Below, piece after piece: positions 1-47,902 of a stretch of 47,902 nucleotides of DNA (within the stretch, counting starts at the first letter, position 1; every line of letters starts with the position of its first letter). This DNA is from Syntrophomonadaceae bacterium. Its GTDB lineage: Bacteria > Bacillota > PH28-bin88. The position numbers were made by a program, and so were the translations under genes. Under the pieces are notes generated by a model. The model made no database searches. It had not been told where the DNA came from and saw nothing but the letters and a program-made list of their open reading frames with translations. The stretch covers positions 1 to 47,902 of the forward strand of contig JAGXSE010000038.1 of the NCBI GenBank assembly GCA_018333865.1, written 5' to 3'.

Positions 1-1
1 A

Positions 2-238
2 AACCACGAAGCCGCAGCTTACGTAATAGCCCGTCGCGGCTTGGGATTTAAAAACGAAAAAATACCAAGACAACTAGAGCAAAAGTACATCAAGAAAAAA
101 GAAAGCTTTACCTTATTACCCAACTGGAAAAAGTGGAGTGCAGTCAAAAAAGCGGCAGTTGCCGCAATTAAAAAACAAAAGGAGGTGAAAAGCCTGGTTT
201 CCTGGCAGCACCACAGAAAACAACTGACAGCGGGGTAA
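2..238 (+). CDS. tnpB: TnpB-type (IS605 OrfB) protein, C-terminal fragment
   Basis: An open frame enters from the window edge and stops with TAA at 236-238, giving 78 residues. It begins NHEAAAYVIARRGLGF, which resembles the C-terminal segment of IS200/IS605 TnpB proteins after the third RuvC motif, where A-A-Y-V-I-A-R-R is typical. A lysine-rich tail follows. TnpB proteins are RNA-guided nucleases that maintain IS605-type elements. The catalytic part lies outside the window, so I cannot tell whether the gene is intact. The structured DNA just downstream fits the right end of such an element. The family call rests on this C-terminal motif only. Confidence 0.65.
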   Translation, partial: NHEAAAYVIARRGLGFKNEKIPRQLEQKYIKKKESFTLLPNWKKWSAVKKAAVAAIKKQKEVKSLVSWQHHRKQLTAG

Positions 239-463
239 ACCCTTTGTTATAAAGTTTGCAGCAAGTATGGCGCGGTACACGCAGTGAAAGGCCGTCGCCG
301 TACAGTCAGCGACCCAGGCGGTGGGTAACACCCCCTTCCGGGCAGAACGGTCAGCGATATGCTAACGGCGGCAAGCCACCCGGAATACGGACGAGAGTCC
401 GTAGCTCAGCAGTTGAAACCTGTGATACTGCCTCCCGCTAGTCGGTGGGAGAGAAGCCTGAAA
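239..463 (+). ncRNA. candidate omega-RNA / right end of IS605-type element
   Basis: This 225-base stretch after tnpB has no convincing gene and contains several short complementary segments. The clearest hairpin is CTCCCGC at 432-438 pairing with GTGGGAG at 445-451 (one G-T pair), followed by GAAGCCTGAAATAAATC. In IS605-type elements the 3' end of tnpB and the right end encode the guide RNA (omega-RNA), whose guide is the flanking chromosomal sequence. The position and structure fit that arrangement, but I see no proof of the exact element end. If it is near 460-463, the guide would be read from the DNA leading into larC. Confidence 0.35.
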
Positions 464-524
464 TAAATCTGGATATTTTTATGTGAATCAGATTTGTTTA
501 GGTTTCAGAAACCAGGTAGAATTT

Positions 525-1733
525 ATGAAGTCCCTTTATTTTGATTGTTTTTCAGGTATTAGCGGAGACATGTGCCTGGGGGCCCTCTTGGATGCTGGCG
601 TGCCATTAGAATGGCTGGAACAGGAACTAGCCAAATTAATGGTTGGAGGATATGTTCTACAGGTGGAGAAGGTCAGGGTACAGGGTATTGCCGCAACAGA
701 TGTCAGGGTGCTGGTAAATGAGCCGCAGCCGATGCGCCACTTGTCAGATATTTTGGAGGTTTTACATAAGAGCCAGTTGAGTCCATCCGTTATTGAAAAG
801 GCTGCCAGAGTCTTCTTGGCCCTGGCCCATGCTGAAGCGAAGGTGCATGGGACAGACATTGACCACGTGCATTTCCATGAGGTAGGCGCTGTAGACGCTA
901 TCGTAGACGTGGTGGGTACTATTGCCGGGTTGGAGTTTTTGCAGATCGACCAGGTGTTATCATCACCGCTCCCCGTAACATCGGGGTGGGTAAACACTGA
1001 ACATGGCCGTCTTCCTTTGCCCGCACCGGCGACGGCCGAGCTGTTGACCGGGATTCCGGTTTACGGTTCGCCGGTTCAAGCTGAGCTAGTCACTCCTACA
1101 GGTGCTGCTCTGATCACCTCTTTAGCCGGCAGTTTTGGCCTCTTGCCGGCTGCGACCCTGATGCAGACAGGTTATGGTGCCGGCAAAATCCGGTTATCCC
1201 ACCCAAACCTTTTGCGGGTTTTTCTGATTGAATCCAGCAATCTGCCAGGGACCAGAGTGGACACGGTTAGCGTCCTTGAAACCAATATCGATGACATGAA
1301 CCCCGAGCTTTTCAGCTATCTTTGGGATAAGATTTTTGCTGCCGGTGCCCTCGACCTTGTCCTTACCCCAACTCACATGAAGAAGGGCCGGCCTGGCACA
1401 GTATTGACTGTTATTTGCCCTCCGGAGAAGTGCCAGGAAATTTCTCGTCTGATTATGGCTGAAACCAGCACCATCGGCATCAGGTTCCGAACTGAACAGC
1501 GCTTTGTTGCCAACCGTTGGAAGGAAGAGGTTAATACCCCCTGGGGTCCTGTTAAGGTCAAATACAGCCAGGTTGTCGATCCCTATACCGGACAGACCCG
1601 AGTCAAGGCAGCCCCGGAATATGAAGACTGCGCCCGATTAGCTGAAAAAGCCAGGGTTTCCCTCTTGGAAATATACCAATGGACTAATAAGTCCACCCTA
1701 AAGGAAGCAAGGCCCCATGGCCACAATCCCTAA
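525..1733 (+). CDS. larC: LarC, nickel insertion protein for the nickel-pincer cofactor (DUF111)
   Basis: LarC is the CTP-dependent cyclometallase that inserts nickel into the pincer nucleotide made by LarB and LarE, giving the cofactor of lactate racemase and other LarA-type enzymes. The protein (402 residues) opens with YFDCFSGISGDM, the typical N-terminus, followed by HVHFHEVGAVDAIVD (a histidine/acidic metal-binding segment) and later ETNIDDMNPE. I start at ATG 525; a GTG at 483 in frame would add 14 residues unlike the family. In Lactobacillus larC is split into two frames joined by ribosomal frameshifting; here it is one continuous frame. No larA, larB or larE is present in the window, so its partners must lie elsewhere. 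Confidence 0.9.
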   Translation: MKSLYFDCFSGISGDMCLGALLDAGVPLEWLEQELAKLMVGGYVLQVEKVRVQGIAATDVRVLVNEPQPMRHLSDILEVLHKSQLSPSVIEKAARVFLALAHAEAKVHGTDIDHVHFHEVGAVDAIVDVVGTIAGLEFLQIDQVLSSPLPVTSGWVNTEHGRLPLPAPATAELLTGIPVYGSPVQAELVTPTGAALITSLAGSFGLLPAATLMQTGYGAGKIRLSHPNLLRVFLIESSNLPGTRVDTVSVLETNIDDMNPELFSYLWDKIFAAGALDLVLTPTHMKKGRPGTVLTVICPPEKCQEISRLIMAETSTIGIRFRTEQRFVANRWKEEVNTPWGPVKVKYSQVVDPYTGQTRVKAAPEYEDCARLAEKARVSLLEIYQWTNKSTLKEARPHGHNP

Positions 1734-1760
1734 TGTTCGGAATTAAAAAATTGTTTTTAA

Positions 1761-1797
1761 GCAAGAAGAGGGGGGGCGCTGCCCCCCCTCTTCTTGC
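1761..1797. terminator. bidirectional hairpin between convergent genes
   Basis: A perfect 16-bp stem (1761-1776 with 1782-1797, loop CGCTG) of seven G-C pairs topped on AAGAAGAG/CTCTTCTT lies between larC and the convergent DUF554 gene, whose stop codon starts at 1798. A/T-rich DNA (1741-1760) lies on the left. It can serve both transcripts as an intrinsic terminator, although the T-tract is imperfect on both sides. Confidence 0.75.
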
Positions 1798-2496
1798 CTA
1801 TATAAAGCCCGCTTTATGCAACATGGCAGCCAGAATCATCGCAAACAGGATGGCCGGCAGCATGTTTCCCACCTTAATTCGCTGGAATCCCAGCAGATTC
1901 AACCCGATGCCAATAATCAGCAGGCCTCCTGTTGCTTTCATTTCTGCTATTATGGCCGTGACAAAAAACGGTTCTAGCCAGCCGGCCAGAAGTGTAATTC
2001 CCCCTTGATACAACCCAACCGGCACCACCGACAGGAGGACCCCCGGACCGAGGGTGGATGTCAACATGATCGCCGTTATCCCGTCTATTAACGACTTGGC
2101 GTAGAGTATGTCGTGCCTTCCTTCCAAGCCACTTTGCAGTGCTCCCACAATAGCCATGGCACCTACACAAAAAAGCAGTGTCGCCGACAAAAAGGCTTTC
2201 CCATACGAGCTGTCAGCAGACTTGCCGCCAAGCATGGCGTAGGTACGTTCCCCCAATCTTTCGAGCAGGCATTCAATACCTATGAGTTCCCCAACTACTG
2301 CGCCAGCCACAATACTTGTTAAGACAATCAAAATGTTATTTGTCGCTAGCCCCATTTCAATCCCGATCATCACCACACCCAGACCCAAGGCCTGCATTGC
2401 GATATTTATTACCCTCTCCGGCAGGCCTTTTCGCAAGGCCAGCCCCAGGGCGACACCCACAATTATTGCCAGGATATTCACAGCCGTTCCCAACAT
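1798..2496 (-). CDS. DUF554 family membrane protein
   Basis: A 232-residue, very hydrophobic protein with about six or seven membrane segments. It starts MLGTAVNILAIIVGVALGLA, contains GAVVGELIGIECLLERLG and FLSATLLFCVGAMAIVGALQ, and ends with several hydrophobic segments. These features match DUF554 (YdfK/YqgA-type) integral membrane proteins, probably transporters of unknown substrate. The length is normal for the family. ATG start at 2496. It lies downstream of the class V enzyme on the same strand (24-base gap), so the two may be co-transcribed; the hairpin at 1761-1797 would end the transcript. Confidence 0.8.
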   Translation of the reverse strand: MLGTAVNILAIIVGVALGLALRKGLPERVINIAMQALGLGVVMIGIEMGLATNNILIVLTSIVAGAVVGELIGIECLLERLGERTYAMLGGKSADSSYGKAFLSATLLFCVGAMAIVGALQSGLEGRHDILYAKSLIDGITAIMLTSTLGPGVLLSVVPVGLYQGGITLLAGWLEPFFVTAIIAEMKATGGLLIIGIGLNLLGFQRIKVGNMLPAILFAMILAAMLHKAGFI

Positions 2497-2520
2497 AGTT
2501 TATTTCCTCGCTTATTGCTA

Positions 2521-3675
2521 TTAATTCTCACTCGCGATGTCTTTTAGCGCCTTAATTGCCGTTTCCACCTGAGCCAAGTCGTTTTGAAACGAAAAGCTGA
2601 AGCGCACTGTTCCGGCGGGAATGGTCCCAATAGTTCGATGAGCCGATGGAGCACAGTGCAGCCCGGTCCTTACCGCTATCCCATAAAACCGATCCAGCAG
2701 AAAGCCTACCCGGTCAGGCGCTAATGGGGGAAGATTAACTGAAACAACGCCCAGTCTATCCTCAGGGGCTCGTGGCCCGTAAACTTTAATCCGGGGAACG
2801 GTGGCCAGCCCTTCAATAAATGCTGTTGCCAATGCCTTGTCATGGCTCCTGATTTTATCTAGCCCGGTTTTTTCGACAAAGCTCATCCCGGCACTCAGGC
2901 CTACGATACCAAGCAAATTTAGAGTTCCGGCCTCATGGCGCTCCGGACCGTCTTCAGGTTGCCCCTCTGAATCCGAATCTTTGCCGGTCCCACCCTCCAT
3001 CAAGGTTTCCATAACGAGGCCCGGTCTGACATACAGCAAACCGCTGCCGGAAGGTCCGTACAGGCCCTTATGTCCTGCCGTCGCCAGCAGATCAATTCCC
3101 AATTCTTCGGGGTATACCGGCAAAACCCCTGCCGTTTGAGCGGCATCGACCAGCAGCAGCAGATCATAACCCTTTGCGATTGCCGCCACCTCTGCCACTG
3201 GCATGATCGCCCCTGTTACATTCGAGGCATGGGTGATTGCAATCAGCCTGGTGTTTTCTTTCACCTGGGCCCGCACCTTTGCCGGGTCTATCCTCCCCGT
3301 AACATCCGCCTGCACCAGGGTCGTCTCAACACCGATACGGTCCATTTTCCGCAAGGGGCGCAGCACGGAATTGTGCTCCATGCTGGTTGTGATCACATGG
3401 TCCCCTGGCTTCAGAACACCTTTTAATGCCATGTTCAATGCATGGGTAGTGTTGTTTGTAAAGATCCAGCTGCCGGGATCCCTTGTTTTAAACAGCCTTG
3501 CAGCTTGGATTCTTGCCTGCCAAATCCTATGGGTCGCTCGCGTACTGCTGCCATACTGGCCCCGGCCTGGGTTTCCCCCGGAACTTCCCAGGTAATCGCA
3601 TATTGCCTGCTGCACTTCATTCGGTTTTGGCCAAGTCCCTGCCGCATTGTCCAAGTAGATCATTATTGCCCACAC
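2521..3675 (-). CDS. class V PLP enzyme, cysteine desulfurase-like
   Basis: This is a PLP-dependent class V protein of about 380 residues. It shows IYLDNAAGTWPKP at the N-terminus, SMEHNSV (residues near 95), LLVDAAQTAGVLP (aspartate that contacts the PLP ring), TAGHKGLYGPSGSG (the PLP lysine) and GLHCAPSAHRTIG (a cysteine where cysteine desulfurases hold the persulfide). It fits the EF2568-like branch of cysteine desulfurases that sits alone, without iscU, in Clostridia. The true substrate is uncertain. The start may be GTG 3675, which has GGAAGG five bases upstream, or ATG 3663, which matches the usual MIYLDNAA start but lacks a good ribosome site. A perfect parS lies just upstream. Confidence 0.82.
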   Translation of the reverse strand: MWAIMIYLDNAAGTWPKPNEVQQAICDYLGSSGGNPGRGQYGSSTRATHRIWQARIQAARLFKTRDPGSWIFTNNTTHALNMALKGVLKPGDHVITTSMEHNSVLRPLRKMDRIGVETTLVQADVTGRIDPAKVRAQVKENTRLIAITHASNVTGAIMPVAEVAAIAKGYDLLLLVDAAQTAGVLPVYPEELGIDLLATAGHKGLYGPSGSGLLYVRPGLVMETLMEGGTGKDSDSEGQPEDGPERHEAGTLNLLGIVGLSAGMSFVEKTGLDKIRSHDKALATAFIEGLATVPRIKVYGPRAPEDRLGVVSVNLPPLAPDRVGFLLDRFYGIAVRTGLHCAPSAHRTIGTIPAGTVRFSFSFQNDLAQVETAIKALKDIASEN

Positions 3676-3695
3676 CGCAGCCTTCCCTGCTAAAT

Positions 3696-3711
3696 TGTTT
3701 CACGTGAAACA
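3696..3711. other. parS centromere site
   Basis: The sequence TGTTTCACGTGAAACA is a perfect 16-bp palindrome identical to the consensus parS bound by Spo0J/ParB in Firmicutes. It lies between parB and the class V gene, about 8.5 kb from oriC. ParB loads here as a CTP-dependent clamp and ParA/Soj and SMC act on the complex. It is the only perfect copy I saw in the window. Confidence 0.95.
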
Positions 3712-3724
3712 GTAACCTGAATTT

Positions 3725-4591
3725 TTAACGCGGCAAAATCAGGTCGATCACCCGGGACAGATCGTCCTTACTATAATACTCGATCTCGAGCCTCCCGCCC
3801 TCGCCGGCAACCTTGATCCGAACCTTAGCTCCCAAAAAACTCTGCAGTTCGTCAACTAACGCCTCCAGATCCGCCTCGGGAAACACTCCTGTTTTCTTCC
3901 TGCCCTGACGGGGGGTCTTGTCTGAGTTAACGATTTTTCGCACCATCTCCTCAGTTGACCGCACATTTAAGCCCCTGCGAGCAATTTCCCTGCCGATGAC
4001 AATCATTTTTTGCGGTTCCTCGATGCTTAAAAGTGCTCGGGCATGACCAGCAGACAGTTGTCCCTGGCTAACCAGGACCTGAATTTCATTGGGCAATTGC
4101 AACAATCTGAGGATGTTTGCGACATAAGGACGGCTCTTTCCCAAACGAAGAGCAAGTTGCTCCTGGGTAAAACCGAATTCCTGCATCAATGTTCGCAATG
4201 CGCCGGCCTCTTCAAGAGGACTCAAATCTTCCCGCTGAATATTTTCAATTAAAGCCAGCTCCGTGGTCTGGCTGGCAGACAAGTCTTTTACTACCGCCGG
4301 TACGCTTTCCATGCCTAACAAGCGGCATGCTCTCCATCGTCTTTCCCCGGCCACCAATTCATACCTGCCTCCGCCGAGGGGTCTTACAACAATCGGCTGA
4401 ACTACTCCGTGCTCCCTGATAGAAGCCGCCAGCTCTTCCAGCTTGGCATCGTCGAAACTCCTCCTTGGCTGATACGGGTTTGGGTCAATATGCTCAACAG
4501 CTACCATCAATACCCCCTGGCCGCCGGCGGCAAGGTTGGAACCGGGGGGAATAAGCGCCTCCAGGCCTTTTCCCAGTCCTCGTTTAATCAC
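3725..4591 (-). CDS. parB: ParB/Spo0J chromosome-partitioning protein
   Basis: ParB binds parS, spreads as a CTP-gated DNA clamp and recruits SMC. The 288-residue protein has a basic N-terminus (IKRGLGKGLEALI) that in this family stimulates the ParA ATPase, the ParB/CTP domain with GERRWR (82-87) and ENIQRE (116-121), a helix-turn-helix near 139-165 that binds parS, and a C-terminal dimerisation segment ending VIDLILPR. Length is normal. It starts with GTG at 4591 and overlaps the end of parA by 8 bases, so the two are translationally coupled. Confidence 0.95.
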   Translation of the reverse strand: MIKRGLGKGLEALIPPGSNLAAGGQGVLMVAVEHIDPNPYQPRRSFDDAKLEELAASIREHGVVQPIVVRPLGGGRYELVAGERRWRACRLLGMESVPAVVKDLSASQTTELALIENIQREDLSPLEEAGALRTLMQEFGFTQEQLALRLGKSRPYVANILRLLQLPNEIQVLVSQGQLSAGHARALLSIEEPQKMIVIGREIARRGLNVRSTEEMVRKIVNSDKTPRQGRKKTGVFPEADLEALVDELQSFLGAKVRIKVAGEGGRLEIEYYSKDDLSRVIDLILPR

Positions 4592-5345
4592 GCTCCATCA
4601 CTTCCCTTGCAAGATCAGTATAAACCTCTGCCCCCTTAGATTTCGGATCATATAAGACGATAGGCTTACCATGACTGGGAGCCTCGCTGAGGCGTACGCT
4701 CCGGGGAATTATGGTACGATACACCTTGCCCTTAAAATACTTCTTAACCTCGTCGACAACCTGGATAGCCAAATTGGTCCGGGCATCAAACATGGTCAAG
4801 AGCACACCCTCGATTCCCAAACCGGGATTTAAATGTTTTTGCACCAAACCAACGGTATTCATTAACTGCCCTAGCCCTTCCAAGGCATAATATTCACACT
4901 GAATGGGTATCAAAAGATCATCAGCAGCCGTAAGAGCATTCAGGGTCAACAACCCGAGAGAAGGCGGACAATCAATAAAGGTATAATCATACCTTAACCT
5001 GATGCTCTCCAATGCTCTCTTTAGTCTCAGCTCCCTGCCTGCTACCGGCACCAGCTCAACTTCTGCACCGGCCAGCTGCATGGTAGCAGGGACCAAATCC
5101 AGATTATCAACTTCTGTCCGGCGCACCACACTTGAGATCGGCAACCCATTAATAATCACATCATAAATGCAGTTTGGGGTGCTCAGGCGGCTTAATCCTA
5201 GCCCACTGCTGGCGTTGCCCTGGGGATCAAGGTCAATCAGCAAGACCTTTTTAGCAGCCATTGCCAGGCATGTGCTTAGATTAACAGCAGTTGTGGTCTT
5301 GGCGACCCCGCCCTTCTGGTTTGCAATGGCTATCACCTTGCCCAT
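4584..5345 (-). CDS. parA: ParA/Soj partitioning ATPase
   Basis: Soj is a deviant-Walker ATPase that works with ParB in origin segregation and also regulates DnaA. The 253-residue protein shows KGGVAKTT (11-18, Walker A with the signature lysine), LLIDLDPQGNASSGLG and FIDCPPSLGLLT (Walker B region). ATG start at 5345, preceded by GGGGTG. It overlaps parB by 8 bases. Unlike in Bacillus subtilis no noc gene lies between it and rsmG; a dispersed repeat fills the gap instead. Confidence 0.95.
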   Translation of the reverse strand: MGKVIAIANQKGGVAKTTTAVNLSTCLAMAAKKVLLIDLDPQGNASSGLGLSRLSTPNCIYDVIINGLPISSVVRRTEVDNLDLVPATMQLAGAEVELVPVAGRELRLKRALESIRLRYDYTFIDCPPSLGLLTLNALTAADDLLIPIQCEYYALEGLGQLMNTVGLVQKHLNPGLGIEGVLLTMFDARTNLAIQVVDEVKKYFKGKVYRTIIPRSVRLSEAPSHGKPIVLYDPKSKGAEVYTDLAREVMERD

Positions 5346-5370
5346 CTTCTCACCCCAAAAACTATAATTA

Positions 5371-5476
5371 TGTACATTCCGCGTCCCATTGAAATTATGC
5401 GGGTAAATTCGCGTTGCCTGTTCTAACTTCCGACTTCTAACTTATGACCTCTACTTTAAGCGGCGTGTCTCCGTTC
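5371..5476 (-). repeat. dispersed intergenic repeat, copy A
   Basis: Read on the minus strand this ~106-bp stretch matches 21687-21800 almost base for base. Shared blocks include ACACGCCGCTTAAA, AGAAGTCGGAAGT, AGGCAACG-GAATTTACC and ACGCGGAATGT. It sits between parA and rsmG and contains no gene. See copies at 21687 and 33646. Confidence 0.75.
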
Positions 5477-5534
5477 ATTTTATTCAACAAGGGAATCTAG
5501 TTTCCTGCACAAAAAAGGCGGAAATGCCCTTATA

Positions 5535-5572
5535 AAAGAAAAAGCCGATCCCGAAAGAAAAAGCCGATCCCG
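5535..5572. repeat. 19-bp perfect tandem duplication
   Basis: AAAGAAAAAGCCGATCCCG occurs twice head to tail (5535-5553 and 5554-5572), just downstream of rsmG. On the minus strand each unit reads as a G/C block followed by a T-rich tract, so the duplication may affect termination after rsmG. No stable hairpin of its own is visible. Confidence 0.85.
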
Positions 5573-5618
5573 GAGGGAAAGGCCCCGCATTTTTAATGTT
5601 GAAAAAAAGCTGGTGAAT

Positions 5619-6368
5619 TCAAACTCGTAACGGCCTTTTCTCCGGGATACCCGGTCGCCTGGGATAGGCATCAGGGGTAATTCCGCTCTTTTCCACCACA
5701 TAGCAATACCTGGTATAATTTAAAAAGGGCAAACTGGCCTGATTCATTTTTATGCTCTTACCACCCAGCATTTCCAGCACTGGGGAAGCAACTGCTTCCT
5801 CCTGTTTTGCGTCAGGTCCTTTGAGCCCAACCATAATTCCGCCCACTCTGATCAGGGGAAGGCAAATCTCACCGATTACCGCTAAAGTCGCCACAGCACG
5901 GCTGATGGCGATGTCAAAACTTTCACGAATACTCGCTAACCGCCCGTAATCCTCTGCCCGCGCATTAACAGCAGTAATGCCCTTTAAACTGAGGTCGTCA
6001 ATTACCATTTCCATAAATTTCACCTTTTTCCCAGTAGCCTCAAGCAGCACAACATCCAAGGAAGGAAACATAATTTTCAAAGGTATTCCGGGGAAACCCG
6101 CCCCGCTGCCTACATCACATAGTCTCCGGTGATTCCCCGGCTTTATCTCCTGCCAAAACAAAAGAGAATCAAGAAAATGCTTGACAATTATCCCCTCTAA
6201 ATCTGAAATAGCAGTCAAATTTATTTTACTGTTCCATTCCTGAAGCAACTCCGCATAGCGGCGAAACTGGCAAAGCTGGTCCTCACCAGGCTCCAGTGCC
6301 AAATGTTTGAGACCAATGTCCAACAAACCCCAACCGTGCAGCCCTTCAGTTTGAGTTAACCGCTCCAA
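5619..6368 (-). CDS. rsmG: 16S rRNA (guanine527-N7)-methyltransferase RsmG
   Basis: RsmG methylates G527 (E. coli numbering) of 16S rRNA using S-adenosylmethionine. The protein shows [11 protein letters not shown] and HFLDSLL near the N-terminus, the SAM-binding VGSGAGFPG (86-94 from the start chosen here) and [13 protein letters not shown] at 6401 would add 11 residues but has no ribosome-binding site, while TTG 6368 has AAGGAG eight bases upstream and gives a length (249) closer to the family. Either start overlaps the end of mnmG. The C-terminus carries a short basic tail ([15 protein letters not shown]). Confidence 0.9.
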
Positions 6369-8256
6369 CAGATTGGCTCCTTTCTCTCCTTTTTTGCTCA
6401 ATGTAAATCAGCAAAACACTGACGTCTGCAGGTGAAACCCCGGAAATTCTGCCTGCCTGACCCACTGACACCGGACGAATAGCTGCCAGTTTTTGCTTAG
6501 CCTCAATGGAAAGTCCCTTGATCTGGGCATAGTCAATATCCTGGGGCAAGGACCTGTCCTCTAACTTTTCGAATCTTTCCACCTGGGCCAACTGCCTGGC
6601 GATGTACCCTTCATATTTTGTCTGTATTTCCACCTGCTCCGCCACTTCTCTCGCCAGTTGCTCACTACCAGGCGAAATCAAGGCAATATCCGCATAAGCC
6701 AGCTCGGGTCTCCGCAGCAGATCCGCTAAAAGGGCCGGTCCTTTCAGCGGGGAGCTGCCCCGTTGCTCAAGTGTCTTAATGGTTAGCTCATCGGAGGGAG
6801 ATACTGCAGTCTTCTGAAGGCGCTCCATCTCGCGCCTGATCTTTTCTTGTTTTTCACTCATCCTTTTATAGCGATCTGCAGAGGCCAAGCCGATCCGGTG
6901 GCCTGTTTCAGTAAGCCGCAGATCCGCGTTATCCTGTCGCAGCAACAAGCGGTATTCCGCCTTGGAGGTCATGATGCGGTAGGGCTCACGAGTTCCCTTG
7001 GTCACCAGGTCGTCGATCATGACCCCAATATAAGCCTCGGAACGCTTAATTACCACAGGCTCCCTTTCCTTACAATACATGGCAGCATTAATCCCAGCCA
7101 TGATGCCCTGGGCAGCAGCCTCCTCATACCCTGATGTTCCATTCAGCTGCCCTGCAGTAAATAAACCTGGGCAAACCTTGGTTTCCAACGTCGGCTTAAG
7201 CTGAGTTGAATCAATAACCTCGTATTCAATCGCATAACCTGCCCGCATGACCTCTACATTCTCCAACCCAGAAATGGTTCGCAGCATCTGCAGCTGCACA
7301 TCTTCCGGCAGGCTGGTGGACATCCCCTGCACATACATCTCATAGGTAGATAATCCCTCTGGCTCGATAAATATCTGATGTGCCACTTTATCTGCAAACC
7401 TGACAATCTTATCTTCAATTGAAGGACAGTATCGCGGACCCACTCCCTCAATTAATCCGCTGTAAAGAGGCGACCGGTGGAGGTTCTCCCTAATCACATG
7501 ATGGGTCTTCTCGTTTGTGTAAGTAAGCCAGCATGGAACATGAGGCCGCTCCAGCCTGTCGGTCAGAAAAGAAAAGGGGCGGGGACAAGGGTCACCCGGT
7601 TGCATATTCATGCGAGAAAAATCAACTGTCCGCCGGTCAATCCGGGGCGGGGTGCCTGTCTTAAACCTATTTAAATTTAAGCCAAGGGCTTTCAAAGAAG
7701 AGGACAATCCAATCGATGGGAACTGTCCATTAGGACCGCCGTCAAAAAATAAATCACCAATAATAATTCTGCCCCGCAGGTATGTACCTGTGGCAATAAC
7801 CAAAGCCTTGCAATAAAAAACAGCTCCCGTTTGAGTGACAACGCCGGCGATACCTCTTTCATCAACCAGGACCTCTTCTGCCATCCCTTGCTTTACGGTC
7901 AAGTTTTCCTGCCCTTCAATAGTCTTTGTCATCTCCAATTGATACAGGCATTTATCCGCCTGGGCTCTTAATGCATGTACGGCAGGCCCTTTGCCAGTAT
8001 TCAGCAAACGCATCTGAATCAGCGTTTTATCAGTGTTGATTCCGATCTCCCCACCCAGGGCATCCACCTCACGCACCAAATGTCCCTTAGCAGGACCGCC
8101 AACCGCAGGATTACACGGCATTAAAGCCACATTGTCAAGGTTTATAGTAATTAACAGGGTCTTGCAGCCCATCCTTGCCCCTGCCAGTCCAGCCTCACAT
8201 CCCGCATGTCCGGCACCAACAACAATTATGTCATAGTTCCCAGCGTTGTACCTCAT
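6346..8256 (-). CDS. mnmG: MnmG (GidA), tRNA wobble-uridine modification enzyme
   Basis: MnmG is the FAD enzyme that, with MnmE, installs carboxymethylaminomethyl groups on U34 of tRNAs. The 636-residue protein has the FAD-binding GAGHAGCEA (14-22), [23 protein letters not shown] with [12 protein letters not shown], and [20 protein letters not shown], all characteristic. ATG start at 8256 with AAGGTG upstream. It follows mnmE with a 10-base gap and runs into rsmG, so the three form one leftward unit. Confidence 0.97.
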
Positions 8257-8266
8257 TAGCTACACC

Positions 8267-9649
8267 TTACTTCCCAATACAGAATTCGGCAAAAATACGG
8301 TCCAGCACATCCTGGTTTGTTGTATCACCGGTAATTTCACCTAATGACTCCCATGCCCCCCTAATATCAATAGATAAAAGATCCGGTGCAACCCCCAGGA
8401 GACAGCCTTCCAACGCCTGATCCAAATACCTGGCCGACTTGCGCAGGGCCTCGATATGCCTGATCCGGGTAACCATACCATGCCCATGCACACCAGCTTC
8501 TCCCCCCAATACCATCTCAGCAAGCAGATCTTCCAAAAGGTTAAGACCAATTTCCAAAGTAGCCGATATTTCGACCAAAGGTCTCCCCCTTATTATCTGG
8601 ACCAAATTATCTTGGGACAGAACAGGGTTCTTAACATCAATCTTATTCAGCACAAACACGACAGGCTTATTTCCAATTCTTTCTATTATTTCAAGATCAT
8701 CCGATGTAAGTTCTGCCGCGGAGTCTAAGACCAGCAGGATCAGATCAGCCAAATCTAAATACTCTAAAGTCTTTTCAACCCCAATTTTTTCGACCAGGTC
8801 ACTGGATGTCCTGATCCCGGCGGTATCAACCAGTCGAACTGGAATTCCCTTAATATTTATCACTTCTTCAATTATGTCTCTGGTGGTTCCCGGGATATCA
8901 GTTACAATGGCCCGATTTTCTCTCATCAGGGCATTTAGCAGGCTCGATTTTCCAACATTAGGCTTTCCAGCGATCACCATCCTGATCCCTTCACGGTATA
9001 TCCTGCCTTTTTTAGAATCCTCCAGGAGACGCTCGACTCTCCGCCTGACCTGATAAACCCTCTGCTCAATCTCCTTTATTCCAATATCATCAACATCATC
9101 CTCGGGAAAATCAATGGCAGCCTCAATATAAGCCAATAATTCCAGCAGCTCATCTCTGATCTCGTTGATCTCTGAGGATAAATAACCGGCAAGCTGGCTG
9201 ACAGCCAGATCCATTCCCTTCTCGGTCCTTGATCGAATAATATCAATCACTGCCTCGGCTTGGGCCAAGTCCAACCTGCCATTGAGAAACGCTCGTTTGG
9301 TAAACTCCCCTGCCTCAGCCAGCACAGCTCCGTTTGCCAACATCATATCCAAAACCTTGCGAACAGGAACAATCCCGCCATGACAGTTAATCTCGACAGC
9401 ATCCTCACCTGTATAAGTTCTGGGGCCATGCATTACTGTCACCAAAACCTCATCTATTTTATTTCCCGTCGCAGGATCAACTACATACCCATAATTAACC
9501 GTGTGGGAACTGACTTCAAATAAAGATTTGCGATTTTTTAACCTGCAAACGCGATCAGCAATCAATAATGCCTCCTTGCCACTGATGCGAACGATGCCGA
9601 TGCCCCCCTCTCCCAGCGGAGTGGATATGGCAGCAATGGTATCAAACAA
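8267..9649 (-). CDS. mnmE: MnmE (TrmE), tRNA-modifying GTPase
   Basis: MnmE is the potassium-dependent GTPase partner of MnmG. It has the N-terminal formyl-THF-binding domain (starts FDTIAAISTPLGEGGIGIVR, EAGEFTKRAFLNGRLDL), an internal G domain with GKPNVGKSS (228-236), DIPGTTRD, DTAG (275-278) and NKID, and the C-terminal FCIGK containing the essential cysteine. Length is 460, as usual. The start is TTG at 9649, with a G/A-rich ribosome site upstream. It is 127 bases after jag. Confidence 0.97.
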   Translation of the reverse strand: MFDTIAAISTPLGEGGIGIVRISGKEALLIADRVCRLKNRKSLFEVSSHTVNYGYVVDPATGNKIDEVLVTVMHGPRTYTGEDAVEINCHGGIVPVRKVLDMMLANGAVLAEAGEFTKRAFLNGRLDLAQAEAVIDIIRSRTEKGMDLAVSQLAGYLSSEINEIRDELLELLAYIEAAIDFPEDDVDDIGIKEIEQRVYQVRRRVERLLEDSKKGRIYREGIRMVIAGKPNVGKSSLLNALMRENRAIVTDIPGTTRDIIEEVINIKGIPVRLVDTAGIRTSSDLVEKIGVEKTLEYLDLADLILLVLDSAAELTSDDLEIIERIGNKPVVFVLNKIDVKNPVLSQDNLVQIIRGRPLVEISATLEIGLNLLEDLLAEMVLGGEAGVHGHGMVTRIRHIEALRKSARYLDQALEGCLLGVAPDLLSIDIRGAWESLGEITGDTTNQDVLDRIFAEFCIGK

Positions 9650-9723
9650 TTCCGCTCCTCCTCATTGGGGAATTCCTCGTCCCGGGTTCTTAAGCTGGTA
9701 TACTCCCGTTGCCTTAGTATAAA

Positions 9724-9747
9724 ACCCAGTAATGCTAATTACTGGGT
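9724..9747 (-). terminator. hairpin between jag and mnmE
   Basis: A perfect 10-bp stem (ACCCAGTAAT, loop GCTA, ATTACTGGGT) followed on the minus strand by TTTTAT. It lies between jag and mnmE and may reduce read-through from the rpmH-jag genes; the T-tract is short. Confidence 0.5.
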
Positions 9748-9775
9748 ATATTGGTTCTTGCTTTTATATTATCCT

Positions 9776-10396
9776 CTATTTAATTTTTGGTCTAATCACT
9801 ACTTTTCTGAAGGGCTCTTCTCCTTCACTCATAGTGTTAACTAAACGATCGTTTTGCAGAGCTGTATGAATTATCCTGCGCTCATGCGGATTCATCGGTT
9901 CCAGTAAAATTTTTTGTCCTGTTCGCTTAGCCTTTTCGGATAACCTCTGTGCAAGCCTTATTAATGTTTCTTCTCTGCGAAGGCGATAACCCTCTACATC
10001 CAAGATAATGCGGACTCTCTTTTCCAAACGCCTGTTAACTGCCAAGTTAACCAGGTACTGCAAGGCATCAAGAGTCTCCCCCCGCCTGCCGATCAATATA
10101 CCAAGGCCATCTCCATGAAACGTCAGAGTTATCAAATCGCCATTAACCTGCACTTCAGTTTGAGCCTCGATCTCCATTTCTTTAAATACTTCCTGAACAA
10201 ACTTTTTGGCTAATTTAGCAGGACTTTCCTTCAAGGTTACCTTTACTCTGGCCATTCTAGCCAGGATACCGAATAAACCCTTGCTGGGCTCTTCCAAGAC
10301 CTGATATTCAACCTCTTCCTTTTCAGCCTGGAGATCTTTTAAAGCAGCATTTAATGCCTCCTCAACAGTCTTACCCTGTTTTTCAATACTCTTCAT
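9776..10396 (-). CDS. jag: Jag/KhpB RNA-binding protein
   Basis: Jag (KhpB) is a cytoplasmic RNA-binding protein that pairs with KhpA and affects cell elongation and division in Gram-positive bacteria. Visible domains are a Jag_N domain (1-50, starting MKSIEKQGKTVEEALNAAL), a KH domain with GRRGETLDALQYLVN near residue 120, and a C-terminal R3H domain with MNPHERRIIHTAL. 206 residues, ATG start at 10396. It abuts the yidC stop codon with no gap, indicating co-translation. Confidence 0.95.
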   Translation of the reverse strand: MKSIEKQGKTVEEALNAALKDLQAEKEEVEYQVLEEPSKGLFGILARMARVKVTLKESPAKLAKKFVQEVFKEMEIEAQTEVQVNGDLITLTFHGDGLGILIGRRGETLDALQYLVNLAVNRRLEKRVRIILDVEGYRLRREETLIRLAQRLSEKAKRTGQKILLEPMNPHERRIIHTALQNDRLVNTMSEGEEPFRKVVIRPKIK

Positions 10397-11068
10397 CTAT
10401 CCCTTTGCTGCCTCCTTTGCTATTCCGGTGCTTCTCCGGATTAAAAGGTATTCCACAGCACTTACTACGCTATAGACAACCCAGTATAAGGCCAGGCCTG
10501 AAGGAAAACTTCGGCTGATCCAGCCCATAAAAACCGGCATAATGTAGAGAAATGTTTTCTGGGTTTGGTCATTTTTATTAACCATAGAAAACCACTGCTG
10601 AGCAAAGGTAGCTACTGCCGTCAGCAATGGCAGGATATACAGATCAGGCTGGCCTAAATTTGTGATCCATATAAAGGTAGCATGCTCCATTTGAACTTCC
10701 GGATGCACAGCCGGATCAAAAAAGTAGCGCAATGCACTGAAAAGTGCAAACAATATTGGCATTTGCACTAGTAACGGCAGACACCCGGCAAAGGGATTCA
10801 CTTTTTCCTTCTGGTAGATCTCCATCACCATTTGTTGCGATTTTTGCGGGTTATCCTTATGCTTTTTCTGAATCTCCTGGATCCTGGGCTGCAACTCTTG
10901 CATTTTCCCCATCGATTTAACCTGTTTTACCGTCAAGGGTAACATGATTATTTTTAATAGCACCGTAAATATAATGATGGCCAGGCCATAATTTGGAATG
11001 CCCAAGCTGCCGGTAAAGCCGTAGAGGGTCTGTATAGTATCTGAAATAAAATCAACTAAAATACTCAA
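10397..11068 (-). CDS. yidC: YidC/OxaA/SpoIIIJ membrane insertase
   Basis: YidC inserts membrane proteins alone or with SecYEG. The 223-residue protein has a short N-terminal segment, then a first core membrane helix (NYGLAIIIFTVLLKIIMLPL), a lysine-rich cytoplasmic hairpin (QPRIQEIQKKHKDNPQK), and further helices with FAGCLPLLVQMPILFALF and LALYWVVYSVVSAVEYLL. There is no signal peptide or lipobox, unlike Bacillus SpoIIIJ, so it appears to begin directly with the insertase core. TTG start at 11068 with CAGGAGA upstream. Confidence 0.94.
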   Translation of the reverse strand: MSILVDFISDTIQTLYGFTGSLGIPNYGLAIIIFTVLLKIIMLPLTVKQVKSMGKMQELQPRIQEIQKKHKDNPQKSQQMVMEIYQKEKVNPFAGCLPLLVQMPILFALFSALRYFFDPAVHPEVQMEHATFIWITNLGQPDLYILPLLTAVATFAQQWFSMVNKNDQTQKTFLYIMPVFMGWISRSFPSGLALYWVVYSVVSAVEYLLIRRSTGIAKEAAKG

Positions 11069-11155
11069 TAAATCTCCTGCACAACTCTCCTAACCCTTAC
11101 CCCCTGCCGGTCAAGGAAGAAGCAGGATTCACCTCCTACTGTATTTTTTCCAATA

Positions 11156-11380
11156 TCAAACAGGGTCATACCCGCCTGGATTAAAGGGATGGCACTTTAC
11201 CATCCTATTAAATGCCGCTATACACCCCTTTTTCCATCCAAATTTTATTACAGCCTGGTACGCATACTGTGAACAAGTAGGATAAAAACGGCATCGCGGA
11301 GGCAATATCGGTGAAATAAATATCTGATAAAAACGAATGCATAAAAGAATAATTCTTTCCACCGGTTCACCCCAAATCAT
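11156..11380 (-). CDS. yidD: YidD membrane protein insertion efficiency factor
   Basis: YidD is a small amphipathic protein that helps YidC-dependent insertion. All hallmarks are present in 74 residues: [29 protein letters not shown] and the C-terminal [13 protein letters not shown]. It starts with ATG at 11380 and overlaps the end of rnpA by 4 bases, the usual coupled arrangement. An 87-base gap separates it from yidC. Confidence 0.95.
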
Positions 11381-11721
11381 TCTCTGCTAACTAAATCTCC
11401 CCGCTCCAAAAGATGCCAAATATTCTTTTCTACTCCCTGATAATTTATTCCTTTTATTTTTCCTCTGGCTATAAAAATTAAATCGTGCCCCCTGGCTATT
11501 CTACCAATACTCTTTCGTACTGCCTCACGCATCAGTCTTTTAATTCGGTTGCGATCATGAGCTTTTCCCAGTTTCTTGGAAACACTAAATCCGATGCGTG
11601 TAATACCTTGATGATTGCGCCCGATATATAAAACAAGGTATTTATTAGCAACAGATTTCCTTTCGCCATATGTCTTGCGAAAATCCGCCGGCCTGCTTAG
11701 CCTGTATTTTTTTGCCAGCAA
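11377..11721 (-). CDS. rnpA: RNase P protein subunit
   Basis: RnpA is the protein cofactor of RNase P, which matures tRNA 5' ends. The sequence shows [17 protein letters not shown] at the start and the RNA-binding RNR-type motif in [17 protein letters not shown]. An in-frame TTG at 11739 would give 120 residues, but TTG 11721 has GGAGGG six bases upstream and gives the family-like start LAKKYRLSR (114 residues), so I prefer it. It lies between rpmH and yidD in the conserved order. Confidence 0.94.
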
Positions 11722-11791
11722 ACCGATCCCTCCATCCAAACTATTACCCTCTTAAAAAAGCAATTAGATAACAAAAGGCCAATATTAGGCC

Positions 11792-11926
11792 TTAAGCGCT
11801 GAGTACCTTTCTTCCCTTTTTTCTACGTCTCCTGATCACATTCTGACCATCTTTATCTGCCATCCTGGCCAAAAAACCATGTTCTTTGGCATGCTTTCGC
11901 CTTTTAGGCTGGTATGTCCTCTTCAA
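11792..11926 (-). CDS. rpmH: ribosomal protein L34
   Basis: This 44-codon gene encodes a protein beginning [20 protein letters not shown] and ending with an Arg/Lys-rich tail, VLSA. It is the standard L34 protein of the large ribosomal subunit. The start is TTG at 11926, with AGGAGG eight bases upstream. It is the first gene of the leftward rpmH-rnpA-yidD-yidC-jag transcript and borders the origin. Confidence 0.97.
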
Positions 11927-11991
11927 TTGCGCTTCCTCCTTAAATTTTCAAGAAACATCTTGATATTTCTTTAATTTTCACATCTTCTGTC

Positions 11992-12021
11992 ATTATAGAA
12001 TCAATGTTTGATATGTGTCAA
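11992..12021 (-). promoter_or_regulatory. sigma-A promoter of the rpmH operon
   Basis: On the minus strand TTGACA (12021-12016) and TATAAT (11997-11992) are separated by 18 bases, both perfect consensus hexamers, about 65 bases before the rpmH start. It is inside the origin intergenic region, transcribing away from dnaA. Confidence 0.85.
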
Positions 12022-12108
12022 GCCAGTTATAACTCCAGCCAGATTCATCCGGCGACTATATCTTCTCTCACTTATCAAGATGTTTATTTTTCCAGATCAT
12101 ATTGATAT

Positions 12109-12273
12109 TGTGGATAACTTTTGCTATTCTAATAATGTCACTTGAACCCCAATATGCTTTGTTTATCAATATAAAAATAAACACGCTCTCCATTAAGATT
12201 CACAGTCAGAGAAGTGTTTTTTTTTATCACTAATCTAATTATCCACATCTTTTTAAAAACTATTTGTGGATAT
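12109..12273. other. oriC, upstream DnaA-box cluster
   Basis: The 440-bp gap between the diverging rpmH and dnaA genes is very AT-rich and contains DnaA boxes: TGTGGATAA (12109-12117), TTATCCACA (12239-12247) and the one-mismatch TGTGGATAT (12265-12273). Together with the gene order this marks the upstream half of the chromosomal origin. The rest of the gap holds the rpmH promoter and a probable dnaA promoter. Confidence 0.9.
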
Positions 12274-12298
12274 ATATTTTTTCAATCTCTGATCCCGC

Positions 12299-12327
12299 TT
12301 GACTATTTTCAAAAATCCTGCTTAAAT
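12299..12327 (+). promoter_or_regulatory. probable dnaA promoter
   Basis: TTGACT (12299-12304) and TTAAAT (12322-12327) are spaced by 17 bases, ending 39 bases before the dnaA ATG. The -10 differs from consensus at two positions. DnaA boxes lie just upstream, so DnaA could repress its own gene, as is known in other bacteria. Confidence 0.4.
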
Positions 12328-12366
12328 TTCTTTTGTCTTTTTACTTTGCTTCAAGGAGGACTGCAG

Positions 12367-13734
12367 ATGGTTAGCCATAATCAGCTACCTATTTTATGGC
12401 AACGCACACTAGATATTCTGTCAACAGAACTCAGTTCATACAGCTTTGATACATGGATGCAGTATACTCAGCTGATTAATTACATTGACAGAACCAAAAC
12501 CATGGTGATCTTGGTGCCCAACGAGTTTGCCCAGGACTGGCTTCAATCCCGTTATTATAATTTAATTAAAAATACTCTCCAACTCTTATTAAATCAGGAA
12601 ATTAACCTTAAATTTGTGCTGAAGGCCGACCACCAAAAATCAGGTCCGGCTGTTCCTTTTTCATATAAACAAAAAAACTATTATGACAGCGACTTCTCAT
12701 TGGATACTTATCCTTCCCGCTTAAATCAAAAATATACTTTTGATTCTTTTGTTATTGGTAACAGCAACCGATTTGCTCACGCCGCTTCCTTAGCTGTAGC
12801 CGAAACACCCGCCAGAGCCTATAACCCATTTTTTATTTATGGAGGAGTAGGTTTAGGCAAAACCCACTTGATGCATGCCATTGGTCATCATGTTACAGCC
12901 CATATCCCTCGGCACCGGGTTTTATATGTTTCTTCCGAAAAATTTACCAATGACCTTATTAATTCCATCAGGGACGATAAAACAGAAGATTTCAGAACAC
13001 GTTATCGCAGTATTGATGTATTATTGGTTGATGACATCCAGTTTCTGGCCGGAAAAGAACGCACCCAGGAAGAATTCTTCCATACCTTTAATTCTCTCCA
13101 TGAAGCTAATAAACAAATCATTATTTCCAGCGACAGACCGCCGAAAGAAATTCCGACTTTGGAGGAACGCCTGCGTTCCCGTTTCGAATGGGGCCTAATT
13201 ACTGATATTCAACCTCCGGATTTTGAAACCAGAATCGCTATCTTAAAAAAGAAAGCTCAACTAGAAAACTTTGATCTATCTGATGAAGTTTTGGTATTTA
13301 TTGCCAATAAAATTCAAACTAATATCCGCGAACTAGAAGGGGCTCTGATTAAGATCGCCGCTTATACAGCTTTTAACAATAATCGCATAGATTTTGACAC
13401 ATTATTTGATTCCTTGAAAGATCTAATCGGTGCTTCCAAACCGCAACCTATTACTATTCCCATGATCCAGGAAACCGTAGCAAATCACTTTACACTACGC
13501 AATGAGGATTTTAAAAGCAAAAGACGCACAAGAGAGGTCGCTTTTCCAAGACAGATCGCGATGTACCTTTGCCGCGAACTGACAGATTCTTCCCTGCCAC
13601 GGATAGGTGATGCCTTCGGCGGCAGGGACCACACCACCGTTATCCATGCCATTGAAAAAATTTCCAAAGATATCTCGATCGACCCAACCCTGTCTCAAAC
13701 AATAAAAGACATTATCGCAAAACTGAAAACTTAG
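12367..13734 (+). CDS. dnaA: DnaA, chromosomal replication initiator
   Basis: DnaA binds the DnaA boxes, opens oriC and loads the helicase. The 455-residue protein has the N-terminal DnaB/regulator-binding domain ([20 protein letters not shown]), a short linker, the AAA+ domain with Walker [10 protein letters not shown] (159-167) and Walker [15 protein letters not shown], and the C-terminal DNA-binding domain with the DnaA signature [15 protein letters not shown]. The frame is open back to 12214, but ATG 12367 has AAGGAGGA just upstream and gives the normal N-terminus. Codon use is markedly AT-rich compared with genes outside the origin. Confidence 0.98.
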
Positions 13735-13773
13735 CGTTTCAATTTGCAGGTTTAATCTTAAATTATCAACTCC

Positions 13774-13855
13774 TTATCCACAATAATAAATGATTATTCT
13801 ATATCACTATTTTACCCTTTTCCACAACATTAACACCCCCTACTACTATTACTAC
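13774..13855. other. oriC unwinding region: DnaA boxes, GC cluster and DnaA-trio
   Basis: Between dnaA and dnaN lie a perfect DnaA box TTATCCACA (13774-13782), a one-mismatch box TTTTCCACA (13818-13826), a C-rich cluster (13834-13840) and CTACTACTATTACTAC (13840-13855), which on the other strand is five TAG/TAA triplets in a row. AT-rich DNA follows. This is the order of the basal unwinding system of Bacillus subtilis, where DnaA-trios guide DnaA onto single-stranded DNA. I infer that strand opening starts here. Confidence 0.85.
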
Positions 13856-13888
13856 CCATTAATATAAAAACATCTGGAGGTTTTGCAG

Positions 13889-15013
13889 TTGAAAGTTATA
13901 ATTGATAAAAATTTATTAGTTCATGGCTTATCCCAGGTTCAAAGAGCAATATCAACAAAAAACACTTTACCTATTCTAAGTGGCGTCCTTCTTGAAGCAA
14001 AAGATGATCAAATTTTCCTCACGGCCTCAGATATGGAACTTACTCTTTGCTCGTCGGTCAATGCACAGATAGAAGAACCTGGGAAAATAATTCTTCCCGC
14101 ACGAAACCTGTTAGAATTAGCAAGACGTTTTCCCCCAGGCAATATTTCCTTAACACTCGATCAATCGTCTCTAAGTGTTAAAATCAATTATGGCTACTCC
14201 GAATTGTTGCTAAATTCATTACCCGCAGATGAATTTCCAACCTTTCCCCTGCAGCAGGAAAAACAACTTTTTTCAATCAATGGCCGTGATCTAAAAAATA
14301 TTATTAAACGAGTTAGCATATCTATTTATCCTGATCATACAAGGCCAGTGTTTTCAGGAGCTCTATTCGAAAAAATTAATCAAAGTTTTTTAAATATAGT
14401 CTCTACAGACACACACAGATTAAGTATGGTTAAACAGGAGGTCATTTTTCCAATAAATGAACAATCTCTTTTAAAGTTACTAATTCCTGGGCGTGCTCTA
14501 ACTGAACTCTTCAAGCTGGTTGAAGATGATTCGTTGGTTATTTTTGGTCTCGTCAACAAACAATTAATTGTTACCTTTGAAAACACCATTTTAATCTCCC
14601 GTTTGATTGACGGTAATTTCCCCAATTACCAACAGGTAATCCCTGTCGAATGGTGCAGCAAAGTAACTCTTGATACTCACACCTTTTTAGAATCTGTTGA
14701 AAGGGCATCGCTGATAGCAAGGGAAGAAGTAAAACATAGAACTAACCTGATTATGTTAGAATCAAAACAAGATTTTGTCGAAATAAATTCAAATTCGCCG
14801 GAGATAGGGCGAATTCATGAAGAAGTTCCTGCAACATGGGACGGTGAGGATATAAAAATAATTTTTAATGCAAAATACCTTCTGGATGGGTTAAAGGTAA
14901 TAGAAACAGAACAGCTAACGATTAAATTTACCGGGCCCTCGAGTGCTGCTGTTTTAACGACATCGGAAGAAGATAAATTCATTTACCTTCTATTACCCAT
15001 TAGACTGCAATAG
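13889..15013 (+). CDS. dnaN: DNA polymerase III beta sliding clamp
   Basis: DnaN is the ring-shaped processivity clamp. The 374-residue protein begins MKVIIDKNLLVHGLSQVQRA, has NTLPILSGVLLEA and the C-terminal YLLLPIRLQ typical of the clamp (YLxMPMR-type end). Two TTG codons compete as start: 13889 lies eight bases after GGAGG and gives the normal MKV start, while 13883 is only two bases away, so 13889 is preferred. It follows the unwinding region and is AT-rich like dnaA. Confidence 0.97.
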   Translation: MKVIIDKNLLVHGLSQVQRAISTKNTLPILSGVLLEAKDDQIFLTASDMELTLCSSVNAQIEEPGKIILPARNLLELARRFPPGNISLTLDQSSLSVKINYGYSELLLNSLPADEFPTFPLQQEKQLFSINGRDLKNIIKRVSISIYPDHTRPVFSGALFEKINQSFLNIVSTDTHRLSMVKQEVIFPINEQSLLKLLIPGRALTELFKLVEDDSLVIFGLVNKQLIVTFENTILISRLIDGNFPNYQQVIPVEWCSKVTLDTHTFLESVERASLIAREEVKHRTNLIMLESKQDFVEINSNSPEIGRIHEEVPATWDGEDIKIIFNAKYLLDGLKVIETEQLTIKFTGPSSAAVLTTSEEDKFIYLLLPIRLQ

Positions 15014-15015
15014 GA

Positions 15016-15243
15016 ATGATAACAGTGCAAAAAAAAGTATCTATAAAAACTGAACAGATAGATCTGGATCAGTTTCTTAAGTGGGCAGAAATAGTTGGAT
15101 CGGGCGGTGAAGCAAAATATCTGATCAAAGAGGGGCTGGTATTGGTAAACGGTGCAATAGAAAAAAGAAGATCCAGGAGTTTATTCAGAGGAGATATAGT
15201 GGAGATAACGAATTCATCTCAAATAAAAATTCAAATTATTTGA
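15016..15243 (+). CDS. yaaA: YaaA/RlbA, S4-domain RNA-binding protein
   Basis: A 75-residue protein consisting of one S4 RNA-binding domain: LDQFLKWAEIVGSGGEAKYL, then IKEGLVLVNGAIEKRRSRSL and GDIVEI. It matches the small protein found between dnaN and recF in many Firmicutes, implicated in ribosome biogenesis. ATG at 15016 is two bases after the dnaN stop; the ribosome site is weak, suggesting coupling to dnaN. Confidence 0.92.
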   Translation: MITVQKKVSIKTEQIDLDQFLKWAEIVGSGGEAKYLIKEGLVLVNGAIEKRRSRSLFRGDIVEITNSSQIKIQII

Positions 15244-15258
15244 AGGAAGCTTATAAAA

Positions 15259-16389
15259 TTGAAACTAACAAACCTCTTCCTGGAAAACTTCCGAAATTAT
15301 TCCTATTTATATTTTTCACCAAATACCGGAATGAATTTTTTATATGGCAACAATGCTCAAGGTAAAACCAGTTTTATTGAGGCTTGCGCCTATCTGTGCT
15401 TAGGCCGCTCCATTAGAGGAACCAGCGACCAACACCTGCTAAAATTTAACCAGGGGTATTTTAATCTGGAAGGATCTTTTAAAAGTAATGACTTACTTCA
15501 GCAAACAACAATAAAATACCGCTATCTCGATAATAATAAAGAAAAAACAGTATCAATTAACAATTTGCCTCTCAACCGTTTAATAGAGGCTGTCGGTATT
15601 CAAAAAGTAGTATTTTTTTTAGCTGAACATTTAAATATTGTTAAAGGTCAGCCAAATCTGCGCAGGAACTATCTGGATATTTTGATTGTGCAGGTCTATC
15701 CTAAATATTATCAGGAGTTATTGGATTACAAAAAAATCATCCAGCATCGCAACCATACCCTGCGCTATAATCGTAACAGCATTTCTATAAATTTGCAGTT
15801 AGAGATCTGGGAAGAACAGTTAATTAATTTAGCTGTTAAAATTATTGCGCGAAGAATTGAATTCGTTAATTTTTTAAAGAAAAACACACCAATCACTTAT
15901 ACCTATTTAACTGATGGAAAAGAAAATTTTTGTGTAGAATATCTATCTCCGCTGAGATTTGATTTTGCGAAAGAATTTACGATCTCAGAACTAAAAAAAG
16001 TGCTGCAAGACGCTTACCAGGAAAGCAGAAAAAGAGATCTTCAACAGGGTGTTACTACAATCGGCCCTCACCGTGATGACATTTTCTTTAAAATAAATGG
16101 AAAAGATGCCAGAGTTTTTGCTTCCCAAGGTCAACAGAAAACCATAGCTCTTTCTCTTAAGTTGGCAGAAATAGACTTTTTCTGTCATAAAATTAAAGAA
16201 GAACCGCTGGTGCTGCTTGATGACGTTTTTTCTGAACTGGATCAAATCCGGCAAAAACAATTAATTAAATACATAAAAAAAGGTTTATTTCAATGTTTTA
16301 TAACCACTACCTCCATGGACATGCTAGATCGAGATTGGATTGAAGGTGCCATGGTAATATCAGTAGAAAATGGTACTATAAGTAAATAA
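15259..16389 (+). CDS. recF: RecF recombination mediator
   Basis: RecF is an SMC/ABC-type ATPase that helps load RecA at gaps. The 376-residue protein has Walker A GNNAQGKTS (30-38), RRNYLDILIVQVYPKYY, GPHRDDIFF and, near the end, signature and Walker B segments SQGQQKTIALSLKLAE and LLDDVFSELD. Length is normal. The start is TTG at 15259 with AAGGAAG upstream. Confidence 0.97.
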   Translation: MKLTNLFLENFRNYSYLYFSPNTGMNFLYGNNAQGKTSFIEACAYLCLGRSIRGTSDQHLLKFNQGYFNLEGSFKSNDLLQQTTIKYRYLDNNKEKTVSINNLPLNRLIEAVGIQKVVFFLAEHLNIVKGQPNLRRNYLDILIVQVYPKYYQELLDYKKIIQHRNHTLRYNRNSISINLQLEIWEEQLINLAVKIIARRIEFVNFLKKNTPITYTYLTDGKENFCVEYLSPLRFDFAKEFTISELKKVLQDAYQESRKRDLQQGVTTIGPHRDDIFFKINGKDARVFASQGQQKTIALSLKLAEIDFFCHKIKEEPLVLLDDVFSELDQIRQKQLIKYIKKGLFQCFITTTSMDMLDRDWIEGAMVISVENGTISK

Positions 16390-16422
16390 AGGGATTTTAT
16401 GAAATAGGAAGGGGATAGGAAG

Positions 16423-16671
16423 GTGTACCTGCATCTAGGAAATGAAATAATTGTTAGAAAATCAGATATTATTGCGATCATAGATGTAGTAAACTCAAGA
16501 AGCAGTACGAACAATAACCTTATTCGCATTGCTGATATCGAGGGTAAGATTAAAAAAATCTCTGACAATGAAAATGTAAAATCTCTGATTGTCACCGATA
16601 AAAAGAATTACCTGTCAAATATTTCGTCTGCAACCTTGTGGAAAAGGGCTAATAAAAATATATTTGCATAA
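16423..16671 (+). CDS. remB: RemB/DUF370 family regulator
   Basis: RemB-type proteins are small DUF370 proteins encoded between recF and gyrB; the Bacillus member supports biofilm matrix gene expression. The 82-residue protein starts MYLHLGNEIIVRKSDIIAII and has YLSNISSATLWKR, matching the family's conserved start and end. GTG start at 16423 with GGAAGG upstream. Confidence 0.9.
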   Translation: MYLHLGNEIIVRKSDIIAIIDVVNSRSSTNNNLIRIADIEGKIKKISDNENVKSLIVTDKKNYLSNISSATLWKRANKNIFA

Positions 16672-18657
<1,986 letters not shown>

Positions 18658-18663
18658 TATATT

Positions 18664-21045
18664 TTACCTGGGGATGCGCAGGGAATTGATTTCTTTTAAA
18701 TCTTTAAATCCGTGCACCTTGATCGTCCCTTTCGACAGGGTGTAAAGGTTATCACCAATGTAGAGGATCCTTTCCACATTCCGATCGCTGCTGTACCATT
18801 GCCGGCCAGCCTTCTGGTAGTCTTCGGCCGTTAAATGGGTAATCCTCCCTCTTAGGGTAAAGCCTGTCTCCATATTAATGTTGTAAACCAGCGCACCCTG
18901 AAAGGTGAATTCGCCATGCGGAGGAAAGCCGCTGGCAATATCCCATGGCTTTTTTACCTCCATAATTGTCACCGGGAAAGCCAGCAGGTTTTTCTCTTTA
19001 TTAAAAAGCAGGGCTTTATGGTTCTGCAGCAGTTCCGAATGAGTCCCCCGGTCGCCGATCATTGCTTTGAATCTCTCCACCGGATTAGCCACATCCCGGA
19101 CATCGAAAACAGCCATTTTCATCCCCTGGTCGAAAGCCATTGTTCCGATTTCTCTGCCCTGGCGGTCCTTCTGAACTACTTCAATCGTTTCCTTGCCAAA
19201 ACCGATAATATGGTTCTCATCAAATGGGTGCAGATAGTCGCTGTAGCCCGGTATCTTTAATAAGCCCAGGATTTTGGGTGCCCTGGGGTCTTTTAAGTCA
19301 ATCACGTAAAATGGATCAACTGTGCGAAAGGTAACCATATAGCCCCGGTCCCCCATAAACCTTGCCGAGTAGATTTTTTCGCCCGGAGCAATATCTTCAA
19401 TCCTGCCGGTGATCTTCATTTCCCTGTCGAGGATGTAAACATTGTTTTTTGAAGTATGTTCATCGGTCCGCCAGAAATCTCCCGTAGTTGTAGCGATCCG
19501 GAAATGTGCATTGTGCTCATCCATGGAGAACTGGTTCAAAATTATTCCCGGAACTTCTCCTTTGCCGGAATAATCAGCTCTCCCCTGATGCAAGGCAAAT
19601 CTATAGATAGTAGTGCTGGCCTGTGTTATTGGCGGCATCAGACGCCTCTGCGGGCCATCTGCTGGTAAAGGCTGCGGCATGACCGGATCAAATCTGTGCC
19701 GGGTAATGGCGACATATAAATTATTCCGCGAGGCATAAATGTTTTGACCAGCTCCAAGGTAAGCATCTACCTTTACTTCTTCTCTGATCCGGTCCAGGTT
19801 TAAACCGGCTATGAGCAGAAAATTTTGGTCAACACATCCTGGAAAATAACGGATCTGATCAAGGCCGATGTTGACAAAATCGTTTTTTCCAGCCGTGTCC
19901 CTGTAGGCGGGAGTGATCTGACCAACAGGCTGTTCATTTTGCATAATGCGGAAGAAATCAACCTGTCTGTTGGCAACCAGATACAAGGAGGAGCCAATTT
20001 TCCGGGAAGAGACATAATTGCCTTCAAGCTCTACCTCTCTTACCAGTTTTAGATTGCCCTTATCTTTAAGATCATAAATCAAGGCACTCACAGTCTGACG
20101 AGTAAAAAAGGGAGGAGGAAAGATTCTGGGGCTGGTTCCGGGTTCTATCAATGGCATTGGCTTAACCGGGGACCTGGAATGGGAGGTGCCGATGACCACC
20201 AGGTATCTGTTATCCACATAAAGTTCCTGGGGCATCAAGTTTTCTCCCGTAAAGTTCACCATGCTGACTATTCTTATATTGCTGGCGGGATAGGCTTCTG
20301 CCACCACAATCCGTTGGTTGTTAACCTGGTAGATATATTTTCCATCGGTCTTCACGATATCGGCCTCATCTACCCCCGCGACCTGGATGTTCGTTGTTGA
20401 GAAACCGGGGCTCCCGGCAGCGGCACCCGCAGCATCAGGAGATGCCGCAGGAGCGGGAGCGCTGGATAAGGCCTCCCGGGGAGCTGCGGCGGTTCCGGGC
20501 ATCAACATTTTCATGGTTCTCAGACCGGAATTTTGATTCTCAGCTTCGGCCAGCAGTTTTTGAAAATTTTCAAAGGTACCGACTATCGGAAGAGACGGTT
20601 TTTCTTTAATATAAACTGATCTGGTTTCTTCTTCCCAAATAACTAATTCGCCTAATGCTTCGCTGATAAATCTAAGAGGGATCATTGTTCTGCGGTTGAT
20701 AATTGATGGGGCAACATCCAAAGGCACGCTCTGGCCGTTAATCAGGGCAGTTTTCTTGTTGACAGTCAGTTTTACTGTCACGGAACCTCTATTAGCAGTA
20801 ATACTGCGATCTGTAGGGTTCCAGTTTACCTGAGCGCCCAAAGCCTCAAAAACACCTCTTAAGGGCACCAGGAGCCGTCCATTGACAAGGGCAGGCCGCA
20901 TCTCTAAGTCCAGATGCTTACCCTGTAAATAAATTTTAACCTCGCTGACATGCCGATCTGAAGCAAGTAAAGATGTAGAGGCGACGAACATTACCAGCGC
21001 CAAAGTCACCGCAGCAAAGAAAAACAAAGAAACTGGTTTTTTCAA
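18664..21045 (-). CDS. secreted beta-propeller protein with copper-amine-oxidase-like N-terminal domain
   Basis: A 793-residue exported protein. It has a signal peptide (MKKPVSLFFFAAVTLALVMF), then two copies of the stalk/copper amine oxidase N-terminal-like unit (residues about 35-150: LVPLRGVFEALGAQVNW and MIPLRFISEALGELVIWEEE). An Ala/Pro/Gly-rich linker follows near 185-215, then a large domain with AGVDEADIVKTDGKYIYQVN, the signature of the secreted beta-propeller family PF09826. The function of that family is unknown; binding at the cell surface is plausible. TTG start at 21045 with AGGGGGTG upstream. It sits, reversed, between gyrB and gyrA, which are normally adjacent. Confidence 0.85.
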   Translation of the reverse strand: MKKPVSLFFFAAVTLALVMFVASTSLLASDRHVSEVKIYLQGKHLDLEMRPALVNGRLLVPLRGVFEALGAQVNWNPTDRSITANRGSVTVKLTVNKKTALINGQSVPLDVAPSIINRRTMIPLRFISEALGELVIWEEETRSVYIKEKPSLPIVGTFENFQKLLAEAENQNSGLRTMKMLMPGTAAAPREALSSAPAPAASPDAAGAAAGSPGFSTTNIQVAGVDEADIVKTDGKYIYQVNNQRIVVAEAYPASNIRIVSMVNFTGENLMPQELYVDNRYLVVIGTSHSRSPVKPMPLIEPGTSPRIFPPPFFTRQTVSALIYDLKDKGNLKLVREVELEGNYVSSRKIGSSLYLVANRQVDFFRIMQNEQPVGQITPAYRDTAGKNDFVNIGLDQIRYFPGCVDQNFLLIAGLNLDRIREEVKVDAYLGAGQNIYASRNNLYVAITRHRFDPVMPQPLPADGPQRRLMPPITQASTTIYRFALHQGRADYSGKGEVPGIILNQFSMDEHNAHFRIATTTGDFWRTDEHTSKNNVYILDREMKITGRIEDIAPGEKIYSARFMGDRGYMVTFRTVDPFYVIDLKDPRAPKILGLLKIPGYSDYLHPFDENHIIGFGKETIEVVQKDRQGREIGTMAFDQGMKMAVFDVRDVANPVERFKAMIGDRGTHSELLQNHKALLFNKEKNLLAFPVTIMEVKKPWDIASGFPPHGEFTFQGALVYNINMETGFTLRGRITHLTAEDYQKAGRQWYSSDRNVERILYIGDNLYTLSKGTIKVHGFKDLKEINSLRIPR

Positions 21046-21120
21046 GGTATAACACCCCCTGGGGTTTTTTTATTTAGACGTTTTTACTGGCAGAATTGTT
21101 TCAAAAATTGTATAGGGTAA

Positions 21121-21150
21121 ATAAAAAAAGGCCCTGCAGGGCCTGGAAAA
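21121..21150 (-). terminator. minus-strand hairpin with T-tract
   Basis: AGGCCCTGCAGGGCCT (21129-21144) is a perfect palindrome; on the minus strand it is followed by seven Ts. It would stop a leftward transcript coming from the 21.2-21.6 kb stretch before it reaches the beta-propeller gene. Confidence 0.65.
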
Positions 21151-21212
21151 ATATTCAGTTTTTTAAGCTGGCCTCCTTTAGCCAATTATAAAAGTAACTT
21201 CAGCCGGCAACA

Positions 21213-21282
21213 GGGGGGTTTGCGGCATCAAATAATCTCAATCGATAGCCTCTTGATCGGCTCCTGCTATGCCAAAACCCCC
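21213..21282. other. long imperfect hairpin, possible structured RNA
   Basis: GGGGGTTT-GC-GGCAT (from 21214) pairs with ATGCC-A-AAACCCCC (21269-21282), with a ~40-base inner part that can form a second stem (GCC...GGC). It matches no riboswitch or small RNA I recognise. It lies in the ~900-bp gap between the beta-propeller gene and gyrA, upstream of a minus-strand terminator. Confidence 0.4.
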
Positions 21283-21340
21283 ATATCATTTAGCAGCTGT
21301 TTAGCACTTGTTGTATCAATGCAAGTTTGATCTACCCAAC

Positions 21341-21604
21341 TCATGGAGGTCCGTTAGGAAAGTATGCGAGCCGCCAATACGGCAAGTGGTAGATCACCCT
21401 GTCTTTAAGAGATAAACTGTAAACTAATTGGCATGGCCTGAATGGGGAAAAAGAAACCAAAGGGGCTTGGGCATTTTGGGCATTGAATGAGTTAATATTT
21501 TTTGCAAAATTACACGTGCTGTCAGGATTCTGGCAGTAAATTCTTTTCCATTGGAAATGAAAGAATAAGATCAGGTTTAGTATTGCGATTGTTATGATTT
21601 TCAT
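21341..21604 (-). CDS. doubtful small ORF, unknown
   Basis: An 87-codon frame starting ATG at 21604, preceded by AAGGGGTG nine bases upstream. It begins MKIITIAILNLILFFHF, a hydrophobic stretch that could be a signal or membrane anchor, but the rest has no recognisable motif and a low-complexity, non-coding appearance. It is the only candidate gene in this gap that could use the terminator at 21121-21150. I do not recognise it and think it is more likely non-coding. Confidence 0.15.
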   Translation of the reverse strand: MKIITIAILNLILFFHFQWKRIYCQNPDSTCNFAKNINSFNAQNAQAPLVSFSPFRPCQLVYSLSLKDRVIYHLPYWRLAYFPNGPP

Positions 21605-21686
21605 TGCTCAGCACCCCTTTATGCGGACTGACCATTGTGTGACAGATAATACCATGGGAATTTATGTAAGTCAATAAAATTTTTAA

Positions 21687-21800
21687 GGAACGGGGACACA
21701 CCGCTTAAATTAGAGGTCAGAAGTTAGAAGTCGGAAGTCAGAATAGGCAACGTGAATTTACCAGCTTAAGTACAACGGTACGCGGAATGTCCCCATTCGT
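21687..21800 (+). repeat. dispersed intergenic repeat, copy B
   Basis: This ~114-bp segment begins GGAACGGGGACACACCGC, contains AGAAGTTAGAAGTCGGAAGT (a 7-8 base sub-repeat of the AGAAGT type) and ends GCGGAATGTCCCC. It is closely similar to the reverse complement of 5371-5476 and has the same architecture as 33646-33790. It lies upstream of the gyrA promoter and codes for nothing visible. Confidence 0.8.
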
Positions 21801-21847
21801 ATTCTATCTGGTTTAAGGTGCGGGGTGATCCCGTTATTGCCGCATGT

Positions 21848-21875
21848 TTGCATATGCGGGCATTTTTGTTATACT
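21848..21875 (+). promoter_or_regulatory. probable gyrA promoter with overlapping palindrome
   Basis: TTGCAT (21848-21853) and TATACT (21870-21875) with 16-base spacing lie ~80 bases before gyrA. An inverted repeat, CCGCAT...ATGCGG (21840-21859), covers the -35 box and could be an operator; this is inference. Confidence 0.45.
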
Positions 21876-21952
21876 ATTCTAGGTAACGCCCAAAATCGCA
21901 CGGAATCTGTTCCCTTGATGCTGCTTGGGCGCGAGGAAAAGGGGTGGTTTTT

Positions 21953-24397
21953 TTGGCAGGAGAATATGCCCACGGGAAAATTTTGCCGATCCCGATCGAG
22001 GATGAAATGAAGCGGTCCTACATAGATTATGCCATGAGCGTTATTGTCGGAAGGGCTCTGCCTGACGTTAGGGACGGGTTGAAACCGGTACACAGGCGGA
22101 TTTTGTTTGCCATGTACGAAATGGGAATGGAGCCGGACAAGCCCCATAAAAAATCCGCCAGGGTAGTTGGGGACGTCTTGGCTAAATACCATCCCCACGG
22201 GGACACGGCAGTTTATGATGCCATGGTTAGATTAGCCCAGCCTTTTTCCACCAGGTACCCCTTGATTGATGGCCATGGAAATTTTGGTTCAGTTGACGGG
22301 GATGCCGCAGCGGCGATGCGCTATACGGAAGCCCGTCTATCAAAAATTGCAATTGAGCTATTGCGGGATATCGATAAGGAAACTGTAAACCTGATCCCCA
22401 ACTACGATGAATCAATGAAAGAGCCTGTTGTGCTCCCGGCCCGCTTTCCTAATCTGCTGGTAAACGGAGCTTCTGGCATCGCTGTGGGGATGGCAACCAA
22501 CATCCCGCCCCATAATCTGGGTGAAGTAATTGATGCCTTGATCAGTTTGATCGATAAGCCCGAAATCAGCATCCATGAATTAACCTCAAATATTAAGGGG
22601 CCTGATTTTCCAACCGCCGGCATCATTATTGGGAAAGAGGGCATCAAGGACGCCTATCACAGAGGGCGGGGAAGCATAGTAGTGCGGGCAAAGACCGTAA
22701 TCGAGGAAACAGGGGGGGGCAAATCCCGGCTGGTGGTCACCGAACTCCCTTATCAGGTTAACAAGGCCAGGTTGATAGAAAAAATTGCGGCCTTAGTGAG
22801 GGAAAAGAAGATTGAAGGTATCAGTGACCTGCGTGATGAATCCGATCGTACCGGGATGCGGGTGGTGATCGAACTCAGGCGGGATGCCAATGCCAATGTA
22901 ATTTTAAATCAATTGTACAAGCACACCCAAATGCAGGATGCCTTTGGGGTGATTATGCTGGCTCTGGTCGACGGAAAACCTGAGGTGCTCAATTTAAAGA
23001 GCCTCCTCCAGCATTACCTGGAGCATCAAAAAGAGGTTGTTACCCGCAGGACCAGGTTTGATCTGAAGAAGGCTGAAGCAAGGGCGCATGTGGTGGAAGG
23101 CCTGCGAATTGCTCTTAAATATTTAGACGAGGTAATCCGCATTATTCGTACTTCAGCAAATGACGAGACAGCGCGCAATGGACTGATGGAACAGTTTTTC
23201 TTGTCAGAAATTCAGGCTCAGGCCATCCTTGATATGCGGCTGCGCAGGTTGACTGGGTTAGAAAGGCAGAAGCTGGAGGATGAATATTCAGAGCTATTAA
23301 TAACCATTGCCAGACTGAGGGAGATTCTGGCTAACGAACACCTGGTATTGGGAATTATCAAAAATGAATTAGCGGTGATTAAAGAAAAATACAGTGATCC
23401 CCGCCGGACTGCTATTTTATCCGCAGAAGAGAAGCTGGAAAGAGAAGACTTGATTGCGGAAGAAGAAATGGTGATCACCATCACCCACCGGGGTTATGTT
23501 AAGAGGACCCCGACAGGTACCTACCGCAGCCAGAAGCGGGGGGGCAGGGGAGTATCAGGATTAACTACCAGGGATGAGGATTTTGTGCAGCATTTATTTG
23601 TGACTACAACCCATCACTTCCTGTTGTTTTTTACAAATAAGGGAAAGGTTTTTCGCTTAAAAGTTCATGAACTGCCCGAAGCAGGCAGGCATGCCAAAGG
23701 AATGGCTATTGTTAATCTCCTGTCCCTTGCTCCCGGGGAACACATCACGGCCGTGATTCCGGTGCGCCGGTTTGAGGACGAGTCTTTTCTCCTGATGGCC
23801 ACAAAACAGGGCACAGTAAAGAAAACCCTCCTAAATGAGTTTGATTCTACCCGTAAGGACGGAATAATAGCCATTTCACTGGAACCGGGCGACGAGCTGA
23901 TTGGGGTCTTGCTTACCGACGGTACAATGGATATTTTGTTGGGCACCCAGAAAGGACTGGCCATCAGGTTTTCCGAGGATAAGGTGCGTCATATGGGACG
24001 CACTGCCAGGGGGGTAAAGGGCATTACCCTGGAAAAGGAAGATGTGGTGATTGGAGTAGACAGGGTGCAGGAAGAAGGAGATTTGCTGGCAGTTACGGAG
24101 AACGGCTATGGCAAGCGGACAGATCTGGCGGATTTCCGGGCCCAGGGCAGGGGCGGAAGGGGAGTAATTGGCATCCGAACTACCGGCCGAAACGGTTCCC
24201 TGGTCGCAATAATGGTTGTCAAGCCGGATGACGAGATTTTAATTATCACCAATGAAGGGGTACTGATCCGCATGGCTGTCAGCGATATCTCAATTATTGG
24301 CCGGGTTGCCCAGGGCGTAACCCTGATGCGCCTGGATGCGAACCAAAAAGTTGTTGCGGTAGCCAAAGTCCATCAACGAACGGAAGAGGAAGAGTAA
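21953..24397 (+). CDS. gyrA: DNA gyrase subunit A
   Basis: GyrA is the DNA-cleaving subunit. The protein (814 residues) has [20 protein letters not shown], the quinolone-region [12 protein letters not shown], the active tyrosine in [13 protein letters not shown], and a C-terminal pinwheel with a GyrA box (QKRGGRG) that marks true gyrase. The residue equivalent to E. coli Ser83 is threonine. A GTG at 21944 is in frame, but TTG 21953 is better placed: AAGGGGTGG, then a T-run. The start thus mirrors gyrB. The gene is 3.3 kb from gyrB with an opposing gene between. Confidence 0.98.
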
Positions 24398-24414
24398 TTG
24401 AGCAAATTAATTAC

Positions 24415-24443
24415 TTGTGAGATACGGTGGTTTGAGGTAAAAT
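24415..24443 (+). promoter_or_regulatory. possible pdxS promoter
   Basis: TTGTGA (24415-24420) and TAAAAT (24438-24443) are spaced by 17 bases in the gap between gyrA and pdxS. The -35 has two mismatches. It would allow pdxST to be expressed independently of gyrA. Confidence 0.4.
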
Positions 24444-24490
24444 AAAAAGATAGTTTGAAGACAAGCATCTGGCTTGAGGAGGTAATAAAA

Positions 24491-25375
24491 TTGGTCGAAA
24501 GGGGTACATGGGCTGTAAAAAAAGGCCTGGCCGAAATGCTGAAGGGCGGAGTAATCATGGATGTTACCACGCCTGAGCAGGCCAAGATAGCACAAGAGGC
24601 TGGAGCCTGTGCAGTAATGGCGTTAGAAAGGGTTCCGGCCGATATCAGGGCTGCCGGCGGTGTTGCCAGGATGGCTGACCCTGCGATTGTTCTTAAGATC
24701 ATGGAGGCAGTATCTATTCCGGTAATGGCCAAGGCCCGGATCGGGCATTTTGTAGAGGCGCAAGTTCTGGAGGCCCTCGGGGTTGATTACATAGATGAAA
24801 GCGAAGTATTAACCCCTGCAGACGAGGATTATCATATCAACAAGCACGAATTCAAGGTTCCTTTTGTCTGCGGAGCCCGCAACCTTGGTGAAGCACTGCG
24901 CCGGATCGGCGAAGGCGCTGCCATGATCAGGACCAAGGGAGAGCCAGGGACTGGGAACGTGGTAGAAGCAGTGCGCCATGCGCGGATGGTAATAGGGGAA
25001 ATCAGAAAGCTGGCTGCTCTGCCGAAAGAAGAGCTGATGACCGCGGCCAAAAACATGGGTGCGCCATATGACCTGGTGATCCAGGTTGCCCAGACCGGCA
25101 AGCTGCCAGTAGTAAATTTTGCCGCAGGGGGGATTGCCACCCCGGCGGATGCCGCCTTGATGATGCAGTTAGGGGTAGATGGGGTTTTTGTCGGGTCAGG
25201 TATTTTTAAGTCAAAAGACCCGGCTGCCCGGGCCAAAGCAATTGTTGCGGCCACTACCCATTACAATGACCCGAAAATTTTGGCGGAAGTTTCCAGGGAA
25301 TTGGGCGAAGCGATGCCGGGGATTGAGATTTCCTCCTTGGCGCCGGCAGACCGGATGCAAGACAGGGGCTGGTAG
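24491..25375 (+). CDS. pdxS: pyridoxal 5'-phosphate synthase, PdxS subunit
   Basis: PdxS makes pyridoxal phosphate from ribose 5-phosphate, glyceraldehyde 3-phosphate and ammonia supplied by PdxT. From the TTG at 24491 (seven bases after GAGGAGG) the protein is 294 residues, the standard length. The two catalytic lysines fall at K81 ([13 protein letters not shown]) and K149 ([11 protein letters not shown]), the same numbers as in Bacillus subtilis, which supports this start over the upstream ATG at 24455. Followed 27 bases later by pdxT. Confidence 0.97.
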
Positions 25376-25402
25376 GTTTTTTAGTTTGCGGGAGGAAAAA
25401 AG

Positions 25403-25981
25403 ATGAAAGTCGGAGTTTTAGCCTTGCAGGGGGCTTTCCGGGAGCATCGGCAGATGTTGGAAGGCCTGGGCTGTGACGTGATCGAGGTGCGCCGGCCCCA
25501 TCACCTGGAGGAAATCAAGGGGATTATCTTGCCTGGGGGAGAAAGCACCACCATTGGCAAACTGCTAAATGACTGGGAGCTGATGGATCCTCTGCATAGA
25601 AAGGGCCAGGAAGGCTTCCCCATTTTTGGCACCTGTGCCGGGATGATTATTTTGGCCAGAGAAATTGCCGGCAGCCAGCAGCCCAGGCTGGCGCTGATGG
25701 ACATCCGGGTGATCCGCAATGCCTATGGCCGTCAAGTGGACAGCTTTGAGATGCCGCTGGCTATTCGGGGCCTGGACAAGCCCCCTTTCCCGGGCGTGTT
25801 TATCAGGGCTCCGTATATCGACCAGGTTGGGCCGGACGTGGAAGTCCTGGCGACCCATGAGGATAAAATTGTAATGGTACAGCAGGGTAATCTGCTGGCC
25901 TGTTCCTTCCATCCGGAACTGACCGGAGATGAAAGGGTGCATCGTTATTTCTTGAGCCATCTGTGCTCAACCGGATCTTAG
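25403..25981 (+). CDS. pdxT: pyridoxal 5'-phosphate synthase glutaminase PdxT
   Basis: PdxT hydrolyses glutamine and channels ammonia to PdxS. The 192-residue class I glutaminase has LPGGESTT (43-50), the nucleophile C78 in FGTCAGMI and the H170-x-E172 pair in SFHPELTGD, a complete triad. ATG at 25403, with GGGAGGAAAAAAG upstream. The vitamin B6 made here is the cofactor of several nearby enzymes (the class V enzyme at 2521, the DegT protein, the SerC-like protein). Confidence 0.97.
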   Translation: MKVGVLALQGAFREHRQMLEGLGCDVIEVRRPHHLEEIKGIILPGGESTTIGKLLNDWELMDPLHRKGQEGFPIFGTCAGMIILAREIAGSQQPRLALMDIRVIRNAYGRQVDSFEMPLAIRGLDKPPFPGVFIRAPYIDQVGPDVEVLATHEDKIVMVQQGNLLACSFHPELTGDERVHRYFLSHLCSTGS

Positions 25982-26039
25982 CTTCAGGGGGGGGCGATCA
26001 TGGTTGTAGTCAAAAGCCGCCCCCTGATTTTCACCAATT

Positions 26040-26111
26040 CAAGTCAAGAACCGTCCCCGAATTTCCTCAAGTCAAGAACCGTCCCCGAATTTCCTCGTCC
26101 CCGAATTTCCT
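26040..26111. repeat. 28-bp tandem repeat, 2.5 copies
   Basis: A 28-bp unit containing AAGAACCGTCCCCGAATTTC occurs at 26040-26067 and 26068-26095, with a 16-bp partial third copy at 26096-26111. It begins beyond the stop of the DegT gene and forms that gene's last ~15 codons, so the repeat has extended or replaced the C-terminus (the DNA is translated as KFGDEE-IRGRF). The GTCCCC core resembles the ends of the dispersed repeats. Confidence 0.85.
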
Positions 26112-27179
26112 CAGAGCTGCGACAATATGCCGAAGCTCTTCGTTTTTCAAGGCTGGATAAACAGGCAGTGATAATACTTGTTCCGCCGCTTTTTCTGCAA
26201 CAGGAAGACGGTAGTTGACAAAACCAAGTTTTTGGTACAAAGGCTGCTGGTGGACGGGGGTTGGATAGTGGATAGCGGTTCCAACACACCATTTCTTTAG
26301 ATGCTCGGCCAAAGCGTCCCTTGATTCCGTGCGGACTGTGTACTGGTGGTAAACACACTGGCAACCCTGCGGTTCCTGGGGTAGTACCAGCTTTTTTAGG
26401 TCCTTGAGCTCTCCGGTTAGATAGCTGGCATTATTCTGCCGTATTTTAGTCCACAGGGGAAGTTTCTGAAGCTGAATCAAACCGATAGCAGCTGCCATTT
26501 CCGTTAACCGGTAATTATACCCCAGGATTTCATGGCGGTATCTGCTGGGTGAACCGTGGTTAACCAATAATTTTAAACTGTGGTAGATGTCTTCCCGGTT
26601 GCTGACAACCATTCCGCCTTCTCCGGTAGTCATATTTTTTGTCGCGTAAAAACTGAAGGCCCCGGCTGCGCCAAAATTGCCTGCCTGTCTGCCGCCAAAG
26701 GTAGCACCATGAGCCTGTGCACAATCTTCAATCAGCACTAAGCCCTTATCCTTGGCAATAGTGGTTAAACTGGCCATATCGCAGGGGGTGCCGTAGAGGT
26801 GAACTACCAGTAGAGCTTTGACCCCCGGCATTTGAGCTGCCGCTTCCACAGCCAGGGGATCGATGTTTAAAGTAGCAGGTTCAATATCTACAAAAACAGG
26901 GATCGCGCCGCAAAATAGAATGGCATTGGCGGTGGCAGCAAAGGTAAAGGGGGTGGTGATCACCTTGTCCCCCGGTTGAACCCCGGCCGCCAACAAGGCT
27001 AAATGGAGGGCTGTTGTGCCGGAAGAAGTTGCAACAGCATATTTTGCTCCCACAAAATCGGCAAAGGATGTTTCGAACCGGTTAACCATCTCCCCGCTAG
27101 CCAGCTGACCAGACTCCAGCACAGCCCGCACTGCATTTTGTTCCTCTTCCCCAACTAAAGGCTTGACGACAGGAATCAT
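26067..27179 (-). CDS. DegT/DnrJ/EryC1/StrS-type sugar aminotransferase
   Basis: Enzymes of this family transfer an amino group from glutamate to a nucleotide-linked keto-sugar, using PLP. The 370-residue protein has SGTTALHLALLAAGVQPGD, LIEDCAQAHGA (PLP-contacting aspartate) and SFYATKNMTTGEGG with the PLP lysine at 181. The ATG at 27179 has AGGAGG nine bases upstream; a start at 27212 would lack one. It follows the Gfo/Idh/MocA gene by 87 bases. That pairing commonly makes 3-amino sugars by oxidation and then transamination, so I infer an amino-sugar for the neighbouring glycosyltransferase. The last residues come from a tandem repeat. Confidence 0.9.
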   Translation of the reverse strand: MIPVVKPLVGEEEQNAVRAVLESGQLASGEMVNRFETSFADFVGAKYAVATSSGTTALHLALLAAGVQPGDKVITTPFTFAATANAILFCGAIPVFVDIEPATLNIDPLAVEAAAQMPGVKALLVVHLYGTPCDMASLTTIAKDKGLVLIEDCAQAHGATFGGRQAGNFGAAGAFSFYATKNMTTGEGGMVVSNREDIYHSLKLLVNHGSPSRYRHEILGYNYRLTEMAAAIGLIQLQKLPLWTKIRQNNASYLTGELKDLKKLVLPQEPQGCQCVYHQYTVRTESRDALAEHLKKWCVGTAIHYPTPVHQQPLYQKLGFVNYRLPVAEKAAEQVLSLPVYPALKNEELRHIVAALRKFGDEEIRGRFLT

Positions 27180-27266
27180 TCTGGATTTCCTCCTTTTAGT
27201 TCTCCCAGTCAAAAATAATAATGGTTTGCCCGCCAGGGCCAGGCTTTGTAAGGGATCTAATTCAAG

Positions 27267-28286
27267 TTAAGCCAGGCTGACAAGGATTGGGGCACCGTGG
27301 CTGTCTAATGATTGCTGGGCTAGTTCGGCCACTTTGGTTACCCACAGGGCATCGGTCTTGCCAGTAATTGGTTCCGCGCCGGACTTGATGCATTCAAAAA
27401 AGTGCTGGCATTGTTTCAGTAAAGGTTCCTGCAGTTGAACTGCGGGCAAATGGATGTCGCCATAACGAGGGACAAACTGGTAGTTGCCTGCTCCAGCTTC
27501 GATCGGCTCATAAAAACTGGTCATTCCGCGATCGAAAACCCAAATTTTGTCTTGATTCTGGACATCGTCAAAAACTACAGTCTGCCGATCACCAATTAAG
27601 GTGGCTTTGCGGGTTTTTGCGGACTCTAGCCAACTGGCATGGATCTGCGCCATGACATTTCCCGGAAACTTAAGGTTGATAAAAACAACATCATGAATTC
27701 CCGGTTGTAAGTAGCATCCTCCCTGAGCGCTGATGGATTGAGGCTCCTTTTCTAAGAGAAAACGCAGCATGGCTAATTCGTGAATTGCCAGGTCCCACAG
27801 GATGTTAACATCCTGGCGGACAATCCCTAAATTGCTTCTGGAAAAGTAGGCGTATAACAAATTGCCTATTTTGCCATCATGCAAATAATTTTTAACCCAT
27901 TGCAAGGCGGAATTGTATTCCATCACATGACCAACCATCAGGACTTTATTCTTTTCTTCAGCTGCTTGAAATAACTGCTGAATGTCAGTTAATTTAACCG
28001 CGCAGGGTTTTTCTACGAGAACATTTTTTCCCCTCTGAAGGGCTGCCATTACTAAGGGAAAGTGACTTGCTGGAGGAGTTGCAATTACAACCGCCTCTAT
28101 CTCCGGGTCGTTTGCCACTTCCTGCCAGTTGGTGGTGAATGAAACCTGGGGATAATCTTTGCTCAATGCGGCCAGTCGGCTGGGGTTATTATCACAGCAA
28201 TATTTGACCTTGACCCCATCTAAACTGGTTAATACCCGCAAGTAGTTTTGGCCCCACCTGCCAGCCCCGATTAATCCAAATTGCAT
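27267..28286 (-). CDS. Gfo/Idh/MocA family NAD(P)-dependent oxidoreductase
   Basis: A 339-residue dehydrogenase with an N-terminal Rossmann fold, GLIGAGRWGQNYLRV (from residue 4), the hallmark EKP (92-94, catalytic lysine at 93) and WDLAIHELAMLRFLL, the usual catalytic His segment. Related proteins (WlbA/KijD10 types) oxidise or reduce nucleotide sugars. The exact substrate cannot be read from the sequence. ATG start with GAGGGG upstream. It lies 33 bases after the glycosyltransferase gene and before the DegT aminotransferase. Confidence 0.88.
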   Translation of the reverse strand: MQFGLIGAGRWGQNYLRVLTSLDGVKVKYCCDNNPSRLAALSKDYPQVSFTTNWQEVANDPEIEAVVIATPPASHFPLVMAALQRGKNVLVEKPCAVKLTDIQQLFQAAEEKNKVLMVGHVMEYNSALQWVKNYLHDGKIGNLLYAYFSRSNLGIVRQDVNILWDLAIHELAMLRFLLEKEPQSISAQGGCYLQPGIHDVVFINLKFPGNVMAQIHASWLESAKTRKATLIGDRQTVVFDDVQNQDKIWVFDRGMTSFYEPIEAGAGNYQFVPRYGDIHLPAVQLQEPLLKQCQHFFECIKSGAEPITGKTDALWVTKVAELAQQSLDSHGAPILVSLA

Positions 28287-28319
28287 TAGAATTCCCCTCT
28301 CCTGTGGTAAACCGAATTG

Positions 28320-31300
28320 CTAAATGTCATCTTTCAATGCAAGGAGCGTTCCGCCATAATCACCCAGGCGAGCCTGACAAACACCTTCCATATAAGCAAC
28401 TTTAGATATTGCTTCCTGGTTTTCTCCTGCTTCTGCCGCGGCCATTTTCAAATAATCCATGGAAACAGCATGTTCACCAGTGCTCGTAAAGATATCTGCC
28501 AGCAGCATATAAGCGTTTACATCAGGCAAAGTAAAGCAGCTCTCTAGTTGTTGTTTTACCTTCTCAATGGGCAGGGTGCGGCGCAGGATGCCTGCGAGGG
28601 CATAAAGAGGCAAGTGGAATTTAGGGTTTGCTGCCAAAGCCTGCCGGTAGGATGCGGCGGCCTGCTCATCGGCTCCTGTTGCTTCCAAAGCTTTGCCCAG
28701 ACGGTAGTGAGCGTGATACCCACCCATGCCATGGGTACTGGAATAGTAAATTGGCGCCTCGCCCATGGTCAAACAGCTGCTAAAGGCTTGTGCTGCTGCA
28801 CCATAATTTTCCTGTTCCATAAATATTTCGCCTTTTAAAAACTGTAAATCGGTAAAATTGGGGTATTCAATCATTGCCTGATCAATTAGCTGCAAGCCCT
28901 GCTCAAATTGTTGCAACTCTTTTAAGCAAATGACCATTTTTAGCACTAGATCAGAGGTGTAGTTTTGGCCGGGCTGATAGGACAGTTCTAATTGTTCCAA
29001 CGCGTTAGCGTACTGGCCAAGGTTCAGCAGTTCAACTCCCAGGCTGTAGCGCAAAAATCTATTGTCTTTATCCTCTGAGAGTGCATGGCGTATTATGGCC
29101 AGGTTGCGCTCAGATTTATTTTTTTTAAGCACGGTGGAGGTTAAATGGCCGTAGTGGAAAATTCGAATTGGAGCAATCTTCACCGCCCCTTCACCAGCGA
29201 CTGCAATGATTTGGTCCACAACCTGCTCGTGGAGTGTCCTTTTAAAACGGTATTGAGGGCGATTGCGAAACAGCCGGCATACCAGATCGGTGATGAAATC
29301 ATGACCAAGCTCTGGGTGTCCGTAGTAGTTAATTAACTGAAAACAATAAGCTTCCACACTATGGGCGAGGGGTAAAGAGCGGATTTTTGCGTCTTCCCCC
29401 TTGGGAATTTCTTCGTCTGCATCCAGGACTAATAGCCATTCTCCCGTAGCCATGTCCAGGGCAAAATTCCGGGCTGCAGAAAAGTCATGCTTCCACTGGT
29501 AATGATAGATCTTAGCACCAAATTGCTGGGCCACCTGGACAGTAGTATCGCTGGACCCGGTATCAACGATAATAATTTCATCCACTGCTCCGCTGATGCT
29601 GTTTAAACAGCGGGGTAAGTGCTCGGCCTCGTCTTTTACAATCATGCAGAGACTGATCCGGGGCCGGTTTTTATTTAATAAGGCATAGACCTGTTCGGTA
29701 CCCGAAATGCTGTTTAAAATCGACAGGGTCTGCTGTCTGTATATTTGGGCGTATGCCAAATGGATCTCGATATGCTCCGGCTGCCAGGTCAGCGCTTTAG
29801 CATAGACCTGGCGAGCCTGCTCCCACTGCTGATGGCGGCTATAAATTCCACCCAAATACAATGCTCCCTGGCTGTCATTAGACCCTGCAGCCAGCGCTTC
29901 CTCTAGCCAGTACTGGGCCAATGTTTCATCTCCGTGGCGATAAAATAACTTCCCGGCAGCCATCATCAATTCAGGTTCTCCGTCGGCCAACGGGAGAAGT
30001 TTCTCTGCCAGCGATAATTTATTTGCCAGCAGCAGTTTATTGACCAGGTCACGAAATGCGTTTGCTGAGGAAAGCACTTCTTCACTGGACAAAGAGGGGA
30101 GGGGAACTGTCTCTAAGAGGAAACTGTGACAGATTTGAAACAGTTTTTTAATCGTGCCCTCCTGCCAGGTGGATAGCAGTGCCGCTGCCTGTTCCATGCT
30201 TTCTTCCAGCCAGTAAAGCAGACATAGATTTCTGGTGGAACGCGGGTAATGATCACTGGAAATGCTAATCTGGCTCAAATGCTCCTTGGCTCTGGTCAGG
30301 TCGCCAAGCAAGAGGAATACTTCCCCTGCCGTAGCATGATAACAATCGCCCTCAGCTTTTTGCTGGATTGCTTTTTGGAGAAACAGAAGGGCTTGCTGGG
30401 GGTGTCCTTCGGCTAAGAAAATATCGGCCAAGGCCAGATTGGCTGCGGGAGTTGCCATGTGGAAAAAATTATCAAGGTAAGCAATGGTTTCTGGCGTTCC
30501 CTTTAGCGGCAGCAAAAGATGAACAATCCTGGCCAAGGGCTGTAAATCAGTGGGATTAGACATCAATTGTCTCCGAAAGACTTCCACAGCTCTTTCTTTT
30601 TCACCGATCTTTATATAAGCGTCCGCCATTGCCAGCCAAGCCCGTTCCCCGCTAACCCCTGCTTCACTGGCGTAGTTTGACGGCGCTGCACCCATGGCAA
30701 GACAACGTTCCAGCATCTGGACAGCTTGCCAGTAGTTCCTTAACTCCAGATGCAGCACGGCCATGTGGTAGTACAGATCTGTATAATCTGGAAACAAAGA
30801 TGCCCTTTCCTGTAAATACTGAATTGCCTCAAGCTTTTTATTCATCTGTGCCAGACAGTCAGCTTTTCTGCGGACCAGGTAGCTGGCATACGGCGCTTCC
30901 CAGTGAATATTCTTTTCAGCCAGGTCAAAATATTCAAGGGCCCGATCGTATTCACCAGCGCGCAAATATTCTACGGCCAGGTTATAATAGAGGAAATTAT
31001 CGGGCTGCCGGGAAGCTAATTCCTGCTGAAGGAGGGCCATGTTGCGACTGGTCTTGTCTTTTTTGTCAACTTCCCGTTTGAGATATCCATAATGGCGGAC
31101 CCGGACCTGAGAGGCCACCTTGATGGCTTCCCTGCCGGCAGCATTCATAATGCTAGCGATAATTCCTTCGTGAACGCGCCCGGTATAGCGGTAATTAGGC
31201 CTGTTGCGAAAGAGGCGCATGGTGAGGTTGGTCAGGCTAATTTCAGGATCATTTACTCCCATTTCATTAACAGTCTGCAGAAAATAGGCCTCCGCCTCAG

Positions 31301-31610
31301 GGACTGTTACTAGTTGTTTTAAATGGGGAATATCTTCGCTGTAAAACTCATCATCAGCGTCCAGAATCAGAATCCAGTCGCAGGTAGCAAGCTCCAAAGA
31401 ACGGTTACGGGCTTCACTGAAACTGTTAGTCCAGGGGAAAAAGCTTACTTGAGCCCCCAATTTTCTCGCGATGGCAACTGTGTCATCCTGAGAACCAGTG
31501 TCAACCACGATTATTTCATCAACCAAACCTGTCACGCTCTTAAGGCAACAAGGCAGGTTTTCTGCTTCGTCTTTCACGATCATGCATAAGCTAATGCTGG
31601 GACTAGCCAA
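28320..31610 (-). CDS. double glycosyltransferase-2 / TPR protein
   Basis: A very large (~1,096 residues) cytoplasmic protein built as two similar halves. Each starts with a GT-A glycosyltransferase family 2 domain: ISLCMIVKDEAENLP with DTGSQDDT and LILDADDEF (residues 5-95), and again ISLCMIVKDEAEHLP with DTGSSDTT and LVLDADEEI (about 650-745). Both keep the metal-binding DAD. Each is followed by a long run of TPR repeats. GT2-TPR proteins glycosylate peptides or proteins (SunS and similar); the acceptor here is unknown. The start is uncertain: TTG 31610 has AGGGGG nine bases upstream, GTG 31619 less so. It overlaps the upstream TPR gene. Confidence 0.88.
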   Translation of the reverse strand: MASPSISLCMIVKDEAENLPCCLKSVTGLVDEIIVVDTGSQDDTVAIARKLGAQVSFFPWTNSFSEARNRSLELATCDWILILDADDEFYSEDIPHLKQLVTVPEAEAYFLQTVNEMGVNDPEISLTNLTMRLFRNRPNYRYTGRVHEGIIASIMNAAGREAIKVASQVRVRHYGYLKREVDKKDKTSRNMALLQQELASRQPDNFLYYNLAVEYLRAGEYDRALEYFDLAEKNIHWEAPYASYLVRRKADCLAQMNKKLEAIQYLQERASLFPDYTDLYYHMAVLHLELRNYWQAVQMLERCLAMGAAPSNYASEAGVSGERAWLAMADAYIKIGEKERAVEVFRRQLMSNPTDLQPLARIVHLLLPLKGTPETIAYLDNFFHMATPAANLALADIFLAEGHPQQALLFLQKAIQQKAEGDCYHATAGEVFLLLGDLTRAKEHLSQISISSDHYPRSTRNLCLLYWLEESMEQAAALLSTWQEGTIKKLFQICHSFLLETVPLPSLSSEEVLSSANAFRDLVNKLLLANKLSLAEKLLPLADGEPELMMAAGKLFYRHGDETLAQYWLEEALAAGSNDSQGALYLGGIYSRHQQWEQARQVYAKALTWQPEHIEIHLAYAQIYRQQTLSILNSISGTEQVYALLNKNRPRISLCMIVKDEAEHLPRCLNSISGAVDEIIIVDTGSSDTTVQVAQQFGAKIYHYQWKHDFSAARNFALDMATGEWLLVLDADEEIPKGEDAKIRSLPLAHSVEAYCFQLINYYGHPELGHDFITDLVCRLFRNRPQYRFKRTLHEQVVDQIIAVAGEGAVKIAPIRIFHYGHLTSTVLKKNKSERNLAIIRHALSEDKDNRFLRYSLGVELLNLGQYANALEQLELSYQPGQNYTSDLVLKMVICLKELQQFEQGLQLIDQAMIEYPNFTDLQFLKGEIFMEQENYGAAAQAFSSCLTMGEAPIYYSSTHGMGGYHAHYRLGKALEATGADEQAAASYRQALAANPKFHLPLYALAGILRRTLPIEKVKQQLESCFTLPDVNAYMLLADIFTSTGEHAVSMDYLKMAAAEAGENQEAISKVAYMEGVCQARLGDYGGTLLALKDDI

Positions 31611-32535
31611 CTGGTTCACCCCCTGTCGAAATGGGCATGTATAATTCCTCTAATTGTTTTAAGCCGGACATCAGTTCCTGATGCTGTCTGGCTATGGCAG
31701 GGGCTTCCTTAAAATAACGGAAAGCCTGGTCGAGAATCTCTTTTTCCCGCCAGAGGCTGGCCTGAGCTGTCAATAGAGCCAAAGCCTTGTCCTGGGGTTT
31801 TTGCTGCAAGACGCGACGGGCTGCCATCAGAGCTAGTTCCGCAGCTTCCGCCGCCACCAGGGCACCAACTATTCCATGGAGGGAAGGCAGATTAGAAAAA
31901 ATAAAATAGCGGTCCAGGTAGGCCAAACAGCGATCATAATCCATAGTTTTTACCAGGTTGCGGGCTAAACCCTTGAGGGATGGGGGATTATCGGACCGAA
32001 ATTGGAGAGCTACGGTGTATGCTTTCACTGCCTGTTCGTGGGCCCCCGCCGCCTCCAAAACCTCGCCAGCCATTTGACAGGCTTTGTAGCTGCCCACTCC
32101 TTCTGTTGTGTCAAAAAAAGAAGGTGCTGGTCCCAGTTTCAAACAGTGATTGAAAGCTTCCATAGCGTCTTCAGGCTGGTTTAAGAATTTATGGACCAAC
32201 CCTTTTAAGAAAAACAGGTCTGTATAAAGAGGAAACCAGTCGATGCCCCGTTTAAGCACTTCCAGTGCAAGATGGTATTCTTTTTCCTCCAGCAGACAGG
32301 TGGCGAAGTTGCGAAATAAGCTGGCAGTATTTGGCCACTGTCGATCACAGTCCCGGTAGAGGCCCAGAAAATAGTGGATAGCCTGCCGATAGTCCCCTGC
32401 GTGGTAATGCTCTAGCCCCTGGTTATACCTGAAGGAGAGGTTTTGCTCATCCTTGTCTTTATGAGGAGATCCTTGAATTACTTTTAAGTTTTTTTGCATC
32501 TTAGCTTTTTTTGCGGTGAGCTTGCTTTTTTTCAT
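31603..32535 (-). CDS. TPR-repeat protein
   Basis: A 310-residue protein with a lysine-rich N-terminus (KKSKLTAKKAKMQKNLK) followed by TPR units such as YNQGLEHYHAGDYRQAIHYF and ALEVLKRGIDWFP. It shares with both halves of the next protein the module C-L-x2-G-x-A-P followed by G-V/M-G-S/G and a helix ending E-A/T-x-G-A-x-E-Q-A, so the two genes are paralogous in part. It has no glycosyltransferase domain and may be an adaptor. ATG start with GGAGGTG five bases upstream; first gene of the leftward group. Confidence 0.85.
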   Translation of the reverse strand: MKKSKLTAKKAKMQKNLKVIQGSPHKDKDEQNLSFRYNQGLEHYHAGDYRQAIHYFLGLYRDCDRQWPNTASLFRNFATCLLEEKEYHLALEVLKRGIDWFPLYTDLFFLKGLVHKFLNQPEDAMEAFNHCLKLGPAPSFFDTTEGVGSYKACQMAGEVLEAAGAHEQAVKAYTVALQFRSDNPPSLKGLARNLVKTMDYDRCLAYLDRYFIFSNLPSLHGIVGALVAAEAAELALMAARRVLQQKPQDKALALLTAQASLWREKEILDQAFRYFKEAPAIARQHQELMSGLKQLEELYMPISTGGEPVG

Positions 32536-32661
32536 TAAGGCACCTCCGTGGCAGAAGGCTGTTTTTGCCGCTTTAAAAACCAGCCGAAGCCGTTTACTAA
32601 TGTAGCGTAATCGAGGATTTCATGATCAAAGTATGAGTTTAAGAACAAGGGTGTTACAGTC

Positions 32662-32688
32662 AAAAAAAGGGCACCGAGGCTGGTGCCC
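32662..32688 (-). terminator. terminator after the VTF-repeat gene
   Basis: GGGCACC (32669-32675) pairs with GGTGCCC (32682-32688), followed on the minus strand by seven Ts. It lies seven bases after the stop codon of the VTF-repeat gene and separates it from the TPR/glycosyltransferase group. Confidence 0.9.
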
Positions 32689-32695
32689 TCTTTTG

Positions 32696-33367
32696 TTAAA
32701 CATGGGCCTGATAATAAGCATCAAAAGTAATATCAGCTGCAGCAGTTAAGGATGCATAGGAAAGACGGGCATATTTGAGGAAATATTTAGGCACAAAAAC
32801 TGTAGCTGCATTGCCGTCAAGGGTAAATGCGCTCGTGTCTAAAATCCAGAAGTTAGCATTGGGGCTAACCTCCACCTTAATGCTCACTTGGCCGGATCCC
32901 CTGTTATGGACGGCAAAAGAAACCATCGACATTTGGGATACGTCTTTCGGCAGGATGTCGTCATAAACTGTGGTAGAAGATAGGACTGATGTGGATGTAT
33001 CAGTAGCCACAAAACGGGAGGCATGCTGAATCTGCGCTTCGCCGAAGGTTACGGAACCGAAAGTGACTGAGCTAAAGGTCACAGTGCCGTTGATATCGCC
33101 GAAGGTTACAGTACCGTTGATGTTTCCAAACGTAACTGAACTGAAGGTTACTGAGCTGAAAGTGACGGAACCGAAAGTAACCGAACCGCTAATATCGCCA
33201 AAAGTAACTGTGCCGTTAATATTGCCAAAAGTAGTTGCCACTGTGTCGGTAATGCTTTGGATATTTAGCCTGCCGCTGGTAGTGGAAAGAGCCTGGTTTG
33301 TCTCGCTGCCAAATATTTGCACTTTTAACTGTTCTGGTTCCACGTTAAAAACTAAATTATTAGCCAT
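32696..33367 (-). CDS. DUF6385-type protein with VTF repeats
   Basis: A 223-residue protein of unknown function. Residues ~35-115 consist of strands V-T-F-G/S-S (5 residues) alternating with V-T-F-G-N/D-I-N/S-G-T/S (9 residues), about a dozen in all, which suggests a beta-solenoid or extended beta fibre. Its Thr/Ser content would make it a good O-glycosylation target. The C-terminal ~100 residues (VSPNANFWILD ... VFVPKYFLKYARLSY) match the end of the divergent gene at 33886 and resemble DUF6385. It has no signal peptide, so export, if any, would be by sporulation or lysis. ATG 33367 with GGAGG seven bases upstream. Confidence 0.75.
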   Translation of the reverse strand: MANNLVFNVEPEQLKVQIFGSETNQALSTTSGRLNIQSITDTVATTFGNINGTVTFGDISGSVTFGSVTFSSVTFSSVTFGNINGTVTFGDINGTVTFSSVTFGSVTFGEAQIQHASRFVATDTSTSVLSSTTVYDDILPKDVSQMSMVSFAVHNRGSGQVSIKVEVSPNANFWILDTSAFTLDGNAATVFVPKYFLKYARLSYASLTAAADITFDAYYQAHV

Positions 33368-33645
33368 CAAATCTCCTCCTTAAAATACTTTTTTGGTAAT
33401 ATTGTCATGAATAACCATTATCTGGTGTCCTGATGTTATTGTATTCCTTCCAGATTGTGGAGGTGAATGTAGTTTTTGCTTTGTTTATTTTTTTGCTGCA
33501 TTCAGCAAGCTTTTGCATACGATGTAGTTAAAAATGTCATAACTTTTTTTCGATTCAACTGGGTCTTGGCTTCAGAGGGGGATTGCAACCCCCACTGAAG
33601 CTTAGAGCCAGTTAATATAGTAGCGTAGCCGCTCTTATCCCGCCG

Positions 33646-33790
33646 CTTTAATTGGGGACATTCCTGTCCCATTCAAGAGGCAAGAAGCAAGAGGCAGGAA
33701 ACAGGATGGATAAGCGGCTTTTAGTCCCTAAGCATCTGGCTCTTGCTTCCTGCTTCCTGCATCCTGATTACTAGCAGGTGTGTCCCCTTT
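33646..33790. repeat. dispersed intergenic repeat, copy C
   Basis: The gap 33368-33885 holds no gene. Within it this ~145-bp element has GGGGACATTCCTGTCCC at one end and CAGGTGTGTCCCCTTT at the other, and two inversely related purine/pyrimidine tracts (AAGCAAGAGGCAGGAA near 33690 and CTTGCTTCCTGCTTCCTGC near 33745) that can fold. Its plan matches copies A and B (GGAAxGGGGACACACC ... short repeats ... GGAATGTCCCC), with a diverged interior. Confidence 0.65.
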
Positions 33791-33885
33791 CCTTAGCAGC
33801 GGGGGTATTAGAGCGGGTAGCTATCTATGATAAAACCAGGCGAAAGATTAGGCGATTAAGAAATTTATCCAAGGGAAGTGAAGCG

Positions 33886-34923
33886 ATGGACTGTCAAAAT
33901 GAGGTTTATAACGCTAATTTTATTAACGGAAATGGGCCTGACGGCACCTTCCCTGATGGCTGGCTGACAGTAGGGGGAGACGAGAATACTCAGTGGTTAT
34001 GGCAAAAGCCTCCATCCGGAGCAGGGCAGGTCAAGATTGTTAACCCAAATAACATAAAAGCCGGCATTATTCAAGAGCAGTCGGTGCATGTTCCCATTGG
34101 CGAAAAACAGCGCTGGCTGCTAAAGCTTTCTTTAACAGCAGATCAGCCAGGCCGGTTAGCTTATATCCGGATCAATTATCGGAATCCGGCAGGATTTCCC
34201 CTGGGGTTTGCCGAGTTTTTCCATAAAATTAAACCAGAGCAAGCCGGTTATCAAGAAGTAGTGTTTACCCCTTGCGGTGCCACAGCCGCTTTGGTAGAGG
34301 TTGGATTGGCATCCGCAGGCATCCTTTTTATCCATGAAGTTGTTTGTTGCAGGCTCTACCCAGTAAAAAAAATTCGCCTTGATGAGAAGGGCAGAATTTT
34401 TGTTAAAAATGTGGAAACTATCAATGAAATTGTTAAGCCGGTCAGGGTGAAAATGGATGCCCCTATTCAGGCCAATATCAAGGCATGCATAGAGGCTGAT
34501 ATTAGAAATCTTAATTACCAGAAGGATTCCATCCGGGTTTATGGCAGCCAGGCCGGGGTACCTCTGCAGACTAATCCCGCAGGCCAGGCCCAAGTAGAGA
34601 TTGCCGGAAACAGTTTTATCTCGGATATAAAAACAGTTGTCACCGGGGACACATTGGTTTATGCTGCCTCCTATGATGTATCCAGAATAAAGGTCTATTC
34701 CTATGCAGTGCTGAATACGGGTACCAAGCCGGCTGCGCTCAGGGTCTATATCAGCCCCAATGGTGTGAATTGGGTTGCCGACGGACCGGAATTGATACTG
34801 ACGCCAGGGAAAATGGAGCTGTTAGTTGCCAAATATTTTTTGCACTACTCCTCGGTGGGCTTTTGGTCTCTTAACAAAGGAGAGCTTACGGGTTTAACAA
34901 TTTGGTTCCAGGGGCAGTGTTAG
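33886..34923 (+). CDS. two-domain DUF6385-type protein
   Basis: A 345-residue protein. Residues ~8-160 (NFINGNGPDGTFPDGWLTVG, then alternating strands) look like a beta-sandwich carbohydrate-binding-type domain; a linker with repeated ANIKACIEADI/VKMDAPIQ-type strands follows; the C-terminal ~110 residues (VYISPNGVNWVADG ... VAKYFLHYSSVGF) match the end of the VTF-repeat protein on the other side of repeat C. The open frame extends to 33778, but ATG 33886 gives a sensible start. No signal peptide. The function is unknown; a structural or sugar-binding role is inference. Confidence 0.7.
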   Translation: MDCQNEVYNANFINGNGPDGTFPDGWLTVGGDENTQWLWQKPPSGAGQVKIVNPNNIKAGIIQEQSVHVPIGEKQRWLLKLSLTADQPGRLAYIRINYRNPAGFPLGFAEFFHKIKPEQAGYQEVVFTPCGATAALVEVGLASAGILFIHEVVCCRLYPVKKIRLDEKGRIFVKNVETINEIVKPVRVKMDAPIQANIKACIEADIRNLNYQKDSIRVYGSQAGVPLQTNPAGQAQVEIAGNSFISDIKTVVTGDTLVYAASYDVSRIKVYSYAVLNTGTKPAALRVYISPNGVNWVADGPELILTPGKMELLVAKYFLHYSSVGFWSLNKGELTGLTIWFQGQC

Positions 34924-34987
34924 CTGGCTCCTGGTATTCCATGGATTATCCCGGGATAAAAATACATCCCCTGTGGGCAATTGTCCG

Positions 34988-35016
34988 TTGACAGCGCACA
35001 CTGGCTGATGTATAAT
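34988..35016 (+). promoter_or_regulatory. consensus promoter of the serine operon
   Basis: TTGACA (34988-34993) and TATAAT (35011-35016), both perfect and exactly 17 bases apart, lie just before the T-box leader. A promoter this strong fits control at the leader by attenuation. Confidence 0.92.
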
Positions 35017-35023
35017 TCGGATT

Positions 35024-35350
35024 AAATTTATTATTTTCAGGTTTTATAAGCGAAAACGATGCGGGGGAAAGGTACCCTTGTCCGGGGTCAAAAGAGAGCT
35101 GGTGGTTGGTGGAAACCAGCGTCCCCAACGAGGCGGAGAGCACCCCCAAGTGGACGGCGAAAAATTCATCAGCCGGGTGACCGACTTTTCTGCGGCCTCG
35201 TGAGCTGAAGTAAGCCGTTCCGGTCATGTCCGTTAAGCATGCCAAGTGAGCGGATGCTTTTTAACAGCAGCCGCTAATAAGGGTGGCACCGCGGGAAAAA
35301 AACCTCTCGTCCCTGATGGATTACATCGGGAAGGGGGGTTTGTTTTTTCG
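35024..35350 (+). ncRNA. T-box leader, serine type
   Basis: The ~330-base leader has the conserved T-box AATAAGGGTGGCACCGCGG (35276-35294) and the distal Stem I element AGAGAGCTGGTGG...AAACCAGC (from 35093). Stem I pairs GGGGG (35060s) with CCCCC (35143-35147) and CCTTG with CGAGG, leaving the 3' side of the specifier loop as GGAGAGCA: the codon AGC at 35139-35141, followed by the usual A, reads serine. The T-box bulge TGGC pairs with a G73-CCA end, and tRNA-Ser has G73. Uncharged tRNA-Ser would favour antitermination and switch on the genes downstream. Confidence 0.95.
35299..35348 (+). terminator. T-box attenuator terminator
   Basis: AACCTCTCGTCCCTGATG pairs with CATCGGGAAGGGGGGTT (35324-35340), followed by TGTTTTTT. 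It is mutually exclusive with the antiterminator that includes the T-box. Confidence 0.9.
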
Positions 35351-35407
35351 CCGTTTTTGCAATGAATAAGTCAATGAATAATTAGTTTTTTAGAGGAGGA
35401 AAAAATA

Positions 35408-36568
35408 ATGTGGGAGAAGCAAATTCTGCTGTTACCCGGACCAACTCCAGTGCCAGAAAGGGTGTTGCGGGCAATGGGCAGGCCGGCTGTTAATCACCGC
35501 GGGCCCGATTTTAAGGCCGTGTTGCAAGAGGTTACCCGGGGACTGAAGGATGTTTTCCAGACTGGGAATGATGTGTTGGTACTAACCTCTTCAGGTACCG
35601 GCGCCATGGAGGCGGCTGTTGTCAACTTCCTTTCCCCCGGCGACAAAGCCCTGGTTTTATCAGTCGGACAGTTTGGCGACAGGTTTAAAAAAATCTGCAA
35701 GACGTATGGCATTGAAGTTATTGCCCCGGAGTTTGCCTGGGGAACCGCAGTCGCTCCGCATAAAGTAGAGGAAGTCCTGACGGCTGACACCAGCCATGAG
35801 ATCAAGGCCGTCCTGGTGCAACACAATGAAACATCCACCGGAGTGTTAAACGACATTGCTAGCATCAGCAGGGCCAGGGGCGACCATCCTGCCCTGATGA
35901 TTGTAGATGCCATCAGCGGTTTGGCGGCAGCCCCATTGAAAACCGACGCATGGGGCCTGGATGTGGTGGTTGCAGGTTCGCAAAAGGCTTTTATGCTTCC
36001 GCCTGGCCTGGCTATGATCAGTGTGGGGCCCCGGGCCTGGGAAAGAGCGGTCAATAATAAGAGCCCCAAGTACTATTTTGACCTGCAGGCAGCCCGGGAT
36101 AACCTGACCCAGAGCCAGACGCCCTATACCCCTGCCGTATCCCTTTTCATGGGACTGCTGGAATCCCTGAAAATGATCCAGGAAGAGGGGCAAAACGAGT
36201 GTCTTTCCAGGCATGTTTTTTACCGGGACGTAGTTCGGGCTGGGGTTAAAGCCCTGGGATTGGAACTCTTGGCACCTGATACTATTGCCTCTCCGGCGGT
36301 AACCGCCGTGCGGGTGCCGCCAGGTTTTAAGGCCGGTGATATTAGCAGGCCGCTGCGGGACAAATACCAAGTGATTGTGGCCGGCGGCCAGGGCAAGTTA
36401 AAGGAAGAAATCTTCCGCATTGGCCACCTGGGCTATGTGCAGCTGACAGACCTCCTGGCAGCCCTTAGCGCGCTGGAGCTGGTAATGCAAGATCTAAACC
36501 TGCCGGTTCGGCCCGGGGCAGGAGTGGCGGCTGCTCAACAGGTAATCCTGGCAGGGAGGAGTGGTTAA
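35408..36568 (+). CDS. class V aminotransferase, probable phosphoserine aminotransferase
   Basis: A 386-residue PLP enzyme of the serine-pyruvate/alanine-glyoxylate type: LLLPGPTPVPERVLRAMG, VLTSSGTGAMEAAVVN, IVDAISGLAAAP and the PLP lysine in VVAGSQKAFMLPPGL. It is not the canonical SerC, but lies directly under the serine T-box and overlaps serA by one base, so I infer it converts 3-phosphohydroxypyruvate to phosphoserine, as proposed for related enzymes in organisms lacking SerC. ATG with AGAGGAGG upstream. Confidence 0.88.
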   Translation: MWEKQILLLPGPTPVPERVLRAMGRPAVNHRGPDFKAVLQEVTRGLKDVFQTGNDVLVLTSSGTGAMEAAVVNFLSPGDKALVLSVGQFGDRFKKICKTYGIEVIAPEFAWGTAVAPHKVEEVLTADTSHEIKAVLVQHNETSTGVLNDIASISRARGDHPALMIVDAISGLAAAPLKTDAWGLDVVVAGSQKAFMLPPGLAMISVGPRAWERAVNNKSPKYYFDLQAARDNLTQSQTPYTPAVSLFMGLLESLKMIQEEGQNECLSRHVFYRDVVRAGVKALGLELLAPDTIASPAVTAVRVPPGFKAGDISRPLRDKYQVIVAGGQGKLKEEIFRIGHLGYVQLTDLLAALSALELVMQDLNLPVRPGAGVAAAQQVILAGRSG

Positions 36569-38151
36569 TGATGAAAGTGCTCATTGCCGACCCTGTTTCT
36601 GAAAAAGGGTTAGCTTGCTTGCGGGAGGCTCCCGGGCTGGAGATCGAAGTTCAGACAAAGCTGCCTGAAGATCATCTGGCTGCCATAATCGGCGATTACC
36701 ACGCCCTGGTTGTCAGAAGCGAAACCAGGGTGACCAGAAAGATCCTGGAAGCGGCAACCCGGCTTAAAATAATCGGACGAGCCGGGGTGGGTGTAGACAA
36801 TATTGATGTGGAAGCAGCGACCGAAAGGGGGATTGTGGTAGTCAACTCCCCCGAGGGCAACACCGTGGCTGCTGCCGAACACACCCTGGCCATGATGCTG
36901 GCCCTGGCCCGCAACCTTCCCCAGGCCAACAGCCTGTTGAAGGCCGGTACCTGGGAACGGAAAAAGTTTATCGGCATCGAACTGCGCAACAAGGTCCTGG
37001 GTGTGTTGGGCTTGGGCAAGATTGGCACTGAGGTGGCGCGGCGGGCCCGGGGCATGGACATGAAGGTGTTGGCCTATGATCCATATGTTTCGGAAGAGCG
37101 GGCACTGCAGATGGGTGTGGAACTGGCCGGCTTTGACCGGGTGATCAGCGAGGCCGATTTTATCACGGCCCACTTGCCCCTGTCCAAAGATACCTATCAT
37201 CTTTTGAGCCATCGGGAGTTTGCCAAAATGAAACGGGGTGTGCGGGTCTTGAATGTTGCCCGGGGGGGCATTGTGGACGAAGAGGCCCTCTATGAGGCGC
37301 TGCAGTCTGGCAAGGTGGCAGGGGCAGCTATCGATGTGTTTGAGCACGAGCCGAATACAAAAAGCCCCCTGTTTGGCCTGGATAACGTGGTGGTTACCCC
37401 CCATCTGGGGGCATCTACCGAAGAGGCCCAGGTCTATGTTGCGGTGGATGTAGCGGAGGATATTGCCAGAGCTCTGCAGGGCGAGATCGTGTTGAACGCG
37501 GTGAACATCCCCTCCATCAAGCCGGAACTGCGGCAGGTGCTGGAGCCTTTCCTGGGATTGTGCGAAAAGCTTGGCAAGTTCGCCGGCCAGGTGGTTTCCG
37601 GCCACATTCACCAGGCGGAGATCAAATACAATGGAGAATTGGCCCGGTATGACCTGACCTCCCTGACCAACACTCTCTTAAAAGGGCTGTTGAAGCCGGC
37701 TCTTCAGGAAGCTGTCAACTACGTCAATGCTCCTCATGTGGCGAAAAACCGTGGCATCCGGGTGTATGAAAGCAAGTCCTTGGAGCTGGAGGACTATGCC
37801 AACCTCATTTCCGTTACGGTCAGAACCGACAAGGGCGAGAAGCATGTTTCCGGCACCCTGTTCCGTAACAATCAGCCCCGCATTGTCAGATTCGACGGCT
37901 ATACTGTGGATGCCGTACCGGAAGGGCAGATCCTTGTTATTCCCCATATCGACCGGCCCAGGCTGATCGGACCGGTGGGCACTCTGATCGGAGATCATGG
38001 GGTGAATATTGCCGGGATGCAGGTGGGCCGGCAGGAACGGGGAGGCAAGGCAGTCATGTTTTTAGCGGTTGACAGTTCCATTTCCCGGGACCTCCTGGAG
38101 GAAATCATGGGGATCGATGGCGTGCTGGATGTGAAATATGTTCAGCTCTGA
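36568..38151 (+). CDS. serA: D-3-phosphoglycerate dehydrogenase
   Basis: SerA catalyses the first step of serine synthesis, oxidising 3-phosphoglycerate with NAD. The 527-residue protein is the long form: catalytic/NAD domain with VGVDNIDVEAATERGI, GVLGLGKIGTEVARRA, NVARGGIVDEEALYEAL and TPHLGASTEEAQ (catalytic His), then an intervening domain, and a C-terminal ACT domain (VIPHIDRPRLIGPVGTLI ...) that typically gives feedback inhibition by serine. ATG 36568 overlaps the preceding stop by one base and has GGAGG eight bases upstream. Confidence 0.97.
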   Translation: MMKVLIADPVSEKGLACLREAPGLEIEVQTKLPEDHLAAIIGDYHALVVRSETRVTRKILEAATRLKIIGRAGVGVDNIDVEAATERGIVVVNSPEGNTVAAAEHTLAMMLALARNLPQANSLLKAGTWERKKFIGIELRNKVLGVLGLGKIGTEVARRARGMDMKVLAYDPYVSEERALQMGVELAGFDRVISEADFITAHLPLSKDTYHLLSHREFAKMKRGVRVLNVARGGIVDEEALYEALQSGKVAGAAIDVFEHEPNTKSPLFGLDNVVVTPHLGASTEEAQVYVAVDVAEDIARALQGEIVLNAVNIPSIKPELRQVLEPFLGLCEKLGKFAGQVVSGHIHQAEIKYNGELARYDLTSLTNTLLKGLLKPALQEAVNYVNAPHVAKNRGIRVYESKSLELEDYANLISVTVRTDKGEKHVSGTLFRNNQPRIVRFDGYTVDAVPEGQILVIPHIDRPRLIGPVGTLIGDHGVNIAGMQVGRQERGGKAVMFLAVDSSISRDLLEEIMGIDGVLDVKYVQL

Positions 38152-38163
38152 GCAGTGAATTAA

Positions 38164-39525
<1,362 letters not shown>

Positions 39526-39564
39526 TCTTCAATACCCGTGCAGCTCCATTGGTTGGAGATCTCT

Positions 39565-39668
39565 TGCCTGTTCACGAGGCAGACTCCCACGCCGCCTATG
39601 GCGGCACCATCAGAGGATGAAAAAGTCAGTGCGACAGACTTCAATCTGGTACTGGCGTAGCCAGTACC
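39565..39668. other. three-hairpin intergenic segment
   Basis: In the 289-base gap between serS and tRNA-Ser are TGCCT/AGGCA (39565-39581), GCCGCC-TAT-GGCGGC (39591-39605) and GGTACTGGC-GTA-GCCAGTACC (39648-39668), the last a perfect 9-bp stem. There is no T-tract, so it is not a clear terminator. The run of hairpins with GATGAAAAAGTCAGTGCGAC between resembles a mobile-element end; this is only inference. No gene is visible. Confidence 0.5.
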
Positions 39669-39760
39669 TACGAGTTTCTCACATCTAACTTCTCACATCC
39701 CACCTCTATTTTCAGGGCAGGAAGAAACAAGAAGCAAAATGCGTGGGAAAAAATAGGAGA

Positions 39761-39789
39761 TTGACAGCCAAATTATTGCGTGGTATACT
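39761..39789 (+). promoter_or_regulatory. promoter of tRNA-Ser(UGA)
   Basis: TTGACA (39761-39766), 17 bases, TATACT (39784-39789), 25 bases before the tRNA 5' end. Confidence 0.85.
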
Positions 39790-39814
39790 CGTTTTTGCAT
39801 CATTTAATAACGGT

Positions 39815-39903
39815 GGAGGGGTGTCCGAGCGGTTTATGGAGCTGGTCTTGAAAACCAGTGATGCCTCACGGCACCGTGGGTTCGAATCCCACCCCCTCCG
39901 CCA
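39815..39903 (+). tRNA. tRNA-Ser (anticodon UGA)
   Basis: Acceptor GGAGGGG (39815-39821) pairs with CCCCTCC (39893-39899), followed by the G discriminator and an encoded CCA. The anticodon loop is CTTGAAA between CTGGT and ACCAG, anticodon TGA. A long variable arm (GATGCCTCACGGCACC region) and GGTTCGAATCC T-loop complete it. It reads UCA and related codons. Confidence 0.97.
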
Positions 39904-39926
39904 CGCAATCATATTGGGGCCATGCC

Positions 39927-40775
39927 CTATGCTTTTGCAGTCAATTCTCCCGCAATTTTAAGCAACCTGTCTGCCAGGGCTTTCAGAGCCTCTAGTTCCG
40001 GAGTCGCATCTACGAGAACGCCGGCCTGGTGATTGGCGACCTGAACGACCTCTGACACCGCCTGGACTATCTGTTCCACGCCCTCCCTGGTTCCGGCAAT
40101 AATATCGTGGATTTCCTTGGACGAATTGGCAGTGGCGCCTGATAATTTGCGCACTTCTTCCGCCACTACTGTAAACCCGCGCCCATGTACTCCCACCCTG
40201 GCCGCCTCAATGGCCGCGTTCAATCCGATGAGGTTGGTCTGAGCAGCAATCTTTTGAATTACCGAGACGATACTGTCAGTTTCCTTAACACGGATGCTGG
40301 TTTCAGTGGACAGGGCCAAAAGTTTCTCGCCGGTCGCCGCTAAATTCTGTGCCTCCACAGTGATGCGCTGGACTGTATCGGCGATGGGTTTAATGGCACT
40401 AAATAACCTGTCGGCTATCTCCTGCAGTCGGCCTTGCCTTTCTGTCGACTGAGAAATGCTGATGGCACCGATTACTTCCTGGTTCGCATTAAAAACAGGA
40501 AGTCCGATGGCTACATACTGGATCCCAAAGACTTCCTTGCCTACTTCCACAACCACCCGGTCCTTTTCCCGCATGGCCTGAGCAGCTGCCGTAGCCGGAG
40601 GCACAGGGTCACCTTCTCTAATGCGGAGGTCCAGGCCTTTTGCCGGAATATAGAGCAGGGCCTTCTCCCGGTCGGTGATAAAAACGCCCACGTCATCGAA
40701 GGAAAAACCGTTGATCAGTGGTGCCACTGCCAGCAGGTGGTCAAGCATTGTCACATTCTTCTCTGCGCCAGCCAA
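39927..40775 (-). CDS. cytosolic methyl-accepting chemotaxis-like protein
   Basis: A 282-residue protein without membrane segments. The N-terminal ~110 residues ([20 protein letters not shown] ... [20 protein letters not shown]) form a PAS/sensor-like domain; the rest is a helical signalling domain with [20 protein letters not shown] and [20 protein letters not shown], the CheA/CheW-contacting tip. It is probably a soluble chemoreceptor-like transducer. TTG start at 40775 with GGAGG eight bases upstream. The diguanylate cyclase/phosphodiesterase gene precedes it by 38 bases and may be co-transcribed. Confidence 0.88.
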
Positions 40776-40813
40776 ATCAGACTCCTCCTATATGTGATTT
40801 TTTTTAGCAATCA

Positions 40814-43168
40814 TTACGCGGTTTGGTCCCGGGATAAGACCGCATCGACAAAAATCTTTACTACTTCCGGATCAAACTGGGCCCCGGCATTTTTTATCAG
40901 CTCCGCCAGTGCCTCTTCTTTGGACAGCGACTTGCGGTAAGGTCTTTCCGCCACCATCGCATCATAGGCATCAGCTACCGCTGTGATGCGGGCCTGTAGC
41001 GGAATTTCTTTTTGGCGCAGGCCCCTGGGGTAACCCTGGCCATCCCAGCGTTCATGGTGGGCAAGAACGTATTCCGCCATTTCCGCCATCTCGTTCACCG
41101 AACTCAAGATGCGATATCCAATCTCCGGATGCCGTTGGATTTCCCTCCATTCTTCCGGCGTCAAGCTGCCGCGCTTGTTGAGGATGGTTTCGGAAACGGC
41201 GATCTTGCCGATGTCATGAAGCATTCCCATATTTCGCAGGTCAACAATGATTTCTTCCTTCAGTCCCATCGCCTGTCCAATTTCTGAACTTAGCTCGCTG
41301 ACCCGCCGGGAATGCTGTTCCTCCCGTTTGTTCGTCTCATGGAGGGTACGAATGATCGTATGGACGGTGGTTCCCAGGATGCTCTGGCTTTCAAACAGCT
41401 TCCGGCGGTACATATAGTTCTCTGCCTGCCTCAACACCTCCGAAATGTCCATGTCGGGCGCATTCTTCTGTGCCCAGCCCAGGGATATCGATAATATCAC
41501 GGTGCCGACATTGGTATCTCTGACCTTATCCTGGATCCTCTTCACGATTTGTTCCGTTTCCTTCGGCCCGGTTCCTGGAAGCAAAATCACAAATTCATCT
41601 CCGCCGATGCGCGCAATGATGTCATCTGCCCGGCACTGGCTCTTCATCACCTCGGCCGCTTTTTTCAGCATGGCATCACCCGCTTCATGGCCAAAGGCGT
41701 CATTGGTGAGCTTCAGACCGTTTACATCTGCGATGACAATGGATATGGGCAGGTTCCGGGGGGTATCCAACCGTTTCAGCTCAGCCTCGAAGAACCATCG
41801 GTTGTAAAGGCCGGTCAGTTGATCATGAAAGCTCAGATGTTCAATCTTTCTTAAATTGGCCCGCTCTTCCGTCACATCCCGGAAGACCAGGACCACGCCG
41901 TGGGTATTTTCCAGGTTATCCTTGATTGGTGCGGCACTGTCCGCAATCGCGATCTCCCTGCCGTCTTTGGCAATTAAGAGGGTATGATTGGCTAAACCGA
42001 TGATTTTGCCGGTACGCAGGACTTTCTCCACCGGGTCTTCCAGGGGCCTGCGGGTATATTCGCTCAGGATTGGAAAAACTTCCCTAAAGGCCTTGCCAGC
42101 CGCTTCTTTTTGTGTCCAGCCCGTCAGGGTTTGCGCAACCTGGTTGATGGACTCCACCCGGCCCTGCCGATCGGTGGTGATAACGCCGTCTCCGACGGAA
42201 GAAAGCGTAATCCTCAGGCGCTCCTTTTCTCTGAAAAGATTATTTTCCGCTGCCTTGCGGCGGCGGATATTCAAAGCCAAAAGCCAGATGAACAACAGCA
42301 GTAACAGGATAAAGGCCAAAAGGGAATAGGTTATTATGTTTTGCTGCCGGCGGACCTGCGCGGCTGTCATCATCTGTCCGGTAATATCATGAATCGTGCC
42401 GAATACGGTATTCTTTACCGGGTCGTACTCTGCCATGGAATGGATGTATAAAATCTGGCCATCAGCAGGTCGCCGGATGCGAAACTGGACATTATAAGGT
42501 TCATTCTGACGAATCAGTCCGTCCAGGGCGGCATTCAACATCGGTCGGTATTCCGGTAGCGGAATGGCCTGAACTTCGGCGATGCTCCATGTTTCTCCAA
42601 TGAGACCATAGATTCTTTTGGCACCCTCGGATCCGAAGAACATGCCGGTGGAAAGATTAAATTCCCAATGTCCCAGTCCGGTGATCTTTTCTGCCTGAGT
42701 TAGACGTTGCAAGTTCTGCTGGAGCCGGAGCCTGCTCGCTTCTTTTTCGGTAATGTCATGGATAATGGAATAAAGCATAATCACATCACCCAGCAGGAAT
42801 GGGTATGAATAAACTTCTACCGTCCGGATGGTGCCATCCGCCAGGCGATGGGGGAAGATGAAGTGGTTGCGCCTCTCCGCTGCTGCCGCACTGCGCTCCC
42901 GCGCCACCTCTTCCGGGCGCAGCATGTTGATCTGCTGAATCGTCATCGACTCCAGAACATCCTTCGAATACCCGTAGAAAGCCGCCGCGGCATCATTGGC
43001 CCGGACAATCGCGCCGGATTCCGCTTCAATCAGCAGCATGACAGCCCCGTGGTTTTCAAACAGCGTAAAAAAATCAAAATCAGTTTCCTTCGCTTCAATC
43101 GCTTCAGCAGAGCCTAAGCCTAAGCTTAGCAAAGCGGCGAACAGAAGGCCAATGAAAGCCTTTTTCAT
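40814..43168 (-). CDS. membrane PAS-GGDEF-HD-GYP protein
   Basis: A 784-residue signalling protein: signal peptide (MKKAFIGLLFAALLSLGL), two PAS domains (about 30-150 and 160-270, the first YGYSKDV type), one membrane helix (~276-300, LLAFILLLLLFIWLLAL), a third PAS (~315-430), a GGDEF domain with intact RIGGDEF (~519) and an HD-GYP domain with HDIGK (~649) and HHERWDGQGYP (~705). It can in principle both make and break cyclic di-GMP. The sensory part is probably extracytoplasmic. ATG 43168 has GGGGG eight bases upstream. Confidence 0.93.
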   Translation of the reverse strand: MKKAFIGLLFAALLSLGLGSAEAIEAKETDFDFFTLFENHGAVMLLIEAESGAIVRANDAAAAFYGYSKDVLESMTIQQINMLRPEEVARERSAAAAERRNHFIFPHRLADGTIRTVEVYSYPFLLGDVIMLYSIIHDITEKEASRLRLQQNLQRLTQAEKITGLGHWEFNLSTGMFFGSEGAKRIYGLIGETWSIAEVQAIPLPEYRPMLNAALDGLIRQNEPYNVQFRIRRPADGQILYIHSMAEYDPVKNTVFGTIHDITGQMMTAAQVRRQQNIITYSLLAFILLLLLFIWLLALNIRRRKAAENNLFREKERLRITLSSVGDGVITTDRQGRVESINQVAQTLTGWTQKEAAGKAFREVFPILSEYTRRPLEDPVEKVLRTGKIIGLANHTLLIAKDGREIAIADSAAPIKDNLENTHGVVLVFRDVTEERANLRKIEHLSFHDQLTGLYNRWFFEAELKRLDTPRNLPISIVIADVNGLKLTNDAFGHEAGDAMLKKAAEVMKSQCRADDIIARIGGDEFVILLPGTGPKETEQIVKRIQDKVRDTNVGTVILSISLGWAQKNAPDMDISEVLRQAENYMYRRKLFESQSILGTTVHTIIRTLHETNKREEQHSRRVSELSSEIGQAMGLKEEIIVDLRNMGMLHDIGKIAVSETILNKRGSLTPEEWREIQRHPEIGYRILSSVNEMAEMAEYVLAHHERWDGQGYPRGLRQKEIPLQARITAVADAYDAMVAERPYRKSLSKEEALAELIKNAGAQFDPEVVKIFVDAVLSRDQTA

Positions 43169-43375
43169 CGCAGCGTCCCCCATGCTTTTTCAAAAAACTG
43201 CTTATTATGACAATTTGCAAGCCAATATGCGAAATTATTTGACAAAAATTGACGAATTCCTTTGTTATAATTTGGGAATATGCTTGAAAAAGATACCTGC
43301 AAGAAACAGCATTACAATTTGAGAGCATATCCTGTGAATTCAGAGGAATTTGAGGCAAAACTCAACAGGGCATCA

Positions 43376-43536
43376 GAAAACCCGCACAAACGTGGTGTTG
43401 ATGCGGGTTCCAGTGTTTTAAACGGCAAGGAAGGCGGGATTTAACCAACATGTCCGTGCGGACAACCATATCTGCCGGGGATCCAGGCTACCCATTGCTG
43501 TCCCGGTGCTTTTTCGATACAAAAATGCCTAACGCT
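43376..43536. repeat. 161-bp direct repeat, left copy
   Basis: Identical over all 161 bases to 45892-46052 in the same orientation. It contains the last 16 codons and stop of the ECF gene (43488-43536), a hairpin AACCCGCA/TGCGGGTT (43379-43386 with 43402-43409), and 3'-flanking DNA. The bases just beyond, TTGCACAGATATCA (43536-43549), also match the ECF gene internally at 46265-46278, so the left copy looks like an ECF 3' end with 213 bp (71 codons) removed in frame. Confidence 0.97.
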
Positions 43537-43596
43537 TGCACAGATATCAGCCACAATAAATATATACTCCTCATTTGCTTTTATAGTTCCCCACAA
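43441..43596 (-). CDS. possible 51-residue protein overlapping rloB end
   Basis: A frame from TTG 43596, beginning WGTIKANEEYIFIVADICAS and ending PGRYGCPHGHVG, runs from inside the rloB 3' end into the left repeat. It looks protein-like and has Cys/His pairs, but the ribosome site is poor and no family is recognised. A second frame, ATG 43574 to 43488 (28 residues), ends exactly like the ECF protein. At most one of them is real; both may be recombination scars. Confidence 0.25.
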   Translation of the reverse strand: MWGTIKANEEYIFIVADICASVRHFCIEKAPGQQWVAWIPGRYGCPHGHVG

Positions 43597-44192
43597 TCTC
43601 GCAGGACAATTTTCATAAAACTATGAAGGGAGAAGTCCGGGTTGCGATAGCAGACGACAGTTCCTACCATAAAGCAGTCGGATTCCAATTTCTGAAGCCG
43701 GATTTGTTCTGCCCGGCGGATGGCATGTCTTACATCTTCAAGGGTAATTTGCTTTAGCATCTTTTCGAGATTAGTTTTTTCCTTAATGTCAGCGTCCTGG
43801 TTCAATCCATAGATTCTGCGTACATCAGCAATGTATGCGTCATTTGAAGCAACCGGCCTATTAAAATCTTCTTTATGAAGAATAAACCACAAGTCTATAT
43901 TTACATTGCTATATGCGTGATAAACATTTTTTCCATTCTCTCTCTGGCCTTTTCGGTGAAGTTTTTCACAGAGTTCTATGTTTTGACGAAACCCTGTTTC
44001 CTTGTAATCATAATCGAATAGAGCGGCATTATCGTACTCCGTATAGTTTTTCTTTAGTCTTTCAGGCAAGCCATATGACGTATTGAAAGTAACAACACGT
44101 TCCGGGAAATTCTTTAACAGAAAAGCCACTCGCTTTAAATACATCTCTTCCTGTTGCCCTTCACAAACGCAAAAATAGGTCTTACGATACAC
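43581..44192 (-). CDS. RloB/AbiLii-like protein
   Basis: A 203-residue protein with CEGQQEEMYLKR (residues 9-20), where RloB proteins have CEG-x-T-E, ALFDYDYKE and NVNIDLWFILH, matching the RloB family, which has a Toprim-like fold and probably acts as a nuclease. The glutamate and aspartates that would hold the metal are present. It starts with GTG at 44192, overlapping the ATPase stop by one base, with AAGGAGG upstream, so the two are coupled. The pair matches the lactococcal AbiL type of abortive infection system; that match is from family knowledge and untested here. Confidence 0.82.
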   Translation of the reverse strand: MYRKTYFCVCEGQQEEMYLKRVAFLLKNFPERVVTFNTSYGLPERLKKNYTEYDNAALFDYDYKETGFRQNIELCEKLHRKGQRENGKNVYHAYSNVNIDLWFILHKEDFNRPVASNDAYIADVRRIYGLNQDADIKEKTNLEKMLKQITLEDVRHAIRRAEQIRLQKLESDCFMVGTVVCYRNPDFSLHSFMKIVLRDCGEL

Positions 44193-45493
44193 TATATTTC
44201 CTCCTTTGCTTCTTCAGCGAAAAGCTTGGAAAAGTCAATATACGGAAGTGTACCGTATTTTCCTTTAAAATAATTTAGCAGATAGTTCTGGTCATTCCTA
44301 ACATCTGTGGAACCGAAATCAGCCAGCGAATAAATAGTGCTCTCGAAAGTGTCCTTATCTTTTTCTACGAATTTGATTTGATCACGCCGGAATATCTTGT
44401 TACTAAGATAAATCGGGTTATGAGAAGTAAAGATAAGTTGCGCTCCTTTTTTATTTGCCGATTGATCGTTGAAAAGAGCGATGATGCCTTTAATCAATTC
44501 GGGATGGATTGCCGCGTCAAATTCATCCAGTACGAATATGCCTCCCTTAAAGAACAAGTTTTCAAAGGGAATGGCAAAATCCAAAAGTTTCAAGGTTCCT
44601 CTTGATTCCATCAATTCTGCAGGAACTATTACATCCCGTTTGCCGGACTTGTAGATAGAAACAAGCCGCATATCGGCTGAATGCTCATCCTCGGATTTTT
44701 GGGATTTGAACAGGATTCGCTGAGGACCGAAATCCGCATTTTTTACAAATCCGTCAAGTGTTTCATTCCACGCGAGAAAATCTTTATCAGGTATATCGGC
44801 CACAGAAAGTGTAAGATGCGCTTTTTTAAGGGTAAAATCACTTACCACGATCAGTTTGTTTTTAAAAAAATCAATAACTTTATCGGCAATTTCGTTGCTG
44901 ACGACCGTTTTAAACGCATGTGTCAAAAACAATTCGGTTGGATCAAGGTTTTTATTGATCTTATTTTCAATCTCTCCCAAAAGCTTTTCGTTATATTGTA
45001 TAAGGGAAAGCACCCTTTTGTCCCGATTGATAGCGACCCGTTGGAGGTTTCTCTCAAAAAGCTGAGTCATTCCCTTGTGGATGTTTATCGATAACTGTTC
45101 CGATATAATCTGCCGTTTTTCCTTGTCAAACAGCCAGGTCATGATTTCAAAGGAATAAATAAAATGAGAGCCTTCATTTGTAAACTCCACTTCAAATAAC
45201 ATGGGGTTTTGCTCAAGACTGTGAGCAAAGGGGTATAATTCAAGATTGTTCAAATCCGGAGACGAGGCCTCAAGAGAACCTTGGAGAACGATCTCCCGCA
45301 TCAGCGCCAGTGACATAATAATATTGGATTTTCCGCTGGCGTTTGCACCATAAATGACAGCAGAGGGAAGGATACGCAGTCCATTTTCGCGGATGAGATT
45401 TTTATCTAAAGTCCGCTGTACTCCTGCTCCCATATTCAGTTGGGTCTTGCCCTTGAAGGAGCGGAAGTTTTGAAATGCATACTTTATCAACAT
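44192..45493 (-). CDS. AAA ATPase of RloAB/AbiL type
   Basis: A 433-residue ATPase of the AAA_15/AAA_21, OLD/SMC-related type: FQNFRSFKGKTQLN at the start, Walker A GANASGKSN (49-57), a long middle domain, Walker B FVLDEFDAAIHPEL (~320) and a switch region LIFTSHNPIYLS. Such ATPases accompany RloB nucleases and are thought to control them on sensing infection. ATG 45493 with GAGGAGG upstream. The module is visibly more AT-rich than its neighbours and lies between perfect direct repeats, both signs of transfer. Confidence 0.85.
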   Translation of the reverse strand: MLIKYAFQNFRSFKGKTQLNMGAGVQRTLDKNLIRENGLRILPSAVIYGANASGKSNIIMSLALMREIVLQGSLEASSPDLNNLELYPFAHSLEQNPMLFEVEFTNEGSHFIYSFEIMTWLFDKEKRQIISEQLSINIHKGMTQLFERNLQRVAINRDKRVLSLIQYNEKLLGEIENKINKNLDPTELFLTHAFKTVVSNEIADKVIDFFKNKLIVVSDFTLKKAHLTLSVADIPDKDFLAWNETLDGFVKNADFGPQRILFKSQKSEDEHSADMRLVSIYKSGKRDVIVPAELMESRGTLKLLDFAIPFENLFFKGGIFVLDEFDAAIHPELIKGIIALFNDQSANKKGAQLIFTSHNPIYLSNKIFRRDQIKFVEKDKDTFESTIYSLADFGSTDVRNDQNYLLNYFKGKYGTLPYIDFSKLFAEEAKEEI

Positions 45494-45891
45494 AAAGCAT
45501 CCTCCTCAAAGATTGTTAAAATTGCGCAATTCCTTAGCAATATTATAGCCAATTTTCACATATTTACAACATAATTGAGGAAATATCTCAATCTATTTAT
45601 ATTAATGGTGCTTATTATTCGCAAGTTTCCAAATGGATATTGTTGCTATATTTTATTATTCTTCCGATATCGCTTTTATTTCAACGATAACATGCCGAAA
45701 ATAAAATTTTTTTGCTTATTAGCGCCCCCACTGTTGCCATATTCTTAATACAATTCTTAGATAGTCGTTAATACCCTTTCCGCGCTTGGGCGGCTCGTCG
45801 GGAACAGTGTAGATGGATGGGAGGAAGATGATGCGAGATTGCGATTGCCAGTGGTATTTAGCAGATTTTCGCAAAAATGAGGGGGCAAGTC
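45494..45891. other. AT-rich gap upstream of the ATPase gene
   Basis: About 400 bases without a supported gene. It is AT-rich at 45520-45720 and presumably carries the promoter of the ATPase-rloB pair, which I could not define. A minus-strand frame (45719-45985) crosses into the right repeat but has no convincing start or family. Confidence 0.5.
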
Positions 45892-46052
45892 GAAAACCCG
45901 CACAAACGTGGTGTTGATGCGGGTTCCAGTGTTTTAAACGGCAAGGAAGGCGGGATTTAACCAACATGTCCGTGCGGACAACCATATCTGCCGGGGATCC
46001 AGGCTACCCATTGCTGTCCCGGTGCTTTTTCGATACAAAAATGCCTAACGCT
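45892..46052. repeat. 161-bp direct repeat, right copy
   Basis: Identical to 43376-43536. Here the repeat forms the natural 3' end of the ECF gene (stop at 46004) and its 3' flank, including the hairpin at 45895-45925 that may act as its terminator. The unit from one copy to the next is 2,516 bp, so recombination between copies would release the RloB/ATPase module as a circle of that size and leave one intact copy. Confidence 0.97.
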
Positions 46053-46561
46053 AAAACTGCTATGTAGACAAGTCCTGCCAGTCCCACGTTCACGGCTGAG
46101 CCAATCAACAAGGGTAAAACAATAGTCAGGAAAAAGTTAATGCCAAAAATGGGCGCCAGAGACAGGGGGGCCAGCACCCCATTTAACAGGGTGGTTACGA
46201 TGAAGGCTGCTAACAGGTTGATCCTTTTGGCCAGGAAGCCAAAAGAAAGAGCAAAAAAACCCATTTGCACAGATATCAACCCATGAATGGGCAAGCTAAG
46301 CGGAAAACCAGCAGCTGTGGCACTGAATAAATGGATTAAAGCAGCAATCACACCACCGGGAAGTGCTCCAAAAGCCAATGCACTGAAGTAGCCCGCGGCG
46401 GAATTCAGCGCGATAGCTCCAAGGGGGCCGTACAGTTTGAGGGAGGCGCCGATTACGATTAAAGCGACAAAGATCGCAACCTGGGCAATCAGCATTGGTC
46501 CGGGTGAGTTTTCTGTGAAGAAAAAAGAATTGTTTGATGTTTTCATATTAAACAGCTTCAT
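46004..46561 (-). CDS. ECF transporter S component, substrate unknown
   Basis: A ~185-residue membrane protein with about six hydrophobic helices, e.g. MLIAQVAIFVALIVIGASL and FGALPGGVIAALIHLFSATA, and a short basic tail SKKHRDSNG. The pattern of a small hydrophobic protein with G-x-L-x-G-P-L-G-A turns fits substrate-binding (S) subunits of energy-coupling factor vitamin transporters. The ECF A and T subunits are not in the window. The open frame reaches 46630 across the tRNA gene, so I take ATG 46561 (AAAGGAGA 11 bases upstream). Its last codons are duplicated in the left repeat. Confidence 0.7.
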   Translation of the reverse strand: MKLFNMKTSNNSFFFTENSPGPMLIAQVAIFVALIVIGASLKLYGPLGAIALNSAAGYFSALAFGALPGGVIAALIHLFSATAAGFPLSLPIHGLISVQMGFFALSFGFLAKRINLLAAFIVTTLLNGVLAPLSLAPIFGINFFLTIVLPLLIGSAVNVGLAGLVYIAVLALGIFVSKKHRDSNG

Positions 46562-46587
46562 TGCAAAACGGCTCTCCTTTTTAGTTT

Positions 46588-46681
46588 TGGCGGAGAGAGA
46601 GGGATTCGAACCCTCGGAACCGCTCATCACAGTTCACTCGATTTCGAGTCGAGCGCCTTCGACCAGCTCAGCCATCTCTCC
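46588..46681 (-). tRNA. tRNA-Ser (anticodon CGA)
   Basis: On the minus strand the acceptor GGAGAGA pairs with TCTCTCC, then discriminator G and encoded CCA. The anticodon loop CTCGAAA lies between CTCGA and TCGAG, anticodon CGA. A long variable arm (GAACTGTGATGAGCGGTTC) is typical of serine tRNAs. Confidence 0.97.
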
Positions 46682-46736
46682 GTGTTTCATCTGCCTGGGA
46701 CAGCAGGATCCACCACACCCGGTTACTGGTTATCAA

Positions 46737-47186
46737 TTACCCTCTTAGCTCCGCAAAGAAACGCCGCATGAGCTCCCGGCACTCTTCCTCCATGATACCA
46801 GATAGGACATGGACCTGGTGGTTTAAGCGGGGATGTTGCACAAGGTTCATTACCGAGTCAACCGCTCCCGCCTTGGGGTCAGAAGCCCCGTAAACCAGCA
46901 CCGGAATGCGGGCCTGCACAATTGCTCCGGCACACATGGCACATGGCTCCAGTGTAACATAGAGGGTTGTGCCGCTAAAACGCCAGCTCTGCAATGCTTT
47001 TGCCCCAGCCTTGATAACATTAATCTCGGCATGGCCCGTAGGGTCCTGTTCGGTTTCTTTGGTGTTACGCCCCCTGGCAATTATCCGGTTATCTTTAACC
47101 AGGAGCGCCCCAATCGGCACCTCTCCCATGGCCATAGCCTGCTCGGCTTCCCGCAGGGCTTCCTGCATAAAAAAAAAGTGTTCCAT
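46737..47186 (-). CDS. tadA: TadA, tRNA(adenine34) deaminase
   Basis: TadA converts A34 of tRNA-Arg(ACG) to inosine so it can read CGU, CGC and CGA. The 149-residue protein has the zinc/catalytic motifs H52-A-E54 and P81-C82-A-M-C85, plus EVPIGALLV. An upstream in-frame start at 47249 lacks family similarity; ATG 47186 has AAGGGGG eight bases before it. It lies beside the gene for its own substrate, tRNA-Arg(ACG). Confidence 0.95.
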   Translation of the reverse strand: MEHFFFMQEALREAEQAMAMGEVPIGALLVKDNRIIARGRNTKETEQDPTGHAEINVIKAGAKALQSWRFSGTTLYVTLEPCAMCAGAIVQARIPVLVYGASDPKAGAVDSVMNLVQHPRLNHQVHVLSGIMEEECRELMRRFFAELRG

Positions 47187-47261
47187 CAGTTTATCCCCCT
47201 TACTTAAGGGGTACAGGACAGCTGCCGGTTTTTGTCCTTGCCGCCGCACTCACAAACAAAA

Positions 47262-47338
47262 TGGTGCGCCCGGAGGGACTCGAACCCCCGGCACGCGGTT
47301 TAGGAAACCGCTGCTCTGTCCGCCTGAGCTACGGGCAC
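47262..47338 (-). tRNA. tRNA-Arg (anticodon CCU)
   Basis: Acceptor GTGCCCG pairs with CGGGCGC (one G-U), then A and encoded CCA. The anticodon loop TTCCTAA is flanked by GCGGT and ACCGC, anticodon CCT. It reads AGG. Confidence 0.96.
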
Positions 47339-47371
47339 ACGTTTAGGGGAAAACATTTGTTTGGTTGATAA

Positions 47372-47448
47372 TGGTGCGCCCGGAGGGAATCGAACCCCCA
47401 ACCTCCTGATTCGTAGTCAGTTACTCTTTCCGATTGAGCTACGGGCGC
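47372..47448 (-). tRNA. tRNA-Arg (anticodon ACG)
   Basis: Acceptor GCGCCCG pairs with CGGGCGC, then A and encoded CCA. The anticodon loop is CTACGAA between CTGA and TCAG, anticodon ACG. A34 is the expected target of TadA encoded close by. Confidence 0.96.
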
Positions 47449-47459
47449 AAACACAATTC

Positions 47460-47554
47460 TGGCGGAGAGAGCGGGATTCGAACCCGCGATACGGGTTTTG
47501 GCCCGTATAATCGCTTAGCAGGCGACCGCCTTCGACCTTCTCGGCCATCTCTCC
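47460..47554 (-). tRNA. tRNA-Ser (anticodon GCU)
   Basis: Acceptor GGAGAGA/TCTCTCC with G discriminator and encoded CCA. The anticodon loop CTGCTAA between TCGC and GCGA gives anticodon GCT, with a long variable arm. It decodes AGC/AGU, the codon used as specifier in the T-box leader at 35024, so this is probably the tRNA sensed there. Confidence 0.97.
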
Positions 47555-47599
47555 GCTTTAAGTTTGCTGACGATAATCTTCTCGCCAGACGCATCATTC

Positions 47600-47628
47600 A
47601 TTATAACTCATTACAGTACGGAGCGCAA
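47600..47628 (-). promoter_or_regulatory. promoter of the tRNA cluster
   Basis: On the minus strand TTGCGC (47628-47623), 17 bases, TATAAT (47605-47600), ending 45 bases before tRNA-Ser(GCU). It would serve the leftward tRNA-Ser(GCU), tRNA-Arg(ACG) and tRNA-Arg(CCU) genes, possibly with tadA. Confidence 0.6.
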
Positions 47629-47827
47629 TTTAAAATTTCGCAAATTTTCCTGGCAAATCAAGCCAGGTAACCGCTTTTTTCCTGAAAAAACAGCATTAGT
47701 GACATTTTGGCAGGATTTTTGGGTAGAATGTGGAAGTAAACCAACCTTTGAAAAAATGTGGCCAAGCTGCTCTTTAGTACGCTGCCGGAGGGTAAGTTGC
47801 AATAAAAAGCGGGAAGGAGTTGTGAAC

Positions 47828-47902
47828 TTGATGGCAAACGGCACAGAACATGTTTTTAACGTGGAACTGGGAGCCGCCGCCTCTTTGGCGAATGCGGAAG
47901 TC
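47828..47902 (+). CDS. 5' end of an unknown gene, cut by window edge
   Basis: A rightward frame begins at TTG 47828 (AAGGAG eight bases upstream) or ATG 47831 and stays open to the end of the window, giving MANGTEHVFNVELGAAASLA and a few more residues. Too short to identify. The ribosome site supports a real gene. Confidence 0.5.
   Translation, partial: MMANGTEHVFNVELGAAASLANAEV

Follow-up and report, generated by a model that had tools for sequence, protein, structure and literature searches.

Identical copies of an ECF gene end frame an AbiL-like module on a fragment of ICE DNA, consistent with a single patchwork insertion

The window, meaning the whole 47,902-nt stretch of a Syntrophomonadaceae genome analysed here (contig JAGXSE010000038.1), contains an AbiL-like gene pair on an orphan piece of ICE DNA, which is bracketed by two identical 161-bp copies of the end of an ECF-type transporter gene. 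We lean towards the reading that a single recent patchwork insertion, by template switching or end joining, copied the ECF end and captured the AbiL-carrying ICE fragment; neither a circle nor a transposon nor an integrase would be needed. Read in this way, the locus is the fossil of one DNA-capture event and represents no new mobile element or defence system.

The repeat copies were located at 43376-43536 and 45892-46052. They comprised exactly 161 identical bp with a start-to-start spacing of 2,516 bp, and a scripted boundary comparison reproduced to the base the limits given in an earlier note on this DNA. A search with the left copy found only these two copies in the whole host assembly, which is one draft genome of 3.21 Mb in 71 contigs. 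A chance origin of the repeat is excluded. The right copy (minus strand) takes in the final 16 ECF codons and a hairpin terminator, and the left copy (minus strand) carries the same 16 codons, the spacer and the terminator, with the predicted hairpin at 43378-43409. The hairpin pattern occurred at two sites in the genome, both of them repeat copies. The folding stability of the whole 161-bp repeat was ordinary (z -0.68), and no Rfam family matched within it. A 54-codon open frame on the plus strand (43280-43444) enters the left repeat. Its translation gave no Pfam match and, in other genomes, a single match to the terminator region of a distant relative, G035 (E 0.08); the frame is probably incidental. 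Neither the 161 bp nor the 13-bp ECF piece described below carried a substitution, which speaks for a recent event, as had been proposed from the repeat alone. Gene conversion could also have kept the two copies identical.

The ECF-type transporter S-component gene (46004-46564, minus strand, 186 aa) is intact. Its paralogue in the same genome (G000:C23:39881-40417, 66-67% protein identity) could be aligned continuously through the inner boundary of the repeat, which marks the right copy as the real end of the gene, in agreement with the earlier note. The Pfam ECF_trnsprt (PF12822) cut-off was reached by the paralogue and by three homologues from other genomes; the window copy fell below it and showed weak similarity to PF07155 (E 0.075). 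The paralogue and homologues support the ECF label, at which the window copy by itself only hints. In a search of 60 relatives at the DNA level, no homologue of the ECF region turned up beyond its own genome. Five loci with ECF homologues were compared in other genomes, and none shared the neighbourhood.

Directly adjoining the left copy on its module side, at 43537-43549 (minus strand), we found a further ECF-derived piece that the earlier note had missed. This 13-bp scar, TGCACAGATATCA, was identified by a longest-prefix match to 46266-46278. When the 30 adjoining bases were shuffled 100,000 times, no shuffle gave a match as long (expected number ~1e-5), and the scar was recovered independently as a 14-bp match, the second-longest shared by the module's two flanks. 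Its source lies on the same strand, in the right order and 213 bp deeper inside the ECF gene than the repeat. The left side consequently corresponds to an ECF tail that runs from at least 46278 to 45892 but lacks 213 bp (71 codons) in frame. The duplication is more than a simple 161-bp tail, and we read the composite left side, from its sequence, as the signature of patchwork joining. By eye, the two left-side joins showed only 1-2 bp of microhomology; the right join is hidden by a 69-bp filler. Since the visible joins carry so little microhomology, plain end joining and template switching are equally likely.

The DNA between the repeats was traced to the interior of an ICE. On the left, the blastn alignments of three loci (L046, L047 and L051) all ended at 43551, one base past the scar, and the stretch 43551-43580 (minus strand), downstream of rloB, is an ICE-backbone remnant. 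On the right, 45719-45822 (minus strand) encodes the C terminus of an ICE Toprim/DUF3991 protein (YTVPDEPPKRGKGINDYL); the 5′ part of this gene is missing, and the remnant has 74-76% DNA identity to L046/L068 and to L067, the last being a Petroclostridium ICE gene. The intact Toprim gene in L046 carries both DUF3991 and Toprim_2. Between this tail and the right repeat are 69 bp (45823-45891) with no other copy in the genome. An assignment of this piece to a further part of the Toprim gene was rejected, as 409 of 1000 and 542 of 1000 shuffles scored as well.

The DNA match to Peptococcaceae BRH_c8a (L046) ran from window position 45812 to 43551 at 82% identity. In that element the module lies between the Toprim/DUF3991 gene and the NikA/MobC and relaxase genes, and in L048 it is likewise upstream of mobC/relaxase. 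We take ICEs of this Toprim/DUF3991-MobC-relaxase type to be Tn1549-like. Both edges of the insert match the BRH_c8a element, whose slot the module fills, whereas only ~2.3 kb is left here, without an integrase, relaxase or transfer gene at the site. No integrase, transposase or relaxase was found among the genes of the insert, which bears out the earlier statement that no integrase is visible inside, and the host genome encodes no relaxase and no DUF3991 protein. Given the truncated ICE edges and a host devoid of relaxase and DUF3991 genes, the insert is an orphan internal fragment and not a complete element; judged by its gene content, it is an internal ICE scrap of ~2.3 kb and not an autonomous mobile element.

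Close relatives of the ATPase encoded by the module were for the most part 78-90% identical (85-90% in unrelated Firmicutes used as module homologues) and occurred in scattered, distant Firmicutes, including Peptococcaceae BRH_c8a, a Dethiobacter MAG, Petroclostridium X23 and Acetivibrio alkalicellulosi. An ATPase homologue (E 1e-20) was present in 14 of 398 sampled genomes of the phylum, the window's own included. The scatter of close relatives through few distant Firmicutes means that the module spread horizontally. None of eight other module loci compared had a flanking direct repeat longer than 15 bp. Searches of plasmids returned no match to the DNA and no RloB protein, and viral contigs contained neither the AAA protein nor the repeat.

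On a 63-kb contig of BRH_c8a we observed two ICE genes of the Toprim/DUF3991 type (L107:5505-8002 and L105:9231-12364), with AbiL genes behind one and AbiEi/AbiEii genes behind the other, and in L067 a regulator-like gene takes the position after Toprim. As AbiL, AbiE or regulator-like genes may all stand there, this position looks like a cargo slot, and it is likely a site at which defence cargo is swapped.

The earlier description of an AT-rich AbiL/RloAB-like pair agreed with our GC values (~37-43% in the insert against ~50-55% around it) and with the Pfam and PADLOC matches. The RloB/AbiLii-like gene (43581-44192, minus strand, 203 aa) is intact; its product matched PF13707 (E 6.5e-14) and PADLOC AbiLii (E 2.4e-11) and contains the TOPRIM-like motifs EGQQE and FDYD. 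The AAA_21/AbiLi-like ATPase gene (44192-45493, minus strand, 433 aa), also intact, matched PF13304 (E 4.3e-24) and PADLOC AbiLi (E 3.4e-78), the latter over residues 1-428, and has the Walker A motif GANASGKS. The two genes share one operon and overlap at 44192. A promoter-like site, TTGTAA-16-TATAAT (45542-45569, minus strand; a consensus match only), lies upstream of the operon. With this putative promoter of its own and a terminator copy on each side, transcription of the module should be independent of the ECF gene. Against four relatives, dN/dS was 0.06-0.12 for RloB and 0.06-0.09 for the ATPase, both genes being full length and under purifying selection. Intact genes and low dN/dS indicate that the module stayed functional across moves from host to host; the ratios speak for the earlier hosts, not for selection after arrival in this one.

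The module is of a known type. Like the abortive infection system AbiL of Lactococcus lactis, it is an operon in which an AAA ATPase gene precedes an RloB/TOPRIM-like gene. It differs in that its AbiLii match covers only part of the model and in that it was ICE-carried and is now chromosomal. It is also similar to PARIS (AriA/AriB), which pairs an AAA ATPase with a TOPRIM-family effector, and the window AAA protein matched AriA models (E 3.1e-25). Nevertheless, the second gene is RloB and not AriB, and the AbiLi score was far above the AriA score. A search for an AriB-type (DUF4435) effector showed that the second gene matched RloB/AbiLii only. Sequence searches for relatives of solved structure gave none for the ATPase and only noise for RloB. 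AbiLii has been described as a TOPRIM effector and RloB as related to OLD_TOPRIM (PMC10440598). By analogy, the ATPase may sense infection and its TOPRIM-like partner may act as the effector, an effector of this kind probably shutting down infected cells.

A tRNA-Ser(CGA) gene (46588-46681, minus strand) next to the ECF gene, with its conserved neighbour tadA, served as the anchor for comparison with relatives; this tRNA-Ser(CGA)-tadA pairing is widespread. In the distant relative G035, a terminator directly follows tRNA-Ser(CGA) beside tadA. This terminator matched the window's left copy together with its outer flank over 43 nt at 84% identity (E 4e-7 within the set of loci compared), whereas the match to the right copy was shorter (33 nt). 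In the outer flank of the left copy, 8 of 10 bases matched those beside the conserved G035 terminator. The comparison, based on one distant genome, suggests that the outer flank of the left copy is the ancestral downstream flank and that removal of one repeat unit would restore it.

We must also note that 45946-45983 in the right copy (and 43430-43467 in the left) resembles the T-arm and variable arm of tRNA-Ser (82% over 39 nt, L091). The tRNA-like stretch sits between the ECF gene and a terminator of the type that belongs to tRNA-Ser in G035. A tRNA-Ser covariance model scored 3.6 bits on the repeat (E 5.7), and 1 of 200 shuffles scored higher. The stretch might be an old tRNA-Ser relic, one that the covariance model does not support.

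In the patchwork insertion that we favour, a repair or replication accident at a break would have come first, and the complete ECF gene with its terminator would have been copied. Copying would have continued through ~69 bp of other DNA and then along the ICE, taking in the Toprim tail, the AbiL module and the backbone. From the ICE it would have returned into the ECF interior for 13-14 bp, skipped 213 bp and copied the last 161 bp of the ECF gene again before reaching the old downstream flank. The outcome would be an intact ECF gene and a module with its own putative promoter between two identical terminators. For amplification in E. coli, complex products and joins with 2-15 bp of microhomology have been described, and template switching, in E. 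coli among others, is described as mixing duplications with short displaced pieces and very small homologies (PMC2621351). As in MMBIR/FoSTeS, the locus combines a duplication, a short displaced piece and a gap with very short joins (PMC2621351); the displaced copy of local sequence at the junction is the 13-bp ECF piece. The locus is unlike these cases in that the copied DNA includes foreign ICE sequence and the mechanism is inferred from its product only. We infer likewise the order of events and the template switching, as well as the defence function and the RecA-dependent loss considered below.

Two other histories were weighed, and we consider both unlikely. A tandem duplication of the ECF region could have come first, with the left copy later largely replaced by an ICE fragment and its remainder trimmed by a 213-bp deletion. 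Such events are common, and the left side does look like a trimmed ECF tail. However, several events would have been needed while the 161 bp stayed free of substitutions, and the right edge falls exactly at the repeat start, next to 69 bp without a counterpart elsewhere in the chromosome. The plain tandem duplication offered in the earlier note is insufficient, as it leaves the ICE DNA unexplained. About as improbable is the insertion of a non-replicating circle, carrying the module and a piece of the ECF end, through one crossover within the 161 bp of homology. It would yield identical repeats, an intact right ECF gene and the same map, and 161 bp is long enough for RecA, which needs ~50 bp in E. 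coli (PMC2621351). Yet the circle adds a step, since two to three illegitimate joins, between ICE and repeat, between repeat and scar and between scar and ICE, must already exist in it; the eight other module loci are free of flanking repeats; and the host lacks DUF3991 and relaxase genes as a possible local source. The circular intermediate named in the earlier note is not supported as the preferred mechanism, the insert being an internal ICE fragment beside a left repeat made of two separate ECF pieces.

Integrase-mediated, site-specific integration with the repeat as attachment site would suit a locus close to tRNA-Ser genes whose repeat is in part weakly tRNA-Ser-like. We give it hardly any credence: the insert has no integrase and consists of internal ICE DNA, not ICE ends, and the tRNA resemblance was insignificant in the covariance searches. 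An assembly artefact, including the case of a module-less chromosome and a module-repeat circle that the assembler joined at the repeat, is very unlikely, albeit a 161-bp repeat can confuse short-read assembly and the genome is a 71-contig draft. Real reads would still be required for the joins of repeat to scar and of the 69-bp piece to repeat, and the edge between scar and ICE coincides with a boundary seen in independent genomes. The contig alone fits both a fixed insertion and an empty chromosome accompanied by a module-repeat circle.

With a patchwork insertion as the preferred origin, loss of the module to leave a clean ECF locus is plausible, because the 161-bp repeats exceed the RecA minimum known from E. 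coli. Spontaneous RecA-dependent loss through the repeats, the clean looping out with an intact ECF gene foreseen in the earlier note, thus stands in theory. It is also conceivable, at a probability that we place very low, that two forms of the module coexist among living cells: integrated in the chromosome, or free as a 2,516-bp circle that has looped out at the repeats. If so, the duplicated, terminated gene end would be a built-in release site, and a costly defence module could be shed and regained without an integrase. In the patchwork reading, the locus is an unusually readable fossil of a defence module that left its conjugative vehicle and settled on a chromosome without a recombinase. 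The recipient ECF gene was kept whole, the newcomer was framed by terminators, and the post-Toprim position of the ICE is pointed to as an exchange slot for AbiL and AbiE defence genes.

The window is the replication-origin region (3725-24397), with ParA/ParB-, GidA/GidB-, TrmE-, DnaN-, RecF-, GyrB- and GyrA-like genes, all named by their sequences alone. The ICE fragment thereby lies ~20-30 kb away from the origin, where gene order is normally conserved. A 106-nt inverted repeat (5374-5479 and 21685-21790, 87% complementary), which includes a run of ACTTCCGACTTCTAACTT-type units, has one arm upstream of the ParA-like gene and the other upstream of the GyrA-like gene, and possibly belongs to a dispersed family of short repeats. 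Finally, a T-box leader was observed at 35050-35317, upstream of aminotransferase-like and phosphoglycerate dehydrogenase-like genes.
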